Origin: Acidithiobacillus thiooxidans ATCC 19377
GTDB lineage: Bacteria; Pseudomonadota; Gammaproteobacteria; Acidithiobacillales; Acidithiobacillaceae
Assembly (NCBI RefSeq): GCF_009662475.1
Contig: NZ_CP045571.1
Coordinates: forward strand, 866,501-930,500
Length of the DNA stretch: 64,000 nt
Direction: 5' to 3'
Below are positions 1 through 64,000 of this stretch, piece by piece; within the stretch, counting starts at the first letter, position 1; each line of letters begins with the position of its first letter. The position numbers and the translations under genes were made by a program. Under the pieces are notes generated by a model. The model saw only the letters and a list, made by a program, of their open reading frames with translations, had not been told where the DNA came from and ran no database searches.

Positions 1-374
1 ACCTGGTCTGGATCGCCACCGTCTGCGGCAAGCTGAAAACCGACTTCCGCTACTCCAACACTCTCGGCTGGAACACCTTCCCGGTGCCGACGCTGACCGA
101 GAAAAACAAGGCCGATCTCACCCGCTGCGCCGAGGACATCCTGCTGGCGCGGGAGCATCACTTTCCGGCGACCATCGCCGATCTGTACGCCCCCGACAAG
201 ATGCCCGATGATCTGCGCGCCGCCCATGACCGCAACGACGAAGTGCTGGAGCGTATCTACATTGGTCGCCGCTTCAAGAACGACACCGAGCGGCTGGAAA
301 AGCTGTTTGACCTCTACGCCAAGATGACCGCTGCGACCACGATCAAGAAGTGTAAGGCGGTGGCTAGGCCGTGA
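1..374 (+). CDS. MmeI-like DNA methyltransferase, C-terminal fragment
   Basis: The gene enters from the left edge (first full codon at 3) and stops at 374. The visible 123 residues contain the block FRYSNTLGWNTFPVP followed by a helical tail with LADLY-like (IADLYAPDKMP) and ERLEKLFDLYAKM segments. This is the usual end of large class I SAM-dependent methyltransferases of the MmeI/type IIG kind, where the region follows the target-recognition domain. The catalytic N-terminus (SAM-binding and NPPY motifs) lies outside the window, so methylation activity is inferred from family. Its TGA overlaps the GTG start of the next gene (GTGA), so the two are translationally coupled. Expected role: modification of host DNA within the four-gene restriction-like operon 1-4390. 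Confidence 0.75.
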   Translation, partial: LVWIATVCGKLKTDFRYSNTLGWNTFPVPTLTEKNKADLTRCAEDILLAREHHFPATIADLYAPDKMPDDLRAAHDRNDEVLERIYIGRRFKNDTERLEKLFDLYAKMTAATTIKKCKAVARP

Positions 375-1147
375 ACGTATTGTTCCAAATGTGGGGGCCA
401 TTTCGGGAATCTCTGATTAAAACTCATTTGTTTTATGTCGAACAAGCGAGGAAACGCTTGCTTTCGCAGTTCGATAGTATTGATGCTGACGCTGATCGTG
501 CCGCCGATGAATGGCTAGAGCGAAGCGCTCAATACTTTGATCCAGATCGGGATGATCCTGGAGGTTTCTATGAAACGACCAACGATGTCGCCATTGAGTT
601 CTACGGACTCTTGAGCGATATGCGCGAGCAGACACGTTTGAGTGTCGTAGCCGGAATGTTCCATGAGTGGGACAAGCAGCTTCGCGGCTGGCTGGTGCGT
701 GAGATTCACTACTGGCATCAAGGCGACAAAGCTGCTTCGGAGGTCTGGAAGGTCGATTTCGACAAAATCGTCGATTTGCTGGAAAGCTTAAGCTGGAATA
801 TTCGCAATACAGATTACTTCCGTACGCTTAATGCGTGCCGTCTTGTGGTTAATGTCTACAAACATGGCAAAGGAAACTCCCTCCGTGATCTATGGGATAA
901 CTTTCCTGAATATCTTGACGATTCGTTCAAAGGCTACAGCAGAACTTGGATGGACACAAAATATCGTGATCACACTCATCTTAAAGTGAGCGACGATCAG
1001 TTTCAGGCGTTCTCGGCGGCGATCTTGGCTTTCTGGCGCGAAGTTCCCGAAAATGCCGATAAATCTCAAGTAACCAATGTGCCGGACTGGTTTGACAGGG
1101 CCATTTTGAAGGACCAAGCCGAACTACAACAGACGAGCAAGAAATGA
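371..1147 (+). CDS. Unrecognised 258-residue protein in methyltransferase-helicase operon
   Basis: A soluble 258-residue protein starting with GTG that overlaps the methyltransferase stop, and ending in ATGA shared with the helicase start. I do not recognise the family. It is rich in aromatic and charged residues, has no signal peptide or membrane segment and looks largely helical. A block LNACRLVVNVYKHGKGN near residue 155 resembles the R..N..KHG.G pattern seen in some HEPN-like or abortive-infection proteins, but the spacing between R and H is not the canonical HEPN one, so this is only a hint. Its base composition is visibly more AT-rich than both neighbours. Position inside the operon implies it works with the methyltransferase, helicase and nuclease. 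Confidence 0.75.
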   Translation: MNVLFQMWGPFRESLIKTHLFYVEQARKRLLSQFDSIDADADRAADEWLERSAQYFDPDRDDPGGFYETTNDVAIEFYGLLSDMREQTRLSVVAGMFHEWDKQLRGWLVREIHYWHQGDKAASEVWKVDFDKIVDLLESLSWNIRNTDYFRTLNACRLVVNVYKHGKGNSLRDLWDNFPEYLDDSFKGYSRTWMDTKYRDHTHLKVSDDQFQAFSAAILAFWREVPENADKSQVTNVPDWFDRAILKDQAELQQTSKK

Positions 1148-3228
1148 CCCATAGCGCCCATAAATCCATCCCCTCCGTCTCCGTCACCTACGCCCGTAAC
1201 GGCGCGTCGACCAAGGCCAATGCGCTGGGGATGCGGCCCATGCAGGAAAGGGCCTTTGAAAAGCGTGGCGAGCAATACCTGCTCATCAAGTCGCCACCCG
1301 CATCGGGCAAAAGCCGTGCACTGATGTTCGTCGCGCTCGACAAGCTGGCGAACCAAGGCTTGAAGCAGGCCATTATCGTCGTGCCGGAAAAGACCATTGG
1401 GGCCAGCTTCAACGATGAGCCGCTGTCGAAATACGGCTTCTGGGCGGACTGGCAGGTCGAACCCAAGTGGAACCTGTGCAACGCTCCGGGTAATGACAAT
1501 GGCGGCAAGGTAAAGTCTCTTGGTGCATTCCTTAAAGGCGACGACAAGGTGCTGGTCTGCACCCACGCCACCTTCCGTTTCGCGGTCGATACCTATGGGG
1601 TAGAGGCGTTCGACGACCGCCTGATCGCGGTCGATGAGTTCCACCATGTTTCGGCCAACCCGGACAATAAGCTCGGCTTGCACCTTGGGCAGTTCTTCGC
1701 GCGGGGGAAAACGCACATCCTCGCCATGACCGGCTCCTATTTCCGGGGCGATGCCGAGGCCGTGCTGGCGCCGCAGGACGAGTCGAAATTCGATACCGTC
1801 ACCTATACCTACTACGAGCAACTCAACGGTTATCAATACCTCAAGCAACTCGACATCGGCTACTTCTTCTACAGTGGGGCTTATGTCGATGACATCCTCA
1901 AAGTTCTCGATCCCGCCGAGAAGACCATTATCCACATTCCCAACGTCAATTCGCGCGAGAGCACGAAGGACAAGGTACGCGAGGTGGAACACATCATCGA
2001 GGCGCTTGGGGAGTGGCAAGGCATCGACCCTGCGACCGGCTTCCAGCTTGTCAAGCGGCCCCCAGGTGGTCCAGATGCTGGCCGCGTACTGCGGATCGCT
2101 GATCTCGTCGATGACGACGCCACGAGGCGCGACCGCGTGTCCGCCGCACTCAAAGACCCCGCGCAGAAGAATAACCGCAACCATGTGGACATCATCATCG
2201 CGCTGGGCATGGCGAAAGAAGGCTTCGATTGGATTTGGTGCGAACACGCGCTGACCGTGGGTTACCGCGCCAGCCTGACCGAGATCGTGCAGATTATCGG
2301 CCGAGCGACCCGCGACGCACCTGGCAAGACCCGCGCAAGGTTCAGCAACCTGATCGCCGAACCGGATGCGGCTGGGGAAGCGGTCACTGAGGCCGTCAAC
2401 GATACTTTGAAGGCCATCGCGGCCAGTCTGCTGATGGAACAGGTGCTTGCGCCGCGTTTTGAGTTCAAGCCCAAGAATCCGGACAATACCCCCACACCGG
2501 GTTTCAACTACGGCGAGGGTGGCTACGACCCGGACCGCTGCAATGTCGGTGTCAACGAGCAGACAGGGACGTTCCAAATCGAAATCAAGGGGATCGCCGA
2601 GCCCAAGAGCAAGGAGGCGACCAGAATCTGTCATGAGGACCTTAACGAAGTCATCGCGGCCTTTGTGCAGGACAAACCCGCCCTCGAGCGCGGTCTGTTT
2701 GACGAGGAACTGGTGCCCGAGGAGCTAACGCTGGTTCGCATGGGCAAGATCATTAAGGGCAAGTATCCTGAGCTTGACGCCGAAGATCAGGAGGCAGTGC
2801 GCCAGCACGCTATTGCCGCGCTCAATCTCACGCAGCAGGCCAAGCGGGTGGTCACCGAAGGCCAAAGCGTGAGCGACAGCGGTGGATCGCCCAATACTGG
2901 CCTGATCGACGGTGTGCGCCGCTTCGCAATGGACGTTCGCGACCTGGACATTGACCTGATCGACCGCATCAATCCTTTCGGCGAAGCCTATGCCATCCTT
3001 GCCAAGGCTATGAGTGAGGACAGCTTGAAGCAAGTCGCGGCGACGATCACCGCCAAACGCACGAGTCTGACGCCAGAGGAAGCCAAAGATCTGGCCGTTC
3101 GGGCGGTTCAGTTCAAAAAGGAACGCGGCCGCATTCCGGCGCTTAATTCTCAGGATGCCTGGGAACGACGTATGGCAGAAGGCGCGACGGCTTTCATGCG
3201 TTTCAAGGCAGAAGGACGCTATGAGTAA
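1144..3228 (+). CDS. DEAD/DEAH-type superfamily 2 helicase
   Basis: A 694-residue SF2 ATPase. Visible motifs: Walker A SPPASGKS at about residues 50-57, Walker B VDEFHH at about 163-168, motif III-like MTGSY near 200, and the C-terminal RecA lobe with GMAKEGFDW and motif VI QIIGRATRD near 380-390. The last 250 residues match nothing I recognise and no nuclease motif is seen there. It resembles the helicase subunit of type III-like restriction enzymes and likely drives DNA translocation for the GIY-YIG nuclease encoded next. The start ATG overlaps the preceding stop (ATGA) and the end overlaps the next start, so the operon is translated as one coupled unit. An antisense reading frame of 522 codons covers much of this gene and is considered spurious. 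Confidence 0.85.
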   Translation: MTHSAHKSIPSVSVTYARNGASTKANALGMRPMQERAFEKRGEQYLLIKSPPASGKSRALMFVALDKLANQGLKQAIIVVPEKTIGASFNDEPLSKYGFWADWQVEPKWNLCNAPGNDNGGKVKSLGAFLKGDDKVLVCTHATFRFAVDTYGVEAFDDRLIAVDEFHHVSANPDNKLGLHLGQFFARGKTHILAMTGSYFRGDAEAVLAPQDESKFDTVTYTYYEQLNGYQYLKQLDIGYFFYSGAYVDDILKVLDPAEKTIIHIPNVNSRESTKDKVREVEHIIEALGEWQGIDPATGFQLVKRPPGGPDAGRVLRIADLVDDDATRRDRVSAALKDPAQKNNRNHVDIIIALGMAKEGFDWIWCEHALTVGYRASLTEIVQIIGRATRDAPGKTRARFSNLIAEPDAAGEAVTEAVNDTLKAIAASLLMEQVLAPRFEFKPKNPDNTPTPGFNYGEGGYDPDRCNVGVNEQTGTFQIEIKGIAEPKSKEATRICHEDLNEVIAAFVQDKPALERGLFDEELVPEELTLVRMGKIIKGKYPELDAEDQEAVRQHAIAALNLTQQAKRVVTEGQSVSDSGGSPNTGLIDGVRRFAMDVRDLDIDLIDRINPFGEAYAILAKAMSEDSLKQVAATITAKRTSLTPEEAKDLAVRAVQFKKERGRIPALNSQDAWERRMAEGATAFMRFKAEGRYE

Positions 3229-4390
3229 TTCTGATCTTAACGATCTGGCTGCAGAGCTTGCTGATTTCGCACCGCCCGAGAAGAAGGGCGGCCGGTCGGC
3301 AATTGAGGAGCGCGTCATCGCGGGCTTCAAGGATATCCAACGCTTCACCGAGAAGCACGGCCATACGCCGCAGCATGGTGAAGACCGCGATATCTTCGAG
3401 CGTCTCTACGCCGTACGTCTGGACCGTTTGCGCGCGCTCCCGGACTTCAGCACCCTGCTGGAGCCGCTGGACTATCAGAACTTACTATCTGCTGATCCGG
3501 CAGAGGAAACTATCGACATCGACGACCTGGCCTCCGAGCTGGCGGGCGTAGCCGACGGGGGCGATATTACGGTCCTACGTCATGTCCGCACCAGCGCCGA
3601 AAAGCGCGCCGCCGAGGCGATCGCCGAACGCAAGCCATGCGAAGACTTTGAGACCTTCAAGCCACTATTTGGGGGCGTGCAAGCCGACCTCAAGACGGGC
3701 CTGCGTCAGGCCCAGCTCATCAAAGCCGGCCGCCGCGCGATTGATGCTGGAGACTTTTTCGTGCTCGATGGTCTCACGCTCTTCGTCGCAGAGGTCGGTG
3801 AACCGCTGAAAACCACCGCCCGGGAAGTGGATCGCCGCTTGCGCGTCATCTACTCCAACGGTACCGAGAGCAATATGCTGCTGCGCTCGCTCCAGCGCGC
3901 CTTTTATGACGATCCCGCTGCACGGCGGCTAGCCTCGCCCGAAAGTGGGCAACTCTCTTTCGGTGACGAGCTTGAGGCCGATGATGTTGAAAGCGGCACG
4001 ATCTATGTTCTGCGTTCTAAATCTGACCATCCCTATGTGGCACAGCACCGCGATCTGATCCACAAGATCGGCGTGACGGGGGGCAAGGTGGAGACGCGTA
4101 TCGCCAACGCGGAAAACGATGCGACCTACCTGCTGGCTAAAGTTGAGGTGGTGGCGACCTACAAGCTCGCGGGCATTAACCGCACCCGGATGGAGAACCT
4201 GTTCCACAGGCTGTTCGCACCCGCACGATTGAATATCACCATCAACGACCGCTTCGGTCATCCTGTGCAGCCTGAGGAATGGTTTCTTATCCCGCTGTTC
4301 GTCATCGACGAGGCCGTCGTGCGCATCAAGGATGGCAGCATTACCGGCTACTTCTACGATCCCAGCGCAGCGAAGTTGGTGAAAGGATAG
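3221..4390 (+). CDS. GIY-YIG nuclease (T5orf172/Mug113-type domain)
   Basis: A 389-residue protein starting at the ATG inside ATGAGTAA, which overlaps the helicase stop; longer in-frame starts exist but lie inside the helicase. Residues 1-250 have no recognisable domain. From about residue 257 it reads SGTIYVLRSKS, then HKIGVTGG, an arginine in ETRIANAEND and RMENLFHRLF, matching the GIY...YIG(KIG), R and E elements of the T5orf172 branch of GIY-YIG nucleases. In this operon it is the only candidate for the DNA-cutting subunit. Restriction of unmodified phage or plasmid DNA is an inference from the methyltransferase and helicase partners. Confidence 0.8.
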   Translation: MSNSDLNDLAAELADFAPPEKKGGRSAIEERVIAGFKDIQRFTEKHGHTPQHGEDRDIFERLYAVRLDRLRALPDFSTLLEPLDYQNLLSADPAEETIDIDDLASELAGVADGGDITVLRHVRTSAEKRAAEAIAERKPCEDFETFKPLFGGVQADLKTGLRQAQLIKAGRRAIDAGDFFVLDGLTLFVAEVGEPLKTTAREVDRRLRVIYSNGTESNMLLRSLQRAFYDDPAARRLASPESGQLSFGDELEADDVESGTIYVLRSKSDHPYVAQHRDLIHKIGVTGGKVETRIANAENDATYLLAKVEVVATYKLAGINRTRMENLFHRLFAPARLNITINDRFGHPVQPEEWFLIPLFVIDEAVVRIKDGSITGYFYDPSAAKLVKG

Positions 4391-4604
4391 GACAGCTCAA
4401 GTGCGCGAATAGTCCTGACCGTGTAGGTTATAAAATAGCGCCTGACGGAAGAAGGTTTTTTAAAAGTCCCGTCAAGTAAAATCTGAGCGAAATGGTGAGT
4501 TGCTGCTGGTTTTTGACGGAAGCCCCCACACTCAAAGTTTCTCGTTGTTTGGCATCAAGCCCTGCAATGAGGGGAACAATAGGGGATAATTCCAAGGGCA
4601 CTAG
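4391..4604. other. Intergenic stretch left of the IS1182 element
   Basis: No complete gene is seen. On the minus strand an open frame of 58 codons runs from the CTAG at 4601-4604 to a TAA at 4428-4430. It is in phase with the ORF interrupted on the other side of the insertion sequence, so this stretch may hold that ORF's displaced 3' end. No clear terminator for the upstream operon was found. Confidence 0.4.
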
Positions 4605-6154
4605 GAGCTTGTCGGACTTTCCCTTTGCGTCGAATTATCATATAATTACTTATAATTCAATGTGATGAGTGATTTCATGGCCCACTTCCTCGATACTAAC
4701 CGCAAGACCGATTATCTTCTGCCCCCCTCCATGGACGACTGGCTCCCGGAAGGGCACCTGGCGCGATTTATTGTGGAAGTCATTGATCAGCTTGATCTCT
4801 CGTTACTGGTCCAACAATATGCAGGTCGTGGCCATAAGGCCTATCACCCGGCCACCCTCCTGGCGATTCTGGTCTACGGCTATGCCAACGGGGTCTTTCC
4901 CAGCCGTAAACTGGAACAAGCCACCTATGATTCCGTGGCTTTCCGTTACCTCGCGGCCGGCAGCCATCCGGATCACGATACCCTGGCCACCTTCCGTCGC
5001 CGTTTTCTGGGCGAACTGCAAGGATTGTTCGTGCAGGTCCTGGAACTGGCACAGGAGATGAAACTGCTGAAGATCGGCCGGGTGTGTCTGGATGGCACCA
5101 AGATCCACGCCAACGCTTCCAAACATCAAGCCCTGTCCCATGGGCATATCGAACAGATGGAGCGTCATCTCCAGGCCGAAGTACAGGAACTCTTTGCACT
5201 GGCAGAACAGGCGGATCAGTCCGGGTTTCCCGAAGGCGTGAATCTGCCCGAAGAGATCCAGCGCCGAGAAGACCGGTTGGCCGTGATGGCAGCGGCCAAG
5301 GCGAAGATTGCCGAGCGGGCACAGGCCCGTTATGCCAAAGAGAAAGCGCAGTACGACACGCAAATGGCGCGCCGTGCAGAACGGGAAGCCCTGGGACAAA
5401 AGCCCCGAGGCAAAGCCCCCCAGGCATCGGACCCGGCGCCTAAAGCGCAAGACCAGATCAATCTCACCGATGAAGAATCCCGCATCATGCCGGTCTCAGG
5501 CGGTGGCTTTGAACAAACCTATAATGCCCAGGCCGCCGTAGATGACCAGACAATGCTGGTGGTAGCCACCGGAGTCAGTCAGGCCCCCAATGACAAGGAA
5601 CAGGTCATCCCCATGCTGAAAACCCTCCAGGCACAAACAGCGCAACTGGGGCCCATAGAAGCGCTGGTAGCCGATACGGGTTACTGCAGCGAAAAGAATG
5701 TGGAGGCCTGCGAAGCGCTGGGGATTACCCCATTCATTGCCGTGGCCCGAGAAGAACACCATCCCGACTGGCGGCAACGGCATACAGAACCGGAAGACCT
5801 CCCTGAAAATGCAACCCGCATGCAGGCGATGATACATCGTCTGAAGACGCAGGCAGGCCGAAGCGTTTACCGTCTGCGCAAACAAACGGTAGAACCGGTC
5901 TTCGGGATTATCAAATCGGTGATGGGATTCCGGCAGTTCTCCTTGCGCGGCCTGCGTCAGGTTCAAGGAGAATGGAGTCTGGTCTGCCTGGCGTGGAACA
6001 TAAAACGCATGGCCGTATTGCGTCTGTAGGGCAGGAAAATGCAGATAAACCGCAAAAAACAGGGCAATAATGACCAAAAAAGACTCAAAACGAGTGATTT
6101 CAAAAAATTCGGGGCGAAATCTGGCAGTAGTCCGAAGTTAAAACCGACGGGCTG
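4605..6154 (+). mobile_element. IS1182-family insertion sequence
   Basis: About 1,550 bp bounded by imperfect terminal inverted repeats (left GAGCTTGTCGGACTTT; right end read inward CAGCCCGTCGGTTTTA) and flanked on both sides by CTAG (4601-4604 and 6155-6158), which looks like a 4-bp target duplication. It carries one intact transposase. If CTAG belongs to the element, the ends move outward by four bases. Confidence 0.75.
4665..6029 (+). CDS. IS1182-family transposase
   Basis: A full-length transposase of about 454 residues with the IS1182-family N-terminus (RKTDYLLPPSMDDWLPEGHLARF). Candidate DDE residues are in LDGTKIHANAS, VADTGYCSEKN and EPVFGIIKSVMGFRQFSLRG. A charged helical insert separates the first and second acidic residues, as is usual in this family. 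GTG at 4662 and ATG at 4677 are alternative starts; no strong ribosome-binding site decides between them. The frame is intact, so the element could be active. Confidence 0.85.
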   Translation: MSDFMAHFLDTNRKTDYLLPPSMDDWLPEGHLARFIVEVIDQLDLSLLVQQYAGRGHKAYHPATLLAILVYGYANGVFPSRKLEQATYDSVAFRYLAAGSHPDHDTLATFRRRFLGELQGLFVQVLELAQEMKLLKIGRVCLDGTKIHANASKHQALSHGHIEQMERHLQAEVQELFALAEQADQSGFPEGVNLPEEIQRREDRLAVMAAAKAKIAERAQARYAKEKAQYDTQMARRAEREALGQKPRGKAPQASDPAPKAQDQINLTDEESRIMPVSGGGFEQTYNAQAAVDDQTMLVVATGVSQAPNDKEQVIPMLKTLQAQTAQLGPIEALVADTGYCSEKNVEACEALGITPFIAVAREEHHPDWRQRHTEPEDLPENATRMQAMIHRLKTQAGRSVYRLRKQTVEPVFGIIKSVMGFRQFSLRGLRQVQGEWSLVCLAWNIKRMAVLRL

Positions 6155-6449
6155 CTAGAACAAACTGATCAAAATCGAACTTCGGCGGTAATCGAGACCT
6201 TCGAAGACCTTCGGCTTCACCCTCGGCTGCGCCCAAGTTGAATTCAGTCATTGCCCGATCGAATTCACCAGATTCTTCGAATATCTCCAGATCCAGTTTA
6301 GTCGGCTGATAGTGGTACCGTTCAACGGCTAAAAACCAACCACGCTGGTACGGCGTCTTGCAGTAGGGGTCAAGATCGCCGTGGGCTAAACGCCGGCCTG
6401 TCAGGCAATGATGCTGGTAGGGCGGGAACTGCCGGTCATATATTTCCAT
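6138..6449 (-). pseudogene. Small hypothetical ORF interrupted by the IS1182 element
   Basis: An ORF of 103 codons on the minus strand beginning MEIYDRQFPPYQHHC. Only the first 97 codons are native: the last six residues (LAARRF) come from the target CTAG and the right terminal repeat of the insertion sequence. Joining the two flanks across a single CTAG gives an uninterrupted frame of 155 codons ending at 4428. No family is recognised; there is no signal peptide or membrane segment. A pair of operator-like palindromes lies upstream of its start (6566-6603). Confidence 0.5.
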
Positions 6450-6565
6450 GCGTACTCCTTGAGTGAGGGCCTAGAAAGTATAGGCCTGGCATGGGGCCAG
6501 CCGGTCTGGGTCGTGCGGCCGAGATGGATCCTGCAAAAGTCAATGCGGGTTTTAGGGCAGGCGTC

Positions 6566-6603
6566 ATACCCGGAATGGGTATTTACGTACCCAAAATAGG
6601 TAT
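6566..6603. promoter_or_regulatory. Tandem 17-bp operator-like palindromes
   Basis: Two related near-palindromes, ATACCCGGAATGGGTAT (6566-6582) and GTACCCAAAATAGGTAT (6587-6603), are separated by 4 bp, so equivalent bases repeat every 21 bp, two helical turns. They lie between the stop of the Fic gene and the start of the minus-strand ORF at 6449, where a regulator of that ORF would bind. No promoter is clear. Confidence 0.5.
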
Positions 6604-6617
6604 GTTGGGGTAGGCCT

Positions 6618-7667
6618 TCAGCGCAGGTCGTACCAGACGCCTCGGCCACTGCCGTGCTGGTTCAGCGTGCCGTGCTCCACCAACACCCGGAAATGCTGCT
6701 TCAGCGTGTTGCGGCTGGCCCCGGTCAGCTTGATGGCCTCGCCAATGGTGACGCGGCCGTGTTCGCGGGTGAACTCGACGATCTGTAGCTGCAGTTCCGG
6801 CATGGTCGCCAGCACGATCTTCTCATGCTCGACTTTTTTCTCCAGGCGCCGAACCTGCTCGGCCAGGGAGCGCAGGAAGAACAACAGCCACGGCTGCCAG
6901 TTCGGTGCCTCGGTGCGGATCGTGCCCTGTGTCTGCCGCAAGGCCAGGTAGTACGCTTCCTTGCTCTGCTCGATCACACTCTCCAACGAGCTGTACGGCA
7001 CATAGGCGTAGCCGGCCTGCAGGAGCAGCAGCGTGGTCAACACCCGGGAGAGTCGCCCGTTGCCGTCCTGGAATGGATGGATCGCCAGGAACACGACGAT
7101 GTATAAGGCGATGATCAGCAGTGGATGCAGACTGGCAGACTCCCGCTCCTGGTTTACCCAGACCATTAGCTCCGTCATCAGCCGAGGTGTATCGAAGGGT
7201 GACGCTGTTTGGAACACGATGCCGATCTGCGCGCCGGTTTCGTCGAAGGCAGCGACGCTGTTCGGGTTGGTCTTGTACTGGCCCCGATGCCAGGTGTCCT
7301 TCTCACTGTAGCGCAAGAGGATCTGGTGCAACTGTTTGATGTGGTTTTCGGTGAATGGTATGTCCTGCCACGACGAGAACACCAGGTCCATCAGCTCGGC
7401 GTAGCCCGCCACTTCCTGCTCGTCGCGTGAGGCGAAGGACTGGATCTCCAGGTTCGACAGCAGCCGCTCCACTTCCCGGTCGGACAGTCTGCTGCCTTCG
7501 ATGCGGGTGGACGAGCCGATGCTCTCGATGGTGGCTACCCGGCGCAGGGCCGACAGGCGGTCGGGCGCAAGTGTGCCCAAGGCGCGCCAGGCACCTTTGA
7601 ACTCATCGATCCTGGCGATGAGCCTCAGGATCTCCGGGGTGATCTGAATGGTGTCGATTTTCAACAT
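6618..7667 (-). CDS. Fic-domain protein with C-terminal winged helix
   Basis: A 349-residue Fic protein, predicted to transfer AMP (or another nucleotide part) to target proteins. The catalytic motif HPFQDGNGR (residues 197-205) is complete. An N-terminal inhibitory-helix motif of the S-x-x-x-E-G type is present (STRIEG, residues 53-58), placing it among the self-inhibited class II-like Fic proteins. The last 70 residues form a winged helix-turn-helix (TIGEAIKLTGASRNTLKQHF). I chose ATG 7667 because the product then begins with the usual MLKIDTIQIT N-terminus; the longer form from 7745 would run back through the repeated 10-mers upstream. No partner antitoxin is adjacent, and inhibition is built in. 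The target is unknown. Confidence 0.85.
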   Translation of the reverse strand: MLKIDTIQITPEILRLIARIDEFKGAWRALGTLAPDRLSALRRVATIESIGSSTRIEGSRLSDREVERLLSNLEIQSFASRDEQEVAGYAELMDLVFSSWQDIPFTENHIKQLHQILLRYSEKDTWHRGQYKTNPNSVAAFDETGAQIGIVFQTASPFDTPRLMTELMVWVNQERESASLHPLLIIALYIVVFLAIHPFQDGNGRLSRVLTTLLLLQAGYAYVPYSSLESVIEQSKEAYYLALRQTQGTIRTEAPNWQPWLLFFLRSLAEQVRRLEKKVEHEKIVLATMPELQLQIVEFTREHGRVTIGEAIKLTGASRNTLKQHFRVLVEHGTLNQHGSGRGVWYDLR

Positions 7668-7677
7668 GAACCAATAA

Positions 7678-7697
7678 TACACCCATTTACACCCATT
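7678..7697. repeat. Two tandem TACACCCATT 10-mers upstream of fic
   Basis: Two perfect head-to-tail copies of TACACCCATT lie 11 bp upstream of the preferred fic start codon. The one-turn repeat length and location suggest a regulator-binding site. The sequence resembles but does not match the TACCC-type palindromes downstream of fic. Confidence 0.4.
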
Positions 7698-7849
7698 CTG
7701 AAGTAGGTGCGAGATTCTGGGGAATGACGGGCCTATTTGCCGCAAGGAGTGCTGGGAATAAAGCTCTGCGGAGAGATTGCTCCGGTTTGAGCCTGATCCC
7801 TGTTTTTCTCCTTGAAACGCTATATTAGAAAACTTCCTGGAGATATGTC

Positions 7850-8761
7850 ATGGTAACCTTCAAACGCGTCGGTTTAACGCTCGCCCTGCTCACGGCCTTG
7901 GCCAGCCTCAGTTATTCTGGGGCGGCTACCACTTATGTTTTCCGGCAGACCCTTCCCGGTAATCCGGTACCTTCCTGTAGTGAGCCCGGGAGTAAAAGCT
8001 TTACCACGCCTGGGGTGTATCAGGTAACCGTTCCAGCCGGCTGTGAGATAGCTGCAGTCTTAGCCGGAGCAGGTGGCGGTAATCCTACGGATGCCGACTT
8101 AGGGGGCGGTCCTGGCGGTTCAGTCTCTTTCAACCTGGTGTCGTCAGGATCTCCCCTAACCGTAGTGGTCGGGACTGCCGGCCAGATCGCCTACCCTTCT
8201 TCAGAATATTCAGGCGGGAATGGCGGCGGTTACAGTTTAGTGGCCTCAGGTAATGCCATTTGGGGTGTGGCCGGAGGCGGTGGTGGTGCAGCAGGTAATG
8301 GCGGCGGAAGCGGTCTTGCCTATTCCGAAGGTGGATCCGGAGGCAACCCGGGGATGAACGGTGAGATCGCACCGGTTGACTACGGTAGCTGTCAGGACGA
8401 AGGAACCGGGGCCACGGATCTTCAGGCCGGAACCGATGGGGAGCTATGCCCAGAGGTCAATACGGGGGTTCCTACCTACATATCCGTAGCCCCGGCGGGT
8501 TCAGCAGCACTGTCCAGCACCTTTTCCGATGACAGCGGAGGCATTGCTGCTTCCGAGGGTAATAATGGAAACGGTGGCGGTGGTGGAGGCGGTGGCGGCT
8601 ACTACGGCGGAGGCTACGGCTCGGACGGGGGAGACTACGACGAAGGTGGTGGCGGAGGAGGGGGATCAAGCTATGTGACACCTGAAGCGACGAATGTGAC
8701 TGAAACTACCGGCGGAGGATCTCCGACTGAGACGAATGGATCAGTTTCATTGTCCTGGTAA
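7850..8761 (+). CDS. Exported glycine-rich protein
   Basis: A 303-residue protein with a signal peptide (hydrophobic core LTLALLTALASLSY, probable cleavage after YSGA). The mature part starts with a beta-rich block (FTTPGVYQVTVPAGCEIAAVLAGAGGG, summarised by its FTTPG and VTVPAG elements) and then has long glycine runs with low sequence complexity, ending GGGGSSYVTPEATNV...NGSVSLSW. This layout matches secreted glycine-rich domain proteins found in bacteria and phages whose function is mostly structural or adhesive. Four cysteines are present in the mature part. The ribosome-binding site CTGGAG precedes the ATG. It sits alone between fic and the toxin remnant, within accessory DNA. A function cannot be assigned beyond a probable envelope or extracellular location. 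Confidence 0.75.
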   Translation: MVTFKRVGLTLALLTALASLSYSGAATTYVFRQTLPGNPVPSCSEPGSKSFTTPGVYQVTVPAGCEIAAVLAGAGGGNPTDADLGGGPGGSVSFNLVSSGSPLTVVVGTAGQIAYPSSEYSGGNGGGYSLVASGNAIWGVAGGGGGAAGNGGGSGLAYSEGGSGGNPGMNGEIAPVDYGSCQDEGTGATDLQAGTDGELCPEVNTGVPTYISVAPAGSAALSSTFSDDSGGIAASEGNNGNGGGGGGGGGYYGGGYGSDGGDYDEGGGGGGGSSYVTPEATNVTETTGGGSPTETNGSVSLSW

Positions 8762-8934
8762 GTGAGGGTTCGTTCGGATAATCCCGGTCTTCGGAGCATA
8801 AGACCTCTGTCCAGTTTTTAGTCATTCCTGCGAGCTTTATCCAGAAAGCACGCAATGTTCATGAAGTTCGTCATGTCTATCACGGGCATCTTCACACTTC
8901 CTAATGGTCCGGCTATGCCGTATGAGCTGCCTGT

Positions 8935-9069
8935 ATGTTTATCTTGATCGAGACACCGCTGTTTACGAGCCTATGGCCGGATTACTGGACAGAAGAAGAA
9001 CGTGGCCAGTTCTGTGCATGGCTGGCGTTGCAGCAATTAGGCAAGGAGATTGATGCTGCCGATGACTGA
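8935..9069 (+). pseudogene. Remnant of a RelE/HigB-type toxin
   Basis: A 44-codon frame starting MFILIETPLFTSLWPDYWTE and continuing EERGQFCAWLAL, which is the start of RelE-superfamily toxins of the HigB/COG4737 kind (about 110 residues when complete). It then jumps to a short charged tail and stops inside the antitoxin start. The central and catalytic part is missing, so an in-frame internal deletion of roughly 60-65 codons is inferred. It should be non-toxic. Confidence 0.6.
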
Positions 9070-9367
9070 AAAGGAACTCATGGAACGGGACGCCAAGCGT
9101 GATATTGGCGCAGAACTTCTGGAATCCGTCCGGCAGATGAAGGCCGGGAAAAAAGGCGCTGTCCATAAGATCGACGTGCCACAGGTTGTGCAGGCCCGTA
9201 TCAGCGCAGGATTGTCACAATCCCAGTTTGCCGCGCTGATGGGGGTGTCTGTTCGCACCCTTCAGGATTGGGAACAGGGGCGGCGTAATCCGTCCGGTGC
9301 AGCGATGACGCTACTACGCATCGCAGCCAAGCACCCGGAGGTGATCCGGGAGGTGCAGGTGGCATAA
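9053..9367 (+). CDS. HigA-type HTH antitoxin
   Basis: An intact 104-residue antitoxin with an XRE helix-turn-helix in the C-terminal half (LSQSQFAALMGVSVRTLQDW, then EQGRRNPSGAA). The N-terminal half (MTEKELMERDAKRDIGAEL) is the usual toxin-binding part of this group. AAGGAG at 9043-9048 favours ATG 9053; ATG 9062 and TTG 9050 are alternatives. The gene overlaps the end of the decayed toxin. Such proteins repress their own promoter, and this one may persist as a stand-alone regulator. Confidence 0.8.
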   Translation: MLPMTEKELMERDAKRDIGAELLESVRQMKAGKKGAVHKIDVPQVVQARISAGLSQSQFAALMGVSVRTLQDWEQGRRNPSGAAMTLLRIAAKHPEVIREVQVA

Positions 9368-9422
9368 GCTGCCCCGCCTCGGGGTCAACGCATTCTCAAT
9401 CACCTACGCGGTGATGAACCTA

Positions 9423-10586
9423 GTGTAGTGTTGCATTCTTGGTGAACCTTAAGGTTAATGATGATAAAATAGCTCCATGTTGAGGGTATGAATGGAGTCG
9501 AGCCTTGCGAGTTGCGCCCACAGTCATTTTAACCAGCGAAGAGCTGTCCGAGTTGTCCCGTATAGTCGCCTCCCGATTAAGCAGTGTCCGCTTGTCATTA
9601 CGGGCACGGATGATATTGCTGGCGGCAGAGGGCTTGCAGAACAAAGAAATTGCGGAGCGCCTGGGGGTGGATCGCCTGCAAGTCGCACGTTGGCGCAAGC
9701 GTTATCTGGAACACCGCTTGTCGGGCATTGAACGCGATTTAACGCGCGGCGCCCCTCCGGTGAAAGTGGATGTGGCCCGCCTGGTAGAATTGACCACGCA
9801 GAGTAAGCCGGAAGCGATGACGCATTGGAGTACGCGCAGGATGGCGGCAGAACTGGGTGTCAGTGCCGCCAGTGTGTCGCGGCATTGGCGCAAGCATGGC
9901 CTTAAGCCCCATCTGCTGCGTGGTTTCAAAGTGTCACGTGATCCGCATTTTGTGGAAAAGCTGGAAGATATTGTGGGGTTGTATATGTCTCCCCCGGAGC
10001 ATGCCTTGGTGCTCTGCGTGGATGAAAAAAGTCAGGTGCAGGCCCTGGACCGGACCCAACCGGGACTTCCCCTCAAAAAGGGCCGCGCAGAAACGATGAC
10101 CCACGACTACAAACGTAATGGTACTACGACCTTGTTTGCCGCACTCAACGTGCTGGATGGTCAGGTCATCGGACAGTGTCAACAGCGCCATACCCATGTG
10201 GAATGGCTGAAGTTCCTGAAGAAAATTGATCGGCAGACGCCCAGGGACAAGGCTCTGCATCTGATTGCCGACAACTATGCGACCCATAAACACCCGGTAG
10301 TACAGGCGTGGCTCGACAAGCACCCGCGTATTCACATGCACTTCACGCCCACTTCGGCATCCTGGCTCAACATGGTCGAGCGTTTCTTTCGGGATATGAC
10401 GACCCAGCGGTTACGTCGTGGGGTGTTCACCAGGTCTCCGAACTCATCCAGGCCATTGAGGGGTACATCGACCACCACAACACCCGTCCCAAACCCTTCA
10501 TCTGGACCAAAACCGCCCGCGACATCCTGCAAAAGGTCATTCGCGCCAACAGCCACTTAAGCAGCAAAAAGAATGCAACACTACAC
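9423..10586 (+). mobile_element. IS630-family insertion sequence
   Basis: An element of about 1,164 bp with perfect terminal inverted repeats GTGTAGTGTTGCATTCTT (left) and the complement at the right end, flanked by TA on both sides (9421-9422, 10587-10588). TA duplication is the hallmark of IS630/Tc1-type elements. The transposase has a frameshift. Confidence 0.85.
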
Positions 10587-10589
10587 TAG
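9505..10589 (+). pseudogene. IS630-family transposase, frameshifted
   Basis: N-terminal helix-turn-helix (LQNKEIAERLGVDRLQVARW), then a DDE core with VLCVDEKSQVQALDRTQP and LIADNYATHKHP, and the third acidic residue in ASWLNMVERFF. After RLRRGVF (around 10428-10430) the true C-terminus (HQVSELIQAIEGYIDHHN...) continues in another frame, consistent with loss of one C. The start at 9505 is TTG. The last codons run through the right terminal repeat, and the stop TAG uses the target TA. A programmed shift is possible but no slippery run is seen, so loss of function is more likely. Confidence 0.75.
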
Positions 10590-10599
10590 GTGGTTGTCG

Positions 10600-10764
10600 C
10601 TAACGAGATCCTATGGTGCCCCCCATTGCAAGCACTTTGCTGAGGTCTCCTTCTCGGTGGCCAGACACCCCTCTGGACTGCGCTTTCTCAGTCCTAACCG
10701 GGATGAATGGTCCGCTCCCTGGCGGGGCATTACGACCTACCTTGGCAGGCTCCGGACCCATCAT
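10600..10764 (-). CDS. Small hypothetical ORF of 54 codons
   Basis: A minus-strand frame starting MMGPEPAKVGRNAPPGSGPF and ending in GGTIGSR. No family is recognised with certainty. It sits directly beside the target site of the IS630 element in a stretch (10590-10833) that otherwise holds nothing I can assign. It may be a remnant of a larger gene. Confidence 0.25.
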   Translation of the reverse strand: MMGPEPAKVGRNAPPGSGPFIPVRTEKAQSRGVSGHREGDLSKVLAMGGTIGSR

Positions 10765-10833
10765 TTCCTCAGTTGCCGATTACAATGTAGAGACGTAATC
10801 TGGCTAACGGTTTGCCGTGGCACTCGTACAAGA

Positions 10834-11061
10834 CTATGAAGTGGCGGCGAAGCCTTCAGGGTCAGCCATCCACCTGTAAATATCTGTCGCGTGCCATGCT
10901 GTAGTTCGTGAGGAAAGTTTGACTGGGGCTGGGAATGTGCCGTCCCTGACTTTACGCCAAAGAGTGGCCCGCGAGAACGGTACAAGGCCAAGTAATCCAC
11001 ATTTGGAGTCGCCGATTAGTTGCTTTTCACGAAAGAAAGCGGGTTGCACTGATGTATACAT
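10834..11061 (-). CDS. AlpA-family phage/island regulator
   Basis: A 75-residue protein with the AlpA pattern: a short helix-turn-helix SRATLWRKVRDGTFPAPVKL followed by AWHATDIYRWMAD. AlpA proteins activate excision or integrase genes in P4-like islands, and this gene lies just downstream of the integrase on the same strand. ATG 11061 was chosen; an in-frame longer start at 11109 also exists. The recognition helix region contains the usual RATLW core but the segment before it (GDSKCGLLGLVPF) is less typical. Confidence 0.6.
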   Translation of the reverse strand: MYTSVQPAFFREKQLIGDSKCGLLGLVPFSRATLWRKVRDGTFPAPVKLSSRTTAWHATDIYRWMADPEGFAATS

Positions 11062-11140
11062 GGAAAGTCGTCTCTGTAAGCAGGGACAACGTATAGGAAC
11101 CACAATCACAAAATAGTTATGAAATATTTCGATTTGCTAA

Positions 11141-12334
11141 TTATTTTTCTTTATCATGTCTAAGTTGATCCAAATAATCTGACCATGCTTGCATCATCAC
11201 CCGCCTTCCTTCCATGTGCGACGTCCTGTTGTAGGCCCGTCCGTTCGGATCTTTTACGGCGTGCGCGAGCTGGTGTTCAATCCAGTCAACTCGAAAGTTC
11301 AGGACTTCGTCTAGTACTGTTCTGGCCATAGCCCGGAAACCGTGTGCGGTGATATCTTCCTTAGTTGAGTAGCCCATTCTGCGTAAGGCTTGGTTAATGG
11401 TGTTATTGGAAATTGGCTTATTGGTATTTCGACCTTGGAAGACGTATTCGCATTTGCCAGTAAGAGGCTTTAATTCCGTAAGAATGCCTAAAGACTGAGT
11501 CGACAAAGGTACCATATGAGGTTGTTTCATCTTCATACGTTCAGCGGGTAGGTTCCACACTTTTGCCTCAAGGTCAAACTCCTTCCATTGGGCTAAACGC
11601 ATTTCGGACGGGCGCAAGAACACGTGTGGAGCTAACCTCAAGGCGCTTTGAACCTCAAACGATCCCTTGTACGAATATAGGTCCCGGAGCAGTACGGCGA
11701 TCTTCTTAGGATCGGTGATGCTTGGAAAATGTGCGGGTTTCCAAGGTGTTAACGCTCCTTTAAGGTCGCCTGTAATATCTCTGTTTGCTCGCCCAGTAGC
11801 TACAGCATATCGGAATACTTGTCCGCAGTTCTGCAGCACGCGATGCGCAGTTTCTATAGCCCTTGCTTCGGTCCGTCTGAGTACGGTCAGTAGTTCGGCC
11901 GGCTGGATCTCGGAGATAGGCCGAGTCCCTAACCACGGAAAAATCTCGCGCTCCAATCTCCGCATGATTTTATTGGAGTGAGATTTAGCCCAGCCCAGAC
12001 GCTGTTTCTCGAACCATTCCCTGGCGACGATTTCAAAGCTGCCCAGCCCTGCCTCCGTTAGAGCCAGTTTACTGGCCTTACGATGAGCGCTTGGGTCTGC
12101 GCCCGTTGCAAGTAATCGTCGAGCGTCGTCACGTCTCTCCCGGGCCATGGCTAGGGTAACATCTGGATAGACACCTAGTGATAGCCGTTTTTCTTTACCG
12201 TCTACCCGAAACTTCAGTCGCCACCACTTCCCTCCGGCAGGGGCAATCTCTAGGTAGAGCCCCTTTTCATCAGATAATTTGTATGACTTCTCCTTAGGCT
12301 TAGACTGCCGGATTTTAGTATCAGTCAAGGACAT
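11141..12334 (-). CDS. P4-type tyrosine recombinase (island integrase)
   Basis: A 397-residue integrase with the N-terminal arm-binding domain of the DUF4102 type (SLTDTKIRQSKPKEKSYKL, KWWRLKFRVDGKEKRLSLG), a core-binding domain and a catalytic domain. Catalytic residues visible: R in FLRPSEMRL (about 241), HGFR (331-334), H in QLAHAV (358) and Y in GRAYNRTSH (368). It integrates DNA by site-specific recombination, typically into a tRNA 3' end. The ATG at 12334 follows a GGAG site; a TTG nine bases upstream would extend it by three residues. The tRNA-Ala 3' end is 175 bp upstream, so the attachment site is probably there. Confidence 0.9.
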   Translation of the reverse strand: MSLTDTKIRQSKPKEKSYKLSDEKGLYLEIAPAGGKWWRLKFRVDGKEKRLSLGVYPDVTLAMARERRDDARRLLATGADPSAHRKASKLALTEAGLGSFEIVAREWFEKQRLGWAKSHSNKIMRRLEREIFPWLGTRPISEIQPAELLTVLRRTEARAIETAHRVLQNCGQVFRYAVATGRANRDITGDLKGALTPWKPAHFPSITDPKKIAVLLRDLYSYKGSFEVQSALRLAPHVFLRPSEMRLAQWKEFDLEAKVWNLPAERMKMKQPHMVPLSTQSLGILTELKPLTGKCEYVFQGRNTNKPISNNTINQALRRMGYSTKEDITAHGFRAMARTVLDEVLNFRVDWIEHQLAHAVKDPNGRAYNRTSHMEGRRVMMQAWSDYLDQLRHDKEK

Positions 12335-12386
12335 TGGGGGCAACTCCGAATAGGCTTATCTTGGTTGCCCCCAATGTTGCCCCCAG
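12333..12386. promoter_or_regulatory. Inverted and direct repeats over the integrase start codon
   Basis: ATTGGGGGCAAC (12333-12344) covers the integrase start codon and is perfectly inverted in GTTGCCCCCAAT (12364-12375), which is followed at once by GTTGCCCCCAG (12376-12386). The arrangement can hide the integrase start in an RNA hairpin or act as protein-binding arm sites controlling integrase expression. Confidence 0.6.
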
Positions 12387-12432
12387 TCACCCCGAGATGG
12401 CAAGCGATATCTTGAGATGTTGTGAGACGAAG

Positions 12433-12466
12433 AAAAAGCCACTAATCATATAAATCAGTGGCTTTT
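12433..12466 (-). terminator. Rho-independent terminator after tRNA-Ala
   Basis: An 11-bp near-perfect stem AAAAGCCACT / AGTGGCTTTTT with a 13-nt loop. Read on the minus strand it ends in TTTTTCTT, correct for ending the tRNA-Ala transcript before the integrase. Confidence 0.65.
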
Positions 12467-12508
12467 ATGGTGGTTTGATGCGAGCTGAGACGTAGTGAGA
12501 TAGTTAAT

Positions 12509-12584
<76 letters not shown>

Positions 12585-12666
12585 ATGAGCGCAAAGGATA
12601 AAGAGAAGCCTCGCGGAATGCAATGCTTGTAAACTGCTGGCAGGGCTAGGTGTCAGTTTTTGCTGC

Positions 12667-13674
12667 TCAGCAGCGCCCCACCACCATTACATCGCTACCA
12701 AACGGAAAGATTTCTGGCCTTAGTCCGGCTTCTTTTAAGGCGCTGGCGATTTCCTCAGGATGCAGGAAATGATTCCCTTGGACATGCTCGGTGAGATTCT
12801 GGTAAGCCATGCCCCGCAAGGGTGCTTCGCGCAGGCGACGATGATCATCTGGCCATGCGGGTTCCCAAATGACTACGGCACCTTCTGCTTTGAGATTGCT
12901 ACGCAGTTTGTCAAAAATGGCCCCACGTTTTTCCCAGACATGGTGAAGGGCACGATTCATGGCAATCAGATCTGCCGGTTCTGGCAGAGAAAACGCATGG
13001 ATATCGCCCTCCGAAAAGTGCAGACGGTCACTAAGGCCCTCCTGTTGAGCTATTTCCTGCGCCTGCCGCACATTTTCCGCAAAACCATCCAGACCAAGGC
13101 CCCGCAAATGGTTGCAGCGCTGTGCCAGTGCCCGTAAATACCAGCCATTTCCGCAACCGAGATCCACAGCAAGACCACCCCGGGCATCTACTTCGGCAAA
13201 TATGGGAACCTGCGGGCAGATTTTTTCTTCAAAAGTCTTGCGGAAATTGTTTTCCAGCATCAGCCCAAACCAGGGCAGAATGGTTTCCCGTTCCGCCAGT
13301 ACTTTTTCACCCGGACGTTCGCCCGTGCGCATCAGTCCTGCGGCGCGTTCAGCCATATGTGCCGACAGGACCGAACCAATAGCTGTTGCCATGCGGCTAC
13401 CCGGAGCCTCGGGGCGCATGCTGTCGCCATCTGCGCTGAGTTGCCACTGATCGTCGGAATTCAGTTCCAGCCAGCCAAAAGCATAAGCAGCATCGCACCA
13501 GCGGGTGACGTATCCTTCGTCCATGCCCGCTTGCTGAGCGAGATGTCGGGAATCGGCCTTCTGCAATTGGTGCAGGGTGCTGAACAGTCCATTGACGACA
13601 CCTATGAAAGCAATATTCAGGGATTGTGCGCCCTGAGCCTGCTGCCTGAGTTCTTCCATGCTGCGTAAAGTCAT
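12667..13674 (-). CDS. Class I SAM-dependent methyltransferase with N-terminal winged helix
   Basis: A 335-residue protein. The first 90 residues look like a winged-helix/dimerisation domain (LAQQAGMDEGYVTRWCDAAYAFGWLEL). The SAM-binding loop is VDLGCGNGWYL at about 172-182, followed by an acidic strand end (GLGLDGF) and EGDIHAF. The C-terminal part fits small-molecule methyltransferases. AAGGAGAGCAT precedes the ATG. The substrate cannot be told. It shares direction with the TauE-like gene upstream (24-bp gap), so the two may be co-transcribed. Confidence 0.75.
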   Translation of the reverse strand: MTLRSMEELRQQAQGAQSLNIAFIGVVNGLFSTLHQLQKADSRHLAQQAGMDEGYVTRWCDAAYAFGWLELNSDDQWQLSADGDSMRPEAPGSRMATAIGSVLSAHMAERAAGLMRTGERPGEKVLAERETILPWFGLMLENNFRKTFEEKICPQVPIFAEVDARGGLAVDLGCGNGWYLRALAQRCNHLRGLGLDGFAENVRQAQEIAQQEGLSDRLHFSEGDIHAFSLPEPADLIAMNRALHHVWEKRGAIFDKLRSNLKAEGAVVIWEPAWPDDHRRLREAPLRGMAYQNLTEHVQGNHFLHPEEIASALKEAGLRPEIFPFGSDVMVVGRC

Positions 13675-13698
13675 ATGCTCTCCTTGTCGCTCGATGCG

Positions 13699-14460
13699 TT
13701 AAATAAGGTATTTCAGGCCGACTACGGTCAGTAATCCCAGTGTTCCCAATAAAAAAGCGCGTTGGTTGATACGTAGGTGTAAACGATTACCCGCCCAGAG
13801 ACCCAGCAAAACTGGCGGAATCAACATTAAAAAACCTATGGCCAGCTGCCAGGTCAACAGCGCCAGGGCTACATACATGAACCCGCGCAACACATTGTCT
13901 GTGAGCGCAATCCCCTGAAAAGTAGCGCGAAAAGCGCGTTTGTCCAGATGCCGCATTTGCAGGTAGGCGACGATAGGCGGTCCACCCCCACCGTAGAGGC
14001 TGCCCACGACTCCCCCAAATATTCCGAGCGGCGTGCCCCAGGGCAGACTGATGCGCGGTAGACGATCGGGCTTCATGGCAAGGGCGTACACCACGTAGGC
14101 GAGAATGAATACACCGAGGAATCGGGTCAGATTCTGGGCATTGGTATCAGCCAGTATAAAAGAACCGATTGCCAGACCAATGATGCTGCCGGGGATCAGC
14201 CAGCGTAACTCCGGCCAGCGCATTTCCCGAAAATCATAGGCACCCAGTAATACTGAACCGAGCAGATCCAGAAGCAATACGACTGGCACGACTTCCTTGA
14301 TGGGAAAGATGAGCGTGAGCAAGGCCACGGAAATCAGCCCGGAACCAAATCCGATCACTGCCCGGACGTAAAAAGCCAGGAGAATAATGAATCCGGCGAT
14401 GGCCCAGAGGAGGGGAAAGTGGATGAGGGAGGCATAAGAAAGGGACGCGTGTAAGTTCAT
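13699..14460 (-). CDS. TauE/SafE-family permease (sulfite exporter-like)
   Basis: A 253-residue integral membrane protein with about eight hydrophobic helices and the two conserved repeats of the TauE/SafE (DUF81) family: GFGSGLISVALL in the first half and GGVVGSLYGGGGPPIVAYL in the second. The family exports small sulfur anions such as sulfite or organosulfonates, which would suit a sulfur-oxidising host, but substrate is inferred only. ATG 14460 directly precedes the first hydrophobic segment; a longer frame from 14535 adds a charged stretch with no ribosome-binding site. Confidence 0.8.
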   Translation of the reverse strand: MNLHASLSYASLIHFPLLWAIAGFIILLAFYVRAVIGFGSGLISVALLTLIFPIKEVVPVVLLLDLLGSVLLGAYDFREMRWPELRWLIPGSIIGLAIGSFILADTNAQNLTRFLGVFILAYVVYALAMKPDRLPRISLPWGTPLGIFGGVVGSLYGGGGPPIVAYLQMRHLDKRAFRATFQGIALTDNVLRGFMYVALALLTWQLAIGFLMLIPPVLLGLWAGNRLHLRINQRAFLLGTLGLLTVVGLKYLI

Positions 14461-14623
14461 ACCGACCAGTCTATAAGTTTTGAGGAGTGTCTTCCAGTTG
14501 CTGGGAATGCTCCGCTTCCAAGCAACTGCGTACATATAGGCATTTCAGAAAAAATAGCCTAATATGAAACTATCCTGAGAAATTGCTTTAACCTTGCATC
14601 CCGTTAATGGGGAGGGCTAACCC

Positions 14624-15571
14624 ATGCTGCCGCATCCTTCTGCAAATACTGCACCGATCACGTATCGTTCCTACAGGCTTCATTTAGGGTTCCTGGGCCT
14701 GTTTATACTGGGATGGACGCTCATTTTGGGTATTTCTACTACCCGCGCCGATACCAACAGCAGCGGCCTGCCGCCCATTGATGCCCGCGCCTATATTCTG
14801 ATGAATGCGCAAACCGGTGCCATCATCGCCGCTAAAAATGCTTACCAACCATATGCAATTGCCAGTATTACCAAGCTCATGACCTTGTATCTGCTGTTCA
14901 AGGACATTCACACCGGTGGATTGCATTTGCACCAGGAGTTTGTACCCTGCCAGGCAGCATTGGAAACCGGTGGTTCCAGCATGTTCATGCATCCCGGATT
15001 GCGCTTTTCAGTAGCCCAGATGATTTTGGGGATGACAGTTCCTTCGGGAAACGACGCTGCTGTGGAAGCTGCGCATCTGGTGGCCGGCAGCGTCCCGGCT
15101 TTCGTGCGTGAAATGAACCAGACGGCGCGTAAAATCGGTATGTTATCGACAACCTACTATGATCCGGACGGCCTTCCCCATCCCAATAACACCGCCAGTC
15201 CTTATGATATTGCTATTCTCACCAGGCGAATCATGACGGATTTTCCGCAGTACATGCATTTTTTCAATCATGAGAATTTCACTTACGCAGGCATTACCAG
15301 TCCCAATCCTAACTTGCTGGTAGGTCGTGTGCCTTTCATCACCGGCATGAAAAGCGGTTATACCGACGCTGCTGGTCATTGCCTGGTGGCTACGGGCACC
15401 CAAAATGGGGTGCAACTCATTGCCGTGATTCTGGGCGTCCCTTCATTTACCGATGAAAACCGTGGTTTCTGGAAAGCCTCCTGGCAAAGTCTCAAATTGC
15501 TCGACTGGGGTTTTGCCAGAACGCTCTGGCTGCCTGCCGTACCCCATCTGGAAAAAACCTCGGCACCCTGA
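14624..15571 (+). CDS. D-alanyl-D-alanine carboxypeptidase (DacA/DacC-like), short form
   Basis: A 315-residue serine peptidase that trims the terminal D-Ala of peptidoglycan stem peptides in the periplasm. An N-terminal hydrophobic helix (FLGLFILGWTLILGI) exports or anchors it. Active-site motifs are SITK (SxxK), SGN (SxN) and KSG replacing the usual KTG. The product ends soon after the catalytic domain and lacks the C-terminal PBP5 beta-domain and amphipathic anchor of the 390-400-residue relatives. A strong GGGGAGG site precedes the ATG. The stop codon lies inside a 201-bp palindromic element. Confidence 0.85.
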   Translation: MLPHPSANTAPITYRSYRLHLGFLGLFILGWTLILGISTTRADTNSSGLPPIDARAYILMNAQTGAIIAAKNAYQPYAIASITKLMTLYLLFKDIHTGGLHLHQEFVPCQAALETGGSSMFMHPGLRFSVAQMILGMTVPSGNDAAVEAAHLVAGSVPAFVREMNQTARKIGMLSTTYYDPDGLPHPNNTASPYDIAILTRRIMTDFPQYMHFFNHENFTYAGITSPNPNLLVGRVPFITGMKSGYTDAAGHCLVATGTQNGVQLIAVILGVPSFTDENRGFWKASWQSLKLLDWGFARTLWLPAVPHLEKTSAP

Positions 15572-15765
15572 AACGGCGGTGGGCCGGGAAGCTTTGCCGC
15601 GACTTTTGTTTCGAGCCGTTGTTGTTCTTGGTGAAATCCTGCGCCCGTCAGGAGAGCTGTCTGAGCCCGCAGGGCGAGTTCTCTCCTGACAGCAGGATGA
15701 GCCGTAGAACAACAGGCAAGGGACGTTGGCGCAAAAAGCTTCCCGGCCCACCACCGTTTCAGGGT
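15565..15765. repeat. Palindromic intergenic element, copy A (with 86-bp internal insertion)
   Basis: A 201-bp structure filling the whole gap between the convergent dacC-like and DHA2 genes and overlapping the ends of both. Its arms, 15565-15595 and 15735-15765, are complementary at 30 of 31 positions. The core after the left arm (GACTTTTGTTTCGAGCC, 15601-15617) and before the right arm (TAGAACAACAGGC from 15705; GCAAAAAG near 15731) matches copy B at 60567-60680. Between two GAGCCG repeats (15613-15618 and 15699-15704) lies extra self-complementary DNA absent from copy B. Confidence 0.8.
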
Positions 15766-17297
15766 TACTCCTGTACGGGTGGCGGAGTATTTTCTCCCTT
15801 TTCTGGAGCTGGCTTCTTGAGAAATAAAATCAGCGGAATCATCACCAGAAAACCGTAAAATACCAGCACAAATGCATCGAGGGTGCCGCGCATGTTGGCC
15901 TGATTATACAGAACAATATTACCCAGAACCTGCCAGGTAGTTGGATTCTGGGTCATCCCAGCCGCTGCCAGATATTGGTGAAACGCCGGATTGAAGGGGT
16001 TGATGAATTTGCTCATCTGGTTCCAACCCACCTGAGTTTCCTGGCTCATGACGGTAGACACGATGGCGATGCCGACACTGCCACCGAGGGTTCTCATCAA
16101 ATTGAAAATTCCCGATCCCTCTGCCTGCTGTGATTTCTTGAGGGTTGTAAAAGCCAGAGTAAACAGGGGAATGGTCACCAGACCAAAACCTATGCCGCGA
16201 ATAAAGCTGGGCCAGATCACCCAGTCTATATTGATATTGAGGTCGTACAATGTGGTGAGATAAGTTCCAAAAGCGCCAATTACAATACCGACCAGCACAA
16301 TATCGCGGGGATTGATGCCCTTGCCGAGTAGACGGCCGGCCAGCATCATCGCCAGCATTGCGCCGATTCCTTGAGGCGCCATAGCCAGTCCGGCCGTAAA
16401 GGCCTCATAGTGCATCAAGGTCTCCAGCATGATGGGCAAAATCACCATGGTGCCAAACAACGCTAGTCCAAATATACCGATTCCCATGCTGCCAATAGCC
16501 AGATTGCGGTCTTTGAGGAGCCGCAAGTCGACAACCGGATGCTTGACACTCAGGGAACGCCACACAAAAAAGAGCAGCCCGAGGATGGTAATCAAAGTCA
16601 GGATGATGATGGTTTGTGAACTGAACCAGTCATCCTGATCCCCGAGGCTGAGAATACCTTGCAGAGACCCCAAACCCAGGGCCATCAGCGCAAATCCAGT
16701 CCAGTCCACGGGCCGGGGGTTTGCGCTTTTGCCGCCGTCCGGCACACTTTGCATCAGTAAAAAGGCGAGAATCCCAAAGGGAATGTTGACGTAAAACACC
16801 CAGCGCCAACTGAGCGTGTCCGTCAGATAACCACCCAGAGTCGGTCCAAGAATCGGTCCCAGCATGATGCCCATACCGAGAATCGCCATGGCCTGACCAC
16901 GTTTATTGGCCGGATAGGCTCCGAGCATGATGGTTTGCCCGACAGGTGCCAGGGACGCCCCGAAAATGCCCTGAAGAAAGCGCCAGAGGACAATCTCGGT
17001 AAGACTGTGGGATTGTCCGCATAGTGCCGAAGAAATCACGAATCCCACCACACTCCAAAGCATGATGTTGCGTTGTCCGTAACGTTCCACCAGAAGGCCG
17101 GTAAGGGGGAGTACAATGACGTTGGCCACCATATAAGCGGTGAGCACCCAGGTGATCTGATCACTATTAGCCTGCAGGGAGCCACGCATATAGGTCAGTG
17201 CCACATTGACAATGGTGAGATCCAGAACCTGCATCACTACTGCAAGCATGACCGCCACGGTGATGACCAGACGGGATGTAGACTGCTCTTGCGCCAC
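15765..17297 (-). CDS. DHA2-family drug efflux transporter (EmrB/QacA-like)
   Basis: A 510-residue major facilitator with about 14 membrane segments. It carries the family signatures LDLTIVNVAL in helix 1, WVLTAYMVANVIVLPLTG, and the motif C-like GPILGPTLGGYL in helix 5. Such pumps expel hydrophobic drugs by proton antiport, often with an EmrA-type adaptor, but no adaptor is adjacent. Start is GTG 17297 with AAGGAG nine bases upstream. A consensus promoter overlapped by a TetR-type palindrome lies directly upstream (17337-17380), so repression relieved by a ligand is expected. No TetR gene is in the window. Confidence 0.85.
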   Translation of the reverse strand: MAQEQSTSRLVITVAVMLAVVMQVLDLTIVNVALTYMRGSLQANSDQITWVLTAYMVANVIVLPLTGLLVERYGQRNIMLWSVVGFVISSALCGQSHSLTEIVLWRFLQGIFGASLAPVGQTIMLGAYPANKRGQAMAILGMGIMLGPILGPTLGGYLTDTLSWRWVFYVNIPFGILAFLLMQSVPDGGKSANPRPVDWTGFALMALGLGSLQGILSLGDQDDWFSSQTIIILTLITILGLLFFVWRSLSVKHPVVDLRLLKDRNLAIGSMGIGIFGLALFGTMVILPIMLETLMHYEAFTAGLAMAPQGIGAMLAMMLAGRLLGKGINPRDIVLVGIVIGAFGTYLTTLYDLNINIDWVIWPSFIRGIGFGLVTIPLFTLAFTTLKKSQQAEGSGIFNLMRTLGGSVGIAIVSTVMSQETQVGWNQMSKFINPFNPAFHQYLAAAGMTQNPTTWQVLGNIVLYNQANMRGTLDAFVLVFYGFLVMIPLILFLKKPAPEKGENTPPPVQE

Positions 17298-17336
17298 CAG
17301 TTGGGCTCCTTGATGGGGAATGATAATCTGTCAGAT

Positions 17337-17380
17337 ACCGACCGTTCGGTCAGTATAGAGAGGAACATGCTTGCTCGCAA
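17337..17380 (-). promoter_or_regulatory. Sigma-70 promoter with TetR-type operator for the DHA2 pump
   Basis: On the minus strand, TTGCGA (17375-17380) and TATACT (17352-17357) are 17 bp apart. The palindrome ACCGACCGTTCGGTCAGT (17337-17354) overlaps the -10 box and start site, a typical TetR-family repressor position. A near-identical site lies upstream of the RND operon at 47133-47146. Confidence 0.7.
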
Positions 17381-17462
17381 GAGCAGCTGATAGAGCGGTT
17401 AAGCAGCAGGGAAGACCTCAAAACCGGGCGCAGGGCTGTTTTGATATACGCCGTTGTTCAGA

Positions 17463-17492
17463 CCAAAAAAAACCGGCCATAAAGGGCCGGTT
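17463..17492 (-). terminator. Strong rho-independent terminator
   Basis: Perfect 8-bp stem AACCGGCC / GGCCGGTT with a 6-nt loop. On the minus strand it runs into eight U residues. It ends the transcript of the small gene 17510-17662. Confidence 0.85.
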
Positions 17493-17509
17493 GTGGAGGA
17501 TAAAAATGA

Positions 17510-17662
17510 TCAGGCGGCACGGGGAACCGCCAGATCCCGCAGATCCTGATTGTTCATGAATGCCTGGTGCAGTTCTTCATCAGAAACGTTGGCAAAGCAG
17601 TAACCGGCTTCTTCCAGTTGGTAAACCAGCGCAATCAATTCAAATTCCTGTTCCATTTCCAT
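17510..17662 (-). CDS. Unrecognised 50-residue small protein
   Basis: A minus-strand frame of 50 codons starting MEMEQEFELIALVYQLEEAG and ending DLRDLAVPRAA. A clear GGAGAA site lies eight bases upstream of ATG 17662, and a strong terminator follows 18 bases after the stop. That gene-like framing supports it as a real transcription unit. The peptide is acidic and likely helical, has one cysteine in AGYCFANVSDEEL, and no signal peptide or membrane segment. It is weakly reminiscent of short leader-like or adaptor peptides, but no family is recognised. It stands alone between the DHA2 pump and the pseudouridine synthase gene. Confidence 0.65.
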   Translation of the reverse strand: MEMEQEFELIALVYQLEEAGYCFANVSDEELHQAFMNNQDLRDLAVPRAA

Positions 17663-17749
17663 GACCGTTCTCCATCAGTAAATAAGGTATAACTAACATA
17701 CACAGATATTATGGGCCTGTCAATATCATAAATATCTAATATAGTCGGT

Positions 17750-18520
17750 TCAGGGTTTTAGAAGCCTTTCTTCGTCCGGGCTCAGCCAGCGCCACTGTCC
17801 ACTGGACAGACTGCCCAAAAGCAGATCTCCTACAGCTACTCGAATCAGGCGTAACACTTCTGCATCGGCGCCTTGCAGCAGGCGACGAATCTGCCGGTTA
17901 CGCCCTTCCTGAAGGACAATTTCCAGCCATTGGGTTTTTCCTCCGCAGCGCAGCTCACGAATTTGCATGGGTAGGCATGGCTTGCCGTCCAGGCTGGAGT
18001 GCTGGGCAATGTGCCGAAAAACTTCGGCAGGAAGAGGAGGGCGGATTTGCACGTGGTAGGTTTTGCTGACGTGCTGATCAGGATTCAGCAGAATCTGGGC
18101 CCATTCTGGATCGTTACTGAATAACAATAACCCGGAGCTGGCCTGATCCAGACGTCCTATGGGTGCCAGCCAATGGTCGGAGGGCAGTAAATCATAAACG
18201 GTGGGCCGTCCTCTTTCATCGGCGCGGGTACTGACAACGCCCCGGGGTTTATTCAGCATCAGCACCTTGCGAGCCTGTCCGGTCAGGCGTTGTCCCGCCA
18301 CGGAAATCCGGGCATCGCGAAGTGAAAAACGGGCTTCCGGCTCGTAAATGATCTGCCCGTTGACGGTTACCTTGCCGGCCCGAATCCAATCGGCGGCCAT
18401 GCTCCGCGAGCACAGTCCTGCTTTGGACAGGAGTCTTGCCAATTCATGGCGAATTTCTCCCGGTCTGGTGTCACTTGGGTTTAGTGAAAGCTTTGAGCTA
18501 TGCTTATGAGGATATTTCAT
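17750..18520 (-). CDS. RsuA/RluB-family rRNA pseudouridine synthase
   Basis: A 256-residue enzyme that isomerises a specific uridine in ribosomal RNA. An N-terminal S4 RNA-binding domain (RHELARLLSKAGLCSRSMA, DWIRAGKVTVNG) is followed by the catalytic domain with GRLDQASSGLLLFSND, in which the aspartate of GRLD is the catalytic residue, and LQEGRNRQIRRLL. Length and the S4 domain fit RsuA, RluB or RluF; the exact rRNA site cannot be assigned. The gene is divergent from the ferritin-like gene at 18538, with only 17 bp between starts. Confidence 0.85.
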   Translation of the reverse strand: MKYPHKHSSKLSLNPSDTRPGEIRHELARLLSKAGLCSRSMAADWIRAGKVTVNGQIIYEPEARFSLRDARISVAGQRLTGQARKVLMLNKPRGVVSTRADERGRPTVYDLLPSDHWLAPIGRLDQASSGLLLFSNDPEWAQILLNPDQHVSKTYHVQIRPPLPAEVFRHIAQHSSLDGKPCLPMQIRELRCGGKTQWLEIVLQEGRNRQIRRLLQGADAEVLRLIRVAVGDLLLGSLSSGQWRWLSPDEERLLKP

Positions 18521-18537
18521 CGTTAAAGGATCTCAAG

Positions 18538-18849
18538 ATGGCACATGAAACAATGCACGAGCCTTTGGAGTCGCTGTCCAGTGATACGCTGGACATTCAT
18601 CGGGCGATATCCTCGCTGATGGAAGAATTTGAGGCGGTAGACTGGTACCAGCAGCGCGCGGATGCCTGCAATGATCTCCAGCTCAAAAAAGTGCTGGAAC
18701 ACAATCGGGATGAAGAAATTGAGCACGCGGCCATGGTTCTGGAGTGGTTGCGCCGTAAAATGCCGCGTCTGGATAAAGAGTTGCGTGAATATTTGTTCAA
18801 GGACGGTTCCATTACCGGTCATGAAGCTGAGGCGATGGGTCGGGAATAG
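18538..18849 (+). CDS. EncFtn-type (encapsulated) ferritin-like protein, stand-alone
   Basis: A 103-residue two-helix ferritin-like protein matching the encapsulated ferritin family: MHEPLESLSSDTLDIHRAI, EEFEAVDWYQQRADAC, and HNRDEEIEHAAMVLEWLRR, with the iron-binding E/E-x-x-H pattern in EEIEH. EncFtn forms ring decamers that oxidise Fe(II) and normally load iron into encapsulin shells. Here the product ends EAEAMGRE, without the usual C-terminal shell-targeting tail, and no encapsulin gene is within the window. An AAAGGA site precedes the ATG. Iron handling would suit an iron-rich acidic habitat. Confidence 0.8.
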   Translation: MAHETMHEPLESLSSDTLDIHRAISSLMEEFEAVDWYQQRADACNDLQLKKVLEHNRDEEIEHAAMVLEWLRRKMPRLDKELREYLFKDGSITGHEAEAMGRE

Positions 18850-18859
18850 TATCGCCCAT

Positions 18860-20017
18860 TCAGGGAATGAAGCGGGCACACAATTCATTGTAAAAGTTCA
18901 TTCCCCGGGCGGTGGGCTGGATTATTTCGGTATCGTCATACAGTAAACCCTCGCGGCGGGCACGGCGAATCTGTGGTTCAATCAGCAGACTGTCTAGGCC
19001 GGTGCATTCAGTAAACAGACGGTTTGAAAAACCTTCGGTCAGCCGCAGGGCATTCAGCATGAATTCAAAGGGGCGTTCTGCTGGTGGAACCGGGGTGTAT
19101 TCTCCCAGGGTTTCCATATTACTGAGCGCGTCGATCATGTAGCTCTCGGGTCGGCTGGGTTTGCGGCTACGCCAGATGCCTTCCGCCTGGGTGATTTTGC
19201 CATGAGCCCCGGCGCCAATTCCCAGATAGTCTCCATATAGCCAGTAATTGCGGTTATGCTGGCATTGTTGTCCGGGGCGGGCGTGCGCGGAGATTTCGTA
19301 GCGAGCCAAACCGTGATGGTCCAGTTCACTGCGCAAAATATTTTCCATATCCGCCGCGGTATCCTCGTCAGGGAGATGGGCTGGAGGATGGCTGGCGAAG
19401 GGAGTGCCCGCTTCCAGGGTGAGCTGGTAAAGGGATAAATGGGGAGGCTGATATTGTAAGGCCGCGTCCAGGTCTGCCAGGGCTTCAGCCGTGCTCTGGC
19501 CGGGCAGGGCAAACATGAGATCCAGATTAAAGCTGGCAAATTGCGCAGCAATGGCTTTTTCTACGGCCCGATGGGCGGCAGATGCATCATGAATGCGTCC
19601 CAGGCGTTGCAGGTGCACATTATTGAAAGACTGGATTCCCAGAGACAGACGGGTAACCCCGGCCGCACGAAAATCAGCAAATGCTGCGGCTTCAATGGCA
19701 CCGGGATTAGCCTCCAGGGTCACCTCCATGGCAGACAGGGGTTGCAGGCGGGCCCGGATGTCGGAAAGCAGCTGGTTGATGATTTCCGGTGGAAACAGGC
19801 TGGGAGTGCCCCCACCGATAAAAATACTGTGCAGACGTCGCCCCCAGATGCGTGGCAGTTCCCGATCCAGATCAGCAATCAGGGCGCGGGCATAACGCTC
19901 TGCAGGAATATGGTCTGCCGCATGTGAATTGAAGTCACAATAAGGACACTTGGCTTTACACCAAGGCAGATGTACATATAGTGAGAACGTGGAGGATGGT
20001 TTCAGGCTGGGATTCAT
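18860..20017 (-). CDS. hemW: HemW-like radical SAM protein
   Basis: A 385-residue radical SAM protein with the cluster motif CKAKCPYC (C-x3-C-x2-C, residues 20-27), preceded by YVHLPW, then FIGGGTPSLFP and LGIQSFNNVHLQRLGR. These mark the HemN/HemW group. The short length and the cluster context without the HemN N-terminal extension favour HemW, a haem chaperone inserting haem into respiratory proteins rather than a coproporphyrinogen oxidase. ATG 20017 gives the usual short N-terminus; an in-frame start at 20098 adds 27 residues with no support. It diverges from the LON-domain gene. Confidence 0.85.
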   Translation of the reverse strand: MNPSLKPSSTFSLYVHLPWCKAKCPYCDFNSHAADHIPAERYARALIADLDRELPRIWGRRLHSIFIGGGTPSLFPPEIINQLLSDIRARLQPLSAMEVTLEANPGAIEAAAFADFRAAGVTRLSLGIQSFNNVHLQRLGRIHDASAAHRAVEKAIAAQFASFNLDLMFALPGQSTAEALADLDAALQYQPPHLSLYQLTLEAGTPFASHPPAHLPDEDTAADMENILRSELDHHGLARYEISAHARPGQQCQHNRNYWLYGDYLGIGAGAHGKITQAEGIWRSRKPSRPESYMIDALSNMETLGEYTPVPPAERPFEFMLNALRLTEGFSNRLFTECTGLDSLLIEPQIRRARREGLLYDDTEIIQPTARGMNFYNELCARFIP

Positions 20018-20042
20018 GAATACTCGTGAGAGGAACAGCATA

Positions 20043-20600
20043 GTGACGGATACGCATACAATACCCCTATTTTTACTCCGAACCGTACTTTTTCCCAAGG
20101 CCTTAGTCGGATTGAGAGTGTTTGAACCCCGTTATCTGGACATGGTCAGCAGCTCCCTGCGCCATGATCATGGTTTTGGAATTTGTTTGACGCACTCTCG
20201 GGGAGATGGTCATGCGGAGCCGGAACGGGTAGGAACACTGGCGCGGATAGTGGATTGGGGTGGTGAGCCAGGGATTCTGGAAATTCAGGTGGAGGGGCAG
20301 CGACGCTTCAGCATTCAGGACTGGCATTATGAGGGGGCTCTGGCTATGGCCTCGGTGCACTACTGGGCGGAGGAGCCGGTAGTGCCCATGCGCCGGGAAG
20401 ACGATACCCTGCGCGCCATTTTGAAGGAATTGCTGGGTGAAGAAGCGGCCCGGGACCTGGATGCCAGTACTGCAGGTATGGTGCTCGCTCAGGCACTACC
20501 GGCTTCTCCAGAGGAAAAGCAGGATCTGCTTCTGCTGCAGGACCCCCTCGAACGATTGCAGCGCATTCATCACCTGCTGCAGCGGCGTAGCGGAGCCTAG
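20043..20600 (+). CDS. LON N-terminal (substrate-binding) domain protein
   Basis: A 185-residue protein consisting only of the LON N-terminal domain: IPLFLLRTVLFPKALVGLRVFEPRY, described by its LFPKALVGLRVFEPRYLDM core, and later RVGTLARIVDW. It has no AAA+ or protease part, so it is the small stand-alone type. GTG 20043 was chosen because GAGAGG lies nine bases upstream; earlier in-frame starts overlap hemW. The last four bases overlap the convergent cNMP-binding gene. Biological role is not established. Confidence 0.8.
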   Translation: MTDTHTIPLFLLRTVLFPKALVGLRVFEPRYLDMVSSSLRHDHGFGICLTHSRGDGHAEPERVGTLARIVDWGGEPGILEIQVEGQRRFSIQDWHYEGALAMASVHYWAEEPVVPMRREDDTLRAILKELLGEEAARDLDASTAGMVLAQALPASPEEKQDLLLLQDPLERLQRIHHLLQRRSGA

Positions 20601-21091
20601 TGCTTGCCCTTGCCGTAAATGTAGGTAGAAAAATCCGTATAATTCTGGGAAAGATTACGAAACAGGTGATCCAGACTGATGATAGCCTGTTCCAGAATGT
20701 TGACCGTGATATAAGGTTTCTCTACTTTCAGGCGCTGATAACGGGCGCGAGTCAGGACCAGAACCTGGGTGTCTTCGCTTTTGGCGAGAATGCGAGCGCT
20801 ACGTGGTTGCCGGTCAAAAAAAGACATTTCTCCAGCCATTTCTCCTTCCTTGACCCGCACGACCTCCATTTCATCACCATCGGCGGTATGGTGAATGATG
20901 GCCATTTCTCCTTTGACGCAAAAAAATAATGCCTCACCCAAGGTGCCCCATTCGGCAATGACCTGATCGGCGCGAAACTGGGCATGGGTGACGTATTCCG
21001 CCAGAGTCTGAATTTCGGCAATGGTGAGTGACTGAGCTAGATGGTGCTGCTTCAGAAATTGGGTGATTTCGACATGCGCGGTAGCAGACAT
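20597..21091 (-). CDS. Cyclic-nucleotide-binding-domain protein
   Basis: A 164-residue protein made of a single cNMP-binding beta-roll (residues 15-130) with GTLGEALFFCVKGEMAI, GEMAGEMSFFDRQPRSA (the phosphate-binding cassette region) and a C-terminal helix. No DNA-binding or enzymatic domain is attached, so it may act as a small regulatory or adaptor subunit. GGAGCGCCTC precedes the ATG. Ligand and partner are unknown. Confidence 0.8.
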   Translation of the reverse strand: MSATAHVEITQFLKQHHLAQSLTIAEIQTLAEYVTHAQFRADQVIAEWGTLGEALFFCVKGEMAIIHHTADGDEMEVVRVKEGEMAGEMSFFDRQPRSARILAKSEDTQVLVLTRARYQRLKVEKPYITVNILEQAIISLDHLFRNLSQNYTDFSTYIYGKGKH

Positions 21092-21196
21092 GAGGCGCTC
21101 CTCGTTCCTTGGGGTACGACTGCATTATAGGGGGTTATGGTGAAAGAAGGACAGGTCTACAATGCGCCTATCCTCCATCATGATGAGTATCCGTAA

Positions 21197-21925
21197 ATGA
21201 ATCGACCCAGTGGAAGAATGGCAGACGCTCTGCGCCCGATAGAAATTACCCGCAATTTCACCAAACACGCCGAAGGCTCCGTACTGATGGCCTGCGGGGA
21301 TACCAAGGTGTTATGTACCGCTAGTATTGAAGAAAAGGTTCCGCCTTTTTTGCGTGGGGCGGGGAAGGGATGGGTGACTGCAGAGTACAGTATGTTGCCC
21401 AGAGCGACTCAGGATCGGATGCAGCGTGAATCGGCCAAGGGAAAAATCTCGGGTCGGACCCATGAAATTCAGCGGCTGATCGGGCGTAGCCTGCGTGCAG
21501 CCGTTGACTTGCAGGCCTTGGGTGAGCGCACTATCTGGGTAGATTGCGATGTTTTGCAGGCGGATGGCGGCACCCGAACGGCCAGCATCACGGGTGCCTG
21601 TCTGGCGGTAGCCGATGCTCTGCAGACCCTGCGCAAAAACGGAAAAGTACAGGGTAATCCGTTACGCGACTGGGTAGCTGCCATTTCCGTCGGGATGTAT
21701 CAGGGGCAGGCCGTACTGGATTTGGACTATGCCGAAGATAGCCACGCGGAAGTGGACATGAATGTGGTCATGACGGGTGCTGGCGCTTTTGTAGAAGTGC
21801 AGGGTACGGCTGAAGGCGCTGTTTTCAGTGATCAGGAAATGGCCGCCATGCTGGCGCTGGCGCGTCAGGGCATTCGCGATCTGATTGCCCGTCAACGCGA
21901 GGAAATTCCTGAGGCTTTGCCTTGA
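21197..21925 (+). CDS. rph: Ribonuclease PH
   Basis: A 242-residue phosphorolytic 3'-5' exoribonuclease that trims tRNA 3' ends. It has the expected length and signatures [50 protein letters not shown] and [19 protein letters not shown]. The stop codon overlaps the TTG start of rdgB (TTGA), so the two are coupled. Confidence 0.95.
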
Positions 21926-22545
21926 AGCCCATCCTGCTGGCCAGCAGTAATGCCGGCAAAATCCGGGAAATGCGGACACTGCTTAACGCGCACGGCTACA
22001 CAGTCTATGGGCAGGACGAGCAAGGTATTAAAGGTGCTGAAGAAAGTGGCAGCACATTTGTGGAGAATGCCTTGCTGAAGGCCCGTCATGCTGCGGCCAT
22101 CTCAGGGATGGCGTCTCTTGCGGAAGACTCAGGCCTTTGCGTGCCCGCCCTGCAAGGTGTACCGGGATTGTTTTCGGCCCGTTACGCCGGTCCCGGCGCA
22201 ACCGATGCCGAGAATAATCAGCGCTTGCTCGAGCAGATGCGTGCTTTAACCGGAGCATCGCGTGCAGCCTATTATATTGCCTGCATGGTCTTTATGGAGT
22301 CAGCCGACGATCCCGCCCCCATTGTGGCTCAGGGATTCTGGATGGGAACCATTGGTAAAACGCTTCAGGGGAAAGGGGGTTTTGGTTACGATCCGTTATT
22401 CTGGCCACTAGGCGGTGCGCGAAGTGCGGCTGAATGGACACTGGCAGAAAAAAATCAGTTGAGTCATCGCGCCCATGCTCTGCGGCGTCTTTTGGCTATG
22501 CTGCAGGAACGTCAGGCACCCCAGCCGCTATCAGAAAGTGATTGA
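21922..22545 (+). CDS. rdgB: XTP/dITP pyrophosphatase (RdgB/HAM1)
   Basis: A 207-residue house-cleaning nucleotide pyrophosphatase removing deaminated purine nucleotides. Signatures: [12 protein letters not shown] at the N-terminus, [11 protein letters not shown] and [23 protein letters not shown] and the conserved [11 protein letters not shown] near the C-terminus. It starts with TTG overlapping the rph stop. Its last 34 bases overlap the end of the convergent sigma-factor gene. Confidence 0.93.
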
Positions 22546-23375
22546 CGCAGTCGGGTCAGGGCTCTGACCTGCAACTGGCGGACGGCCTCACGGCTGACGC
22601 CCATACGTTCGGCCACGGCTTCCAGCGTCATGGGCGCATCTCCATGGATGCCGTAGCGGAAGATCATCACTTCCCGTTGCTTTTCATTCAGTTCCGCCAG
22701 ATGCTCCCGGAGTGCCTTGCAGATGGACTCACGGTCGTAGTCCATGTCGGGGCTGGCGGTATCGCCTGGTACCTGTTCAACCCGACTGGGGCCATCCGTA
22801 AATTCCTCATCCAGCGAGCAGACGCGAATGTCGGCAAAATCCAGAGCGCGCATGGTACTTTCACGCACCCCCAGGGCTTCCCGGCGTTGCTCGCGCCGGG
22901 CGTCTTCTGTTGATTCGCTTTCATCTTCACCACGCTGCAGGTAAGCATGCAGCGATTTTGCCAGATAGTCCGGCAGTCGGATGAAGCGGGAACGGATGAG
23001 CGCACGTTGCATGGCTTCCCGAATCCACCAGGTGGCATAGCTGGAAAAACGGGTACCAAGACCTTCACGGAAGCGATCTGCGGCACGCAGTAAACCCATG
23101 TAGCCTTCCTGAAGCAAATCTTCCTGACTGAGACCTTTGTTTCGATAGGCCCGGGCAACCGCTCTGACTAAAGGCATGTGCGCAGAAATCAGGGTGGCTC
23201 TGGCGCAGTCATCTCCCTGACGCAGACGGCGGATGAGTTGCAGTTCCTGATCCTGAGTGAGAAAGGGACTGCTCTGATCGCCTTCTATAAAATCAGTCAG
23301 AGGGGGCGGGTCAATAGCCGGCGCGACATCGGGTAATGCTTCGTTTAATTCTCTCACTTCCGTTCGCATGGGCAT
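22512..23375 (-). CDS. Sigma-70 family factor, RpoS-like group 2
   Basis: A 287-residue sigma factor. Region 2 is clear (GLSQEDLLQEGYMGLLRAADRF, then RFSSYATWWIREAMQRALI), region 3 begins IRLPDYLAK, and region 4 ends with [30 protein letters not shown]. Region 1.1 is missing. IRLP and WWIRE-type residues favour a group 2 (RpoS-like) factor rather than RpoH, but region 2.4 departs from standard RpoS, so I leave out a symbol. It probably directs stress or stationary-phase genes. The upstream region is AT-rich without one clear promoter. Confidence 0.8.
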   Translation of the reverse strand: MPMRTEVRELNEALPDVAPAIDPPPLTDFIEGDQSSPFLTQDQELQLIRRLRQGDDCARATLISAHMPLVRAVARAYRNKGLSQEDLLQEGYMGLLRAADRFREGLGTRFSSYATWWIREAMQRALIRSRFIRLPDYLAKSLHAYLQRGEDESESTEDARREQRREALGVRESTMRALDFADIRVCSLDEEFTDGPSRVEQVPGDTASPDMDYDRESICKALREHLAELNEKQREVMIFRYGIHGDAPMTLEAVAERMGVSREAVRQLQVRALTRLRQSLSDSGWGA

Positions 23376-23540
23376 CCCCTAGAATCAAAGACCACAATCA
23401 CTCTAACATTGTAATCTAATATTCTATATCTAAAAGAGTTTTTATCATTTCCTATATTAGCATTCTTTTTGATCATCCTGTCAAGCAGATGCAACTATAG
23501 TTTTGTGTTTTTTACAACGACTGCTGAGCGTGGTTTCTTT

Positions 23541-23569
23541 TTGACTCGCGCCGTTGATCTGCCTATACT
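23541..23569 (+). promoter_or_regulatory. Sigma-70 promoter of the rpsU operon
   Basis: TTGACT (23541-23546) and TATACT (23564-23569) are separated by 17 bp, 51 bp upstream of the rpsU start. This close-to-consensus promoter would drive rpsU, yqeY, mutS2 and dnaG. Confidence 0.8.
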
Positions 23570-23619
23570 CTGCCCCTTTCTCGCTAAGCTTTTATTTTTG
23601 ATGAGGTCAGAAACCTTCT

Positions 23620-23835
23620 ATGCCAACTGTTCGTGTTAAAGAAAATGAACCTTTCGAAGTGGCGCTGCGGCGCTTCAAACGCTCCTGTGAAAAAGCCGGA
23701 GTCCTGACGGAAGTACGTCGTCGCGAGTTTTATGAAAAGCCCACCGAAGAGCGCAAGCGCAAGGCTGCTGCTGCGCGCAAGCGGGCTTTGAAGCGGATGC
23801 GTCGTCAGTCCATGCGTTTGGTTCGGATGTACTGA
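23620..23835 (+). CDS. rpsU: 30S ribosomal protein S21
   Basis: A 71-residue very basic protein with the S21 pattern [20 protein letters not shown] and [18 protein letters not shown]. It belongs to the small ribosomal subunit near the mRNA exit path and helps initiation. First gene of the macromolecular synthesis operon, with yqeY starting four bases after its stop. Confidence 0.97.
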
Positions 23836-23838
23836 AGC

Positions 23839-24288
23839 ATGTCTTTACGCGAACGTCTTCAGGAGGACATGAAGGCGGCGATGCGCGCTCGTGAGTCTGA
23901 TCGTCTTACCACTATTCGCATGCTCCAGGCAGCGATCAAGCAACGTGAGGTGGACGATCGCCGCGAGTTGGATGATACCGAGGTTCTAAGTATCGCCGAA
24001 AAACTGATCAAGCAAAGAAAAGATTCTGCCAGTCAGTTCAGAGCGGGAAATCGCCCGGATCTTGCCGATAAGGAAGAAGCAGAAATTGTCATCCTTTCCG
24101 CTTATCTCCCCGAGCCCCTGAGTATGGAAGCCATTGATGCCCTGATTGCAGAAGCGGTTTCAAACACCGCCGCCAGCGGTCCCAAAGATATGGGTAAGGT
24201 GTTGAACAGCCTGAAACCGCAATTGCTGGGTCGGGCTGATATGGCGCTGGTTGCGGAAAAAGTAAAGGCGCGCCTGAATAACGGATGA
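23839..24288 (+). CDS. GatB/YqeY-domain protein
   Basis: A 149-residue protein of the YqeY family: LRERLQEDMKAAMRARESDRLTTIRML, then LIKQRKDSASQF and YLPEPLS, ending with the tail-domain pattern GPKDMGKVLNSLKPQLLGRADM. The domain is related to the tRNA-binding tail of GatB amidotransferases, but the cell function is not settled. It commonly follows rpsU, as here, and its end overlaps the mutS2 start by four bases. Confidence 0.9.
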   Translation: MSLRERLQEDMKAAMRARESDRLTTIRMLQAAIKQREVDDRRELDDTEVLSIAEKLIKQRKDSASQFRAGNRPDLADKEEAEIVILSAYLPEPLSMEAIDALIAEAVSNTAASGPKDMGKVLNSLKPQLLGRADMALVAEKVKARLNNG

Positions 24289-26615
24289 AAGACGCTGTGG
24301 CAGGGGCGGCTCCCTGGCAGGACAGCTTTTCCAGAGCCCTCGATCTGGAAGATATTCGTGCCGCCTGGCTGGCTAAATGTGCCCATGAATATGGGCGGCA
24401 TTATGTGGAAAACCTCCATCCCTGGGTAGGCCTTGCTGAAATTCAGCAGCGCCTTAATATGGCGCTTTTGCTGGCGGAACGATCTGCTGCTGGCTTTTCG
24501 CTGCCCATCCACATTCTCCCGGACGTTCGTTCCCTGCTGGACCTGCTTGAGCGCCCCGGCGCCATTCTGAGCGGCTGCGAGTTGCAGCAGATAACCCGGG
24601 TTTTGCATGGCCAGAAGCACTATGCCTCGGCCTTGCGGGAAGTCAACGACACGCTGACGGAATGGGCAACAGACCTGGAGCCTTCACTATCGCTGCTGCG
24701 GCATCTGCAGCAGGCCCTGGATGATGAAGGCGAACTTCTGGATGCTGCCAGTGCTGAATTAAGCGCCATTCGCCGGCAGTTGCGCCAGGGGCGCGCTGAA
24801 ATACAACGCTTTTTGCAGGGATTTTTACGTAATCCCGATTGGCAGGATTACTGGCAGGATCAGCTGATTGTCCAGCGGAATGACCGCTATGTATTGCCCC
24901 TGAAAACCAGCCACAAAGGCCGTATCAAGGTTATTGTCCATGATCGTTCGGCGAGTGGTGAAACCCTTTTTGTGGAGCCCTTAACGGCGGTAGACCTGAA
25001 TAACCAGTTGGTGCAGGACCGCCAGGCCGAACGTCTGGAGCAGGAAAAGGTACTACGGGCCTTAAGTGCGGCCGTAAGCCAGCAAGTGCCGTCCATGCGC
25101 CGCGCCTTAAAGTACATTGGACGGCTGGACGGAGTTCGCGCCGCCCTGGAACTGGGCAAGGATTTTCAGGGTACGCTGGTTCAGGTGGATAATCGCCCGG
25201 CCTTTGATCTGCACAATTTACGTCATCCCCTGCTGTGTATGCAGCATCCGGGTCAGGTGGTTGGTAATCCTCTGGCTTTGGGCGAAAGTAATCATCAACT
25301 GGTCATTACCGGACCCAATACGGGTGGCAAAACGGCACTGCTCAAGGCCCTGGGGTTGAACCATCTGATGGCTTATTTAGGCATGCCGGTGGCTGCTGAA
25401 GGTCGTCTGGGGTATTTTCGGCAAGGCTTTGCGGTCATTGGTGACGCTCAGGATATTCATACGGACCTGTCTACTTTTTCGGCACAGGTGAGTCGCTTGC
25501 GCAGGGTGCTGGAGCAGGCTGATCAACACAGCCTGGTACTGTTGGATGAGCTGGGAAATGGTACGGATCCCCGCGAAGGGGGTGCCCTGGCCCAGGCCGT
25601 GGCCGAGGCGCTCCTGTCGGTTCAAGCCTGTGCGGTGCTCACCAGTCATCAGGAAATCATGAAACGTTATGCCCTCAGCCGCGCTGGCGTAGCTTTGGCC
25701 GGTATGGGCTTTGACGCAGAACGTCTTGCTCCGACCTATCGTCTGCAATGGGGAGTAGGTGGTGCCAGTCAAGGGTTGACTATCGCGCGACGTGTCGGGA
25801 TGCCTGAAGCGCTGGTACAGCGCGCCGAGGCCTTGTACGCGGATGATCGCGAGGACTGGGAACGCTGGGAAGCACAACGGGAAGGCCTGTTGCGCGCCGC
25901 GCAACAGGCAATGGATGAAGCGGCGCAGGCGCGCATGGAAGCTGACAAATCGGTGAAACGTTTGCAGCGTGAACTGGATGCGGCACGTCAGGATCGGGAG
26001 CGGGCCGCTGAACAGGCTCGCAATGAGTGGACACAATTGCTGCAGAATGCGCGCAGTGAAGTGCGGAAAACCATCGCTGCGCTCAAATCTGGACGGGATA
26101 CCCAGGCGGCCAGTGCGGCACTGGAACAGTTGGGTACGCCTTTTCAGATGGCCGAAACCGTGTCGGTGGATTTGCCTGCAGTCGGCAGCAAAGGCTTGTT
26201 TCTGCCCCTGCGCCAGGTTACCCAGATTGTCCGTGTCGATGCTGCCCGGCAACGTCTGCAAATTCAGTTGCGCGGCAAGCAGGTTTGGATTCCCCTGGAG
26301 CAGTTCCGCGCGGATTCCGCACTGGAAATACCCAAGGAAAAAGGGAGTACTCAGTATGCTTCACCAGAAAATCATCCATGGCGTCTCGATCTGCGCGGTC
26401 AGCTGCGCGAAGATGCCTGGCAGGCTTTGTGCCGCCATGTGGATGGCGCCATGGCTTCCGGTCGCCAGCACATTGAGGTGCTGCATGGTAAAGGCAATGG
26501 CGTCCTGGCTGAAATGGTCAGGGAATTTGCCCATCAGGATCCGCGCATCATCCAGTGGCGTATGGCCCGTCCCGAGCAGGGGGGTGGCGGTGTCAGTGAG
26601 TTGGAGCTACGCTGA
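24285..26615 (+). CDS. mutS2: MutS2 endonuclease/ATPase
   Basis: A 776-residue MutS2. The MutS core and clamp region precedes the ABC-type ATPase with Walker A ITGPNTGGKTALLKALG (GPNTGGKT), signature STFSAQVSRL and Walker B VLLDELGNGTDPREG. A coiled coil (about residues 510-590) leads to a C-terminal Smr nuclease domain with LDLRGQLREDAW and VLHGKGNGVL. MutS2 lacks the mismatch-binding domain; it resolves recombination intermediates or rescues collided ribosomes in other bacteria. Its place between yqeY and dnaG is unusual for this operon. Confidence 0.92.
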   Translation: MKDAVAGAAPWQDSFSRALDLEDIRAAWLAKCAHEYGRHYVENLHPWVGLAEIQQRLNMALLLAERSAAGFSLPIHILPDVRSLLDLLERPGAILSGCELQQITRVLHGQKHYASALREVNDTLTEWATDLEPSLSLLRHLQQALDDEGELLDAASAELSAIRRQLRQGRAEIQRFLQGFLRNPDWQDYWQDQLIVQRNDRYVLPLKTSHKGRIKVIVHDRSASGETLFVEPLTAVDLNNQLVQDRQAERLEQEKVLRALSAAVSQQVPSMRRALKYIGRLDGVRAALELGKDFQGTLVQVDNRPAFDLHNLRHPLLCMQHPGQVVGNPLALGESNHQLVITGPNTGGKTALLKALGLNHLMAYLGMPVAAEGRLGYFRQGFAVIGDAQDIHTDLSTFSAQVSRLRRVLEQADQHSLVLLDELGNGTDPREGGALAQAVAEALLSVQACAVLTSHQEIMKRYALSRAGVALAGMGFDAERLAPTYRLQWGVGGASQGLTIARRVGMPEALVQRAEALYADDREDWERWEAQREGLLRAAQQAMDEAAQARMEADKSVKRLQRELDAARQDRERAAEQARNEWTQLLQNARSEVRKTIAALKSGRDTQAASAALEQLGTPFQMAETVSVDLPAVGSKGLFLPLRQVTQIVRVDAARQRLQIQLRGKQVWIPLEQFRADSALEIPKEKGSTQYASPENHPWRLDLRGQLREDAWQALCRHVDGAMASGRQHIEVLHGKGNGVLAEMVREFAHQDPRIIQWRMARPEQGGGGVSELELR

Positions 26616-26618
26616 AAC

Positions 26619-28379
26619 ATGGTCAAATTTTCCCCCGCATTCATAGATGCTCTCCTCGAACGGACCGATTTGATCCGTCTGGTGGAAGGTCGTGTTCCCC
26701 TGAAGAAAAAGGGCAAGGATTTTTGGGCCTGCTGTCCTTTTCATCAGGAAAAAAGTCCCTCATTTTCAGTGAGTCCGGAAAAACAGATTTATTATTGTTT
26801 TGGATGTCATGCCCACGGTAACGCCATTGGGTTTCTGATGGCCCATGATCGTCTTTCCTTTCCTGAGGCGGTAGCGTTGCTGGCGGAAGATGCCGGGGTG
26901 GCCTTACCTGAAGAGGCTGTTGGTCAGTCTGTTCAGGAAGATCTCCGCCCTTTTCGGCAGATTCTGGACAAGGCGGTCAGCCTGTACCGGGATGCACTGG
27001 CAAAAAATCCGGCGGCCCAGCAGTACTGGCAGAGCCGAGGTCTCCATCAGGAAATCATTACCCGCTTTGAATTGGGTTATGCTCCTCCCGCCGCGAATTT
27101 TCTGAGTCAGCAACTGGGTAAGGATGAAAATACCCGACGCGCACTGATTGGTGCAGGGTTGGTGAGTAGCCGCGAGGATCATTCGGTTTATGATCGTTTT
27201 CGGGACAGGGTTATTTTTCCGATTCGTGATGGTCGCGGCCATCTGGTTGGATTGGGGGGACGCAGTCTCGATGGCCGGGAGCCCAAATATCTGAACTCTC
27301 CCGAAGGTCCGCTGTACCACAAAGGGCAGGTGCTTTACGGCCTGCATCAGGCCCGGGATGGCCTGCGTCGGATGAATCGTGCCGTGCTGGTGGAAGGCTA
27401 TCTGGATGTCATCACCCTGCATCAGGCCGGACTGGATTATGCCGTTGCCGCCAGTGGTACGGCACTCGGGGAAAGTCAGCTACAGATGCTGTTTCGTGCG
27501 GCTGCAGAGATTTTGCTGTGCTTTGATGGGGATACTGCCGGCCGTAAGGCGGCCTGGCGGGCGGTGCAAATGGCGCCTGAATTGTTGCGCGAGGGGCGTC
27601 TGCTGCGGGTACTGTTTTTGCCGGATGGCCAGGACCCGGATTCGCTGGTGCGCGAGCAGGGCGCAGCAGCGCTGGAAGCTTTATTCCCGACGGCTCGGCC
27701 GGCCATCGACTTTTTTCTCGATGAACTGCAGCGTCGCCATAATATTGCCGCAGAAGATGAAAAAGCCCAGTTTCTGCGGGAAGCGCGGGAATTTTTACAG
27801 CGTATAAATGATGCCACTTTGCGGGAAGTTTATCTCCATAAACTCCAGGAGTTATGTGGTCTGGCCTTTGCCATACCTTCCAAAACGCGTCGTCGGGATG
27901 CTCGAGTTACAGCGTCAGCGCAACCGTCGCGGAGCAAAGACGGGCCCTCCCTCTTCAAGAACGCGATGCGCCTGCTCTTGAATCATCCTGATGACCCTGT
28001 CTGGCAGCAACTGGAAAAGGATCTGCTCCCTTTTGCGTCTGACCCCATTGCAAAAAAACTCGATGCTACCCTTGATATTTTGGCAAACATGACCCATTTA
28101 AGTTCTCACGAGCTTTTGGCGAGACTGGCTGGTACTGATCTGGCAGAGTTTTGTTATGCCTTGGTCATGTCCGAGGCGGATGAGAGCCAGGGGGGCGCAT
28201 TGTTGCGCAATGAAATACCTGAATGTGTGCACAGGGTAAATCGGCGCCTGAGCGCCGCTAGGTTGGAATATATGGGCCATACGGCGGATCGTTCGGGATT
28301 GGGCGCGCTGACAGAGCAGGAGCGGACCGAAATCGTGTTGTCAACGCGACGTGGTCGCCACAAGCGTCCCGAATCCTGA
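26619..28379 (+). CDS. dnaG: DNA primase
   Basis: A 586-residue primase that lays RNA primers at the replication fork. The N-terminal CHC2 zinc finger is CCPFHQEKSPSFSV...YYCFGCHAHGNAIGF, followed by the TOPRIM domain with VLVEGYLDVITLHQAG and LCFDGDTAGRKAAWRA, and a C-terminal helicase-binding domain. It begins three bases after mutS2. Length and motifs are standard. Confidence 0.96.
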   Translation: MVKFSPAFIDALLERTDLIRLVEGRVPLKKKGKDFWACCPFHQEKSPSFSVSPEKQIYYCFGCHAHGNAIGFLMAHDRLSFPEAVALLAEDAGVALPEEAVGQSVQEDLRPFRQILDKAVSLYRDALAKNPAAQQYWQSRGLHQEIITRFELGYAPPAANFLSQQLGKDENTRRALIGAGLVSSREDHSVYDRFRDRVIFPIRDGRGHLVGLGGRSLDGREPKYLNSPEGPLYHKGQVLYGLHQARDGLRRMNRAVLVEGYLDVITLHQAGLDYAVAASGTALGESQLQMLFRAAAEILLCFDGDTAGRKAAWRAVQMAPELLREGRLLRVLFLPDGQDPDSLVREQGAAALEALFPTARPAIDFFLDELQRRHNIAAEDEKAQFLREAREFLQRINDATLREVYLHKLQELCGLAFAIPSKTRRRDARVTASAQPSRSKDGPSLFKNAMRLLLNHPDDPVWQQLEKDLLPFASDPIAKKLDATLDILANMTHLSSHELLARLAGTDLAEFCYALVMSEADESQGGALLRNEIPECVHRVNRRLSAARLEYMGHTADRSGLGALTEQERTEIVLSTRRGRHKRPES

Positions 28380-28425
28380 AGGGTCCAGACAAAAAGGATG
28401 GATGAATGCGGTCAATGAATTTAGC

Positions 28426-28455
28426 TTTTCATCCTGGTGGTTTTTCTTATATAAT
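28426..28455 (+). promoter_or_regulatory. Candidate internal promoter for rpoD
   Basis: A perfect TATAAT (28450-28455) lies 30 bp upstream of the rpoD start, with a weak TTTTCA (28426-28431) 18 bp before it. An independent promoter here would allow rpoD to be transcribed apart from rpsU and dnaG, as happens in other bacteria. Confidence 0.5.
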
Positions 28456-28484
28456 ATGCGGCTTTCCGCGAGTGCAGGATGGTT

Positions 28485-30377
28485 ATGAGAGACGGTGAGA
28501 GTGTAGTGGACAATGAGTCTCAGCGGTCTGAGCTGAAGCGTCTGATCGCGCGCGGAAAAGAGCAGGGATACCTGACCTACGGGGAGATTAACGATCATCT
28601 GCCTGAAGAAGTTTTTGATCCTGAGCAGATGGAAAATGTCATTTCCATGATTAATGACATGGGCATCGAAGTTTTTGAAGAAGCACCGGATGGCGATACT
28701 CTTCTGGATGGTGAAGGTAATGTCGGCGTGGCTGCCCAGGAAGCCGAAGAAGCTGCTGAGGAAGCCCTGGCTGTCGTCGAAGCGGATATTGGCCGTACCA
28801 GTGACCCGGTACGTATGTACATGCGTGAGATGGGCACGGTTGAGCTTTTAACCCGGGAAGGCGAAATTGAAATAGCCCGCCGCATTGAAGATGGTCTGAT
28901 GCAGGTTTTGCGTGCGGTTTCCACCTGCCCGACCACCATCTCGCTGTTGCTGGATGCTGCTGATCGGGTTGAGCGCGGAGAAACGCGCCTGGATGAAGTG
29001 GTCGATGCATTTATTGATCCCAATGCTCTGGATGCAGAAGCTGTCAGTGAAGACGAAGAGCCTGTTTTGCTGGAAGGCGAAGAGCCTGAAGACACGGATG
29101 ATGAAGATGAAGAAGGCGAAGAAGGCACTCTTGAAGCGGATAAGGGTCCCCAGCTGGAAGAAGCCCTGGAGCGCTTTGCCGTCATTCGCGAAGCCTATCT
29201 GAATCTGCTTGCCAGTCATGCCGAAGGTGAAATGCATGACGAAAGCTATCAGGAAAAAAGACGCGAGCTGGCAGAACGCTTTCTGGAAATCAAGCTGAAT
29301 GGTCGCCAGATTGATGTGATGGCCGATGCCTTGCGGGCTTTAACTGACGGCGTGCGCCAATGTGAGCGTGAGCTCATGGAGATTTGTATTGAGCGGGCGC
29401 GTTTTCCCCGGAAGGAATTTGTGCGCAGTTATCCGGGTCATGAAAGTGATCTGGGCTGGATAGACCAACAGATTAATGGTGGCTTTACTTATAGCGCACG
29501 GTTAGTGGAATATCGGGATGATATTCTCGCCATCATGAAGCGTCTGGCAGATATTGAAAAACGGGCGGGCTTGCCGGTTGCAGAAATCAAGGAAGCCAGC
29601 CGTTTGATGTCTATTGGTGAGGCAAAAGCCCGGCGGGCCAAAAAGGAAATGGTCGAAGCCAACCTGCGTCTGGTCATCTCCATTGCCAAGAAGTACACCA
29701 ATCGTGGTCTGCAATTTCTGGATTTGATTCAGGAAGGCAATATCGGCTTGATGAAAGCGGTGGACAAATTTGAATACCGGCGTGGCTACAAGTTTTCTAC
29801 CTACGCTACCTGGTGGATTAGACAGGCCATTACCCGCAGTATTGCCGATCAGGCGCGCACCATTCGTATTCCGGTGCACATGATTGAAACCATCAACAAG
29901 CTGAACCGGATTAGTCGGCAAATGCTGCAGGAAATGGGTCGTGAGCCATCACCGGAAGAGCTGGCAGAGCGCATGGAAATGCCCGAGGACAAGATACGCA
30001 AGGTGCTGAAAATTGCCAAGGAACCGATTTCCATGGAAACTCCCATTGGTGACGACGAAGACTCCCATCTGGGTGACTTTATTGAAGATCGTAATGTCAC
30101 CGCGCCGGCCGAATCAGCAGTCAACGCGGCTATTCGCGAGGTTGTCGAAGAACTTCTGGACAATGGTCTGACAGCCCGAGAGGCCAAAGTGTTGCGTATG
30201 CGCTTTGGAATCGGCATGAACACGGATCACACCCTTGAAGAAGTGGGTAAACAGTTTGATGTGACCCGTGAGCGTATCCGTCAGATTGAAGCCAAGGCGC
30301 TGCGGAAGCTGCGTCATCCTTCCCGCTCTGAGCGTTTAAAGAGTTTTGTGGACGGAGAAGTCACCATTCCTTCCTGA
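28485..30377 (+). CDS. rpoD: Primary RNA polymerase sigma factor (sigma-70)
   Basis: A 630-residue housekeeping sigma factor with all regions: 1.1 ([23 protein letters not shown]), 1.2 ([16 protein letters not shown]), an acidic non-conserved insert ([22 protein letters not shown]), region 2 ([37 protein letters not shown]), 3 and 4 ([32 protein letters not shown]). AGGA at 28476-28479 favours ATG 28485, but ATG 28479 in the same frame is possible. Last protein gene of the macromolecular synthesis operon. Confidence 0.97.
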
Positions 30378-30399
30378 AGGGTAAATGTGGTAAAAATGC

Positions 30400-30423
30400 G
30401 GGCGCGAGAGCGATTTCGCGCCC
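30400..30423 (+). terminator. Hairpin terminator after rpoD
   Basis: An 8-bp GC-rich stem GGGCGCGA / TCGCGCCC with an 8-nt loop, followed by TCTCTTC, between rpoD and the tRNA gene. The weak T-tract may allow readthrough into the tRNA eight bases later. Confidence 0.6.
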
Positions 30424-30431
30424 TCTCTTCA

Positions 30432-30508
<77 letters not shown>

Positions 30509-30706
30509 ATTAAATCAAGCAGTTATAAATTAGTCATTGACAATCCTCTACTCATCAGACGCAAATTCGGTACCATGCTGAATCTGTAACTAAGTCTTAT
30601 TCTTACGACTACAGTTGTCAAAAAACCGGCAGGAACTTGGAGGGGTGTGATTCGGATGCTGTCAGCATTTTGTCGAGTTTGCAGCGGTCTTGCGCTTTTC
30701 TTCATG

Positions 30707-30722
30707 CTGTATAAAAATACAG
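30707..30722 (+). promoter_or_regulatory. LexA (SOS) box upstream of lexA
   Basis: CTGTATAAAAATACAG matches the proteobacterial LexA box CTG-N10-CAG perfectly. It overlaps a likely -10 element (TATAAA, 30710-30715) and lies 31 bp before the lexA start, so autorepression is expected. Confidence 0.9.
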
Positions 30723-30753
30723 AATCATACGTACCGATTTCTGGAGGCATGGC

Positions 30754-31374
30754 ATGGATAAACTGACGCCGCGTCAGGCCGAGATTCTGGCCTGGATTCG
30801 CGCCCGGATGCTGGAAGACAATTTGCCACCCACGCGTGCGGAATTGATGAAAGCCTTTGACTTTCGTTCACCCAATGCGGCGGAAACCCATTTGCGCATG
30901 TTGGCGCGCAAAGGTTATCTGGAACTGCAAAATGGTACCGCACGGGGGATTCGCCTGCACGAAGATTTGAGCGCGACCATGGGCTTGCCTTTGGTGGGTC
31001 GGGTAGCCGCCGGGCAACCGATGCTGGCTGAGGAGTTTCGCGAGGGGCAGTTGCCGGTGGACCCTAAACTATTTTCGCCGGGGGCTGATTATTTGTTGAG
31101 GGTGCAGGGTATGAGTATGCGCGATGCGGGTATTCTGGATGGCGATATTCTGGCGGTGCGCCATGAGGCTGGCTTTACGCCACAAAATGGCCAGATTGTA
31201 GTGGCTCGAGTCAACGGAGAGGTTACGGTCAAGCGCTGGCAACGAAAGCAGGGCAAAGTCAGCCTGTTACCCGAAAATCCGGATTTTTCTCCTATTGAGG
31301 TGGACTTGTCCCGTGATGATTTGCTGGTTGAAGGGCAGGTTGTAGGCCTGCTGCGGATTGGTAACCGCCTCTAA
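30754..31374 (+). CDS. lexA: LexA repressor
   Basis: A 206-residue SOS repressor. The N-terminal winged helix ([39 protein letters not shown]) binds the box upstream. The self-cleavage site is Ala86-Gly87 (VAAGQP), and the catalytic pair is Ser121 (GMSMRDAG) and Lys160 (VTVKRW). GGAGG precedes the ATG. RecA-stimulated self-cleavage would induce the SOS regulon. Confidence 0.97.
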
Positions 31375-31540
31375 AAAATCCATTACTGGAACCATCTCCG
31401 GCGTTGAAGGTCTTCTTTCAAGAGCTTGCCGCGTGTATCAATGGTTTTTCGGTTCTTGTCGTTTCTGGTCTTGATGCGCTCAGCGGTTTACAATCATACG
31501 TTATCACTTTTTTCAGAATTTACAGGATTAACATTCATAC

Positions 31541-32398
31541 ATGGACAAATCATCTATCGCTCTGGCAGTGGGTCTTCTAATTATTGGCGGCTTAACGGGG
31601 GCAGTTATCGAACGCTTTGCCATTAATCCTGATTCCGCCACGAGCAGCAGTCCGTTGAGTCTGAATGGCGCCAAGAAGCTGCTGAATGATGTTACCCATG
31701 GCCAGGCCAGTGCTGAAAAGGTTTTTCCTGGGCCTGGTGGTTTGACGGGTATTGAAGTCAGTATGGAAGGTCATCCGACCATTGCTTATGCGACGGCAGA
31801 TGGACAATATCTGGTGGCCGGACCGGTGCTCAATCAGCAAGGTCAGGATGCCGCCCATGCTGACATGATCAAGCTGGGGCTCATTCCCAAACCGGCATCG
31901 GCTGCGGTTTTGGCTGAAAAAGCCGCCCATGCAGACAGTTTTGTGCTGGGAAGCAAAGGGCCGGAACTCACGGCTTTTGTAGATCCTAACTGCATTTACT
32001 GTCACAAGTTTTACGAAGAAGCCAAACCGCTCATTGCTGCAGGTAAGCTACGCGTCCGCTATGTGGTCGTGGCTTTCCTGAAGCCCAGCAGCGCCGGTAA
32101 AGCGGCGGCTATTTTGGGGGCCAGTGACCCTGCTGCCGCCATGGCGGAAAATGAAAAAGGCTTTGATGAGGCAACGGAAGAGGGTGGTATTACTCCTGCT
32201 AAAAATCCTGATCCGGCGACCCTGGCTGCGGTAGAAAACAATACCAAGCTGCTGAGTGAAAGCGGAGAAGTGGCGACCCCGACCCTTATTTACTGTAATG
32301 CCCAGAATCAGGCCGTTCTGGCACATGGTTTGGATCGCTCCAGTCTGGCCGATTTTGTTGATCATATCAGCAGCCTGGAAAATGGAGCTTGCCATTGA
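31541..32398 (+). CDS. DsbG/DsbC-like thiol:disulfide protein
   Basis: A 285-residue exported or membrane-anchored thioredoxin-fold protein. An N-terminal hydrophobic segment (IALAVGLLIIGGLTGAVI) is followed by a DsbC/G-type dimerisation domain and a thioredoxin domain with active site CIYC in FVDPNCIYCHKFY and a cis-proline loop VATPTLIY. It probably isomerises or protects periplasmic disulfides. Two further cysteines are in the C-terminal half. Its TGA overlaps the pepN ATG. Confidence 0.85.
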   Translation: MDKSSIALAVGLLIIGGLTGAVIERFAINPDSATSSSPLSLNGAKKLLNDVTHGQASAEKVFPGPGGLTGIEVSMEGHPTIAYATADGQYLVAGPVLNQQGQDAAHADMIKLGLIPKPASAAVLAEKAAHADSFVLGSKGPELTAFVDPNCIYCHKFYEEAKPLIAAGKLRVRYVVVAFLKPSSAGKAAAILGASDPAAAMAENEKGFDEATEEGGITPAKNPDPATLAAVENNTKLLSESGEVATPTLIYCNAQNQAVLAHGLDRSSLADFVDHISSLENGACH

Positions 32399-35037
32399 TG
32401 ATTGCTCAAGATAATAACGCGGTTATTCATCGCGAAGATTATCAGCCGCCCCTCTATCGGATTACCGAGGTCGCGCTGAATGTTCATCTGGACCCGGAAA
32501 ATACCGAAGTGGAGGCCTGCCTGCATTTTCAGCGCCTGACTGCGGGGCCGGAGTCCGAGTTGCATCTGGACGGCGAATCTCTGGAATTGCTGAGTATTTT
32601 GAGAGATGGTCAGCCCTTGGCGGAAAATTTGTTTCGTTCTGATGCGACGGGTTTGACCTTGTTGAATCCTGAGCCGGAATTTTTATTGGAAACCCGGGTA
32701 AAGATTCATCCCGCTGCCAATTCGACCCTGTCCGGTTTGTATTTTGCGGGTGGGCAGTTTTTGACGCAATGTGAGGCAGAGGGTTTCCGGCGTATTACCT
32801 ATTATCTGGACCGCCCGGATTGTCTGGCCAAATTTACGGTGACTTTGCACGCTTCCCGAAAAACCTGTCCGGTGCTGCTGGCCAATGGCAACTGCATTGC
32901 CCAGGGGGATGAAGACAACGATTGGCATTGGGCGCGTTGGGAAGATCCTTATCCCAAGCCTGCTTATTTATTTGCCATGGTAGCCGGTGATCTGGCCGTA
33001 CAGCGCGATGTTTTTGTGACGCAATCGGGACGGTCGGTGACGCTGGAAATTTATGTGGCCGAACGGGACCTGGGAGCCTGCGATCAGGCCATGGAAAGCC
33101 TGAAGCGGGCCATGCGCTGGGATGAAGAGGGTTACGGGCGCGAATATGATCTGGATCGCTACATGATTGTGGCGACCGATAGCTTCAATATGGGGGCGAT
33201 GGAAAACAAGGGCCTCAACATTTTCAACTCCAAATATGTGCTGGCCAGCCCTGAAACCGCCACCGATACGGATTATCAGGGCGTTGAATCGGTCATCGCC
33301 CATGAATACTTTCATAACTGGACGGGTAACCGGGTAACCTTGCGGGACTGGTTTCAACTGAGCCTCAAAGAAGGTTTGACGGTATTTCGTGATCAGGAAT
33401 TCAGTGCAGATATGAATTCGCGTGGGGTGCAACGGATTGGCGATGTGCGCCGCCTGCGCTCCGCCCAGTTTCCTGAAGATGCGGGTCCGCTGGCACATCC
33501 GGTGCGTCCCGATGCCTATTCGGAAATCAATAATTTTTACACGGCGACGGTGTACGAAAAGGGCGCGGAACTGGTGCGCATGATCCACACCTTGCTGGGC
33601 AAGGAAGGCTTTCGGCGCGGCACGGATTTGTATTTTGAACGACATGATGGGCATGCGGTGACCATCGAAGATTTTGTGGAGGCCATGGAAGAGGCCAACC
33701 ACTATGATCTTTCCCGGTTTCGGTGCTGGTATTCCCAGGCGGGAACCCCACAAGTAAAGGCAGAGGGAAGTTATGATCCCGCGAGTCGTTCCTACACGCT
33801 GACTTTGCAGCAGTCCACCCCCGCCACGCCCGGACAGCCAAACAAGGAGCCGGTTCCTATTCCGGTGCGCATGGCGTTGCTGAACACTCAGGGAGAAAAA
33901 GCGGTTCTCGATAAAACTGGTGCAGTCGAAAAGGTGATTTTATTGGAGCAGGCCAGTCAAAGCTGGACTTTTGAGGGCTTGCCCGATCCGGTGATTCCTT
34001 CCTTGCTGCGAGGTTTTTCCGCGCCAGTGCGGCTGGATATTGCTCTTGATGATCAGGCCCGCAGTTTTCTGGCCGGTGTGGATGATGATCCTTTTAATCG
34101 CTGGGAAAGCGCCCAGGAGTTGGCCCTTAAAACCTTGTTGTCCGGGGTAAAAAATCATCAGGAACTTGAAGTGTTGCCTGCGGCCCTGAAACAGGCGCTG
34201 TCTGCCACATTGAAACAAAGTCAGATGGACCCGGCCTTTCGCGCGGAGTTACTGACTTTGCCCAGCGAGGATTATATCGGTGAACAGATGCCGGTCATTG
34301 CGGTAGATGCCATTCATCGAGCGCGAGAGACCCTGCTCGATAAAATTGGCGCACATTTTCATGATGAATGGTTAGGGTTGTATCAGGATCTTGCGGGCGC
34401 TTATGAGCGGGATGGGGCTTCCATTGGTCGTCGCCGTCTTCGTAATATGGCCTTGAGTTATCTGATTCATAGTGACCACAGTCGTCACGAGGACATGACC
34501 CTGCATGCGCGTCAGCAATATGTGCAGGCCGATAACATGACAGACCGTCTGGCGGCTTTTCAGCTGCTGGTGCAGCATCCCAAACATGATGCCGAAGACA
34601 TCCTTCTGGATTTTTATCAGAAATGGCAGGATTATCCGCTGGTAATCGACAAATGGTTCGCTATTCAGGCCATGGCACCGCGCCCCGATACCTTGCGCCA
34701 TGTGCAGCATCTTTTGGTGCATCCGGCCTTTGACTGGAAGGTGCCCAATCGGGTGCGTGCGGTGTTGGGTGCTTTTTCCATGAATCCGACCTTATTTCAT
34801 GCCGCTGATGGATCAGGTTATGCTTTTTTTGCCGAGCAAATCCGTAGGCTGGATGATATCAACCCGCAAACCGCCGCCCGTCTGGCCACTCCCCTCAGTC
34901 GTTGGCAACGCTATGACAAGGTCCGCCAGCAAGGCATGATGAATGCCCTGCAACTGTTAGCGGCCAAAGCCAAGCTGTCTCGCGACCTAGCCGAAGTCAT
35001 ACAGCGGTCGTATCCTGCCTCTCCCGGTAGCGCGTAA
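32398..35037 (+). CDS. pepN: Aminopeptidase N
   Basis: A 879-residue M1 zinc aminopeptidase with substrate motif GAMEN (about residue 268) and zinc site HEYFHNWTGNRVTLRDWFQLSLKEGLT (HExxH plus the downstream Glu, starting near residue 302). Full length matches gamma-proteobacterial PepN. It removes N-terminal residues from cytoplasmic peptides. ATG 32398 overlaps the dsbG stop; an in-frame TTG at 32389 is less likely. Confidence 0.95.
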   Translation: MIAQDNNAVIHREDYQPPLYRITEVALNVHLDPENTEVEACLHFQRLTAGPESELHLDGESLELLSILRDGQPLAENLFRSDATGLTLLNPEPEFLLETRVKIHPAANSTLSGLYFAGGQFLTQCEAEGFRRITYYLDRPDCLAKFTVTLHASRKTCPVLLANGNCIAQGDEDNDWHWARWEDPYPKPAYLFAMVAGDLAVQRDVFVTQSGRSVTLEIYVAERDLGACDQAMESLKRAMRWDEEGYGREYDLDRYMIVATDSFNMGAMENKGLNIFNSKYVLASPETATDTDYQGVESVIAHEYFHNWTGNRVTLRDWFQLSLKEGLTVFRDQEFSADMNSRGVQRIGDVRRLRSAQFPEDAGPLAHPVRPDAYSEINNFYTATVYEKGAELVRMIHTLLGKEGFRRGTDLYFERHDGHAVTIEDFVEAMEEANHYDLSRFRCWYSQAGTPQVKAEGSYDPASRSYTLTLQQSTPATPGQPNKEPVPIPVRMALLNTQGEKAVLDKTGAVEKVILLEQASQSWTFEGLPDPVIPSLLRGFSAPVRLDIALDDQARSFLAGVDDDPFNRWESAQELALKTLLSGVKNHQELEVLPAALKQALSATLKQSQMDPAFRAELLTLPSEDYIGEQMPVIAVDAIHRARETLLDKIGAHFHDEWLGLYQDLAGAYERDGASIGRRRLRNMALSYLIHSDHSRHEDMTLHARQQYVQADNMTDRLAAFQLLVQHPKHDAEDILLDFYQKWQDYPLVIDKWFAIQAMAPRPDTLRHVQHLLVHPAFDWKVPNRVRAVLGAFSMNPTLFHAADGSGYAFFAEQIRRLDDINPQTAARLATPLSRWQRYDKVRQQGMMNALQLLAAKAKLSRDLAEVIQRSYPASPGSA

Positions 35038-35202
35038 GCAGAGTATTCTGCGGCAAGTTTCCTGAAAAGTCTTCATTAGGTGGTTCCTGTTATATTTTAA
35101 TTTCTACCTTGAACTTATCTGGATTCCGTACTATATGAGATGAGAATTTAATAAAGTTGTCATGTATGCTGCTTAAACTTGTCTACATATAGGAGTATCG
35201 TA

Positions 35203-36066
35203 ATGAAGAAGAAAGTATTTACCGCTACGCTGTTGGCAACTGCCGGTGCTGTTTTTTGTGCCAGCCAGGCATTAGCGGGGGATGTCTATCAGTCTCCGCA
35301 AAATCCCATTGTAGCTGCCAATAATGAAGTTGGTCTGGCTGCAGTCGGAACTTTGATGAATTATCAAGAACACATCACTCCCGGTCCTTCAGATATTGAA
35401 TCGGGGTGGATGCCCGGATTTTCTGTGAAATATAGCCTGATGGGTGATTACTTCAAGAGTATGCCGAGCAACCTTTATTTTGCTGTAAATTATCAATTTA
35501 ACTCGGGCAATATCTCATATCAGGGTGCGTTGCAAGATGGGCAGCCTTACGATGGTACTGATAGCGCTACTACAAACCGCGTATTGGCGCGTTTAGGCAA
35601 AGGCTTCACCTTGAATAGTACGATGATGTTGACACCTTATATTGCTGGTGGATACCAAGATTGGAACCGACAATTGCTTGGACCCCATGGTTATACCGAG
35701 GACTACCATTCCAGCCTGGTTGGTGCAGGGTTGATGTTTCAGTATGCCATCACGCCTCGCTTGGTGTCGGGGGTCAATATTGAAGGTCTGGCCATGATTG
35801 GTGGTGGAATAAAGGTTCATGAATCTCCGATTATGGAAGAACTTCTTGGAACAACGGCAAATTTTGGAACAAGTGGGCAAGAAAAAATATCGGCTGATAT
35901 TGATTATAGAGTTTATCAGAACTGGCATCTTTACGGCGGTCTTAGTTACACCCACTTTAATTACACGGGCGGAGATATCGTTGGTGGATTAATCAATGCT
36001 TCATCTGAGCCACTTAGTAGTACCAACCTTTTTAATATGGAAGCTGGTCTTGCTTATCAATTTTAA
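35203..36066 (+). CDS. Outer-membrane beta-barrel protein
   Basis: A 287-residue protein with a signal peptide (MKKKVFTATLLATAGAVFCA, cleavage after SQALA) and many amphipathic strands with aromatic girdles. It ends in YQF, the terminal aromatic signal for outer-membrane insertion. No porin or transporter family can be named; it resembles small OmpW/OmpA-type barrels or outer-membrane acyl-chain or nickel proteins. AGGAG lies eight bases before ATG 35203. The upstream 165 bp are AT-rich and probably carry its own promoter. Confidence 0.75.
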   Translation: MKKKVFTATLLATAGAVFCASQALAGDVYQSPQNPIVAANNEVGLAAVGTLMNYQEHITPGPSDIESGWMPGFSVKYSLMGDYFKSMPSNLYFAVNYQFNSGNISYQGALQDGQPYDGTDSATTNRVLARLGKGFTLNSTMMLTPYIAGGYQDWNRQLLGPHGYTEDYHSSLVGAGLMFQYAITPRLVSGVNIEGLAMIGGGIKVHESPIMEELLGTTANFGTSGQEKISADIDYRVYQNWHLYGGLSYTHFNYTGGDIVGGLINASSEPLSSTNLFNMEAGLAYQF

Positions 36067-36097
36067 TGGATATTCGTTAAATCGTTCAATGACCTGC

Positions 36098-37567
36098 TTA
36101 AAGATCCCACGGCCGGGCCGTGGATTCCAGTCTCAACCAGAATTTCTGGAATTTTTTACGCTGTCGAGCCTCGCGGCCCTGCAGGAACCCCAATAACGCG
36201 CCTGCCTGAAAAGCCACACCGGCTTTACGATTGTTGGTCAGGGGATTCAGATATTGGCCTGCCATGTCCGCATCGTGGATTTCTCCAGCAATACCCTGCA
36301 GAGTCGCCAGTAATTTCAGTAATGCTTTGCTATCTTTTCCGGGCCATAGCGGCGCCAGGGTGATCATCACATAACGGATATTTTTGATACGGATGCGCAG
36401 GCTGTGTAAGGCTCCGGGATGATCCAGCAGCATTTTGCCGGCAGCCATCAGTTTGCGGTCTTCGCGATGTAATTGGGCTTCGCTGAAATCCTGCAGGTTT
36501 TTGGCGTGGGTCAATGGATGTCGCATTAAACTGGCCCAGAGTTTCAGCAGGATGGCGACCAACTGCGGTAATTGTTCGGCTTGCTGAGGTGCTTGCGCGG
36601 ATAAAATGCCCTGCAAGGGGGCGGGGTCCAGGGTCATGGTCGCGGCAATTTCGGTCCAGTATCCCAGCAGGGCTTCATAATCACGTTTTTGATTTTGCTG
36701 GTGAAACCATTCCTGAAGCGCGAGGCGGAAGGGTTGCAATAGATTGTCCGGGTCGAGCACCCGGCAAAAGCGCAAGGTTGCTCTGAGGCTGCGCACGCTT
36801 TTGCGCAGGTCGTGAAAACTCTCCGCAGAAGTTTTAGCCCAGTGTTTGCGTGTCTCGTGAATAATTTGCTGGAGTTGCCAGGTTAGTATCTGGCTGAATG
36901 CGTTGCCGGCATTTTCCCGGCGGTGCAGGGGCCATGCCGTGTCGCGCGGTTTTTCATCGGAAACCAGTCCGGCCAGGCGCAAACCGCGAAACAATTTGCT
37001 TTCCTGGTCGGGAATCAGGGGAAGATCCTGACAGAGGGCTGCGCCCATTTCGAGCACTGCTGCTGCATTCCCTTTGGCGAGTTCCAACTCCACCTCGCGG
37101 ATGGGTTCGCTCTGGCCTCTGGCCAGAATTTCCCCGCGATCAAGCGCTACAATGATTTCACTGCCATCGGTGTGGATAACCCGGCTTTCGTGGCGTTCGA
37201 AACGGGTTTCCAGAATGACCTGCAAGTCCAGTTCCGTGAAGGGTGCAAGCATGGCGGCCGCTTCACTATCGGTGAAGACGCTCAGGTCGGGCTGGTTACT
37301 GGCGACCGGAACATTCCACTCCGGACGTTGGTGCAGCCCGCCCGCTGATTGACCGCCGGCCTTGAGTGTGGCTATCCAGGTATCCTCTTCGCGGCGAACG
37401 CGGTAAGCCAGACGCGCACGTTGCAGGGCGCCATCACGACTATCAAAATAAAACGCATGAAGCTGAAGCGGAGGTTCTTTGCTGATGGCCAGTAGAGGAT
37501 GTTCGGCAATACGTTTCCAGACTGGAGCCGTATCGTCCATGATTTGTAATTTAAGTTCCTCTTCCAC
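36098..37567 (-). CDS. CYTH and CHAD domain protein
   Basis: A 489-residue two-domain protein. The N-terminal CYTH (triphosphate tunnel) domain starts with the EEELKLQI signature and continues with acidic and basic strands (VILETRFERHE, REVELELAKG). The C-terminal CHAD domain is helical and His/Arg-rich (HDLRKSVRSLRATLRFC, LRIRIKNIRYVM). CHAD binds polyphosphate and CYTH enzymes cleave triphosphates, which fits the nearby ppk gene. GGAGG (37574-37578) favours GTG 37567 as start; ATG 37573 or 37585 are alternatives. It overlaps the end of the ParA-like gene. Confidence 0.85.
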   Translation of the reverse strand: MEEELKLQIMDDTAPVWKRIAEHPLLAISKEPPLQLHAFYFDSRDGALQRARLAYRVRREEDTWIATLKAGGQSAGGLHQRPEWNVPVASNQPDLSVFTDSEAAAMLAPFTELDLQVILETRFERHESRVIHTDGSEIIVALDRGEILARGQSEPIREVELELAKGNAAAVLEMGAALCQDLPLIPDQESKLFRGLRLAGLVSDEKPRDTAWPLHRRENAGNAFSQILTWQLQQIIHETRKHWAKTSAESFHDLRKSVRSLRATLRFCRVLDPDNLLQPFRLALQEWFHQQNQKRDYEALLGYWTEIAATMTLDPAPLQGILSAQAPQQAEQLPQLVAILLKLWASLMRHPLTHAKNLQDFSEAQLHREDRKLMAAGKMLLDHPGALHSLRIRIKNIRYVMITLAPLWPGKDSKALLKLLATLQGIAGEIHDADMAGQYLNPLTNNRKAGVAFQAGALLGFLQGREARQRKKFQKFWLRLESTARPWDL

Positions 37568-38189
37568 CACCATCCTCCATGACAAAATTCAGTATGCGTA
37601 CCCATTGCGGTAATTCATTGCGATTTTCTGCGGCACGCAGGTCGGCAATTCCAGCACCACATTGGGCGGCACGGACGTAAATCTGACTATCCCGCAAGGT
37701 CGCCACCACGGACAGATTCCATTCACTCAGGACACTTTGCAGATGCTGGGCACCCCGGGTACGTGCATTTACCCGATTGGCAATCACCCCCATCCGCACT
37801 TTACCTTTACGGTAGCGCTTGATTTCTTCAAGTTTTTGCAGAAAAAGCTGGCTGGCATCCAGATCAAAAAGAGAGGGACCGATGGGGACCAGCAGAACTT
37901 CTACTTCACCCAGCATGTCTTCAAGGCGTTTCTTTTTGAGCCCTGCAGGGGCATCCATGACCACATAGTCACTGGTGGGATAATCACGGAAGTCGCGTTC
38001 GGCATCTTCCACCACATTCAGCTTGGGGAGCAGGGGCGAGCGGCGCTTGACCCAGTGGGAAGACGACTGTTGGGGGTCCAGATCGGCAAGGAGAACCGTA
38101 CCACGCAGCGCCAGAAGGCTGGCCAGATTGGTGGCTACAGTGGTTTTGCCTGCACCTCCCTTGCTGTTGAGGACCAGCGTTCTAATCAT
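37551..38189 (-). CDS. ParA/MinD-family ATPase
   Basis: A 212-residue P-loop ATPase with the deviant Walker A SKGGAGKTTVATNLA (KGGAGKTT), switch DLDPQQSSSHW and Walker B-like VVMDAPAG. It lacks the N-terminal DNA-binding part of chromosomal ParA and has no ParB neighbour, so it is of the small orphan type involved in positioning of cellular cargo. It sits between ppk and CYTH-CHAD in the same direction and could place polyphosphate granules, which is speculation from context. Confidence 0.85.
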   Translation of the reverse strand: MIRTLVLNSKGGAGKTTVATNLASLLALRGTVLLADLDPQQSSSHWVKRRSPLLPKLNVVEDAERDFRDYPTSDYVVMDAPAGLKKKRLEDMLGEVEVLLVPIGPSLFDLDASQLFLQKLEEIKRYRKGKVRMGVIANRVNARTRGAQHLQSVLSEWNLSVVATLRDSQIYVRAAQCGAGIADLRAAENRNELPQWVRILNFVMEDGGGRGT

Positions 38190-38204
38190 GCCTGGTATTC
38201 CTAT

Positions 38205-40310
38205 CTAGCCATGTTGACTGCTGCGATCATAGTGCCGCAGCAGGATCTCCTGGGCGGATTGACAGTCATCTTCCGGGCTTCGGCGCAGTTGTTCATAGCT
38301 GCCGTCCGCCTTCATGAGCCAGGCGTTGCAGTCATCCTGCAGATAAAGCTGCAGGGTTTCCTCGAGAACCCGGGCGCGCAGGTCCGGGTCCTGTATTGGA
38401 ACGGCAACCTCCAGGCGTCTAAACAGATTGCGCCCCATCCAGTCCGCGCTGGAAATCCACAACTTGGGATGTCGTCCATTACCAAAATAATAAACCCGGC
38501 TGTGTTCCAGAAAACGACCGACAATGGAGCGCACCCGAATATGCTCGGAAACGCCGGGGATGCCGGGGCGCAGGGCGCAGGCACCGCGCACTACCAGATC
38601 AATTTCGACGCCCGCCTGAGAGGCCCGGTATAGGGCACGAATCAACTCCGGCTCCACCAGCGCGTTTACCCGTGCCAGAATACGTCCTTCGCTACCCCTG
38701 CGGGTTTCTGCTTCAATGGCTTCAATGAGCGCGTTGAACAGCGTAAAGGGGCTTTGCAGCAGGCGCCGCAATTGAGGCACCCTGCCCATGCCGGTGATGT
38801 GCATGAACAGATCATTCATGTCGGCGGTAATGTCTGAATCGGCGGTCAACAGGCTCAGGTCTGTATAAATCCGGGCGTTGCGGGGGTGGTAGTTGCCTGT
38901 GCCGAGATGTCCGTAAAGGCGGATACCTTCATCCTCGCGGCGCAATATCAGAATCATTTTGGCATGGACTTTGTGGTTGACGACCCCGTACACGACCTGT
39001 ACGCCCACTTCTTCCAGACGCTCGGCCATGCGGATGTTGTTGGCTTCATCAAAGCGTGCCTTGAGTTCAACCACGGCGGTGACCTGTTTGCCCGCCATTG
39101 CCGCCTCAATCAGAGCATCAATCAGAGGGGAGTCGGGAGTCGTGCGGTAGAGGGTCTGTTTGATGCCAATGACCTGGGGATCACTCGCCGCCTGACGCAG
39201 AAAATCAAGCACCGGATTAAAGCTCTGGTAAGGATGGTGCAGCAAAATGGGTGCTTCACGCAGGCGCGCAAAAATATTTTCCGGCCGGGAACAGACGCTG
39301 GGTAGTCCCGGTACGAAAGGGGGAAAGAGCAGGTCCTGGCGCGGCACCATGTCAATAATGGCCGCCAGCCTGGACAGGTTCACCGGCCCGGCCAGTGAAT
39401 AGAGATTGTCATCCACCAGTTCAAAGTGTTTGAGCAGATAATCGACGACTTCGCGGGGGCAATTATTGGCGACTTCCAGGCGTACAGCTTCCCCGAAAGG
39501 GCGCATGGGTAATTCGTCCACTAATGCGTCCAGGAGGTTATCCACTTCTTCCTCATCCACAAACAGTTCGCTGTTACGGGTGACCCTGAACTGATAAAAA
39601 CCGAGAATTTTCAGGCCGGGAAACAGTGCGGTGACGTGTTCGTGAATGACGGAGGAAAGAAACACAAAATCACTGGGACCCGCCAGATGGGGAGGGATCT
39701 GGATGATTCGGGGAAGAATCCTGGGGGCCTGAACGATGGCAATGGGACTGCGTCGTCCATAAGCATCATGTCCTTCCAGAACAATGGCAAAATTCAGACC
39801 TTTGTTTTGCACTTTCGGAAAGGGATGTGCCGGGTCCAGGCTGAGAGGGGTCAACAAGGGCATGACTTCAGTCTGAAAATAATTGCTGATCCAGCGCTTT
39901 TGTGCAGCGCGCCATTCCTTACGGCGCAGCAGCCTAATGCCTTCTTTGGCCAGAGCCGGGAGCAGACGCTGGTTCAGGCAGAGATATTGTTCCTGAATGA
40001 TTTCATGGGCCATTTGTGCAACGGCGGCAATTTCCCGATCCGGACCCAGCATGTCAGGCCCCAAGGGTCCGGCACCAAATTTGCGCCTTTGCAGTAATCC
40101 GGCCATGCGTACTTCAAAAAATTCATCGAGATTGCTGGAAACAATGGTCAGAAAGCGCAAGCGCTCCAGTAAGGGCACGCGGGGATCATCGGCCAGCGCC
40201 AGTACACGTTGGTTAAAAGCGAGAATACTCAGATCACGATTGAAGTAGAGCTCTGCATTATCCAGAGAGACCGGATTTTCTGCGGATTCTGACTGCTCGC
40301 TTTCAGTCAT
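38205..40310 (-). CDS. ppk: Polyphosphate kinase 1
   Basis: A 701-residue PPK1 that reversibly polymerises ATP gamma-phosphate into polyphosphate. It begins with the N-domain ([21 protein letters not shown]), and the catalytic part has the phosphorylated histidine in [11 protein letters not shown] and [26 protein letters not shown]. Length matches the family. It is followed by the ParA-like and CYTH-CHAD genes in the same direction. Its start overlaps the folD end by eight bases. Confidence 0.95.
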
Positions 40311-41169
40311 GGCGTTGGCGCACTCTTTGTTCGGCGGCCGTCATGGTGTTTTGCAGGAGGGTGGCTACGGTCATGGGCCCGACCCCGCCGGGAACCGGGG
40401 TAATCCAGGTTGCCCTTTTTTCGGCTTCGGCAAAGTCTACATCGCCGGTCAGGCGACCATCAGGTAAGCGATTGATCCCGACATCAATGACCACAGCACC
40501 GTCGCGAACCCACTGACCAGAAATCAAACCCGGCTTGCCAGCGGCAGCAATCAGGAGTTCTGCGCGCTCCACATGGGCCTGAAGGTTGCGGGTAAAGCGA
40601 TGACAGACCGTGACGGTGGCTCCTGCCAGTAAGAGCTCCATAGCCATGGGCCGTCCGACAATGTTGGACGCACCAACAATCACCGCTTCCTTGCCGCGAA
40701 CATCCAGGTCAATTTCATCAAGCAGGGTCATGATCCCGGCTGGTGTGCAGGAACGCAGCAGGGGCGCGCGGAGGGCGAGACGCCCGACGTTGTAGGGATG
40801 AAAGCCATCCACATCTTTTTCAACGGCTATGGCTTCAATGATGACTTCAGGATCAAACTGGGGGGGGAGGGGTAATTGCACGAGAATGCCATCGATGCTG
40901 TCGTCAGCATTTAACCCGGCTATTTTCTGGAGTAATTGTTCAGGACTGCTTGCGGCCGGGAGATTTACCGCCAGAGAATGGATACCCACGCTTTTGCAGG
41001 CGTCGCGTTTTTTCTGGACATACACTTCGGAGGCCGGATTGTTGCCTACCAGCACCACTGCCAGGCCTGGGGGCCGACCATGGTTTTTGAGAAACGCCCT
41101 ACTTTTTTCGGCGGTTTCTGCCTGCAGTTTTTTGGCAATGGCCTTGCCATCAATACGTTGCGCAGTCAT
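40303..41169 (-). CDS. folD: Methylenetetrahydrofolate dehydrogenase/cyclohydrolase
   Basis: A 288-residue bifunctional enzyme of one-carbon metabolism. Signatures include [21 protein letters not shown], with the active-site Lys in [27 protein letters not shown], the Rossmann motif [12 protein letters not shown] and [15 protein letters not shown]. Full length. Confidence 0.96.
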
Positions 41170-41383
41170 TGCTTCCCCTGCGCAGAAGCTGAATGGCCTG
41201 GGGAAACCCTCTTTATCATGAAATTAACCTTATGAATAAGCTGCGTCGTTTTAAATACTCTAATATCCCAACATTCTTCTGTTCCCTCGATTTTTTGTCA
41301 AGTAAAAACCGGACGCAGGCCCTCCCGGCCACCCGCCGTGCTCAGGTGACCAGTATCCGGTCTGCTCCCTTAGAAGACCCGCT
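41170..41383. other. Intergenic region upstream of folD
   Basis: This stretch lies between the folD start and the end of the RND pump gene, both on the minus strand. No gene is seen. ACCGGA...TCCGGT arms near 41310-41362 (minus strand, followed by TTTTTA) may form a weak terminator for the RND operon. A folD promoter must be here but no clear boxes stand out. Confidence 0.35.
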
Positions 41384-44300
41384 TCAGGAAGCAGGCACAG
41401 ACGGGGTTTCGCCCCCACGCAAATCTTTGGCCAGCACCATATACATGGCGGGTACCACGAATAGCGAGAATAGCGCGCCAATGCCCAAGCCGGTGAAAAT
41501 GACCAGGCCCATCTGGAAACGACTGACGGCACCGGGTCCATTCATGAGGAGCAGGGGGAGAACCCCGAGTACCATGGCTCCGGTGGTCATCAGAATCGGA
41601 CGCAGACGAATACTCGACGCCTTTTCCACCGCATCGCGTTTGCCCAAGCCTTCATGACGCTGGATTTCATTGGCAAACTGCACAATCAGAATACCCTGCT
41701 TGGCAATCAAACCGATCAGGGTGATCAGCCCCACCTCCGTGTAAATATTGATGGAGGCTAGGCCCAGGCTGACAAATATCAGCGCACCACTGATGGACAT
41801 GGGCACGGTGATCAGCACAATCAAGGGGTCCCGGAAACTTTCAAACTGAGCCGCCAACAGCAGATAAATCAGGATGATAGCCAGTGCAAAAGTGGTCAGC
41901 AATCCACCACTTTCCTGCATGTACTCGCGCGACTGGCTGGCGTAATTGACCGAAAAGTCCTTGGGCATGATTTTTTCAGCCGTGCTCCGGAAGAAGTTCA
42001 GAGACTGTCCCATGGTTACTCCCGGCTTGGGAACCGCCTGAATGGTGACCGAGTTAAGCTGTTGAAACTGCGGCAGGAACTGCGGTTCAACCTTGGTTTC
42101 GATGGATACGACAGTTGACAGGGGCACCATTTGACCCGTTGCCGTGGCAATATAATAGTCCTTGAGGGCCTCCGGGTCCGTACGGAACTTGTCCGGCACC
42201 TGGGGAATAACCTTGTAGCTGCGTCCCTCCATGTCAAAGCGGTTGACATAGTTGCCGCCCAGCAAAGGTTGCAGATCCTGGGCAATTTCCGCCATGGTCA
42301 AACCCAGATTGGCGGCAATATTGCGATGGATTTTCAGCACCAGTTCCGGATTGTCAATGCGCAGGTCCTTGGTCACATAGAAGAACATGCCACTCTGGTA
42401 AGCCTTGGCTATGACCTGATCAGCTACCTGATCGATTTTGTCGTAACTGCCGGGACTCTGCAGAACAAATTGTACCGGCAGGCCGCCTGCAGATCCGGGT
42501 AATGGTGGCGGCAAGAAAGAGGCCACCTGCAGCCCTGGCACGCTTTGCAATTGCTGCTGCAATTTGGGCTGAATCTGCATGGCTGTAACCGAACGATCAG
42601 ACCAGTTGGTTAAACGCATGCCTGCAAAAAGGCTATTGGTTCCACCACCACTGCCGACGGAAATTCCAGTGACCATGAAGGTCGCCTTTTTTTCCGGATA
42701 CTTATTGAACACCTTCAAAATCTGCTTGCCGTAGTGAGCCAGCCGGTCCGGGGTGATAGTTGGACCACCAGTGCCGGCATTGAAAATAATGCCCTGATCT
42801 TCCTGTGGCGCCAGTTCCGATTTGGAAGTGGCGAACAGGAAGTAAATGCTGCCGAAAACGACTATGGCAAAGAGCATGACTACGGGCACAAAATTCAGGA
42901 CACCGTGCAGAAGTCGATCATAAAAACCTCTTAAACCGACAAAGCGCTGATCGATAAAGTGTTCAAAGCCGTGTTCCTTGGTGGGCTTCAAGACCTTGCT
43001 GGAGAGCATTGGCGACAGCGTCAAAGCCACAATCATGGAGATAAGTACCGCTGCTACCAGGGTAAAGGCAAATTCTCCAAACAGACTGCCGGTCAGTCCA
43101 CCCATAAAGCCAATCGGCGCAAACACCGCAATCAAGGTGGTGGACATGACGATAATGGGACCACCCAGTTCGCGCCCGGTCAGCAAGGCGGCATCAAAAG
43201 GGCTTTTGCCTTCATCAATATGTCGATGCACGTTTTCCACAACGATAATGGCATCATCCACCACCAGCCCAATGGCCAGCACAACTGCCAGCAGAGTCAG
43301 CAGATTGATGGTGAAGCCCAATGACCACATGATCAGGCCCGCACCGACAATGGACAGGGGTATGGCTACAGCCGGTATGACCACCGCCCGGAACGAACCC
43401 AGGAAGAGGAAGATAACCAGCACGACCACCGCCAGGGTGATCCCAATAGTCATCATTACTTCATCAATGGAGGCCTGAATAAAGGTGCTGGCGTCATAAG
43501 GAATCGCCGCATGCATGCCGGGTGGCAGGCTCTTTTCAAGCTTTGCCAGCGAGCTTTTTACCCCTGCAGCTACATCCAGAGAATTGGCAGAGGGAGATTC
43601 CTGAATGCCGATAAATGCTGCCGGTTTGCCGTCAAAAAATGCCTGGGAGTCATAATTCTGGGCACCAAGCTCAACATGGGCGACATCTTTCAGGCGAATC
43701 AGGGTGTTGCCCGACTGTTTGATGACCAGGTCACGGAATTCACTGACATTGTGCAGGCTGGTAGTGGCCACAATGGTGTTTTGTACGGTTTTGCCCCGGG
43801 TCCGCCCCACGGCCGAGATGAAGTCATTGGCTGTCAACGCTTGAGAAACCTGGGCAGCGGTCACATTAAGTGCGGCCATTTTCTGCGGGTTCAGCCAGAC
43901 GCGCATGGCATAGGTATTCCCGTTGCCAGCACCAGGGGGCAAAATCTGGGCCTCACCAACACCATGTACCGAGGCAAGACGCGGTTGCGCCACGCGCAGC
44001 AAATAATCAGTAATTTGTTGCTGGCTGAGTTGATTTCCGTAAAAAGCGATATACATCAAATCTGTTGTATCGCCCACTGTGACGTTGATCACGGGCAACT
44101 GGCTACCCGTGGGCAACTGATCAGTCACCTGCTGGACTTTAGACTGAATGTTGGCCACTGCGGCACTGGGGCTGTAATTCAGCTTCATGTACACCGTAAT
44201 GGTGGAGGACCCCTCCGCACTGTTGGAGGTCATGTAGTTGATGTCAGGAGCGCTGGCAATGACCTTTTCAAGACGTGCGGTAATAAAGCCCTGCACGGTG

Positions 44301-44470
44301 CTGGGACTGGCACCGGGGTAAGCCGTGGTAACGGTGACGACGGTGTTGACCAGGGCCGGATATTCGCGGACGGTCATCATGGTGTAGGCGTGCAGACCCA
44401 GCAGGAAAATTACCAGACTCAACGCCGTGGCGAGTACCGGGCGACGAACAAAAATATCCGTAAATTTCAT
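41384..44470 (-). CDS. RND-family multidrug efflux permease (HAE1-type)
   Basis: A 1,028-residue inner-membrane pump with 12 membrane helices and two large periplasmic loops. Hallmarks: N-terminal FTDIFVRRPVLATALSL, GIGIFVDDAI-like VDDAIIVVENVHRHID in helix 4 containing the proton-relay aspartates, and GLIAKQGILIVQFANEI in helix 10-11. It exports hydrophobic or cationic drugs using the proton gradient. It is the last gene of the OMF-MFP-RND operon under the TetR-type operator at 47133. Confidence 0.93.
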   Translation of the reverse strand: MKFTDIFVRRPVLATALSLVIFLLGLHAYTMMTVREYPALVNTVVTVTTAYPGASPSTVQGFITARLEKVIASAPDINYMTSNSAEGSSTITVYMKLNYSPSAAVANIQSKVQQVTDQLPTGSQLPVINVTVGDTTDLMYIAFYGNQLSQQQITDYLLRVAQPRLASVHGVGEAQILPPGAGNGNTYAMRVWLNPQKMAALNVTAAQVSQALTANDFISAVGRTRGKTVQNTIVATTSLHNVSEFRDLVIKQSGNTLIRLKDVAHVELGAQNYDSQAFFDGKPAAFIGIQESPSANSLDVAAGVKSSLAKLEKSLPPGMHAAIPYDASTFIQASIDEVMMTIGITLAVVVLVIFLFLGSFRAVVIPAVAIPLSIVGAGLIMWSLGFTINLLTLLAVVLAIGLVVDDAIIVVENVHRHIDEGKSPFDAALLTGRELGGPIIVMSTTLIAVFAPIGFMGGLTGSLFGEFAFTLVAAVLISMIVALTLSPMLSSKVLKPTKEHGFEHFIDQRFVGLRGFYDRLLHGVLNFVPVVMLFAIVVFGSIYFLFATSKSELAPQEDQGIIFNAGTGGPTITPDRLAHYGKQILKVFNKYPEKKATFMVTGISVGSGGGTNSLFAGMRLTNWSDRSVTAMQIQPKLQQQLQSVPGLQVASFLPPPLPGSAGGLPVQFVLQSPGSYDKIDQVADQVIAKAYQSGMFFYVTKDLRIDNPELVLKIHRNIAANLGLTMAEIAQDLQPLLGGNYVNRFDMEGRSYKVIPQVPDKFRTDPEALKDYYIATATGQMVPLSTVVSIETKVEPQFLPQFQQLNSVTIQAVPKPGVTMGQSLNFFRSTAEKIMPKDFSVNYASQSREYMQESGGLLTTFALAIILIYLLLAAQFESFRDPLIVLITVPMSISGALIFVSLGLASINIYTEVGLITLIGLIAKQGILIVQFANEIQRHEGLGKRDAVEKASSIRLRPILMTTGAMVLGVLPLLLMNGPGAVSRFQMGLVIFTGLGIGALFSLFVVPAMYMVLAKDLRGGETPSVPAS

Positions 44471-44479
44471 GAGCTAGCC

Positions 44480-45565
44480 TTACGCGTTGTGGCTGATGGT
44501 AACAAGGCTGCCATTGACCAGTTTGACCTGACCGGCGGTAACGATTCTGTCGCCTTGCTTCAATCCAGAGAGTATTTCCACCATGCCGTCGCGCTGCTTG
44601 CCGGGTTTGATGACCTGTTGCACGGCGGTTTCCTGGGTTTTGCCATCCTTTTTCTCTTTATGAATGACGTAAACATAATCGCCAAAGGTGTTATAGGAAA
44701 TGGCAGATACTGGAATGACCAGGACTTTTTCAGTGGTATCGCGCACCACCGTCAACTCCCCGAACAGTCCTGGCCGGAGCTGATTTTTGGGATTATCGAT
44801 GGTGGCTTGTACTTCTATCTGCCGGGTAGTGCTGTTGACGGCAGAACCCAGAGCCGTCACTTTTCCGGAAAAGGTTTGACCGGGCAGAGCGTCGGTTTGG
44901 ATCTGCACCGGAGTCCCGGCCTGAATATTCTGGAGATCGCTTTGCGGCAACGTGAAGTTGGCGTAGAGCGGGCTCCAGGACTGCAGGTCCACTATTTTGG
45001 TGCCGGGAGTCAGATACTGACCCACATTCACCTGGCGGATGCCGAGATAACCACTGAAGGGCGCGCTAATGGTCAGTTTGTTCAGCGTCGCCTGAATATC
45101 CTTGATGGCAGCCTGATCCGTCTGATAGGTCGCCTGGGCTGAATCCAGCTGGGCCTGGCTGGCGGCCTTGGTGGCGATTAACTCTTTGGTACGCTGCAAA
45201 TTGCTGGAAGCCAGTCGCAGTTGCGCCTGATCACTGGCCAGTTGGGCCAATTGCGTAGAGTTGTCAATCTGCACCAGCGGCGTCCCTGCCTGTACATACT
45301 GGCCGGAGCGAAAATGAATGGCGGTCACATTGCCAGCAATCTGGGGTGTAACATCTACACCCTGAACGGCCGCCAGTGAGGCGACGGCGCGCAGTTGCGG
45401 GTGCCAGTGGGCAATTTCTGCTGTTGCGGCACTCACGGTGACTACCGGCTTGGGCATGTGCGCCATCGCTTCGGCAATTTTGCTGTTGACGAAGGCTTTA
45501 AACCCAAAAATTCCGCCAAAAACAATCAGCAGGCCAATAATGACAATCACAAATGCTTTTTTCAT
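44480..45565 (-). CDS. RND efflux periplasmic adaptor (membrane fusion protein)
   Basis: A 361-residue adaptor with an N-terminal membrane anchor (FVIVIIGLLIVFGGIFGFKAF), a split lipoyl domain (AGNVTAIHFRSGQYVQAGTPL and ISAPFSGYLGIRQVNVGQYL), a coiled-coil hairpin between them and beta-barrel/membrane-proximal domains. It bridges the RND permease and the outer-membrane channel encoded on either side. Confidence 0.93.
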   Translation of the reverse strand: MKKAFVIVIIGLLIVFGGIFGFKAFVNSKIAEAMAHMPKPVVTVSAATAEIAHWHPQLRAVASLAAVQGVDVTPQIAGNVTAIHFRSGQYVQAGTPLVQIDNSTQLAQLASDQAQLRLASSNLQRTKELIATKAASQAQLDSAQATYQTDQAAIKDIQATLNKLTISAPFSGYLGIRQVNVGQYLTPGTKIVDLQSWSPLYANFTLPQSDLQNIQAGTPVQIQTDALPGQTFSGKVTALGSAVNSTTRQIEVQATIDNPKNQLRPGLFGELTVVRDTTEKVLVIPVSAISYNTFGDYVYVIHKEKKDGKTQETAVQQVIKPGKQRDGMVEILSGLKQGDRIVTAGQVKLVNGSLVTISHNA

Positions 45566-45607
45566 ATTTCAGTCTCCGCAGAGGATGGCTGCGATCAATA
45601 AAAAGGT

Positions 45608-47107
45608 TTAAGAATGGGTAGGCGTAGTCGTTGACTTCTGATCCGGCTTGTTCCACCAGCCACCCCCCAAAGCCACGAGTAATGCGGCACTATCCTGATA
45701 ACGCTGGGATTGAGCCTTGATCTCGGCAATTTTGGCGGTGTTGTACTGGACTTCAGCCGTCAGCAGGGTCAGATAATCACTGGCACCGGCGCGGTAACTG
45801 GCCTGCGCCAGTTTAAGTGCTTCCCGGGAAGCGGACAGCGCCTCACGCTGGGCGGCGAGGGCCTGGGCATCATGCTCCACCGCCCGCAACCCGTTGGCCA
45901 CCTGATCAAAAGCATTGAGCACGGTGCTGCGGTAGTTGGCGTAGAGTGCGTCATAGGCAGCATGTGCCTCGGCTTTCTGGGCTTCCAGTTTGCCACCTTC
46001 AAACAAAGGCTGGGACATGGACCCGACCAGGCTCCAGATGCTGCTGACGGGGTCAAAAAATATGTTGGGGTTGCTGGCGGCATTGCCGAATGCGGCCGTC
46101 AGCTTGACGGTCGGATAAAACTGCGCGCGCGCTTCCCCTATCTGCGCATTTGCCGCTTTCATCTGGGCCATTACGGCGCGGATATCCGGTCTTTGCTGGA
46201 GGAGTTGCGACGGTAAGCTGACGGGCAGTTTTTCCGGCAGTTTCAGATCGGTCAGCGTAAAATTCTGGCGTTTGGCATTCGCAGGAAATGCCCCAACGAG
46301 AATGGCGAGTTCATGGCGATAGACGGCCAGCTGCTGTTCCAGCGGCGGCAGGGTGGCGGCTTCACTGGCCATCTGACTTTTTTGGGTCATGACGGTGCTA
46401 TAGTCGATGGCACCGGCACGATACTGATTTTCGGTCAGTTCCAGCAGTTTTTTTTCGTGGGCGATGATGGCCCTGGTAGCCTGGATTTGTTCTGCGGTAG
46501 CCGCTTCATCAATGGCGGTGGTGACAATGTTGCCGGTAAGGGTCAGTTTTGCGGCTTCCAACTGCCACTGTTGGTATTTCACCAACTCTTCGCTGTTGCG
46601 ATACACCAGGCGATTAACACCAAAAATGTCAGGGTAATAAGACACCCCCAGCGACCCGTTGATCAATGAGTAATGGATACCCCCACTGCCACCAAAAGTG
46701 GCGGCCGTGCTTTTGCTGCGATTGGCCTGCAGGGTGCCAGTTACCTGCGGATAAAAAATGCTGGCATTGGCACGCGCTGTGGCTTGGGCTTCACGCATTT
46801 GGGCCTGGGCAGCCGCAATGGTCGGACTGTTTTTCAGGCCCACGCTGATGAGGGTATCCAGAGCTTTGGAGTGGAACAGTTTCCACCATTGTTCATGTAG
46901 CTCGGTGCCATACTGGATTTCCTGTGCTGCTCCGGCCATACCGCCGGGCGTAACGGTTTTTACCGGACTTTTGCCCGCCGTATAAGCCATTTTGTCGGAA
47001 GGCGCGGGCGGCACCCGTAGCTTGGGTTCAAAGCTACAGGCTGCCAGACTGCTGGCAACACCTAGGGCCAAGAGGGCCGCAACGGGTTTGGGTAGTGGTT
47101 TGTGCAC
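45608..47107 (-). CDS. Outer-membrane efflux lipoprotein (NodT/OprM-like)
   Basis: A 499-residue TolC-like channel with a lipoprotein signal ending SSLAAC (lipid-anchored Cys). It has two OEP repeats (ALDTLISVGLKNSPTIAAAQAQ; ALKLAQASYRAGASDYLTLL). It starts with GTG 47107 after GAGAGG. First gene of the tripartite pump operon; a promoter and operator lie immediately upstream. Confidence 0.92.
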   Translation of the reverse strand: MHKPLPKPVAALLALGVASSLAACSFEPKLRVPPAPSDKMAYTAGKSPVKTVTPGGMAGAAQEIQYGTELHEQWWKLFHSKALDTLISVGLKNSPTIAAAQAQMREAQATARANASIFYPQVTGTLQANRSKSTAATFGGSGGIHYSLINGSLGVSYYPDIFGVNRLVYRNSEELVKYQQWQLEAAKLTLTGNIVTTAIDEAATAEQIQATRAIIAHEKKLLELTENQYRAGAIDYSTVMTQKSQMASEAATLPPLEQQLAVYRHELAILVGAFPANAKRQNFTLTDLKLPEKLPVSLPSQLLQQRPDIRAVMAQMKAANAQIGEARAQFYPTVKLTAAFGNAASNPNIFFDPVSSIWSLVGSMSQPLFEGGKLEAQKAEAHAAYDALYANYRSTVLNAFDQVANGLRAVEHDAQALAAQREALSASREALKLAQASYRAGASDYLTLLTAEVQYNTAKIAEIKAQSQRYQDSAALLVALGGGWWNKPDQKSTTTPTHS

Positions 47108-47132
47108 TAAAAATTACCTCTCAGAGGTCTGA

Positions 47133-47175
47133 ACCGACCGGTCAGTATAATGGCTATTATTGGCAATTCTGTCAA
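47133..47175 (-). promoter_or_regulatory. Promoter with TetR-type operator for the RND operon
   Basis: On the minus strand, TTGACA (47170-47175) precedes CATTAT by 17 bp, with TATACT (47144-47149) slightly further. The palindrome ACCGACCGGTCAGT (47133-47146) overlaps this region and matches the site upstream of the DHA2 pump, apart from its shorter centre. One TetR-family repressor may control both pumps. Confidence 0.65.
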
Positions 47176-47352
47176 ACTCGGGCCTGTTCAAGCTATAGAA
47201 CCATGACGGGCATCCTCTACGGTCACCCCTGTCCAGTCATTCAAGCTAAATTGTCGCATGAATATATAGAGTTAAAAAATGCTACAGAACGCTTGATTCT
47301 TGTAGAATTTCACCCCATATTAACTGTGCAACAATTTTTATTGGGGGAGCGA

Positions 47353-48159
47353 ATGAATAAAAAATTTTTGGGAACAAGCATCCTGCTTGTCAGTTTAGTC
47401 ACGGCACCATTAGCATGGGCCGAACCTTCTGTCACTCAGGTGACGCAAGCCATTCACAGTGGTCATCTGGACCAGGCACAAAGCATGATGCAGGAAGTGC
47501 TGACTACGCATCCTAATTCTGCGGAGGCGCAATACCTGGAGTCGAGAATTCTCGCACGTCAGGGCAAATGGTCAGAAGCTGCAGCGGCCCTGCAGAAATC
47601 TGAACAACTGGCTCCGACCATGCCTTTCGTCAAGCCGGAAGTCTTGCAGAAATTCAAAAAATCCGTGCAGAGTCATAGCAAGGCTGTGACCAGGCCGGCG
47701 GCTGAAAAAAAGAGTCCCTGGGGCTCCGCTTTGGTCTTTTTTCTGGGCCTGATTGTGTTGATTGTGGCGATCTCCATGTTTTTACGGCGGCGCCGGCAGA
47801 GTGCACAACTGATGTATCGGGGTGGGCCGACCCCAGGGCCGTTTGGCAGTATGAATGGTGGCTATGGACCTAATGGTCCGGGATATCCTGGTGGTCCGAT
47901 GGGGGGAATGCCCCAACAGGGTGGTGGCTTGGGTTCTAATCTCGCATCGGGAATTGCTACCGGTGTCGGAGTGGGTGCCGGGCTGGCTGCCGGACAGGCG
48001 CTTGCCGGAAGTTTGTTCGGTGGTCACGAAGCTGCCGGAACACAAGCCAATGCATCAGGCAATGACGATCTAGGCCTGACCGATGATTCCTGGGGTAATG
48101 ACCAGCTAGCCAGTAATGATGATTTCGGGATGGATGATGGCGGCGATGGCTGGGGCTGA
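47353..48159 (+). CDS. Membrane TPR protein with glycine-rich C-terminus
   Basis: A 268-residue protein with a signal peptide (LLVSLVTAPLAWA), one or two TPR-like repeats (residues 25-95, GHLDQAQSMMQEVLTTHPNSAEAQYLESR), a membrane helix (ALVFFLGLIVLIVAISMFL) and a basic stretch RRRRQ. The end is glycine-rich, then GIATGVGVGAGLAAGQALAGSL, and acidic, rich in D and G. Orientation suggests TPR in the periplasm and the C-terminus in the cytoplasm. Function is unknown. ATG 47353 is preceded by GGGGGAG. Confidence 0.75.
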   Translation: MNKKFLGTSILLVSLVTAPLAWAEPSVTQVTQAIHSGHLDQAQSMMQEVLTTHPNSAEAQYLESRILARQGKWSEAAAALQKSEQLAPTMPFVKPEVLQKFKKSVQSHSKAVTRPAAEKKSPWGSALVFFLGLIVLIVAISMFLRRRRQSAQLMYRGGPTPGPFGSMNGGYGPNGPGYPGGPMGGMPQQGGGLGSNLASGIATGVGVGAGLAAGQALAGSLFGGHEAAGTQANASGNDDLGLTDDSWGNDQLASNDDFGMDDGGDGWG

Positions 48160-48182
48160 CCTTTTGTTATTTGCTTAAAAAG

Positions 48183-48212
48183 AAAGGGCGAATGGATAAG
48201 TCGCCCTTTTTG
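48183..48212 (+). terminator. Bidirectional hairpin terminator
   Basis: A perfect 9-bp stem AAAGGGCGA / TCGCCCTTT with a 9-nt loop, continued by T residues on the plus strand and A residues on the left, so it can stop transcripts from both sides. It ends the membrane TPR gene; the convergent maf gene starts beyond. Confidence 0.75.
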
Positions 48213-48269
48213 CTTCCTGGCTGGTCGGACCTGCTGTAATGCATCCATCCTGATTGTCGATGCCTGATC

Positions 48270-48848
48270 TCAGGGGAGCGCATATCCCCGGCGGCGCAAC
48301 ACTTCGGAAATGGTCAGCAGCGGCATTCCCATCAGGGCGTTGGGGTCTGCGCCTTCCATTTTTTCCAGCAGACTGATCCCCAGACCTTCAGAACGTAAAC
48401 TTCCGGCACAGTCGAGGGGCTGATCTTTTTCAATATAGCGACGGATATCCTCCGGGCTTAGTGCGCGTAAGGTTAGAGAGTAGGGTACGATGAACTGCTC
48501 CGCGCCGCTGGCATCCGCTATGGCAATACCATTGAGATATTCGACCCGACGACCTTGCATCCATTGCAGTTGCTCTTCGGCCCTGGCAACGGATTCTGGC
48601 TTTCCCAGAACCCGACCTGCACAGTAAGCCATTTGATCAGCGCCGATAACCAATGCTTCGGGGTGGCTGGCTAATACGGCTCGCGCCTTGGCCAGAGCCA
48701 GACGCGCCACCAGCTGTACCGGGGTTTCCTCCGGAAGTGGGCTTTCATCAACCTGGGAAGCTACGCAGCGAAAGGGAATTTGCAGACGCTGCAGCAATGC
48801 CTTTCGATACGGGCTGGTGGAGGCCAGAATCAGTTCAGGTAGCGACAT
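48270..48848 (-). CDS. Maf-family nucleotide pyrophosphatase (YceF-like)
   Basis: A 192-residue Maf protein that hydrolyses non-canonical or methylated nucleotides. N-terminal LILASTSPYRKALLQRL, VDESPLPEETP, and VIGADQMAYCAGRVLGKP with YceF-type residues suggest 7-methyl-GTP as substrate. ATG 48848 gives the conserved start; an in-frame upstream extension to 48923 overlaps ppc. It is 11 bases downstream of ppc on the same strand. Confidence 0.88.
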   Translation of the reverse strand: MSLPELILASTSPYRKALLQRLQIPFRCVASQVDESPLPEETPVQLVARLALAKARAVLASHPEALVIGADQMAYCAGRVLGKPESVARAEEQLQWMQGRRVEYLNGIAIADASGAEQFIVPYSLTLRALSPEDIRRYIEKDQPLDCAGSLRSEGLGISLLEKMEGADPNALMGMPLLTISEVLRRRGYALP

Positions 48849-48859
48849 GAAAAGTTTTT

Positions 48860-51646
48860 TCAGCCTGTATTGCGTTGTCCGGCGGCGATGGCGTTGATGG
48901 TGCGCAGCAGGGGGTCCAGCCATATTTCCCGGAATTCCGGCGGTGCATCATCATTGCGGTAACGGCGGAGCAGGGCGAGCTGAATATGATTCAGGGGTTC
49001 CATGTATACGTTACGACGCTGCAAAGAAAAAGCGAGACCAGGATTATCGGAAAGCAGCTGCTCGGTTCCAGCCATGGCCAGCATTTCTCCAAGACTCAGT
49101 TCGAACTCCTGGCGGATTTTCTGGAAAACCGACCTGGCGAGCTCCTGATCAATTGGTAAGCCGGCATATTCTCCCGCCAGCGCCATGTCGGTTTTGGCCA
49201 TAGCCATGCTGATGTTGCCCATCAGTGCATGGAAAAAAGGCCAGTGCTGATACATGTTCTGAAGAATTTCCAGCCGTTCGGGTTTTTCCGCCCGCCATTG
49301 GGCAATAGCAGAACCCAGCCCGAACCAGGCCGGAAGAATATGGCGGGACTGTGCCCAGGCAAATATCCAGGGAATCGCCCGAATCGAGCTCATGGAACGG
49401 TCACTGCGCTGCCGGTGTGAGGGGCGTGAGCCAATGTTCATGTGCGCTATTTCATTCAGCGGGGTTGCTTCATAGAAATAATCCAGAAAACCCGGGGTGT
49501 TTTCCGTAAGGTCACGATAGGCCTTTTCGCCCAAATGGGTGAGCTCTGTCATGACCTTGAGATAAGCCGGGTTGTCGGGGGTAACCGGACGGACCAGACC
49601 GATGCTGGCTTTGATGAGGCCGGCGGTGCCGACAGTCAACTCATATATGGCAGTTTCGAGATTGGCATATTTGAAGGACAGGACTTCACCCTGTTCGGTA
49701 ATTTTGATTTGTCCACGAACCGTGTCCGGCGGTTGCGCCAGAATGGCTTCATAGGTGGGACCTCCACCGCGACCGACGCTGCCGCCACGGCCATGAAACA
49801 CGCGAATTTGAATATTACGTTTGTCAGCTATGGCAGCCAGGCGCAGCTGGGCCTGATACAGCGACCAACTGGACGATAAAATGCCGCCATCCTTGCAGGA
49901 ATCGGAGTATCCAAGCATGACCTCCTGGGTGTTTTCCTGGCTGCTGAGGATTTCGGTATAAACCGGGTTATCGAGCAGCGTGGACATGACAGCATCCATA
50001 CGCTCCAGATCGTGAATGGTCTCAAACAGTGGGGTGACGGCAATTTCACTGTAAAGTCCCTGTCGAGACCAGCCTGCCAGCCCGAATTCCTTGGCCAGCA
50101 CCAGTACTTCGAGGATATGACTGGCTTCGTGGGTCATGGAAATCACGTAATTTCCAAATCCGGAAGCGCTGATCTCGCGGCGAAGCTGGGCGATACAACG
50201 AAACATGGCGCAGGTTTCGGCAGCCAGCGGCGAAAGTTCAGGGTGGTGTTCAACTAACGGGCCGGGACGTTTGAGGGCTTCCGTCAGAGTTATCAGTCTG
50301 GCTTCTTCAGACATTTCAAGGTAACCGGCAAAACCCGGGACATCTGCGTACAGTTCTGAAATAGTTCGGGAATGCACGGTAGATTCCTGGCGAATATCGA
50401 GATTGGCCAGATGAAAACCGAAAGTCTGTACCAGCCAGACTATATCCTGAATATCATGATCAGCGATGTAATCATCATTGTGACCGCGCAAGGAGTCACG
50501 CACGAGGAGCAGGTCATCCAGAAAGGCTTCGGCTGATCCATAAGCCGGGCCAGCGGATTCATTCATGATCTGGCCGTTTTCCAGTTGTCTCAGGCGCAAA
50601 TCCAGGCGGGTCATCATGTAGCGCAGCTTGCGGCGATAGGGTTCACTGGGAAAGCGTTGATCCACCCACTCGGCCAGTTCCGGAAAATCATCGGCGTCGC
50701 GTTCCAGGGAGGCGAGCAGAACCGGCGAAATGCCACAGAATCGGCTGGAATGACCCAACAGTTGATAAAGTCCGCTGAGCCGTTGCTGATATTCCTTGAG
50801 GACCTCGACGCTCTGGGTGCGCAAGGCCCAGCTGGTAATGGCGGCGGTGACGTTGGGATTGCCATCCCGATCTCCGCCAATCCATGAACCAAAACGAATA
50901 AACGCGGGAATGTCGATGTCATCGTTGGCAAATACCCGTCGCGCCGCCCGACGGGCGGCGCGATAGGTCATGGGTACGGCTTTGAACAGGCTGTCGCGAA
51001 AGAAGAATAAACCGTTCTCCACTTCATCCTGAACCTGGGGTTTGTTGGTCCGGACTTCTTCGGTTTCCCAGAGGATCTGGATTTGTGCCCGCAAATTGTC
51101 GATGACTTCTTTTTCTTCTTCATCGTTCAGGCTGGGGTCATCGAGTGTTTGGCTGACCACGAAAATGCGGCGCAGTCCATGCAGCACCGTGCGCCGTTTG
51201 GATTCAGTAGGGTGTGCGGTAAAGACAGGTAAATAGCGGGTCTGATCGAGCAGGTACTGAATTTGGCCGGAGGTGATGCCCTGTTGCTGGAGGGAACGGA
51301 AAGTTTCTTCAAAGGATCCCGTCCACAGTCCGTAGCCCTTCTGTAAAAGGCGACGGCGTTGCAGATGCTGGGATTCTTCTTCGGCAATGTTGACCAGGCT
51401 GAAATAGGTGTTGAAGGCACGAATCACCAGTACCAGATCATCCTGGGGCAAGGCGTCTATGAAGCGGGCAAGTTTTTCCCGTAGGCGGGTATCTTCTTTT
51501 TTATGGAGGCGGATATAGCCTTGGCGAAGCTGTTCCACGGCGTTGAAAACCCGGGTTCCGGCCTGCTCGCGTAAGACTTCACCGAGCAGATTGCCCAATA
51601 ATTTCACTCGGCTACGGAGCGCCTTATCGTCGATGGCCGTTTTGTC
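48860..51646 (-). CDS. ppc: Phosphoenolpyruvate carboxylase
   Basis: A 928-residue enzyme that carboxylates PEP to oxaloacetate and replenishes the TCA cycle, important for autotrophs. Catalytic signatures: VFTAHPTESKRRTVLHGL (active-site His), SDSCKDGGILSSSW and VFHGRGGSVGRGGGPTY, with C-terminal RRNVYMEPLNHIQLALLRRYR. GTG 51646 was chosen because AAGGAG lies nine bases upstream; a longer frame to 51751 has no support. Confidence 0.95.
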   Translation of the reverse strand, partial: DKTAIDDKALRSRVKLLGNLLGEVLREQAGTRVFNAVEQLRQGYIRLHKKEDTRLREKLARFIDALPQDDLVLVIRAFNTYFSLVNIAEEESQHLQRRRLLQKGYGLWTGSFEETFRSLQQQGITSGQIQYLLDQTRYLPVFTAHPTESKRRTVLHGLRRIFVVSQTLDDPSLNDEEEKEVIDNLRAQIQILWETEEVRTNKPQVQDEVENGLFFFRDSLFKAVPMTYRAARRAARRVFANDDIDIPAFIRFGSWIGGDRDGNPNVTAAITSWALRTQSVEVLKEYQQRLSGLYQLLGHSSRFCGISPVLLASLERDADDFPELAEWVDQRFPSEPYRRKLRYMMTRLDLRLRQLENGQIMNESAGPAYGSAEAFLDDLLLVRDSLRGHNDDYIADHDIQDIVWLVQTFGFHLANLDIRQESTVHSRTISELYADVPGFAGYLEMSEEARLITLTEALKRPGPLVEHHPELSPLAAETCAMFRCIAQLRREISASGFGNYVISMTHEASHILEVLVLAKEFGLAGWSRQGLYSEIAVTPLFETIHDLERMDAVMSTLLDNPVYTEILSSQENTQEVMLGYSDSCKDGGILSSSWSLYQAQLRLAAIADKRNIQIRVFHGRGGSVGRGGGPTYEAILAQPPDTVRGQIKITEQGEVLSFKYANLETAIYELTVGTAGLIKASIGLVRPVTPDNPAYLKVMTELTHLGEKAYRDLTENTPGFLDYFYEATPLNEIAHMNIGSRPSHRQRSDRSMSSIRAIPWIFAWAQSRHILPAWFGLGSAIAQWRAEKPERLEILQNMYQHWPFFHALMGNISMAMAKTDMALAGEYAGLPIDQELARSVFQKIRQEFELSLGEMLAMAGTEQLLSDNPGLAFSLQRRNVYMEPLNHIQLALLRRYRNDDAPPEFREIWLDPLLRTINAIAAGQRNTG

Positions 51647-51937
51647 CACTAATTGCTTCTCCTTGAATTTTAGGAACCTTACACTGTCAGGACCATCTGG
51701 ATGACAGGCGGATGTTGATTCTAAGCTAATGGCAAGCAGGCTGCAGGTCAATCATTCACGGCTGGATCGCTGGCCGCAGTGGCTTCAGTCCATCATAAAT
51801 ATGGTTCAATTAGTGGACCTTATAAGCATGGCTTTCCCGTCTATTTTGAGCTAGTCTAAGTTCCATGCAGTGAAATCTGTCCCGCAGGCTTTTCACTACC
51901 CTAAAAGCGCCATGAAGCATAGTCAAGGAGATAAAAA

Positions 51938-52207
51938 ATGGCCGGTCAACAAAAAGGACAAATTCTTCAGGATCCTTTTCTTAATTTGCTGCGTAAGGAA
52001 CACGTTCCCGTCGCCATCTATCTGGTCAACGGGATCAAGTTGCAGGGATTTGTCGAATCCTTCGACCAGTTCGTTGTTTTGTTGCGGAATAATGTCAGCC
52101 AAATGATTTACAAGCATGCCATATCTACGGTGGTTCCCGGTCGTGATGTACGCTTGCCTTTGCCTGAGGGCGAAGGTGAGGTGACGGCGACGGAAGAAGA
52201 GGCCTGA
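51938..52207 (+). CDS. hfq: RNA chaperone Hfq
   Basis: An 89-residue Sm-like protein with [41 protein letters not shown] (Sm1) and [10 protein letters not shown] (Sm2). It mediates sRNA-mRNA pairing. AAGGAG precedes the ATG. First gene of hfq-hflX-hflK-hflC-hisZ-purA. The 291-bp divergent region with ppc holds no gene I can see. Confidence 0.97.
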
Positions 52208-52266
52208 TCCTGACCCATAGTGCAGTTGCAGTAGACGCGCCCCGTGAGCGGGTCCTTCTGGTCCAT

Positions 52267-53556
52267 GTGATATTACATGGCGAAGTTGATCTTGACGACG
52301 GGGCCGAATTTTTTCATCTGGCTACCGACAGCGACGCGGATGTTCTCGAATTAATCCCTGTGACCCGCAATCGCCCTGATCCGGCAACTTTTATTGGCAG
52401 TGGCAAAGTGCAGGAACTGGCCGAAAAAGTGCGGGAAGTGGCAGCGGATCTGGTTTTATTTGACCGATCGTTAAGTCCGGTGCAGGAGCGCAACCTGGAA
52501 CGGGCCTTGCAGTGCCGGGTGATTGATCGGGTCGGGTTGATTCTGGATATTTTTGCGCGGCGTGCCCGTACACATGAGGGTAAATTACAGGTCGAGCTTG
52601 CTCAATTGACCCGCTTGCGGACGCGCCTGATTCGCGGCTGGACCCATCTGGAGAGGCAACGCGGAGGCATTGGCTTGCGTGGTCCGGGTGAAACACAGCT
52701 GGAGACAGACCGCCGCCTGATTGGAGATCGTATTCAGTCCCTGCGGCACAAGCTGGTCAAGGTAGCTGCCCATCGGGCGACCCAGCGCCGGGCCCGGCAG
52801 CGCGCTCCGTTGCCAACTGTGGCTTTGGTGGGCTATACCAATGCGGGTAAATCCACTTTGTTCAATGCCCTGACCGAGCGCAGTAATTATGCGGCAAATC
52901 GTTTGTTCGCGACGCTGGACCCGGCTATTGGCCGTTTGCAGGTTGCTGGGCAGGATGCGGTGTTGCTTGCGGATACGGTGGGCTTCATGCGTGACTTGCC
53001 GACGGATCTGATTGCTGCATTTCGGGCAACGCTGGAAGAGGTGAATCAGGCGCAATTGCTCTTGCATGTCGTCGATGGCAGCGCAGTGGATCGTGATACG
53101 CAAATGGCTGCAGTCGAATCTGTCCTTAAAGAAATTGCAGCGGATTCTCTGCCGGTGCTGGTGGTTTTCAACAAGGTCGACATGACGGGTGAAGCGAGTG
53201 GAGGGCTGTATGATGCTTCGGGAACATTGATTGCGGTGAATGTCAGTGCCCGGAGCGGTGCAGGTCTTGATGCGTTGCTGCAAGCTATTCTCGAACGGGT
53301 TGGTCGCTCTATTTTGCGCGTCGAGCTGCTGCTGAGTCCTGAGGAAGGCGCTTTGCGTGCCTGTTTGCATCGTCTGGCCAGTGTCATTGACGAAGATTTT
53401 GACGAGGAAGGTAAAACCCGGATGGTTTTTGATATTGATGATCTGGCATGGCGACGTCTGCGCGCGCAAATGCGTGACAATGGTTGTCAGGCGCAGGACC
53501 CGACCTCTACAATACCCGAAATAATCAAGGAAGGAGATTGGTATGCCGTGGAGTGA
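52267..53556 (+). CDS. hflX: GTPase HflX
   Basis: A GTPase that binds 50S subunits and splits stalled or heat-damaged ribosomes. Signatures: FIGSGKVQEL, LQVELAQLTRLRTRLIRGW, GGIGLRGPGETQLETDRR, G1 GYTNAGKST, G3 DTVGF and G4 NKVD. GTG 52267 is the first normal start in frame, but conserved-looking residues (APRERVLLVHV) continue upstream to about 52201 without a stop. A CTG at 52210 with AGAGG seven bases before it may be the real start, giving 448 residues instead of 429. The end overlaps hflK by 14 bases. Confidence 0.93.
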   Translation: MILHGEVDLDDGAEFFHLATDSDADVLELIPVTRNRPDPATFIGSGKVQELAEKVREVAADLVLFDRSLSPVQERNLERALQCRVIDRVGLILDIFARRARTHEGKLQVELAQLTRLRTRLIRGWTHLERQRGGIGLRGPGETQLETDRRLIGDRIQSLRHKLVKVAAHRATQRRARQRAPLPTVALVGYTNAGKSTLFNALTERSNYAANRLFATLDPAIGRLQVAGQDAVLLADTVGFMRDLPTDLIAAFRATLEEVNQAQLLLHVVDGSAVDRDTQMAAVESVLKEIAADSLPVLVVFNKVDMTGEASGGLYDASGTLIAVNVSARSGAGLDALLQAILERVGRSILRVELLLSPEEGALRACLHRLASVIDEDFDEEGKTRMVFDIDDLAWRRLRAQMRDNGCQAQDPTSTIPEIIKEGDWYAVE

Positions 53557-54748
53557 TCCGGGCGGAAACGGAAACAACAACAATAATAATAACAACCCCT
53601 GGGGACGGCGTCCCAACCCACAAAAGCCTGCTTTTGACATTCAGAAAATTACCCAGGAGTTGAAAAAACTGGGTGCTTTGCTGGGTTCCGGCAAAGGTCG
53701 GGGTTCTGGAGGTCCCAAGTGGGATCCGCGCTGGCTGCACCGTTTGCCCATCATTATTATCGGCATACTGATTTTATTCTGGATTGCATCGGGTATTTAT
53801 ATTGTCGGACCCAATGCCGAAGGCGTGGTGCTGCGTTTTGGCAAGGAAGTCGGCACTACCCAGCCGGGCCTTCATTATCACTTGCCTGTGCCTTTTGAAA
53901 GCGTTTCCTTACTCAGAACCGCCGAGAATCAGCGGATTGTTTTGGGTTACAGTGGCGCCGTGGATACCCTGAATCCAGGAATGATGCTGACGGCCAATGG
54001 TGACGTGGTGGATGTTCACTTTGCCGTGGATTACCGTATCAGCAATGCCAGTCATTACCTGTTTTCCAGCACCAATCCAGAGCAGTTGATTCGCTATGCG
54101 GCTTTGTCTGCCATGCGCAATGCCGTGGGGAAAAGCCAGTTGAAAGCCTTGATGCATGTGGATCAAAGCGCCATGGCCCAGCAGATCCAGCAAAGTAGCC
54201 AGAATTTGCTGACGGGATTACATGCTGGCGTGACAATCAACGCAGTGCAGATTCTCAGCATTCATCTTCCCAAACCGGTGCAGGCTTCCTACACCGACGT
54301 GATGACTGCCCGCGAGGATATGGCCCGATCCCGGCGTGAGGCGGAAGCCTATGCCAGCAGCATTATTCCCAAGGCCAAGGGTGAAGCCGCCACTATGGTG
54401 ACAGCGGCCGAAGCCTACAAGTTGCAGGTGGTAGGTCGTGCCAAGGGCGATGCTGCCCGCTTTACGGACTTGCTGCAGGCTTATCAGAAGAACCCCCAGG
54501 TGGTGAGTGAGCGTATGTATTTGCATACCATGCAGGATATTCTTGGCAGCACGCAAAAAGTCATCATGGATAGTCATGGAAAAGCAGTGATTTATTTGCA
54601 TATGCCCGAAAAAACTGCCGCTCAGCCCAGTGCGAGCACACGCTCGGTAGCGTCGGCCACCGCTGCAGATCGCAGTACGGCTCCGGTCGCTAATACCGAC
54701 AGTGCTGCCAGCCAACCGGTGCTGCCGGTTTCAGGAGCGCGCTCATGA
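53543..54748 (+). CDS. hflK: Membrane protease modulator HflK
   Basis: A 401-residue SPFH/prohibitin-type membrane protein. An Asn/Gly-rich cytoplasmic leader with an eight-asparagine run is followed by a membrane helix (LPIIIIGILILFWIASGIY), the band-7 domain (VVLRFGKEVGTTQPGLHYHLP) and a coiled coil. With HflC it forms a large periplasmic cage around FtsH. The final bases overlap hflC (ATGA). Confidence 0.94.
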   Translation: MPWSDPGGNGNNNNNNNNPWGRRPNPQKPAFDIQKITQELKKLGALLGSGKGRGSGGPKWDPRWLHRLPIIIIGILILFWIASGIYIVGPNAEGVVLRFGKEVGTTQPGLHYHLPVPFESVSLLRTAENQRIVLGYSGAVDTLNPGMMLTANGDVVDVHFAVDYRISNASHYLFSSTNPEQLIRYAALSAMRNAVGKSQLKALMHVDQSAMAQQIQQSSQNLLTGLHAGVTINAVQILSIHLPKPVQASYTDVMTAREDMARSRREAEAYASSIIPKAKGEAATMVTAAEAYKLQVVGRAKGDAARFTDLLQAYQKNPQVVSERMYLHTMQDILGSTQKVIMDSHGKAVIYLHMPEKTAAQPSASTRSVASATAADRSTAPVANTDSAASQPVLPVSGARS

Positions 54749-55616
54749 AAAACTGGATATGGGCTGTACTGATTGTTTTTCTCGCGGTGCTGCTGCTGGC
54801 CTCTGCCAGTTTTTATACGGTCAATCAGTCACAAAATGCCTTGCTCATGCAATTTGGCAAGCAAATCAGTGTGCAGAAGGCCCCCGGTCTTTATTTGAAA
54901 TGGCCGGTTTTGCAAAATGTGGAATATGTGGATAAACGCTTGCAAAATTACAGTCCGCAACCGGAGTCCTTTCTGACCCAGGACAAAAAGCCCTTACTGC
55001 TGAGTTATTTCGCTGAATGGCAGGTGGTGAATCCTGGAGTTTATTATGCGCGGTTGCATGATCAGGCGAATGCCCAGACCCAAATTGGCGATGTTCTGCG
55101 CGCGGCTTTGCGCAGTCAGATTGCGACGATGTCCATGGAGGCACTCATTGCTGCCCGGCAGCAGGAAATTTCCAGCCCGGTCATGCAGGCGGCAGACCAG
55201 CACTTGTCAACTTTTGGCATTCGCCTTGTGGACTTGCGGATTTTGCAGGTAGGCTTGCCCCCGGAACTGCTGCAGGCAACTTACAAGCGCATGGAGGCGG
55301 AGCAAACTCAGCAGGCCAATACCTACCATTCCCAAGGTAAAGCTGATGCGGAGCAAATTCGTGCCAGCGCCGAGAAAGAAAAAACCAGCATTCTGGCTGA
55401 TGCTTATCGTCAACAGGAGCAGATCAAGGGGCAGGGTGATGCCGAAGCGGCCTCCATTTACGGGGATGCTTATGGAAAGGATCCGAAATTTTTTGCCTTT
55501 TATCGCAGTCTTGAAGCGTATCGTCACGCTTTGAGTGATAAAACCGTGCTGGTACTCAATCCGGATTCTCCATTTTTCAAATATTTTCGGCATTCCTTGA
55601 ATGAGGCGGGAAAATA

Positions 55617-55617
<1 letters not shown>
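54745..55617 (+). CDS. hflC: Membrane protease modulator HflC
   Basis: A 290-residue partner of HflK with one N-terminal membrane helix (WAVLIVFLAVLLLASASFY) and a band-7 domain (QNALLMQFGKQISVQKAPGLYLKWP), then a long coiled coil (ADAEQIRASAEKEKTSILADAYRQQ). It shares its stop codon with the hisZ start. Confidence 0.94.
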
Positions 55618-58147
<2,530 letters not shown>

Positions 58148-58161
58148 ATAGGAAATATAAA

Positions 58162-58189
58162 AAAGGGCAGACCCTGAAGTCTGCCCTTT
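58162..58189. terminator. Bidirectional terminator between purA and tRNA-Leu
   Basis: A perfect 11-bp stem AAAGGGCAGAC / GTCTGCCCTTT with a 6-nt loop, with A/T residues on both sides. It can stop the hfq-purA operon on the plus strand and the tRNA-Leu transcript on the minus strand. Confidence 0.85.
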
Positions 58190-58194
58190 GCTTT

Positions 58195-58281
58195 TGGTAC
58201 CGGGGACTGGATTCGAACCAGCACAAGCTTTCGCTCACTAGGACCTGAACCTAGCGCGTCTACCAATTCCGCCACCTCGGC
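58195..58281 (-). tRNA. tRNA-Leu(CAG)
   Basis: An 87-nt class II tRNA read on the minus strand, with acceptor GCCGAGG/CCCCGGT-type pairing, D-arm GCGGAATTGGTAGACGC, anticodon loop TTCAGGT (anticodon CAG), a long variable arm and encoded CCA. It is divergent from rnr, 37 bp away. Confidence 0.95.
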
Positions 58282-58318
58282 GTGGACGGAATGATCTTTG
58301 ATTAAGGAGTAGTTGTCA

Positions 58319-60562
58319 ATGCCTGAAAACCAGGAGCCCGCAGCACTGAGTGAACGTGATCCCATGTTCGAGCGGGAAAAAGAAAAATATGAACGCCCTA
58401 TCGTCAGTCGGGAATACATTCTTCAGTATCTGGAAGAAGCGGGACAGCCTCTGACGCTGGAAGATTTTTTTGCCGAGCTCGAAATCGAGGAAGAAGACCA
58501 GGAAGCCTTGCGTCGCCGCCTGCGTGCCATGGAAAGAGATGGTCAGTTGGTCCGCAACCGACGCGGAGCCTACGGCATTGTCGAAGCCATGGAATTGATT
58601 CGGGGGAGTGTCAGCGCCCATCCCGATGGTTTTGGCTTTTTGATTCCTGAAGCCGGGGGCAAAGATCTTTTTTTATCACCCCGGGAAATGCGCAAAGTTT
58701 TTCATGGCGATACTATTCTTGGCCGGGCGGTGGGCGAAGATCGGCGAGGACGGATTGAAGGTACAGTTGTCCGCATCCTGGAGCGGGCTCTGAAACAGAT
58801 TGTGGGCCGTTATTTTGCCGATGGTGGCAGCCATTACGTGGTGCCTGAAGATCGGCGTATTTCCCATGAATTCGGGGTGGTGGAGGGAGGTGAACTGGCG
58901 CCGGTGCATGGGCAGATTGTGACGCTAAATATTACCCAGTATCCGGATGGTCGCAATATGCCCCAGGGATCGGTTGTGGAAATTCTTGGCGAACACATGG
59001 CACCCGGTATGGAAGTGGAAATTGCGGTGCGTAATTACGGCCTTCCTTATCAATGGTCGCAGGCGGTTCTGGACGAGGCTGCGCGTTTTTCCGAAGTGGT
59101 ACCCGAGGATATGAAAATAGGTCGCCGCGATTTGCGTGATCTTCCTCTGGTTACCATTGATGGTGCCGATGCCAAAGACTTTGATGATGCGGTTTTTGCG
59201 GAAGAAATTGCCGACGGTTTTCGCCTTATTGTCGCCATTGCCGATGTGGCCAGTTATGTTCAGTCGGGCTCCGCTCTGGATAAAGAGGCGGTTGCCCGGG
59301 GTAATTCCGTGTATTTCCCGCGTCGGGTCATTCCGATGCTGCCGGAAATCCTTTCGAACGGCTTGTGCTCCCTGAATCCGCATGTGGATCGGCTGTGTAT
59401 GCTTTGCGAAATGGAAATGAATGTGGCCGGTGAGGTTCAGCGTTTTCGTTTTGCCCGGGGGGTCATGCGCTCCCAGCGCCGCTTTACCTACGACGAAGTG
59501 GCCGCCATTCTTGATGGGAATGAGGCGTTGCGTACCCAGGATGCAGCTATGGTGCCGCATCTGGAGGCGTTACACCGCCTGTATCAAAGTTTTGCCGGGG
59601 CCAGGGAGCGAAGAGGGACCATTGAGTTCGATTCCCAGGAAACGCGCATCATCTACAATGACCAGTTACGCATTGAAAAAATTGTCGCCGTTACCCGTAA
59701 TGTAGCGCATCGTATTATCGAAGAATGTATGCTCGCGGCCAATGTGTGTGCTGCCCAGTATTTCCGGATTCATGATCTGCCCATGTTGTACCGGGTGCAT
59801 CCAGAGCCTTCCGCAGACAAGCTGGAGGATTTGCGCCGTTTTCTGGGAGAGCTTGGGGTACCCTTGCGCTTGCCGGAGCGTCCGCGTAGCGCCGATCTGG
59901 CGAAGATCATTGAAGAAACCCGGGACCGTAGTGATTCCAGTCTGATTCAGACCGTAATTTTACGGAGCCTGTCGCAAGCATTTTACACAGTGGATACCGG
60001 AATGCATTTTGGTTTGGCTTTTCCGGCCTATACCCACTTCACCTCACCCATTCGCCGCTATCCCGATCTGGTGGTTCATCGCGGCATCCAGGCATTGCTG
60101 GATGCGGGTACTCAGGAACCACGCTGGTTGGCCAAAAAGGAACTGCAGGAGTTGGGGCAGCATTGTTCCATGACCGAGCGCCGTGCAGATGAAGCCAGTC
60201 GTGAGGCCGTGAACTGGCTCAAATGTGAATTCATGATGGATAAAATTGGCGAAACATTTACCGGTATCATTACCGGCGTAACTGGTTTTGGCCTGTTTGT
60301 TGCCCTGCGCGAGGTCTATGTGGAAGGTCTGATTCATATCAGCACCCTGGGTGAAGATTATTTCCATTTTGATGCGCAGCATTACCGTATTATTGGTGAT
60401 CGCAGTAAGGAAACATTCCAGTTGGGCGACGCCATTGAAATCCGGGTGATGAATGTCAACCTGGATGATCGCAAAATTGACTTTGAACGAGTAGTGCCAG
60501 AAGGGCAGGCCACGGGTGGTAAATCCCGTCGTCCCCGGCGTTCACGCAAAGAGTCCTCCTGA
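58319..60562 (+). CDS. rnr: Ribonuclease R
   Basis: A 747-residue processive 3'-5' exoribonuclease that degrades structured RNA. Order: N-terminal winged helix (ILQYLEEAGQPLTLEDFF), cold-shock domains, the RNB core with DGADAKDFDDAV (catalytic Asp residues near 280-290), and a C-terminal S1 domain (GETFTGIITGVTGFGLFVAL) with a basic tail. ATG 58319 has AAGGAG nine bases upstream; the in-frame TTG at 58313 is too close. A palindromic element follows the stop. Confidence 0.95.
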   Translation: MPENQEPAALSERDPMFEREKEKYERPIVSREYILQYLEEAGQPLTLEDFFAELEIEEEDQEALRRRLRAMERDGQLVRNRRGAYGIVEAMELIRGSVSAHPDGFGFLIPEAGGKDLFLSPREMRKVFHGDTILGRAVGEDRRGRIEGTVVRILERALKQIVGRYFADGGSHYVVPEDRRISHEFGVVEGGELAPVHGQIVTLNITQYPDGRNMPQGSVVEILGEHMAPGMEVEIAVRNYGLPYQWSQAVLDEAARFSEVVPEDMKIGRRDLRDLPLVTIDGADAKDFDDAVFAEEIADGFRLIVAIADVASYVQSGSALDKEAVARGNSVYFPRRVIPMLPEILSNGLCSLNPHVDRLCMLCEMEMNVAGEVQRFRFARGVMRSQRRFTYDEVAAILDGNEALRTQDAAMVPHLEALHRLYQSFAGARERRGTIEFDSQETRIIYNDQLRIEKIVAVTRNVAHRIIEECMLAANVCAAQYFRIHDLPMLYRVHPEPSADKLEDLRRFLGELGVPLRLPERPRSADLAKIIEETRDRSDSSLIQTVILRSLSQAFYTVDTGMHFGLAFPAYTHFTSPIRRYPDLVVHRGIQALLDAGTQEPRWLAKKELQELGQHCSMTERRADEASREAVNWLKCEFMMDKIGETFTGIITGVTGFGLFVALREVYVEGLIHISTLGEDYFHFDAQHYRIIGDRSKETFQLGDAIEIRVMNVNLDDRKIDFERVVPEGQATGGKSRRPRRSRKESS

Positions 60563-60566
60563 TTAT

Positions 60567-60680
60567 CCTGAAAATGGCAGTTGCTGTGGGTGCTTTTTGC
60601 TCCATTGTTCCTCGCCTGTTGTTCTAAGGCTCGAAACAAAAGTTGCGGAAAAGCACCCACGGCAACTGCCGTTTTTGGGA
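60567..60680. repeat. Palindromic intergenic element, copy B
   Basis: About 114 bp between the convergent rnr and MFS genes. Arms 60571-60597 and 60649-60675 pair at 25 of 27 positions, the other two being G-U pairs in a plus-strand transcript. Read on the minus strand, its core (AACTTTTGTTTCGAGCC then TAGAACAACAGGC, ending GCAAAAAG) matches copy A at 15565-15765. Arms differ from copy A at several sites yet pair internally. Confidence 0.8.
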
Positions 60681-60714
60681 CTATTGCTGGAGAATCGGTA
60701 GTGTCAGGTGGTTT

Positions 60715-62238
60715 TCAGGAATTCTCTGGTGTTTTCCGTGCCTGTTGGGAAAACAGCGCGGTTGCCACATCGCGTGGATAGGTGAAGATGGCAGAAAGCA
60801 TGAGAATGGTGGCTACCAATAGCAAAATCGTAAAAAGTCCAAAAGTAATGCGCAGGCCATAACCATTTCCACAATGTTGGAGTTGGCAATGGCTTTCAGA
60901 AAAGTGGGTGGATACCCAACCAAAGGCAAAGGGTGCGGCGGCTTCAAGAATATACCGCAAGGATATTCGAATCCCTTCTGCACGCCCCCAGAGCCGTGAG
61001 TGCATAATATCCAGGCGCGCGGCATCCAGCGTGGGGTTGGTGGCTCCCAATGCGGTAGACCCCCAAAACAGCCAGATAAATTCGAGAACCTGATTGTTGG
61101 TATTCAGGGCCAGCAGAAAAAACGGAATGGTGAGCAGGAAGGCTATTCCAGTAACCCATACTCTTGCCGTAATCAGTCCTTTGCGTAATAACCAGTCGGC
61201 TATCCAGCCGCTGGCGATAACCCCGCCAATGCCGCCTAAACCCGCACCAACAAAAAGGCTGCTGGCCGCCATCGTATTAATATGGAAGCGTTGAGTCAGA
61301 TAAAGAATGCCGAAAGCCAGCAGTCCGGTAAAATAAAAATACCCGGCGGAGGATGCGGAAATCAGTACCACATTGCTGGGAATACTGAGAATGGTTTTTG
61401 CGGCCCGAAACCAGTGCCATTGGGTGGGGTCTTCCTGCAATATCCTTTTGCTGACCGGTTGAATGGATTTTTTGCGAATATCTTCGAGCAAATAGCGCCT
61501 GTTGGTTGTTACTTGGGCGTGGGTCTGCCTGGTGGGATTTTTTTGGGTCAGTTCTAAAGCGAGTTTCTCCATGTTGTTGCGTTGGGGTTCGCGCATGCCT
61601 TTCCATAATAAATAGGCAAGCAGAATCGCCATAATGGCCAGTACAAAAAAAACCGTGCGCCAGTTGCTGAGTGTGTTGACGGTGCCAGCCAGAATCATGC
61701 CGATACCTGCTCCCAATAATTCTCCACCGACAATCAATCCGAAGGCTCGTCCACGCCATGAGGGTGGAAATAAATCGCCCGAAAGAGAAGCAATGACTGG
61801 ACCAACGGAAACTCCGGCTGCTCCAGCCAGCATTTGCGTCAGCAGGAACCAGTAATAGCCGGGACTGATCCCACTCAGGAGCATGGCTATTGCCCATAAG
61901 GCGATCAGTTTTATGAGTAATGGAACACGGCGTTGGCGGTCACCGAGGATACCCACGGGCAGAGCTGCAGTAGCGCCGGTGAGTATGGAGGCGGTAGACA
62001 GCAGGCCATAACCAATGTTGCCAATATGCATGCTGCTTTCCAATGCCGGCGCCACTGTACCCAGAGCGGCCAGATTGAGACTGGCGAGGCCCTGAGTCAG
62101 GGCCAGTAAAATGATGGCTCGCAGTCTGGGTATGGCATTCAGCCAGTTTTTTTCCTGTTGAAGCAGTGCTTCAATGAGCTTCAGGGGATTTAAATACGCA
62201 TGCCGGGTGGAAGTATGCCCGTTTTTGTGGATGTTCAT
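60715..62238 (-). CDS. Major facilitator superfamily transporter
   Basis: A 507-residue transporter with about 12 membrane helices. Motif A-like GILGDRQRRVPLL follows helix 2, and WRGRAFGLIVGGELLGAG marks helix 4-5. A long cytoplasmic loop (residues 215-275) separates the halves. It resembles Spinster-like or sugar-phosphate-type MFS proteins, but no substrate can be assigned. The ATG overlaps the pqiC stop (ATGA), linking it to the Mce-type lipid transport genes upstream. Confidence 0.8.
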   Translation of the reverse strand: MNIHKNGHTSTRHAYLNPLKLIEALLQQEKNWLNAIPRLRAIILLALTQGLASLNLAALGTVAPALESSMHIGNIGYGLLSTASILTGATAALPVGILGDRQRRVPLLIKLIALWAIAMLLSGISPGYYWFLLTQMLAGAAGVSVGPVIASLSGDLFPPSWRGRAFGLIVGGELLGAGIGMILAGTVNTLSNWRTVFFVLAIMAILLAYLLWKGMREPQRNNMEKLALELTQKNPTRQTHAQVTTNRRYLLEDIRKKSIQPVSKRILQEDPTQWHWFRAAKTILSIPSNVVLISASSAGYFYFTGLLAFGILYLTQRFHINTMAASSLFVGAGLGGIGGVIASGWIADWLLRKGLITARVWVTGIAFLLTIPFFLLALNTNNQVLEFIWLFWGSTALGATNPTLDAARLDIMHSRLWGRAEGIRISLRYILEAAAPFAFGWVSTHFSESHCQLQHCGNGYGLRITFGLFTILLLVATILMLSAIFTYPRDVATALFSQQARKTPENS

Positions 62239-62813
62239 CCCAAATGATGCGCCAATTCCCCAGAGAGCCTTTCCAGTAACTGGCTCATGGCAGCAGCTTG
62301 CGCGGTTGGGCTGGAAGGGATATTGCCCCGATAAAAATGACTGCGTCCCTGGGTTTGGAGGTGCCCATCGGGCATACGGCTGATAAACCAGTCGGCCTGC
62401 AAAAAGACCTTGCCATCATCACTGGGGATGAAACTCTGGACGTTGATTTTGACCAGAAGATAAGGGCCATTCGGTATGGGATCCCCGGGCATGAGCACGG
62501 TTTTATCCGGCAATGCGCTTGCCAGATCCTGGGCTAGCACTTTTTGCGCCATACCGCCCAGCGGCGCCGCCCAGCGGACATGACCGGCAACGTCCAGACG
62601 ATGTTTACCCTGGAGCGTGGTCAGGTAAAGACGATCAATATCTGCGGGCATCTGCACATGCGCAACGACTATGGGCAGTCCATGGCCCTGCAAGGATTGT
62701 CTGGCCGCAACAGGAGATGGGGAGGATAGGGTCAGATACTGGGTGGGTACGGAAGCGCAGCCAGCGAGCGCCGCCACCATTCCCAACAAGAGGAGTTTTC
62801 TGTGCAATGTCAT
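62235..62813 (-). CDS. pqiC: PqiC-like ABC transport auxiliary lipoprotein
   Basis: A 192-residue lipoprotein with signal peptide and lipobox (LAALAGC-type VAALAGCASVP), followed by the conserved YLTLSSP start and IVVAHVQMPADIDRLYL of the ABC_trans_aux/PqiC family. PqiC docks the PqiB needle to the outer membrane for lipid traffic. Its start overlaps the end of pqiB (ATGA). Confidence 0.83.
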   Translation of the reverse strand: MTLHRKLLLLGMVAALAGCASVPTQYLTLSSPSPVAARQSLQGHGLPIVVAHVQMPADIDRLYLTTLQGKHRLDVAGHVRWAAPLGGMAQKVLAQDLASALPDKTVLMPGDPIPNGPYLLVKINVQSFIPSDDGKVFLQADWFISRMPDGHLQTQGRSHFYRGNIPSSPTAQAAAMSQLLERLSGELAHHLG

Positions 62814-64000
62814 GGTCTTTTTCCAAAAATCAGGGCATTGGGGTGACTGTTCAAATAATCGGTCAATTCCCGCAATGACTGGGCAGTACGTGATAATTCA
62901 TACAAGGCGCGTGGTAGCGTCGTGGATTCTGGCGCATTGGCGGCGCTTCCCTGGCTATGGAGCAGGGCATTGCCTGACTGCAAGGCGGCATGCGCCTCCT
63001 GGCTGGCACCTTTCAGTGATTTCAGGATGGCCGGTAATTGCTGGTTAGCCGTGCGCGTTAACGCATCCAGATGGGCCATGGTCTGCTGCACATGTTGCAA
63101 GGTCTCGCGGGTTTGCGGAGAGCTGCTTACGGTCGCCAGATTCTGGCTGAGTTGATCCAGATTGGCGGCAATTTTCTGCAGAGGAAGTGCATGGATTTTG
63201 GTCAGTATGCCATTCAGCTGACGAACACTGTTTTGAATGCCTGCTTCATGGACCATGGGAATGATGGGCGGTTGACCCGGCAGCAAACGGGCAGCTTTTG
63301 CACCTGGAACCAGACTGAGGTCAATGACCCTGGAACCCAGCATCGGAACAGTGCTCCCCAGTTGCGCCCGTAAGCCCTGGGCAATCAGGTGGCGGAGAAT
63401 CCCGTTCATTTGTGCGGAAGGATGGGCCATGTCCCAGGCTTGCCCACCCTGGAGCGGAATCGCCTCGGGGTTGATTTTAATATCGATATCCGTCAGGAGT
63501 GCCTGGCGCTTGGTATCAAAAAACATATGCACAGCCGTGACGCTGCCCACACGGGCCCCTTCCAGCATGACGGCGGCACCGGTTTTCAAGCCCTGTGGAC
63601 CTCCGGGCATGCGCATTTGATAGGCCACGGCATTTTCGACCGGCGCATTTTTAGCCGCAGCAGCACTGGCATAAAGGGGAAATTGCGCATTATTGTCCAC
63701 GCTGCTGCCGGTTTTGGGGGTGGAAAAACTGATGGCCCCGCTGATTAATGCCGGAATGGCAGGTATATGCACGCCGGGGTGCTCGCCAAACAGACTGACA
63801 GCGATGTTACCTGAACTCCAGAAACGGCTGCGCGCATTGACCAGATGCTGGTTTGTTTCGGGAATAAAGGCATAAATATCGAACCCTTCCCCATTTTTTT
63901 GCAAGGTTTCGCCGCGAATTTCACCGACCTGTTCGCCCCGGAACAAAATGGGTGCTCCACGAGAAATATTGCCTTTTTCCGGGGCGTGCAAAATGAGGGT
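62810..64000 (-). CDS. pqiB: PqiB-like MCE-domain protein, C-terminal part
   Basis: The gene runs off the right edge, so its N-terminus and membrane helix are missing. At least 396 residues are visible. The window starts in an MCE domain (HAPEKGNISRGAPILFRGEQVGEIRG); a second one follows (MPGGPQGLKTGAAVMLEGARVGSVTAV), and the tail is helical, fitting the end of the PqiB/YebT tube that conducts lipids between the membranes. pqiA should lie beyond the edge. Confidence 0.82.
   Translation of the reverse strand, partial: TLILHAPEKGNISRGAPILFRGEQVGEIRGETLQKNGEGFDIYAFIPETNQHLVNARSRFWSSGNIAVSLFGEHPGVHIPAIPALISGAISFSTPKTGSSVDNNAQFPLYASAAAAKNAPVENAVAYQMRMPGGPQGLKTGAAVMLEGARVGSVTAVHMFFDTKRQALLTDIDIKINPEAIPLQGGQAWDMAHPSAQMNGILRHLIAQGLRAQLGSTVPMLGSRVIDLSLVPGAKAARLLPGQPPIIPMVHEAGIQNSVRQLNGILTKIHALPLQKIAANLDQLSQNLATVSSSPQTRETLQHVQQTMAHLDALTRTANQQLPAILKSLKGASQEAHAALQSGNALLHSQGSAANAPESTTLPRALYELSRTAQSLRELTDYLNSHPNALIFGKRP

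Follow-up and report, generated by a model that had tools for sequence, protein, structure and literature searches.

A guest gene between DnmA and YeeB in a probable restriction-modification operon of Acidithiobacillus thiooxidans

Four overlapping genes at the left edge of the DNA that we analyzed, a 64,000-nucleotide stretch of Acidithiobacillus thiooxidans ATCC 19377 (the window), probably form a DnmA-YeeB-YeeC restriction-modification system that carries a guest effector, P0002, in an accessory slot. This reading is built on the gene set and its motifs, on a slot in which guests are exchanged and on P0002 loci that lack the core. By analogy with PrrC in EcoprrI, the system is best read as type I-like restriction that carries an exchangeable second-line effector. 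The core is already known; as far as our literature searches show, the P0002 family and the guest slot are new. These searches found the core and its type I/PrrC analogues, and no description of guests between DnmA and YeeB.

The operon and its three-gene core

The window lies within a 3.42-Mb genome on a single contig. Its frames and translations confirmed the single four-gene operon with three overlapping junctions that an earlier note had described. The 3' end of a DnmA/YeeA-like MmeI-family N6-adenine methyltransferase with its own target recognition domain (1..374, forward strand; Pfam domains) is followed on the same strand by P0002 (371..1147), a guest gene whose 258-aa, all-helical product belongs to a family without description and matches no family profile, then by a YeeB-like SF2 helicase of 694 aa with intact motor motifs (1144..3228; Pfam and motifs) and by a YeeC-like GIY-YIG nuclease of 389 aa with a C-terminal T5orf172 domain (3221..4390; Pfam and motifs). 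GTGA (371-374) is common to the methyltransferase stop and the P0002 start, ATGA (1144-1147) to the P0002 stop and the helicase start, and ATGAGTAA (3221-3228) to the helicase stop and the GIY-YIG start. Across all loci, judged from open frames, this last overlap was exactly -8 in 75 of 100, with a gap of more than 150 bp in four, one of which (L161) has a split YeeB; both P0002 overlaps were kept in the window and in many relatives. The earlier note had also placed the operon in an integrase-bearing island. An integrase gene does lie beside tRNA-Ala (11141-12343, reverse strand), but the 60 kb leftward of the window held no attachment-site repeat of at least 15 bp for it. Two 13-bp matches were seen in that search.

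The methyltransferase is truncated by the window and, as had been anticipated, continues to its left; we recovered the complete gene from the adjoining 10 kb (window -2400 to 374; L002:7600-10374; 924 aa, TTG start). It carries all five MmeI Pfam domains and aligns with the solved MmeI (5hr4) at E 1.7e-141 from residue 89 onward, and both FDPACGSGNF (motif I) and NPP were conserved at 97% or more in 81 length-filtered homologues. The nuclease motif of MmeI we take to be D70-x9-E80-x-K82. At these positions the A. thiooxidans protein reads D50-x9-I60-x-I62, a placement obtained by extending the 20-residue offset of the 5hr4 alignment leftwards, ahead of its start, and any [DE]xK within residues 30-110 occurred in only 12 of the 81 homologues. 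As judged from these residues, the methyltransferase's own nuclease motif is lost, both here and through the subfamily. The target recognition domain resides inside the methyltransferase, and the nuclease is a separate GIY-YIG protein.

The catalytic motifs of the core look intact here. The helicase passed the DEAD model narrowly (26.5 bits against a cut-off of 26), with its P-loop GKS, DEFHH and QIIGRxTR kept at 97% or more in 97 length-filtered homologues; the nuclease gene matched T5orf172/MUG113, with Y262, G284, R293 and E325 kept to the same extent in 98. Pfam domains agree with the earlier identification of an MmeI-like methyltransferase, an SF2 helicase and a separate GIY-YIG nuclease, and the proposal that a T5orf172-type nuclease stands in place of the PD-(D/E)XK domain, in a restriction or defence role, appears probable.

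The earlier note knew no named system for the four-part set, and this no longer holds for three of the parts: the core is the known DnmA(YeeA)-YeeB-YeeC set, as described for B. subtilis in excerpts of PMC7261158 and PMC9973331, with the match made by description (domains and order). Both sets combine, in the same order, a methyltransferase of the MmeI family that lacks a nuclease motif, an SF2 helicase and a T5orf172 nuclease; they differ in the extra gene that separates methyltransferase from helicase here, whereas in B. subtilis the genes are reported as direct neighbours. According to the same excerpts, B. subtilis DnmA places m6A at GACGAG and the set is termed type I-like; three phages were unaffected by it, and loss of dnmA left plasmid uptake unchanged. 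Homologues in Vibrio crassostreae reportedly give protection from some phage groups, a result cited in the excerpted PMC9973331; that paper also notes, close to dnmA, an uncharacterised family as a possible part of the locus.

Other system types fitted less well. The operon has neither the separate HsdS nor the HsdR with PD-(D/E)XK of type I restriction (HsdMSR), and the single chain of methyltransferase and nuclease that defines MmeI-like type IIL/IIG enzymes is, by sequence, broken by the loss of the nuclease motif. PADLOC, run on the four proteins, labeled the methyltransferase REase_MTase_IIG (931 bits) and left P0002 unmatched; the only hits among the other three proteins were to PbeA (19 bits) and PDC-S57 (13 bits). 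On these four proteins BREX and DISARM were rejected, as PglX/DrmMI models reached at most 64 bits on the methyltransferase.

An accessory slot at the DnmA-YeeB junction

To avoid looking only at P0002 sites, we anchored a sample on YeeB, with 23/398 and 6/40 genomes at E 1e-30 and 12/369 and 17/385 at E 1e-100; these sets overlap, the first three include the A. thiooxidans genome itself, and all 51 other places were fetched. A methyltransferase lay upstream of YeeB in 49 of them, and the remaining two (L163 and L165), with no methyltransferase on the fetched piece, were left out of the slot counts. Among the 38 loci with YeeB at 60% identity or more, 26 had over 150 bp between methyltransferase and helicase and 12 had no insert, with P0002 present in a single locus. 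At lower identity, 10 of 11 loci had no insert and one did. The next junction served as a matched control: a helicase-nuclease gap of more than 150 bp was found in 2/37 of the closer loci (L171, 734 bp; L179, 165 bp; L174 left out because its contig ends) and in 0/11 of the more distant ones.

We then examined the contents of the 26 inserts, naming each guest from its own Pfam match or from blastp similarity to a representative that Pfam had named. In 17 of them Pfam or PADLOC put a name to a guest, outright or through such similarity; one further insert held P0002, six held unnamed ORFs only and two (L142 and L182) held no recognisable gene. The guests comprised RhuM (5 loci), YhcG (5, one of them partial), PDDEXK_4, SLFN_AlbA_2 (Schlafen-AlbA) and HTH-M78 (2 each), and AAA_15, YafQ and BrnT (1 each), and PADLOC named two guests PDC-S26 and PDC-S67. 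Operons with P0002 also hold Fic, Zeta, ParE and a protein of Abi_2 type, which fell just under the Pfam cut-off but was matched by the PADLOC PD-T4-5 model; an Abi_2-type row of L048 was dropped for a stop inside its coordinates. Counting slot contents alone, most named guests belong to toxin, nuclease or candidate-defence families. All 31 family-assigned guest ORFs run in the operon direction, a figure that is partly circular because the families were picked from forward ORFs. By eye, and with no Pfam support, we also saw a phospholipase-D-like guest (L160; scanned, no match) and a PIN-like ORF (L161), as well as a RelE-like ORF in the slot of L174 that had no PADLOC match.

Guests are exchanged between close relatives. 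Within the same genus as the window, loci with YeeB at 91-92% identity carry SLFN_AlbA_2 in the slot and not P0002, and close plasmid copies in Klebsiella and Agrobacterium are guest-free. A Paraburkholderia copy has an IS5 transposase upstream and no annotated methyltransferase there.

Distribution and fold of P0002

P0002 loci were collected by a pattern-based scan of a species-genome collection, of which we analyzed the best 80 of 93 confirmed stretches; this is not a census. Methyltransferase and helicase flanked P0002 in 50 of these best 80 loci, and all four genes were present in 48. The earlier note's co-occurrence of the four genes was thus borne out, but its "stable multi-protein system" stands for the three core genes only, since P0002 is exchangeable (1/38 close YeeB loci) and was found without core genes in 29 of the 80 (E 1e-8, available stretch, some near contig ends). 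The 50 operon loci came from Alphaproteobacteria (31), Gammaproteobacteria (12) and Betaproteobacteria (4), plus one further proteobacterial, one Nitrospirota and one Verrucomicrobiota record. In 47 of them P0002 began no more than 100 bp behind the methyltransferase, and in 29 more than 100 bp separated it from the helicase. On one short contig (L067), the methyltransferase was kept beside P0002.

The core was likewise absent at all 20 viral-contig P0002 loci, within the available stretch and with some contigs short. Relatives of P0002 occurred in 126 plasmid records; of seven neighbourhoods opened, that of Sinorhizobium americanum had the same four-gene order and six lacked the core. We mapped the operon and solo states onto a tree of 98 P0002 sequences: 14 switches were needed, compared with 33 on average for shuffled labels, and at least four were forced by well-supported branches. 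The tree is a quick one with a long-branch warning, built without duplicates, sequences shorter than 180 aa and the short fragment L109. No family recurred as a general partner in more than four of 52 solo loci, with up to three ORFs of at least 90 aa considered per side and L088, L089 and L109 left out. A RES-domain toxin family lay near P0002 in L092 and in L098-L100, three loci that resemble one another, and the Pseudomonas loci L054, L055 and L062 had a PRTase-CE family close by, with one or two members of each set scanned; every other recurring family was limited to three plasmid, genome or phage loci related to each other. Given the slot counts, the other guests and these solo copies, we regard P0002 as a guest in an accessory slot and not as a core subunit.

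By sequence comparison, P0002 had no match in Pfam, NCBIfam or PADLOC, a single match at E 1.8 among PDB sequences, and none at E 0.01 among INPHARED phages (tblastn). Residues 4-247 matched phrog_19541 in PHROGs (222 bits), a family without assigned function, and a profile comparison with the Abi_2-type slot protein gave a probability of 1%. Across 61 P0002 sequences, F21, F34, H98, K102, R105, W126, N161, K164, H165, G166, G168, F221 and W222 were invariant. An invariant N-x2-KHGxG closes the helix spanning 148-165 and places N161-H165 at the end of a core helix.

AlphaFold predicted confident, all-helical models for P0002 (pLDDT 94.5) and for a relative at 35% identity (pLDDT 93.4). Foldseek searches with these models against PDB and BFVD gave nothing at E 0.001 or below. 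The best BFVD row was an uncharacterised myovirus protein (E 0.029, probability 0.98). With VIA-align, P0002 ranked 5yep_B first (Z 8.6, rmsd 3.9, 130 aligned) and 7bxo_G second (Z 8.0, rmsd 4.0, 129 aligned), ahead of a next row at Z 6.0; since such Z values can arise between unrelated helical bundles too, we treat this HEPN resemblance as a lead. Both chains come from HepT/MntA-type complexes and were taken as HepT, the HEPN toxin, from chain length. For the relative's model, rows for the HEPN RNase Csm6 (Z 6.0, rmsd 4.5, 128 aligned; then 5.6 and 4.7) and the integron HEPN protein 3jrt (Z 4.1) made up 4 of 50 rows, among unrelated rows of similar or higher Z with an ABC transporter row first, and HepT was absent from the rows listed.

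These models suggest that P0002 weakly resembles HEPN ribonucleases. Like the HEPN toxins (HepT SO_3166, Csm6), it is predicted to be all-helical with a conserved motif, N-x2-KHGxG, at a helix end; in HepT, Rx4-6H ends the core helix, and SO_3166 is the HEPN toxin of the first HepT/MntA pair (excerpt of PMC4621449). It differs from them in lacking Rx4-6H, in its length of about 250 aa and in having no nucleotidyltransferase partner in the operon. Because the canonical Rx4-6H motif was found in only 1/61 rows, with R157 present in 45/61 at spacing 7, we do not claim HEPN membership, although some accepted HEPN families also lack the motif (table excerpt of PMC3710099).

Competing readings, proposed action and meaning

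One could regard P0002 as a structural or regulatory subunit and the four genes as one obligate system. The overlaps on both sides of P0002, its close spacing behind the methyltransferase and the recurrence of the association in Alpha-, Gamma- and Betaproteobacteria, Nitrospirota and Verrucomicrobiota speak for this. We nevertheless find it quite unlikely: P0002 is missing from 37/38 close YeeB operons, including 12 without any insert, unrelated genes replace it in the slot, and it lies without adjoining core genes at 29 of the 80 species loci and at all 20 viral-contig loci, some of these on short contigs. On the YeeB-anchored slot counts we rejected an obligate four-protein complex. If P0002 is exchangeable, it and the other guests might instead be passive or selfish mobile passengers at a permissive junction, unlinked to restriction, as its repeated operon/solo changes and its plasmid and viral relatives would allow. 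That inserts crowd one junction (26/38) and shun the next (2/37) makes this rather unlikely, as do the shared direction of the guests (with the circularity noted), their toxin, nuclease or candidate-defence families and the retained start and stop overlaps.

A further question is whether the core still restricts at all. The null results in B. subtilis (excerpts of PMC9973331 and PMC7261158) would fit a relic, with DnmA left as an orphan methyltransferase and restriction by the helicase, the nuclease and P0002 lost, but motor and nuclease motifs are intact here and across relatives, frames and overlaps are undamaged, and the excerpted PMC9973331 cites protection from some phage groups by the V. 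crassostreae homologues; we judge a relic unlikely. It is highly improbable that the methyltransferase is an ordinary self-cutting type IIG/IIL enzyme among unrelated neighbours. Its strong PADLOC label points that way; however, the ExK is lost here and through the subfamily, and the neighbouring genes are conserved with it. By sequence, loss of the nuclease motif led us to reject self-cutting.

We therefore return to a DnmA-YeeB-YeeC restriction-modification system with a guest effector. Its predicted actions follow from the protein families: DnmA, with motifs intact here, would recognise and methylate a short asymmetric site, as published for B. subtilis DnmA; since its own nuclease site is lost, cutting would be handed to YeeB and YeeC, with YeeB moving along unmethylated DNA in an ATP-driven manner, like HsdR, and YeeC cutting through its GIY-YIG domain. 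P0002 would be one guest among several that can replace one another, many of them members of toxin, nuclease or abortive-infection families, and is most likely a second-line effector, perhaps RNA-acting and with a HEPN-like fold. It may be held in check under normal conditions until infection, or the loss of the restriction complex, sets it off, comparable to PrrC in EcoprrI. PrrC is embedded in a type Ic operon, silenced by that operon's system and freed by T4 Stp (excerpts of PMC3710099 and PMC12707154), and RhuM and Fic/Doc genes occur beside PrrC-type restriction operons (excerpt of PMC3710099). The likeness to this embedded anticodon nuclease lies in an accessory gene inside a restriction operon; the differences are that the core here is not HsdMSR and that P0002 lacks both an ABC ATPase part and any proven RNase activity. 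The solo copies of P0002 speak for an ability to self-regulate as well or to answer another trigger; because these copies lack a general partner, control by the restriction complex cannot be a requirement in every case.

A wider proposal, which we put forward tentatively, is a third kind of restriction system, distinct from both type I and IIG, in which the DnmA-YeeB junction serves as a docking slot and the restriction complex controls suicide or nuclease effectors that can be exchanged for one another. P0002 might then found a new effector family, RNA-acting and HEPN-like with a non-canonical N-x2-K-H active site, that also works alone from prophages and plasmids.

The phenotype of DnmA-YeeB-YeeC differs between hosts, being silent in B. 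subtilis and reported as protective in a Vibrio, and a slot for exchangeable effectors could help explain such differences from strain to strain. The slot also offers a rule for finding single-gene defence effectors, namely to read the DnmA-YeeB junction. The PrrC principle, in which failing restriction arms a backup weapon, would then apply to another restriction architecture as well.

Flanks of the operon

On the reverse strand to the left of the window, a Pfam domain match identified a divergent phage- or satellite-type helicase, DUF5906/D5-like (positions 5536-7281 of L002, the left-hand stretch, corresponding to window -4464 to -2719), the gene for which lies immediately 5′ of the methyltransferase gene. 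On the other side, a tyrosine integrase adjoins tRNA-Ala(cgc) (window 11141-12584). Taken together, this helicase and the integrase suggest an integrative element. When the tRNA-Ala(cgc) end region was compared with 60 kb of sequence on the left, no repeat of at least 15 bp was found, and only two 13-bp matches were detected.

Between the operon and the integrase, Pfam assigned two transposases of different DDE types, i.e., DDE_Tnp_1 (window 4662-6029) and DDE_3 (window 9505-10560). The stretch that these genes bound on either side contains a Fic-domain protein gene (window 6618-7745, reverse strand; Pfam Fic, 65 bits), which lies ~2 kb downstream of the operon and not in the slot, the DnmA-YeeB junction that holds guest genes, together with a 303-aa ORF (window 7850-8761, forward strand) that is rich in glycine and whose N-terminus is signal-like.

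Slot occupants and neighbors of solo P0002

In relatives, a 276-aa guest family (L146:895-1722 and L167:6390-7217) carries an FRNYIHP stretch that, judged by eye, is HEPN-like; the L146 copy had no match in Pfam or PADLOC. At L167, this guest shares the slot with P0002, the 258-aa guest product. In a Verrucomicrobiota contig (L071), DnmA is followed by a second large methyltransferase-like gene (6396-9278; 960 aa, assigned by eye) and then by P0002.

Where P0002 stands without core genes, a RES-domain protein gene was found within 4.5 kb in four viral contigs; those at L092:6070-7335 and L098:12067-13527 (reverse strand) encode proteins whose N-terminal part weakly matches HEPN/RES. At three Pseudomonas loci (L054, L055, and L062), solo P0002 lies close to a PRTase-CE protein, of which the L054 copy (14250-15539) was examined by domain scan.

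Variant cores

In the YeeB-anchored set, the sole clear insert at the helicase-nuclease junction was at L171, where 734 bp separate the two genes. The YeeB frame of a same-family relative (L161) is in two pieces, and the core is therefore broken in some copies. A divergent core, with YeeB at 47-48% identity, was found at L022, L028-L030, L033, L034, and L048, in Roseobacter/Paracoccus-type genomes, where P0002 is present alongside an Abi_2/PD-T4-5-like protein; P0002 thus accompanies two core versions that are distantly related to each other.
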